NCBI GenBank assembly: GCA_947385505.1
Contig: CANDLP010000028.1
Span: 1 to 12,186 of the forward strand
Origin: an uncultured Clostridia bacterium
Lineage (GTDB): Bacteria > Bacillota > Clostridia > Oscillospirales > Ruminococcaceae
Direction: 5' to 3'
DNA: 12,186 nt
Positions 1-12,186 of the stretch are shown in pieces. Each line of letters opens with the position of its first letter. Position 1 is the first letter of the stretch. A program made the translations under genes and the position numbers. A model generated the notes under the pieces. The model had not been told where the DNA came from and ran no database searches. It was given only the letters and a program-made list of their open reading frames with translations.

Positions 1-1927
1 ATTCCGCGCGCTGGAGCTTGAAAAAAAATATTCCAAAAATGAGATCTTGGAAAGCTACCTTAACCGTATCCCTTTGGGCGGCGTCACCTTCGGCATAGCC
101 TCCGCTTCAATGAGATATTTTGACAAAACGCCCGATCAGCTCACTATAGCCGAAGCGGCGATTTTGGCGGGAATAGTGCGCTCCCCCTCCATCAGAAACC
201 CTTACGCAAATCTTACCAAAACCAGGGAGGGACAGGTGAACGCCCTCAATAAAATGTACGAATACGGTTATATCTCCACACAGGAATACAACGACGCCTT
301 AAACGAAAAGGTAAGGTTCCGCCTTCCCGTAAAAGGGGATGATTTCGGCTATGTTGACGAGCGTTACAACGAATATTACGGAATACAGGACGAAAGCAGC
401 GAAGACGACGATCTTTACTATGAAAATGTTTCTTGGGAAGAGCTGGGCGTTGAAGGCGCCGATTCCTACACCCCCTATAAATGGAACGGCGACTACGAGG
501 TAAGCCAGAACTGGTATGTGGACGCGGCAATCAATCAGATAATAAGGGATCTGGCGGAACTTAAGGGCATTACCTCCGACGCCGCAAAGGAATTGTTCTA
601 TAAAGGCGGCTTTAAGGCTTATCTGAATATGGATATGGATATGCAGAATAAGCTGGAGGAAATGTTCAGAGATCCTTCGCTTGTTCTTAAATCTTATAAT
701 CCCGATACCGTTTACGATTCACCCAATACGGTGATCAACGAAGCGGAGCTGGCAAGGCAGAACACCATTCAGGCATCCTTTATCATAACAGATTACAGCG
801 GCACAGTTTTGGCTCTGGTAGGAGGCTTGGGAGAAAAGGAAGGCGACAACTGCTTTAACCGAGCCACTATGGATCCCCAGATCATAGGCTCCACAATAAA
901 GCCTTTGTCCGTATACTCCGTTGCTATTGAAAACAATATTATAAATTACTCCACAATGCTTAAAAACGAATCGGGAAAGATTCCCGCCGCCGCCTTCGGA
1001 CCCGGACCCTACGATAACGTGTTCGGATATGACCCCGAAGACAACACGGTGCGCTGGCCGCATAACTACGCGGAGGAAGGAAGCTTCGGCGACGGACTGC
1101 ACTATCCAACATGGTATGCAGTGCAGGAATCGCTTAACACCGTCGCGGTAAACGTACTCAGCAAAGTGGGGATACAAAAGGCGTACACCCAGCTTTCCGA
1201 AAAGCTCCACTTTACTCTTGATCCCGTCAACGATATGTCTTATTCGCCGCTTGCCTTGGGTTCCATCACCGAAGGCGTTACCCTGACACAGCTTGCCTCC
1301 GCTTATGCCATAATGGGAAACGGCGGACTTTATTACGAGCCTTACCTTTATTCAAAGGTGGTGGACAGCGACGGAAGAACGGTTTTATCTCAGGACGCGG
1401 TGGGCGAGAGAATAATCTCCTCCGATACCTCCTATATCACAAACAGAATGATGCGAATGGTTGTAGCGGGCACTAACCTTTACGGCTCCGGCCGACACGC
1501 AAATCTGGAAAACATTGAAGTTGTGGGAAAAACCGGTACCGCAAACGATGAGTCCACGTTATCCTTTGTGGGGCTTACTCCCAGATACGTCGCCTGCTAC
1601 CGAATAAGCAGGGACAACCATAAGCCCATTTACAGAAGCGATAACTGGAACACCATACCGGCGGTATGGGGAAATGTAATGAAAGAGATCACGGCGGGAG
1701 AACCTGATCAGTCGTTTGTTCCCGATCCCGATGTGATCACATTGAACTACTGTACGGCTACGGGGCTTATAGCGGGAGAAAATTGCCCCGAAACCCGTAT
1801 CGGATACTACAGAAAAAGCAATATCCCCCAAAAATGCGGCGGAAGAAGCCATAATATGGATAACGATACGTTTTATGCGGATTTTTGGAACAATTACGAT
1901 ACGAAAGAAATACCGCTTTACGATTGA
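1..1927 (+). CDS. Class A penicillin-binding protein (PBP1A-like), 5'-truncated by window edge
   Basis: Bifunctional peptidoglycan synthase acting outside the membrane: glycosyltransferase family 51 polymerises glycan strands and the transpeptidase domain crosslinks stem peptides. The frame is open from base 2 with no start codon, so the gene begins before the window; the catalytic Glu motifs and N-terminal membrane anchor are missing. Visible GT51 tail: ALELEKKYSKNEILESYLNR, then PLGGVTFGIASASMRYF and LTIAEAAILAGIVRSP. Transpeptidase motifs follow in order: SxxK as GSTIK (Ser codon 890-892), SxN as SLN (1130-1138) and KTGT (1529-1540), all intact. An acidic, Tyr-rich insert (about 380-480) separates the domains. 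The C-terminus has two Cys-containing segments (CTATGLIAGENCP and a later KCGG), a common Firmicutes PBP ending. The RNA methyltransferase starts 26 bp downstream without a terminator, suggesting co-transcription. Family assignment is firm; the exact paralogue name is not determinable. Confidence 0.95.
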   Translation, partial: FRALELEKKYSKNEILESYLNRIPLGGVTFGIASASMRYFDKTPDQLTIAEAAILAGIVRSPSIRNPYANLTKTREGQVNALNKMYEYGYISTQEYNDALNEKVRFRLPVKGDDFGYVDERYNEYYGIQDESSEDDDLYYENVSWEELGVEGADSYTPYKWNGDYEVSQNWYVDAAINQIIRDLAELKGITSDAAKELFYKGGFKAYLNMDMDMQNKLEEMFRDPSLVLKSYNPDTVYDSPNTVINEAELARQNTIQASFIITDYSGTVLALVGGLGEKEGDNCFNRATMDPQIIGSTIKPLSVYSVAIENNIINYSTMLKNESGKIPAAAFGPGPYDNVFGYDPEDNTVRWPHNYAEEGSFGDGLHYPTWYAVQESLNTVAVNVLSKVGIQKAYTQLSEKLHFTLDPVNDMSYSPLALGSITEGVTLTQLASAYAIMGNGGLYYEPYLYSKVVDSDGRTVLSQDAVGERIISSDTSYITNRMMRMVVAGTNLYGSGRHANLENIEVVGKTGTANDESTLSFVGLTPRYVACYRISRDNHKPIYRSDNWNTIPAVWGNVMKEITAGEPDQSFVPDPDVITLNYCTATGLIAGENCPETRIGYYRKSNIPQKCGGRSHNMDNDTFYADFWNNYDTKEIPLYD

Positions 1928-1953
1928 TCGACTTAAAAAGAAAGGATCCAAAA

Positions 1954-3105
1954 ATGTACCGACTTACCGCGCCCTGCCTTTTCGGGCTTGAAAAAACCCT
2001 TTCCTTTGAAATAAAAAGAGCGGGGGGAACGAATATTGCCATGAAAGACGGGAGAGCGTTTTTTGACGGCGATGAAAGCGTTATCGCCAAAATGAATATT
2101 ACTTCCTCCGCAGCCGAAAGAGTACAGATTGTTTTAGGGGAATTCAACGCCTTTGATTTCGACGGGATCTTCGAGGGAGCAAAAAATGCCCCCATAGAAG
2201 AATTCGCGGGAAGGGAGGACGCGTTCCCTGTCGCCAAGGGGCACTCTTTAAATTCAAAAATAACCAGTATCCCCGCCATACAAAGAACCATAAAAAAAGC
2301 CCTCGCGGAGCGAATGAAGGAAAAACACAGGGCAGAGTCGCTGCCCGAAAGTAAAAATACTCTTCCGGTACACTTCCTGCTTCAAAAAAACATTATGCTG
2401 CTCACTCTGGACACTACCGGGCCGAGCCTTCATAAAAGGGGATACAGAAGCAGGTCGGGAGAAGCGCCCATAAGAGAAACACTTGCGGCGGGAATGGTTG
2501 ATCTTGCCCATGTAAGAAGCTCCGACGTTATCTGCGACCCCTTTTGCGGAAGCGGAACCATACTTATAGAAGCGGCCATGAAACAGCTGAACGTTGCCCC
2601 CGGAATGAACAGGAGCTTTATTGCCTCCCGGTGGGACTGCTTCCATAAGGAGATATGGGAAAGAGAATTCCGCGAGGCTAAGGAAAGGGTCAAAAACGAA
2701 AACATTGCCCTTTACGGCTTCGACAAAGACGGCGATGCCGTAAAGCTGGCGGAAGAAAACGCTTGGAAAGCGGGAGTCAATAAGCACATCAAATTCCTGA
2801 AGCGTGAAATAAAGGATTTTAAGTACCCCGAAACTTCCGTTAAAATCATAACCAATCCGCCCTACGCTCAGCGTATGCTTACCGAAGAAGAAGCGGACGG
2901 GATTTATCGGGTTATGGGGAAACGAATGCTCCCGCTGGGGAAGAACAGCCTTTTCGTTATAACCTCACGGGAAAGCTTTCCCGAAATTTTCGGGAAAAAT
3001 GCGGACAAGGAAAGAAAGCTTTATAACGGAATGCTAAAGTGCAGATTTTATTCGTACTTTGGTGAACGTCCTGAAAAAGCCTATGACGATCCCGCAAAAA
3101 AATAA
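1954..3105 (+). CDS. ypsC: THUMP-domain class I SAM-dependent RNA methyltransferase (RlmL/YpsC family)
   Basis: Predicted cytoplasmic N2-guanine rRNA methyltransferase of 383 aa, matching the Gram-positive YpsC type, which is the stand-alone N-terminal half of E. coli RlmKL. The first ~160 residues fit the ferredoxin-like plus THUMP RNA-binding region (opens YRLTAPCLFGLEKTLSFEIK). The Rossmann methyltransferase follows: SAM-binding motif I DPFCGSGT at residues 195-202 and catalytic NPPY at 301-304; RGYRSRSGEAPIRETLAAGM before motif I is typical of this family. The chosen ATG at 1954 is preceded by AAGAAAGGA at 1939-1947; the reading frame is open further upstream, but those codons overlap the PBP gene and lack the family sequence. 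It lies 26 bp after the PBP stop and is probably translated from the same message. Older databases may label it an N6-adenine-specific DNA methylase because of NPPY. Substrate nucleotide is inferred from the family. Confidence 0.93.
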   Translation: MYRLTAPCLFGLEKTLSFEIKRAGGTNIAMKDGRAFFDGDESVIAKMNITSSAAERVQIVLGEFNAFDFDGIFEGAKNAPIEEFAGREDAFPVAKGHSLNSKITSIPAIQRTIKKALAERMKEKHRAESLPESKNTLPVHFLLQKNIMLLTLDTTGPSLHKRGYRSRSGEAPIRETLAAGMVDLAHVRSSDVICDPFCGSGTILIEAAMKQLNVAPGMNRSFIASRWDCFHKEIWEREFREAKERVKNENIALYGFDKDGDAVKLAEENAWKAGVNKHIKFLKREIKDFKYPETSVKIITNPPYAQRMLTEEEADGIYRVMGKRMLPLGKNSLFVITSRESFPEIFGKNADKERKLYNGMLKCRFYSYFGERPEKAYDDPAKK

Positions 3106-3107
3106 AC

Positions 3108-3192
3108 AGGCGGCAAAGCCGCGGATGTTTTTTCGCTTCCTTTTTGCACTGCAAAAAGGAAGCAGTGTGTGGGACAAAGTCCCGCTGCCGCC
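3108..3192. repeat. Palindrome-rich intergenic element between convergent genes (REP-like)
   Basis: This holds three perfect hairpins: GCGGC-AAA-GCCGC (3110-3122); 14-bp arms GCTTCCTTTTTGCA / TGCAAAAAGGAAGC around a single central C (3135-3163); and GGGAC-AAA-GTCCC (3171-3183). In addition GGCGGCA (3109-3115) can pair with TGCCGCC (3186-3192), enclosing the latter two hairpins as a three-way junction and competing with the first hairpin. No U-tract follows the stems on either strand, so it is not a textbook terminator although it sits between convergent genes. It looks like a dispersed extragenic palindromic repeat, but that is inferred: copy number in the genome is unknown. Confidence 0.55.
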
Positions 3193-3327
3193 GCAAAACA
3201 ATCAATGAACCATCTATAAATCCGGCGCGTTTAAAACCAAACCAAGCGAAACGCCGCTTCAGCCGTAATGAAAAAACATTCAAACAAAAACTTATATATT
3301 GCCAATACCTGACGAAAAATCTCTAAA

Positions 3328-3915
3328 TCACCCGAACACCTTTTTCAGCCATTCAAACAGCGCGAATTTTATTTCCGGCGGTCTGTTCGGATCGTCAATA
3401 TCGGCGTCATTGTATACGTACTCCTCCACTGCCCCCAAACAAAGGGGAGGGAACATCACGCACCACCAGTTTCTTCCTTCCCCTTTCCCAATCAGTATGC
3501 GCAGGGCGTCATACTCCCCGGCGGGAACGGTAACGGCGCCGTATTGGCGGGTAGTAAAAAACACCTTTTCCACGCTGGCGGTTATTTTATAATCATATCC
3601 GCTGTCGCTTACAAACTGCTGCGCCTTAACAGTGATTTCGCGAAGATTGTTTTTAGCGGCGTTCTTTGCTTCCTCGGCAGTGGAACAGCCTTCAAAAATA
3701 TACTGCATATCTTCGGACAAAAAGTCGCGAAGAGCATATTTTAGCTCCTGATCCTCCTTGCTGTCGGAGTTCGCCAGAATGTGCATACGAAAAAGCCTTT
3801 CGGGCATATCCTCACACTCTCCCGCAAAGGCGGAAAAGCTTCCCAGCGCAACCGCCAAAGCTGTACCGAAAAGCATTGACAGGGTCAGTGCGCGTTCCTT
3901 TGACAAAAATTTCAT
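3328..3915 (-). CDS. spoIIR: Stage II sporulation protein R (SpoIIR)
   Basis: Secreted forespore signalling protein of 195 aa. In Bacillus SpoIIR is exported from the forespore and triggers SpoIIGA to process pro-sigma-E in the mother cell; the same role is inferred here. Residues 10-31 form a hydrophobic signal/anchor ending AFAG. Family hallmarks follow: HILANSDSKEDQ (45-56), PAGEYDALRILIG (131-143) and the near-diagnostic NWWCVMFPPLC (149-159). The ATG at 3915-3913 is preferred because AAGAAGG lies 8 nt upstream of it; the frame could be opened 16 codons earlier (3963), but that extension has no ribosome-binding site and would put non-signal sequence before the hydrophobic segment. It is convergent with the methyltransferase gene and divergent from the sigma gene, sharing a 150-bp spacer with the latter. 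I saw no convincing sigma-F promoter. It shows the lineage is spore-forming or descends from spore formers. Confidence 0.95.
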   Translation of the reverse strand: MKFLSKERALTLSMLFGTALAVALGSFSAFAGECEDMPERLFRMHILANSDSKEDQELKYALRDFLSEDMQYIFEGCSTAEEAKNAAKNNLREITVKAQQFVSDSGYDYKITASVEKVFFTTRQYGAVTVPAGEYDALRILIGKGEGRNWWCVMFPPLCLGAVEEYVYNDADIDDPNRPPEIKFALFEWLKKVFG

Positions 3916-4013
3916 ACATAATACCTTCTTTCGGTTTTCTACGTTGATTATTGGAAGATCCAAATCAAATATACAGGAAATATAAAGGTATTTTCGCGCA
4001 AAATTTCAAAAGC

Positions 4014-4051
4014 TGAAACTTTTTACCATAAAGTCCTTACTACTAAGTGTA
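4014..4051 (+). promoter_or_regulatory. Candidate ECF-sigma promoter (autoregulatory), upstream of the sigma gene
   Basis: TGAAAC (4014-4019) directly followed by a T-run, then CTTACTACTAA (4036-4046) and G-TGTA (4047-4051). TGAAAC about 16-17 nt before the -10 is the classical ECF -35 element (for example B. subtilis sigma-W type). The same pattern with identical spacing recurs upstream of the surface-protein gene at 11993-11956 on the minus strand. A start site near 4050-4055 would give a leader of about 10-20 nt before the GTG start. The -35 also lies in a small inverted repeat TTTCA-N5-TGAAA (4004-4018). Confidence 0.6.
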
Positions 4052-4065
4052 AGGCGGAAAGTGAG

Positions 4066-4626
4066 GTGAAACGCTTGAACCGAAAAGGTGAAGCCTCTCC
4101 CGAAACTTACTTTAATACCGTTTACGACAGTACGGTTAAATCTCTCACCAGATTTGTCATCAGTAAATGCGGAAACATACTTGACGCGGAGGATATTCTT
4201 CAGAATATCTACGCCAGATTTTATCAGCGCATCATCAAAAAAGGCTACGACGACATAGAAAACGCCGAAGCTTTTCTGATAAGCATTGCAAAATTCGAGT
4301 GCAAAAGCTATTACAGCGCTCAAAAACGGCACAGCGTCACCGAAAGCTTTTCCGACTACACCGATGAACAGATGGTTATGATAGAAAACGAGATGTCCAA
4401 AACTCAGAAAAATTTTGAGGACATTCTGTGCGACGAGCTTCTTGCCCGCGAAATTTTTGAGGATATAGCAAATACGGACGAATTAACCGGAAAAATTTTC
4501 TACCTCTATTTTGTCTGCGATATGAAGCTTGCGGATATTGCCGTCGAGCTGGACATGAATCTTTCGGCAGTAAAAAACAAGCTGTACCGCACGATAGAAC
4601 GGCAAAAGAAAAAATTTAAACTTTAG
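4066..4626 (+). CDS. ECF-type RNA polymerase sigma factor
   Basis: Alternative sigma-70 family factor of 186 aa with only the sigma2 and sigma4 domains, the ECF layout. Sigma2 spans about residues 17-85: the core-binding helix reads DAEDILQNIYARFYQ (40-54) and the promoter-melting segment contains AEAFLISIAKFECKSYY (67-83). An acidic linker (about 92-122) leads to sigma4 (about 126-182), whose helix-turn-helix is MKLADIAVELDMNLSAVKNK (153-172). The tail is very basic. The GTG at 4066 is used, with AAGGCGG eight nt upstream; a TTG at 4075 with GAGGTGA just before it is a realistic alternative start that would shorten the protein by three residues. The next gene begins 15 bp downstream and encodes a single-pass membrane protein, the usual place for an anti-sigma factor. 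A TGAAAC-type promoter immediately upstream suggests autoregulation. Regulon and inducing signal cannot be read from the protein. Confidence 0.9.
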   Translation: MKRLNRKGEASPETYFNTVYDSTVKSLTRFVISKCGNILDAEDILQNIYARFYQRIIKKGYDDIENAEAFLISIAKFECKSYYSAQKRHSVTESFSDYTDEQMVMIENEMSKTQKNFEDILCDELLAREIFEDIANTDELTGKIFYLYFVCDMKLADIAVELDMNLSAVKNKLYRTIERQKKKFKL

Positions 4627-4641
4627 GAAGGAGGGAAGCAT

Positions 4642-6420
4642 GTGGATAAAAAAGAATTTTACAGACAGCTTATGGAGAGTTATACCGTTGACACCGAAAG
4701 GGTAAAACGCAATGCCAAGCGAAAAAGCCGTAATGTAAAAAGCAAAGTCCTTGTGATCCGCAGATGGACAGCGGCCGCCGCAGCGTGCAGCGTGGTCACC
4801 GCCGCAGCCGTTGCAGCCGTTTCCCTTGGTTCTTCCGGCGTACCGCATATAGACAATTCCGAAGGCTACAACATCACCGACGGCGGAGCGGAAAATGCCA
4901 GAGAGCGGCTTGCCGCCGCCGAAGAGCAATTTGCGGTACTTTCGGTAAACAGCGGTGTGGAGGAATTCTCCGACCTGTACGTTTCGTTCCGAAAGCCGCT
5001 TAAGTACAATGAAATAACTATGGGACTGTCGGTAATCGAAGACTATAATAATATCAGCATAAGCCTTCTTTATTTAGCTGACGGAAGTCATTACGAAAAC
5101 ACATCTGCGCTTGACGATTCACTCGGCTTCTCCGGAGCGAAGATATCCGTTCCGGCGTCAATGCTCTCGGAAATAAGGGAGCTAAAGGAAATAACGGTTG
5201 TTGAATACTCCGAAAGCGGTATTACCGACGATACGTTTATTCCGTTCAACGGCCTGCCGGCGGACGTTACAACAACACCGGAGCCTGTCAGCGAAAATAT
5301 CAATATTTCTATGCCAAATTCCGCCACCGAGCCTCCCGTAACGGAACCGGTCACTGAAACTCCCACCGAAACGGAGCCCCCTGTGACCGAGCCGACGGAA
5401 ACCACGGCATCGTCCGAAACCGCTGAAAACGAAACCACCGATATAAGCGCCGATACAAGTATATCGGCGGAAGAAACCACCGTACCGGATATAACTACCT
5501 CGGAACCCGTCACCGAAACCACGACGGAAGCCTCCGAAACGGCGGAGCCTGTTTTTGAAGCGGTAGCGGTACCTCTTCAAGGGATTAAGACGATCAATTT
5601 TATAAACAACACCCACTTTGTGGCTGCCACCGCCGACAGCATAAGACTGTTCAGGTGCGAAAAAGGCGAGATAAAGCTTGAAACCACCTATTATGCGTCT
5701 TCGGCAAAGATCAGCTATTCTTCTTATGACGGCTCAAAGCTGTTCATTATCGCAAAAGACGGTGAAAACAGATCAAGACTTTATTACGCCGACGGCGACG
5801 CCTCGCTTTTAAGCGAGGTCGACGTAAGCTATATCACTTCGGGCGGAGCGGAGCTATCCTCGGTTTCGTGCAGCGGCGACGGTAAAATCGTGCTTATGAA
5901 GGCGGTATCCTTGGATAAGACAATAGTATACTACGGCGAACGGTCTGAAGGCACCATTTCTCTTGCCAACCATGAATACGGCAGTCCCGTATCGGTTCTC
6001 GCCTATTCCGACGGCATAGTTTATACCGCAGTCACCGACTCAAAGGAAAATACCGTAAAAATATACAGCATAGCCGCCGCAAGCGGAGCGGAAACTGAAC
6101 TGGCATCTTATACCGGAACACTTAAATATACAAGAAGCCCCGACCTTAATATGGCGCTGCTCACCGTTACCAACGATTCGGGCGAGGTGAATGTTATTCT
6201 CAACAAGAGCGTTTTGATTCCCGTTGAAACAAGCGACGCGGTATTTTCAGGAGAGAGAAACGATCTTGTAATGTTGGGCGGAGCTTATTACACCGTATCC
6301 GGCGGCGAATTGACCGCAATTTCTGAAGAGGAAGCAAAGCCCTGTTTTGAGACAGTAAACGGACCGGCATATGAAATTTCGGAAAACGGAGACGCTTCGG
6401 TAGTGATACAAATAAATTAA
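4642..6420 (+). CDS. Single-pass membrane protein, probable anti-sigma factor/sensor with stalk and beta-rich (propeller-like) outer domain
   Basis: Not recognised as a named family; 592 aa. Order of parts: short basic cytoplasmic N-terminus (1-40, ending RKSRNVKSKVLVIRR); one very Ala/Val-rich membrane helix (about 42-63); an outer globular region (about 80-205); a low-complexity Thr/Glu/Pro stalk with repeated TEPPVTEP / TETT units (about 209-304, nt 5266-5553); and a C-terminal domain (about 305-592) made of short alternating beta-strands with recurring SxDGSKLF / SGDGKIV / SPDLNMAL-type turns, suggestive of a TolB/WD40-like beta-propeller. The GTG start has GGAAGGAGG seven nt upstream; an overlapping ATG at 4640 is out of frame. 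It sits 15 bp after the sigma gene, so role as cognate anti-sigma or signal receptor is inferred from position and topology. The ~40-residue inner segment is short for a canonical zinc anti-sigma domain and has no HxxxCxxC motif. A terminator follows at 6464. Confidence 0.75.
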   Translation: MDKKEFYRQLMESYTVDTERVKRNAKRKSRNVKSKVLVIRRWTAAAAACSVVTAAAVAAVSLGSSGVPHIDNSEGYNITDGGAENARERLAAAEEQFAVLSVNSGVEEFSDLYVSFRKPLKYNEITMGLSVIEDYNNISISLLYLADGSHYENTSALDDSLGFSGAKISVPASMLSEIRELKEITVVEYSESGITDDTFIPFNGLPADVTTTPEPVSENINISMPNSATEPPVTEPVTETPTETEPPVTEPTETTASSETAENETTDISADTSISAEETTVPDITTSEPVTETTTEASETAEPVFEAVAVPLQGIKTINFINNTHFVAATADSIRLFRCEKGEIKLETTYYASSAKISYSSYDGSKLFIIAKDGENRSRLYYADGDASLLSEVDVSYITSGGAELSSVSCSGDGKIVLMKAVSLDKTIVYYGERSEGTISLANHEYGSPVSVLAYSDGIVYTAVTDSKENTVKIYSIAAASGAETELASYTGTLKYTRSPDLNMALLTVTNDSGEVNVILNKSVLIPVETSDAVFSGERNDLVMLGGAYYTVSGGELTAISEEEAKPCFETVNGPAYEISENGDASVVIQIN

Positions 6421-6463
6421 CAGAAATAAAAACGGAAATAAACAGAGATAAAATAAGGAGAAG

Positions 6464-6502
6464 AAAGCGGAGCCTTTAATTTGAAAGGTTCCGCTTTTGT
6501 TT
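6464..6502 (+). terminator. Rho-independent terminator after the sigma/anti-sigma unit
   Basis: Fourteen-bp stem AAAGCGGAGCCTTT (6464-6477) with AAAGGTTCCGCTTT (6484-6497), one G-U pair, hexaloop AATTTG, then a U-rich run TTTTGTTT (6495-6502). It lies 44 bp past the stop codon, closes the two-gene sigma operon and isolates it from the cellobiose phosphorylase promoter. Confidence 0.85.
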
Positions 6503-6563
6503 GCGCTAAATAATTTTATAAATGCGAAAATATTTCTTGTACAAACCGCCGAATTAGTATAAG

Positions 6564-6573
6564 AAAACGTTTT
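6564..6573. promoter_or_regulatory. Perfect palindrome AAAACGTTTT, LacI-family operator candidate
   Basis: A 10-bp perfect palindrome centred on CG, the hallmark central step of LacI/GalR-family operators. It is about 75 bp upstream of the main -35 and overlaps the weak TATAAG box. It fits the strict cre consensus poorly outside the core, so a dedicated sugar regulator is as likely as CcpA. Confidence 0.4.
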
Positions 6574-6627
6574 ATCCTATATACAACAAATAAAACAAAA
6601 ATGCCGCGGCCTGTCCCAAAATTTTTT

Positions 6628-6643
6628 ATGGTAACGTTTTCAG
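6628..6643. promoter_or_regulatory. cre-like (CcpA/LacI-family) operator candidate
   Basis: ATGGTAACGTTTTCAG matches 15 of 16 positions of the published cre consensus WTGNNARCGNWWWCAW (only the last base differs). It ends 3 bp before the -35 hexamer of the GH94 promoter, where a bound LacI-family protein would touch or block polymerase. Consistent with carbon-source control of a cellobiose-degrading enzyme. Confidence 0.55.
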
Positions 6644-6646
6644 CCC

Positions 6647-6675
6647 TTGAAATTTTTATAAAAATGTTATATACT
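6647..6675 (+). promoter_or_regulatory. Sigma-A-type promoter of cellobiose phosphorylase
   Basis: TTGAAA (6647-6652), 17-bp spacer, TATACT (6670-6675). The start site would fall near 6682, leaving a leader of about 57 nt before the ATG at 6739. Confidence 0.75.
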
Positions 6676-6738
6676 AATAAAAGTTATTGCGAATTATTTC
6701 AAACACCGCGAAACAATATGAAAGGAAAGGGAAATACA

Positions 6739-9237
6739 ATGAAATTCGGCTTTTTTGACGACCTTAACCGCGAGTATGTCATAACATCACCAAGAACGCC
6801 TTACCCATGGATAAATTATTTGGGAACGGAGGGATTTTTCTCCCTTATTTCCAATACGGCGGGAGGATACAGCTTCTATAAGGACGCAAGACTCCGCCGC
6901 ATCACCCGTTACCGCTATAATAATGTGCCCGTGGATATGGGCGGACGCTATTTTTACATTAAAGACGGAGACACCGTTTGGAACCCCGGCTGGTCGCCTG
7001 TAAAAACCGAGCTGGATAACTACTCCTGTCGTCACGGTATGGGGTATACCGTTATTTCGGGAGAAAAAAACGGCGTAAAAGCTGAAGTAAAATTTTTCGT
7101 ACCCGTTGGATTTAACGGCGAGGTGCAGAAGCTGACCATAACCAACAACAGCGGAAGCGCAAAAAGCCTTAAGCTCTGGAGCTTCCTTGAATGGTGCCTT
7201 TGGGACGCCAACGATGACACTACCAATTTTCAGCGCAATTTCAACACGGGCGAGGTGGAAATAGACGGAAGCACAATTTACCATAAAACCGAATACAAAG
7301 AGCGCCGCGATCATTACGCCTTCTACACCGTAAACGCTGACATAAAGGGCTTCGATACCGACAGGGAGAGCTTTTTGGGACTGTATAACGGCTTTGGAGA
7401 ACCTCAGGCGATAGCGAACGGAAAGCCGTCCAACTCGGTAGCCGACGGCTGGTCGCCCATTGCTTCCCACTATATTGAAATAGAACTTAAGGACGGGGAG
7501 AGTAAAGACCTTATTTTCCTTCTGGGCTATGTGGAAAACAAGTTTGAAGAGAAATTCGCCCCCGACCTTACCGATAAGGACACTGTCATTACCACCGCAA
7601 ACAGCAAAAAGAATATTGTCAACAAAATGAAAGCAAAGGAAATGATGGAGCTTTGCAACACCTCCGAAAAAGCGGAAAAGCTGTTTGAGGGCTTAAGAAA
7701 ATACTGGGACGACGTATTGAAACAATACAGCGTAGACTCCCCCGACGAAAAGCTCAATAGAATGGTAAACATCTGGAACCAGTATCAGTGTATGGTCACA
7801 TTCAATATGAGCCGCTCGGCTTCTTATTTTGAAAGCGGTATCGGAAGGGGAATGGGCTTCCGTGACAGCAATCAGGATCTTCTGGGCTTTGTTCACCAGA
7901 TTCCCGCAAGAGCAAGGGAAAGGCTTATCGACCTTGCCGCAACAATGCTTGAAGACGGCGGCGCTTATCACCAGTATCAGCCTTTAACCAAAATGGGCAA
8001 CCACGAGCTCGGCTCTAACTTCAACGACGACCCGCTGTGGATGATACTGGCAGTGGCGGCTTATATTAAGGAAACGGGCGACGTATCGATTCTTGATGAA
8101 AAAGTTCCCTATGAAAACAAGGACGAGCTTGCGGATACAATGCTTGACCATATGAAGAGAGCCTTCTATCATGTCTGCACAAAGATAGGTCCTCACGGTC
8201 TGCCTTTGAGCGGAAGAGCGGACTGGAACGACTGTCTTAACTTAAGCTGCTTCTCCGACAGACCCGGTCAGTCATTCCAGACCTTTACCTCTCCCAAATA
8301 CGGCGATACCGGTTACAGTAAAGTGGCTGAATCCGTAATGATAGCGGGAATGTTCTGCTTTATCGGTCCCGAATACGTAAAAATGTGTCGTATCAAGGGT
8401 GACGACGCCGAAGCCGAAAAGGCGCAGGCGGAGATCGACAAGATGAGCCGCGCTACAATGGAATACGGCTATGACGGCGAATGGTTCCTGCGCGCCTATG
8501 ACGACAACGGCAAGAAGGTAGGCTCTCACGAGAACGAAGAAGGAAAGATCTTTATAGAGCCCCAGGGCTTCTGCGTAATGGCGGGCTTAGGAAAAGACAA
8601 AGGCGCAGACCTTAAAACCTTGGAAAGCGTTGACAAATATTTAAACAGCAAACACGGATTGGTGCTTAACAATCCCGCGTTTACTCGCTATTATATTGAA
8701 TACGGCGAAATCTCCACCTATCCCCCCGGATACAAGGAAAACGCGGGTATTTTCTGTCACAACAACGCGTGGATAATCTGTTCGGAGGCGTTTGTGGGAC
8801 ACGGTGACAAAGCGTTTGAGTACTATTCGAAGATTGCTCCCGCTTATAATGAAGATATATCCGACCTGCACCGCACCGAGCCTTATGTATACGCTCAGAT
8901 GATAGCGGGAAAGGACGCTCCCAGATTCGGCGAGGCAAAGAACAGCTGGCTTACCGGTACGGCGGCATGGAATTTTGTTGCGGTTTCCCAGTATATTTTG
9001 GGTATCAAGCCCGATTATGACGGATTGACCGTAAATCCCTCCATACCTGCGGATTGGGATGGATTTACCGCTTCAAGACAGTTCAGAGGCGGAGTTTATA
9101 ATATTACCGTCAAGAATCCCGATCACATTAGCCAAGGCGTTAAAAAGACGGTTGTGGACGGACAAGTTATAAACGGCTGCGTAATTCCCGATTTAGGAGC
9201 AGGCGAGCATACTGTTGAAATAACATTGGGCAAATAA
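6739..9237 (+). CDS. Cellobiose phosphorylase (glycoside hydrolase family 94)
   Basis: Cytoplasmic enzyme of 832 aa that phosphorolyses cellobiose to alpha-glucose-1-phosphate and glucose, saving ATP after uptake of cellulose-derived sugars. The N-terminus [16 protein letters not shown] and [28 protein letters not shown] and YRYNNVP are near-diagnostic of GH94 cellobiose phosphorylases. The (alpha/alpha)6 catalytic domain carries [31 protein letters not shown] and [12 protein letters not shown], with the DWND Asp at residue 495 at the position of the family's general acid. C-terminal GTAAWNF and [11 protein letters not shown] complete the fold. Length is near the family norm. ATG 6739 is chosen over the open frame from 6601 because of SD AGGAAAGG eight nt upstream and the conserved N-terminus. 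No signal peptide. It stands alone: no transporter or sugar kinase is adjacent. LacI-type operator candidates precede it. Cellodextrin or other beta-glucobiose specificity is possible but less likely. Confidence 0.95.
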
Positions 9238-9254
9238 AAAGCTAACAGGATTTT

Positions 9255-9426
9255 ATACTAATAACCATTTGAATTGTGGATAAAATCCACAATTCAAATA
9301 CTTCGGCGAAGCCGAAGTACCGCCGAAGGCGGTGGTTATTTAAGTTCAATACAATACCTCACCATGCCGCTTTTGCGGCATGGCATTTAAAAAACAGATA
9401 AACTGTTTTTTAATGGTTGTTAGTAT
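9255..9426. repeat. 172-bp element with terminal inverted repeats and five internal hairpins (MITE/REP-like)
   Basis: Ends are ATACTAATAACCATT (9255-9269) and AATGGTTGTTAGTAT (9412-9426), inverted with one mismatch that would be a G-U pair in RNA. Inside are perfect hairpins: 15-bp stem, AAA loop (9267-9299); 9-bp stem, GAA loop (9299-9319); 6-bp stem, GAA loop (9319-9333); 9-bp stem CCATGCCGC, TTTT loop (9362-9383); 11-bp stem TTAAAAAACAG, ATAAA loop (9387-9413). AATAACC (9260-9266) can also pair with GGTTATT (9334-9340), closing the first three hairpins into a cloverleaf. TTATA occurs at both edges (9253-9257, 9426-9430), but it overlaps the inverted repeats, so a target-site duplication is unproven. 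No ORF inside. Mobile palindromic element or structured RNA are both possible. Confidence 0.65.
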
Positions 9427-9433
9427 TATAAGA

Positions 9434-9473
9434 CAAAAACAACGTGTCAAGATACTTTGATACGTTGTTTTTG
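9434..9473 (+). terminator. Terminator-like hairpin, likely for cellobiose phosphorylase
   Basis: Seventeen-bp stem CAAAAACAACGTGTCAA (9434-9450) / TTGATACGTTGTTTTTG (9457-9473), one G-U pair, loop GATACT. The T-run is part of the stem's end, as in A/T-paired bidirectional terminators. It is nearly 200 bp past the GH94 stop, with the hairpin element between. Confidence 0.6.
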
Positions 9474-9522
9474 CTATGAAAATCCAGCCCTGTAAAAACC
9501 CTGAATAAATTCCGTATTTTTC

Positions 9523-9551
9523 TTGCAAATCACAATAATTTATGATATACT
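9523..9551 (+). promoter_or_regulatory. Sigma-A-type promoter of the DHH phosphoesterase gene
   Basis: TTGCAA (9523-9528), 17-bp spacer, TATACT (9546-9551); expected start near 9558, giving a leader of roughly 88 nt before the ATG at 9646. Confidence 0.75.
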
Positions 9552-9645
9552 TATAAAGTATAAGTACTTCCAAAGTCAAAAACGATTTTGCTTTAATTCA
9601 AATTTCAGGCAGTTGCCAAATTCAATTTTATAAAGGAGAAAAACC

Positions 9646-10563
9646 ATGAGATTAGTAACCCGTTCCGATTTCGACGGCTTAGCCTGCGCCGCCCTGCTTA
9701 AAGAAGCGGGAATCATTGACTGCTGGACATTCGCTCACCCCAAGGATCTTCAGGACGGTCTGGTGCAGGTCAACGAAAACGACTGTCTTGCCAATGTGCC
9801 CTTTGTAGAAGGCTGCGGTCTGTGGTTCGACCATCATTCAAGCGAACACGAAAGACTGGAGCTTGAAGGCAAATACAAAGGAGAAAGCCGTATAACTCCT
9901 TCCTGCGCAAGAATAATTTACGATTATTACGGCGGCAAGGATCGTTTCCCACAATTTGATGAAATGATGGAAGCCGTAGACAAGGTGGATTCGGGAAACC
10001 TGACGGTGGAAGAAGTGCTTGATCCTAAAGGCTGGATATTGATCGGCTTTTTAATGGATCCCCGCACGGGTTTGGGCCGCTGGAGAAACTTTACCATACC
10101 CAACTACCGCCTGATGGAAGAGCTTATTGACGCCTGCCGCACAATGAGCACCGAAGAGATCCTTAATTTGCCCGATGTCAAGGAAAGGATCGAGGTATAC
10201 AACGAACAGTCCGAAAAGTTCAAAGAAATGGTAAAACAGCACACCCGTGTGGAAAAGGATGTTATAATTTCCGATCTGAGGGGCGTTGATCCCATATATA
10301 CCGGAAACCGCTTTATGATATACAGCCTTTATCCCGAACAGAACATATCCGTCTGGATAGTTAACGGAAAAGGCGGAAAGGGCTGCTCCGCGGCAGTAGG
10401 ATACAGCATAATAAATAAAACTTCAAACGTTGACGTTGGCAGTCTTATGCTGAAATACGGCGGAGGCGGTCATAAGAAGGTGGGCACCTGTCAGTTTTCA
10501 GACGAGGATATGGACGAAAAGCTGCCTAAGCTCATTGATGAGATAGTTAATTATAATGTTTAA
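9646..10563 (+). CDS. DHH-family phosphoesterase (DHH/DHHA1, exopolyphosphatase-like)
   Basis: Cytoplasmic metal-dependent phosphoesterase of 305 aa. Motif I is TRSDFDGLACAALL (residues 5-18, metal-ligand Asp 8 and Asp 10), motif III is WFDHHSS (60-66), the namesake DHH, and motif IV is VDKVDSG (111-117). The C-terminal DHHA1 substrate-binding domain ends with GGGGHKKVGTCQF (272-284). All expected ligands are present. The family includes RecJ-like nucleases, nano-RNase/pAp phosphatase NrnA, cyclic-di-AMP/pGpG-type phosphodiesterases and polyphosphatases; this length and the SDFDG form match proteins usually annotated only as DHH phosphoesterase, so the substrate is open. ATG 9646 has AAAGGAG (9632-9638) seven nt upstream and its own promoter. 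It is monocistronic, ending at a bidirectional terminator. Confidence 0.9.
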   Translation: MRLVTRSDFDGLACAALLKEAGIIDCWTFAHPKDLQDGLVQVNENDCLANVPFVEGCGLWFDHHSSEHERLELEGKYKGESRITPSCARIIYDYYGGKDRFPQFDEMMEAVDKVDSGNLTVEEVLDPKGWILIGFLMDPRTGLGRWRNFTIPNYRLMEELIDACRTMSTEEILNLPDVKERIEVYNEQSEKFKEMVKQHTRVEKDVIISDLRGVDPIYTGNRFMIYSLYPEQNISVWIVNGKGGKGCSAAVGYSIINKTSNVDVGSLMLKYGGGGHKKVGTCQFSDEDMDEKLPKLIDEIVNYNV

Positions 10564-10580
10564 TCAAGTGGAAAAACATA

Positions 10581-10612
10581 AAAAAAGAAGCTCAAACGAG
10601 CTTCTTTTTTGT
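10581..10612. terminator. Bidirectional Rho-independent terminator between convergent genes
   Basis: Stem AAAAAAGAAGCTC (10581-10593) / GAGCTTCTTTTTT (10598-10610), loop AAAC. The A-run and T-run flank a GC-containing core, so it works for the DHH gene on plus and the surface-protein gene on minus. The two stop codons are only 63 bp apart, leaving no room for separate terminators. Confidence 0.9.
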
Positions 10613-10626
10613 TAATATCAAGAAAA

Positions 10627-11817
10627 TTACTTTCTCTTCTTAGCGATAACAACCGCACCGCCTGCGAGAACCGCAATAGCGGCTACAACAGCTACGCCTT
10701 CGATACCTGTATCGGCGTTGCCCTTGTCGGAAGCGGGAGTGTTGTTGGTATCAGCAACAGGAGCGGTAGTTTCTGCGGGAGCTTCGGTAACAGACTCAGC
10801 AACGGCTTCTGTTGCAGCTTCAGTTTCAGACTCGGCAGCGGGAGCTTCTGTTTCATCGGAAGCGGCGTTTACGCTGATAGTGAGCTCAATGGAGTTGATA
10901 TTTGCAGAGGGGAGCTCAATGAAGTTTTCGCTCCAGATGTTGTAGAGGCAGAAGTCAAATACGCCCGCGTCAGAGAGTGCGGAAGGAGCGCCATCCTTTA
11001 TGGCAACTTCCTCGCCGTTGATCTTAAGAGACTTGTAAGAAACGTTGATGGGATCGATAGCAGAGGTTGTGGCTGAGCCGCTTTCAACGGCAACATCCTT
11101 GGCGTAAATAACGGTAATCGTGGAAGGATCAAGATCAAGTCCGGAAATGGAGTATGTATAATCTCCGGCGCCTGTAACTGTAACGCTGTCAGACTTGGCG
11201 TTAGTCCATGTTACGTTTTCGCCGACATAAAGAGCGGTTTCAAGGTTAGCAGTGAAAGAAGAAGCTTCAGCCGCGGTTTCTTCGGGAGCTGCTTCGGTAG
11301 CTTCGGGAGCAGCTTCGCCGGTGATTACATTGCCGTCCTTGTCAAGAACTTCGATATTGTCAACAGACAATTTCTTTGTTGACCAGTCAACAAGCCAAAG
11401 CTGTGCATATTCATCATCAGCTGCGAAAATAGGACCGCCATTCTGCCATGTAACAGTTCCGTTTTCAAGGTCGGCGGTAATCTCCTTGTCAACTCTGCCC
11501 CACTCAACCTGTTTCCAGCCGGTAGAATTAGAGTTTGCAACTACCGCGCCGCCAAGCCATGTAGCTTCATCGGCAACGTCAGCCGCGTCAAATGTAACGT
11601 AGAATCTTACGCCGCAAACGGTCGTGATATCAACGCCTGCGTCAACTGCCCACTGGGCTTTTCCGTCATTAGCTACAAGATACAGAGCTGCGCCATGATT
11701 GCCTTCAACATTTTTCTCAAAATAATCGGCAATATCAACCGCGCTTGCGCTTGCAGCCATAGCAGTCACAGCCAAAGCAGAGGCTGCAACGCCTGCCAAA
11801 ATGTTCTTCATTTTCAT
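10627..11817 (-). CDS. Secreted, probably wall/membrane-anchored two-domain surface protein
   Basis: Unrecognised family; 396 aa. Signal peptide at residues 1-26 (KMKN, hydrophobic AGVAASALAVTAMAASASA, cut expected after ASA). Domain 1 (about 28-160) is beta-rich with Trp motifs WLGG, GWKQVEWG and WLVDWS, reminiscent of carbohydrate-binding beta-sandwiches, but this is not proven. A Glu/Ala/Pro linker (168-186) leads to a second beta-rich domain (187-319), then an acidic linker of TEAPAAESETEAATEA type (320-362). The tail has NADTG (367-371), one hydrophobic helix (372-391) and KKRK, the layout of a sortase sorting signal with NADTG in place of LPxTG. ATG 11817-11815 is chosen because GGAGG lies about 8 nt upstream; the TTG five codons earlier overlaps that SD. 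Two promoters precede it: a near-consensus sigma-A type and a TGAAAC type shared with the ECF sigma operon. Confidence 0.85.
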   Translation of the reverse strand: MKMKNILAGVAASALAVTAMAASASAVDIADYFEKNVEGNHGAALYLVANDGKAQWAVDAGVDITTVCGVRFYVTFDAADVADEATWLGGAVVANSNSTGWKQVEWGRVDKEITADLENGTVTWQNGGPIFAADDEYAQLWLVDWSTKKLSVDNIEVLDKDGNVITGEAAPEATEAAPEETAAEASSFTANLETALYVGENVTWTNAKSDSVTVTGAGDYTYSISGLDLDPSTITVIYAKDVAVESGSATTSAIDPINVSYKSLKINGEEVAIKDGAPSALSDAGVFDFCLYNIWSENFIELPSANINSIELTISVNAASDETEAPAAESETEAATEAVAESVTEAPAETTAPVADTNNTPASDKGNADTGIEGVAVVAAIAVLAGGAVVIAKKRK

Positions 11818-11840
11818 GAAAAATTCCTCCAATTTTTAAT

Positions 11841-11856
11841 ATAAGCAAAAGCTTAT
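11841..11856 (-). promoter_or_regulatory. Leader hairpin of the surface-protein mRNA
   Basis: ATAAGC-TTTT-GCTTAT (minus-strand sense) forms a 6-bp stem with a tetraloop beginning a few nt after the predicted sigma-A start site and about 10 nt before the SD. Short 5' hairpins at this place often protect abundant mRNAs; function here is inferred. Confidence 0.4.
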
Positions 11857-11860
11857 TTTT

Positions 11861-11889
11861 ATTATACCTTATACGGTTACAAATTTCAA
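11861..11889 (-). promoter_or_regulatory. Sigma-A-type promoter of the surface-protein gene
   Basis: Minus strand: TTGAAA (11889-11884), 17-bp spacer, perfect -10 TATAAT (11866-11861). Start near 11854, leader about 37 nt. The best promoter match in the window, fitting an abundant surface protein. Confidence 0.85.
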
Positions 11890-11955
11890 TTGGCATTTTC
11901 CCCAATATGTAGTGCATTTTAACGGAAAATTTACCAACTTTTTCGCCGAATATAG

Positions 11956-11993
11956 TACAATTAGTAGTCGCGTACAATGTTTAAAAAGTTTCA
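11956..11993 (-). promoter_or_regulatory. Second, ECF-type promoter candidate of the surface-protein gene
   Basis: Minus strand: TGAAAC (11993-11988), a T-run, then CGACTACTAA (11970-11961) and T-TGTA (11960-11956). It matches the site upstream of the ECF sigma gene at 25 of 38 aligned positions without gaps, the differences being confined almost wholly to the spacer. A start near 11957 gives a leader of about 140 nt running through the sigma-A promoter. Confidence 0.6.
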
Positions 11994-12047
11994 AAATTAT
12001 ATAAAAATTTTCTCATCATAATACTTTGTATCTTATAATAAGCCCTT

Positions 12048-12186
12048 TTACAGCATAACTCCTTCCGAAAACGCAAAACCGTAAAGCCAGCATTCCTTGA
12101 CCTCTTTTTGCAGCATCTCTTCCAAAGCCTTTTTATAAATCATAAGCTGCCCCTTATACTTCTCCTTAAGTTCATATGGCGTTACT
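12048..12186 (-). CDS. addA: AddA-like helicase-nuclease subunit, C-terminal fragment (cut by window edge)
   Basis: The last 45 codons and stop of a minus-strand gene that continues past the right edge. The read residues include YKGQLMIYKKALEEML and KEVKECWLYGFAFSEGVML, which fit the extreme C-terminus of the PD-(D/E)XK nuclease domain of AddA/RexA: the QLxxYxxAL helix after the catalytic Lys strand, then V-E-LY-F. AddAB processes double-strand breaks for recombination, in the cytoplasm. The catalytic residues themselves lie outside the window, so another member of the RecB-like nuclease superfamily remains possible. About 55 bp separate its stop from the ECF-type promoter candidate of the next minus-strand gene; no clear terminator is seen there. 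Confidence 0.7.
   Translation of the reverse strand, partial: VTPYELKEKYKGQLMIYKKALEEMLQKEVKECWLYGFAFSEGVML

Follow-up and report, generated by a model that had tools for sequence, protein, structure and literature searches.

The window, that is, the whole stretch of 12,186 nt analyzed here, contains a gene for an ECF sigma factor of 186 aa (4066..4626, + strand), followed on the same strand by a gene for a candidate membrane anti-sigma factor of 592 aa (4642..6420). A distant gene on the opposite strand (10627..11817, −) encodes a secreted surface protein of 396 aa. Putative promoters of the same type precede the sigma operon and the surface-protein gene. The first, read directly in the sequence, is composed of a −35 element, TGAAAC followed by a T-tract (4014..4024, +), and a −10 box TTACTAC (4037..4043, +; class A, T-type), with a transcription start predicted from the spacing at about 4050. 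The second has the same −35 element (11983..11993, −), at a distance from the ATG that is kept in relatives, and a −10 box CGACTAC (11964..11970, −; class B, G-type) that matches the output pattern described below; its predicted start lies at about 11957.

The sigma factor contains Sigma70_r2 and Sigma70_r4_2, both above the gathering score, as its sole Pfam families, and scores 47.2 bits with TIGR02937 (cut-off 42.9). It thus has the sigma2 and sigma4 domains only, as in the definition of ECF (group IV) factors in the text consulted (PMC8103513). Another ECF trait, AAC in the −35 element, is present as part of TGAAAC at both window sites and before the orthologs. The CGT motif in the −10 box, a classical trait that is no longer defining according to the same source (PMC8103513), is absent: the box reads TACTAC before sigma operons and GACT[AGT]C before output genes. 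With the NCBIfam models of SigW, SigX and SigM the window sigma factor scores far below their cut-offs. A protein search at E up to 1e-20 revealed 264 relatives, which added nothing beyond breadth.

The product of the downstream gene has a short conserved N-terminus, presumably cytoplasmic, one membrane span (assigned by eye), an alpha/beta domain, a Pro/Thr-rich linker and a C-terminal beta-propeller that matches TolB structures among other propellers. No family was matched in a Pfam search of this protein, and when the anti-sigma alignment was compared with the sequences of solved structures, all matches were at chance level. Judging from the gene order and the conserved N-terminus, together with model and fold matches, it is probably the anti-sigma factor of the system. 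The surface protein has a signal peptide and a C-terminal NADTG anchor (NPXTG type), both called by eye and by a heuristic; its score with the NF033846 Rumino_NPXTG model (19.2 bits, E 0.0011) is below the cut-off of 23.5.

The two sites, 4014-4051(+) and 11993-11956(−), read TGAAACTTTTTACCATAAAGTCCTTACTACTAAGTGTA and TGAAACTTTTTAAACATTGTACGCGACTACTAATTGTA, respectively. As the first-pass annotation had noticed, they are identical at 25 of 38 positions, at either site a gap of 20 nt separates TGAAAC from CTACTAA, and the mismatches fall almost entirely in the spacer: 12 of the 13 lie between the TGAAACTTTTTA and ACTACTAA blocks. The −10 box is better defined as NNACTAC, located 17 nt after TGAAAC. 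In the 2.57-Mb source assembly, TGAAACTTTT-N15-ACTAC has four exact matches, two of them inside the window of 12 kb, and one more match when one mismatch is allowed; the reversed-pattern control gave a single match within one mismatch. The assembly contains three further sites, in two promoter regions other than those of the window. With two mismatches the same pattern showed no excess in the assembly (13 matches against 29 for the reversed pattern). The scan proposed in the first-pass annotation, TGAAAC-N20-CTACTAA with two mismatches, proved too loose when it was run (48 matches against 77 in the control) and would falsely look negative, because looser settings give no excess over the control. 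The signal was resolved by adding the T-tract and by allowing few mismatches or none.

The pattern of the output sites is TGAAACTTTT-N14-GACTDC. Within the genus, 55 of 71 genomes contain exact matches to it, 93 in total (three for the reversed control), and the remaining 16 contain none. In 237 genomes from other genera of the order it matched once, and its reversed control three times. The 93 sites of the genus group into 69 promoter regions, 23 of which contain two or three sites, and conservation extends past the −10 box to about +5. In agreement with the earlier proposal of a cell-surface regulon, 55 of the 69 regions precede secreted or anchored proteins, ten precede a small membrane protein whose xTG motif resembles a sorting motif, two (in two genomes) precede a cinA-sortase gene pair, and two are located at contig ends; gene starts, signal peptides and anchors were called heuristically. 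For a baseline, the same two flags, applied with the first ATG of ORFs of at least 100 aa, marked 75 of 452 ORFs as secreted and 7 of 452 as anchored. Some output proteins carry dockerins.

An ortholog of the sigma factor is present in 45 of 48 genomes of the same genus. None was found in G039 (90% complete) and G016 (76% complete), and in G035, which is rated 100% complete (180 contigs), the best sigma-like match is just 27% identical, yet this genome has two output sites. At 75 of the 76 orthologous sigma loci counted over two overlapping collections, the sigma gene is preceded by the TGAAACTT core. There are at least 52 exact T-type sites. Among those listed, 11 are in unmapped genomes; for the other 41 the sigma gene of the genome was mapped, and all of them start 43-132 nt ahead of the matched start of that gene. 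In six of seven orthologs at 49-57% identity, a G-type box was revealed before the own operon, which links the G-type with this lineage of sigma factors; the seventh, L139, has no site there.

Taken by sequence, the two window sites belong to a genus-wide family of putative ECF promoters. We suggest, with a probability of roughly 0.88, that the sigma factor drives its own operon and has the surface gene as one of its outputs in a genus-wide surface regulon. This reading is supported because the site is conserved before the sigma orthologs, because its output form is enriched in the sigma-bearing genus and not in other genera, and because its copies precede secreted, anchored, sorting-motif or sortase-linked genes. 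The promoter sequence common to the sigma operon and the outputs is consistent with autoregulation. Most outputs are secreted proteins or proteins with a sortase-type anchor, joined by the small xTG proteins and, in two genomes, the cinA-sortase pair, so that the system appears to be devoted to controlling the protein coat of the cell surface. The membrane partner with its extracellular beta-propeller would probably keep the sigma factor inactive until a surface signal comes. The freed factor would then recognize TGAAACTTTT-N15-ACTNC and boost its own operon via the T-type −10 box and the surface-protein genes via one to three G-type promoters located upstream of the housekeeping promoter. Dedicated ECF control of sortase substrates or of a sortase was not found in the literature searched, largely outside subscription journals, on ECF factors, sortases and their NPXTG/LPXTG substrates, Ruminococcus, Eubacterium siraeum and Ruminiclostridium. 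The regulon hypothesis concerns the surface proteins of a group of gut bacteria that are represented in this analysis mostly by metagenome assemblies; it names a sigma factor, a probable anti-sigma factor and their promoters, and it can be tested in a heterologous host.

The proposal that this factor controls both its own operon and the surface gene is supported by comparison of genomes, but for the surface gene "adds to" is probably a better term than "controls", because a strong promoter of the sigma-A type is present there as well. This promoter, TTGAAA-N17-TATAAT (11861..11889, −), agrees with the consensus at 11 of 12 positions, lies downstream of the ECF site and ahead of the ATG, and is the best of 20 sigma-A-type matches listed in the window; it may dominate expression of the gene. 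Matches of at least 10/12 were found at 28 of 38 output genes, which had been picked for long leaders. It is unlikely, though, that the surface gene is in practice driven by sigma-A, with a weak or relic ECF site that adds little. Two findings would not be expected of a relic: the site has stayed 176-178 nt ahead of the ATG in all five genomes that have the best homologs, and a third of the output regions (23/69) have two or three sites.

We consider it improbable that a different ECF factor of the cell reads the G-type output sites and that the window sigma factor reads its own T-type site only. The two types do differ at a −10 base of a kind shown in the text consulted to matter for recognition by ECF factors (PMC3397946), and the source assembly has 22 sigma-70-type matches over the cut-off, so cross-recognition is possible. 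However, among the 30 sigma-70-type loci of the assembly, TGAAACTTTT-N15-ACT was found only at that of the window and at none of the other 29; another such locus, L205, has TGAAAC-N19-ACT without the T-tract. The G-type boxes before the operons of the divergent orthologs and the near-absence of the output motif from other genera also argue against a second factor.

Still less credible is an operator or RNA element in place of a promoter. Such an element would fit the inverted repeat at many sigma-operon sites and the conservation of output sites beyond the −10 box, but TGAAAC, T-tract and −10 box stand at fixed spacing in the ECF form and at variable distance from the genes, and the sole sigma-70-type locus of the assembly with the full motif is that of the window sigma factor itself. 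A chance match or a copied repeat, to which the two-mismatch scans at or below control might point, had already been rejected in the first-pass annotation and can be regarded as refuted by the genus-wide counts given above and by the agreement of both boxes while the spacer differs.

The inverted repeat in the window, CCTTAC-N8-GTAAGG (4035..4054, +), overlies the −10 box and the predicted start; it covers about −15 to +5, the stretch melted on initiation. Stems of at least 5 were found in 26 of 42 distinct genus-type sigma-operon promoters. The arms co-vary between species, which suggests that pairing is kept and not the sequence, and such a repeat over an autoregulatory promoter calls for explanation. 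Arm pairs set at other positions of the sigma promoters showed no signal, and the output promoters have no repeat beyond chance (stems of at least 5 in 6 of 91; permuted mean 6.5). A repeat finder with a minimum length of 12 did not report the 6-bp repeat. It was also listed on the opposite strand as a terminator, a reading that was dropped because no T run follows directly. A possible, if doubtful, explanation is that one sigma factor serves two promoter classes differing at one −10 base, and that the repeat of the T-type is a governor on self-amplification. A hairpin, formed either in the opened strand or in the RNA of read-through transcription, would curb the amplification of the sigma factor while the outputs respond in full. 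In this reading, the small xTG membrane protein of the regulon, effectively a sorting signal that lacks cargo, could be a second feedback component, on the sortase side.

Bacillus SigW, SigX and SigM, which have cell-envelope functions and are autoregulated, use an AAC −35 element followed by a T-tract; their −10 boxes are of the CGT/CGA type, in contrast to G/TACT at the window promoters. SigI is not classed among the ECF factors. A T-tract after AAC is described for B. subtilis ECF promoters in the text consulted (PMC6056542). According to the same text, the SigI/RsgI systems of cellulolytic clostridia comprise a sigma factor and a membrane anti-sigma factor bearing an extracellular sensor, are autoregulated and control extracellular machinery (PMC6056542). 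The system proposed here would resemble them in these points, and some of its outputs carry dockerins. However, in SigI promoters the −35 is an A-tract and the −10 is CGAA/CGTA (PMC6056542), and neither window site has these, both combining TGAAAC and a T-tract with G/TACT. A close counterpart in layout is the pair Tt-RpoE1 and Tt-TolB from Thermoanaerobacter tengcongensis, an autoregulated ECF factor with a downstream membrane anti-sigma factor; Tt-TolB binds the sigma factor via a 39-residue N-terminus, crosses the membrane once and is of TolB type in its C-terminal part (PMC3397946). The window partner shares this layout and differs in having no Pfam family match. In the text of that study consulted, no targets of Tt-RpoE1 beyond its own operon are described, and its promoter is tGTTAC-N16-CGTC (PMC3397946), as compared with TGAAACTTTTT plus GACT/TACT in the window.

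The two similar promoter-like sites proposed in the first-pass annotation, one before the ECF sigma gene (4066-4626, + strand) and the other before the gene of an anchored secreted protein of 396 aa (10627-11817, - strand; the surface gene), were confirmed by direct reading. The sites at 4014-4051 (+) and 11993-11956 (-) are identical at 25 of 38 positions, and the mismatches fall mostly in the spacer, as had been stated: 12 of 13 occur after the -35/T-tract block and before the -10 block. The genome scan suggested along with them (TGAAAC-N20-CTACTAA, two mismatches) proved too loose, since it gave 48 matches in the source assembly (2.57 Mb, 415 contigs, completeness estimate 87.5%) versus 77 for the reversed pattern, i.e., no excess. 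The window corresponds to contig C28 of this assembly. With the T-tract added, the pattern TGAAACTTTT-N15-ACTAC revealed four exact matches and one with a single mismatch; besides the two sites of the window, these are a single site on contig C4 and a tandem pair on contig C159. The reversed control gave one match at up to one mismatch. When two mismatches were allowed, 13 matches were found in the assembly versus 29 reversed, again without excess; therefore, only near-exact sites carry signal. Among the 30 sigma-70-type loci of the assembly, the TGAAACTTTT-type motif including the T-tract is present only at the locus in the window; at one other locus, L205, TGAAAC-N19-ACT occurs without the T-tract.

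As far as sequence and genome comparison can show, the proposal that the sigma factor controls its own operon and the surface gene is well supported. The system appears to be of a known kind, an autoregulated ECF sigma factor with a membrane partner, and its regulon seems to be focused on sortase-type surface proteins; no published description of such a regulon was found in the portions of the literature searched. Strong sigma orthologs (at least 59% identity) were found in 45 of the 48 same-genus genomes searched, counting the source genome (the exceptions are G016, G035 and G039), and only four of 32 genomes of other genera had a match, with identity of at most 37%. The titles of MAGs with close sigma genes name Ruminiclostridium sp., Oscillospiraceae bacterium and similar, some with deer or rabbit ('Lapin') guts; other related MAGs presumably come from termite samples, judging by their sample codes. 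In 75 of 76 orthologous loci, drawn from two overlapping collections that collapse to 48 distinct 45-mers, the TGAAACTT core was present within 260 nt upstream of the sigma gene, L139 being the sole locus without it.

Comparison of the sites from different genomes revealed two classes that differ in the nucleotide before ACTAC. Among the matches listed, at least 52 exact TGAAACTTTT-N15-ACTAC sites have T at this position (T-type); 41 of them are in genomes with a mapped sigma gene and all start 43-132 nt before its start, and the remaining 11 are in genomes without a mapped sigma gene. Two more exact matches with A or C instead of T (in G083 and G044) are likewise located at the sigma gene. 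The output class has G at this position (G-type): TGAAACTTTT-N14-GACTDC gave 93 exact sites, spread over 55 of the 71 genus genomes, versus three for the reversed control. When 245 genomes were drawn from the order, this pattern was found in seven of eight genus members and in one of 237 genomes of other genera (three reversed matches in the latter), and was absent from all 11 same-family genomes of other genera.

Of the seven sigma orthologs with 49-57% identity to that of the window, six (L136, L137, L138, L141, L142 and L144) carry a G-type box upstream of their own operon; the seventh, L139, has no site. We take this as evidence that this lineage of sigma factors recognises the G-type, the T-type of the group to which the sigma factor of the window belongs being probably derived. 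Against the overall proposal of one sigma factor with a surface-protein regulon, two output sites are present in genome G035 (completeness rating 100%), which has a sigma-like match of only 27% identity, and an exact output site is missing from 16 of the 71 genus genomes. The G035 sites are on contigs C93 and C102, and the genome shows no sigma ortholog.

All 93 output sites were read; they group into 69 promoter regions, of which 46 hold one site, 22 two and one three, with neighbouring sites 70-132 bp apart in 22 of 24 cases and 336 and 374 bp in the other two. In gene calls made in this analysis and not curated, a secreted or anchored product was predicted 36-700 nt downstream of 77 of the 93 sites; signal peptides (hydrophobic N-terminus plus basic residue) were flagged heuristically at 74 and anchors (C-terminal xxTG, hydrophobic stretch and basic tail) at 63. 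By the same flags, 75 of 452 ORFs in 46 sigma-flanking loci were secreted and seven anchored (ORFs of at least 100 aa, first ATG taken; signal peptides may be understated). Re-examination by eye assigned a secreted or anchored product to 55 of the 69 regions; ten precede a membrane protein of 62-79 aa with NTG (once STG) directly before the membrane span, and two are contig ends with no gene. One output site (G000:C4:9387-9416; L266 3888, L151 1501) precedes a 79-aa protein of this kind, MTDIIANVNTGV..., which lacks a signal peptide but combines an NTG motif with a membrane span and a Lys-rich tail, and resembles a cargo-less sorting signal; it lies upstream of a gene named by eye as NAD(P)HX-epimerase-like.

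Two further regions, L235 (G021:C8) and L242 (G010:C31), precede a CinA gene that has a sortase-domain gene after it; a sortase can thus belong to the regulon. CinA passed the Pfam cut-off in both genomes; both sortases score below the cut-off of the class B model TIGR03064, and against Pfam Sortase one is above and the other just under the cut-off. The source assembly has two sortase-domain genes, and no output site was found on the contig sequence examined, which bears both. In a Pfam scan of ten output proteins, Dockerin_1 was above the cut-off in two and just below it in two, and the others gave no informative family. The dockerin stands at the C-terminal end in place of the anchor in L198 and L172 and, more weakly, in L174 and L171. 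Since some output proteins end in this way, a cellulosome-like surface complex is hinted at in part of the genus.

The ECF site of the surface gene lies 176 nt upstream of the ATG, and 176-178 nt in the best homologs from four other genomes (G001, G008, G016 and G033; homologs were found in 19 of 80 genomes, and the position was compared in the best of them). Between site and ATG, TTGAAA-N17-TATAAT at 11889-11861 ranks first among the 20 sigma-A-type matches listed for the window. Similar matches (at least 10/12) were found between site and ATG in 28 of 38 output genes picked for leaders of at least 176 nt; in 23 of these 28 genes the match ends 43-64 nt from the ATG. Because mononucleotide shuffles equal many single-gene matches in several per cent of cases or more, the repeated position is the stronger argument. 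Output genes are likely to have a housekeeping promoter for basal expression, with one to three ECF sites upstream of it acting as boosters. Immediately before the sigma operon of the window, no sigma-A-type match was listed.

The gene after the sigma gene (in the window, 4642-6420, + strand; 592 aa) encodes a partner protein of the same type in all 45 genus and outgroup loci scanned (L099-L144 without L107; in L137 the chosen start falls after the first motif residues), and L145 and L146 (sigma identity 30%) have a different protein there. The most uniform region is the first ~28 residues (M[DN]KxxFYxELMxxYxxDxxKI and variants), and total length varies from ~200 to 744 aa, with the differences in the extracellular part. 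At E up to 0.01, neither Pfam nor NCBIfam gave a match. The AlphaFold model (mean pLDDT 71, pTM 0.66, 15 sequences) has a confident C-terminal beta-propeller (~305-592), a small alpha/beta domain (~109-189) and low confidence in the linker, N-terminus and membrane span; Foldseek matched propellers generally, including TolB, with TM-scores by target length below 0.5. One report describes Tt-TolB, which has the same layout, as an experimentally shown anti-sigma whose 39 N-terminal residues bind its ECF factor (PMC3397946). We infer that the partner acts as an anti-sigma.

An inverted repeat, CCTTAC-N8-GTAAGG (4035-4054), covers the -10 and the predicted start of the sigma promoter. Stems of at least 5 were revealed in 26 of 48 distinct sigma promoters (permuted mean 9.8, maximum 17) and in 13 of 31 after thinning to <75% identity (permuted 3.9, maximum 9), counts reached by none of 1000 permutations in either set, with the relatedness of the promoters not fully removed. 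Control arms placed for comparison in the sigma promoters showed no stem excess, nor did output promoters (6 of 91 distinct sequences versus 6.5 permuted). Stems of at most 3 occur in 12 of the 48, including all six outgroup sequences; L136 and L141 have, by eye, a 6-bp pair with a longer loop outside the tested stretch. With the 5' arm located before the predicted start, hairpin formation would be limited to opened DNA or to read-through RNA begun further upstream. This co-varying repeat is the one unexplained feature of the system.

The sigma operon adjoins a divergent stage II sporulation protein R gene (3328-3963, - strand), and of 51 loci searched, 20 have a SpoIIR match next to the sigma gene. 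Past the GH94 gene, closely spaced inverted repeats (9254-9473), including a 15-bp perfect hairpin at 9267-9299 and another at 9434-9473, may represent a small insertion or terminators.
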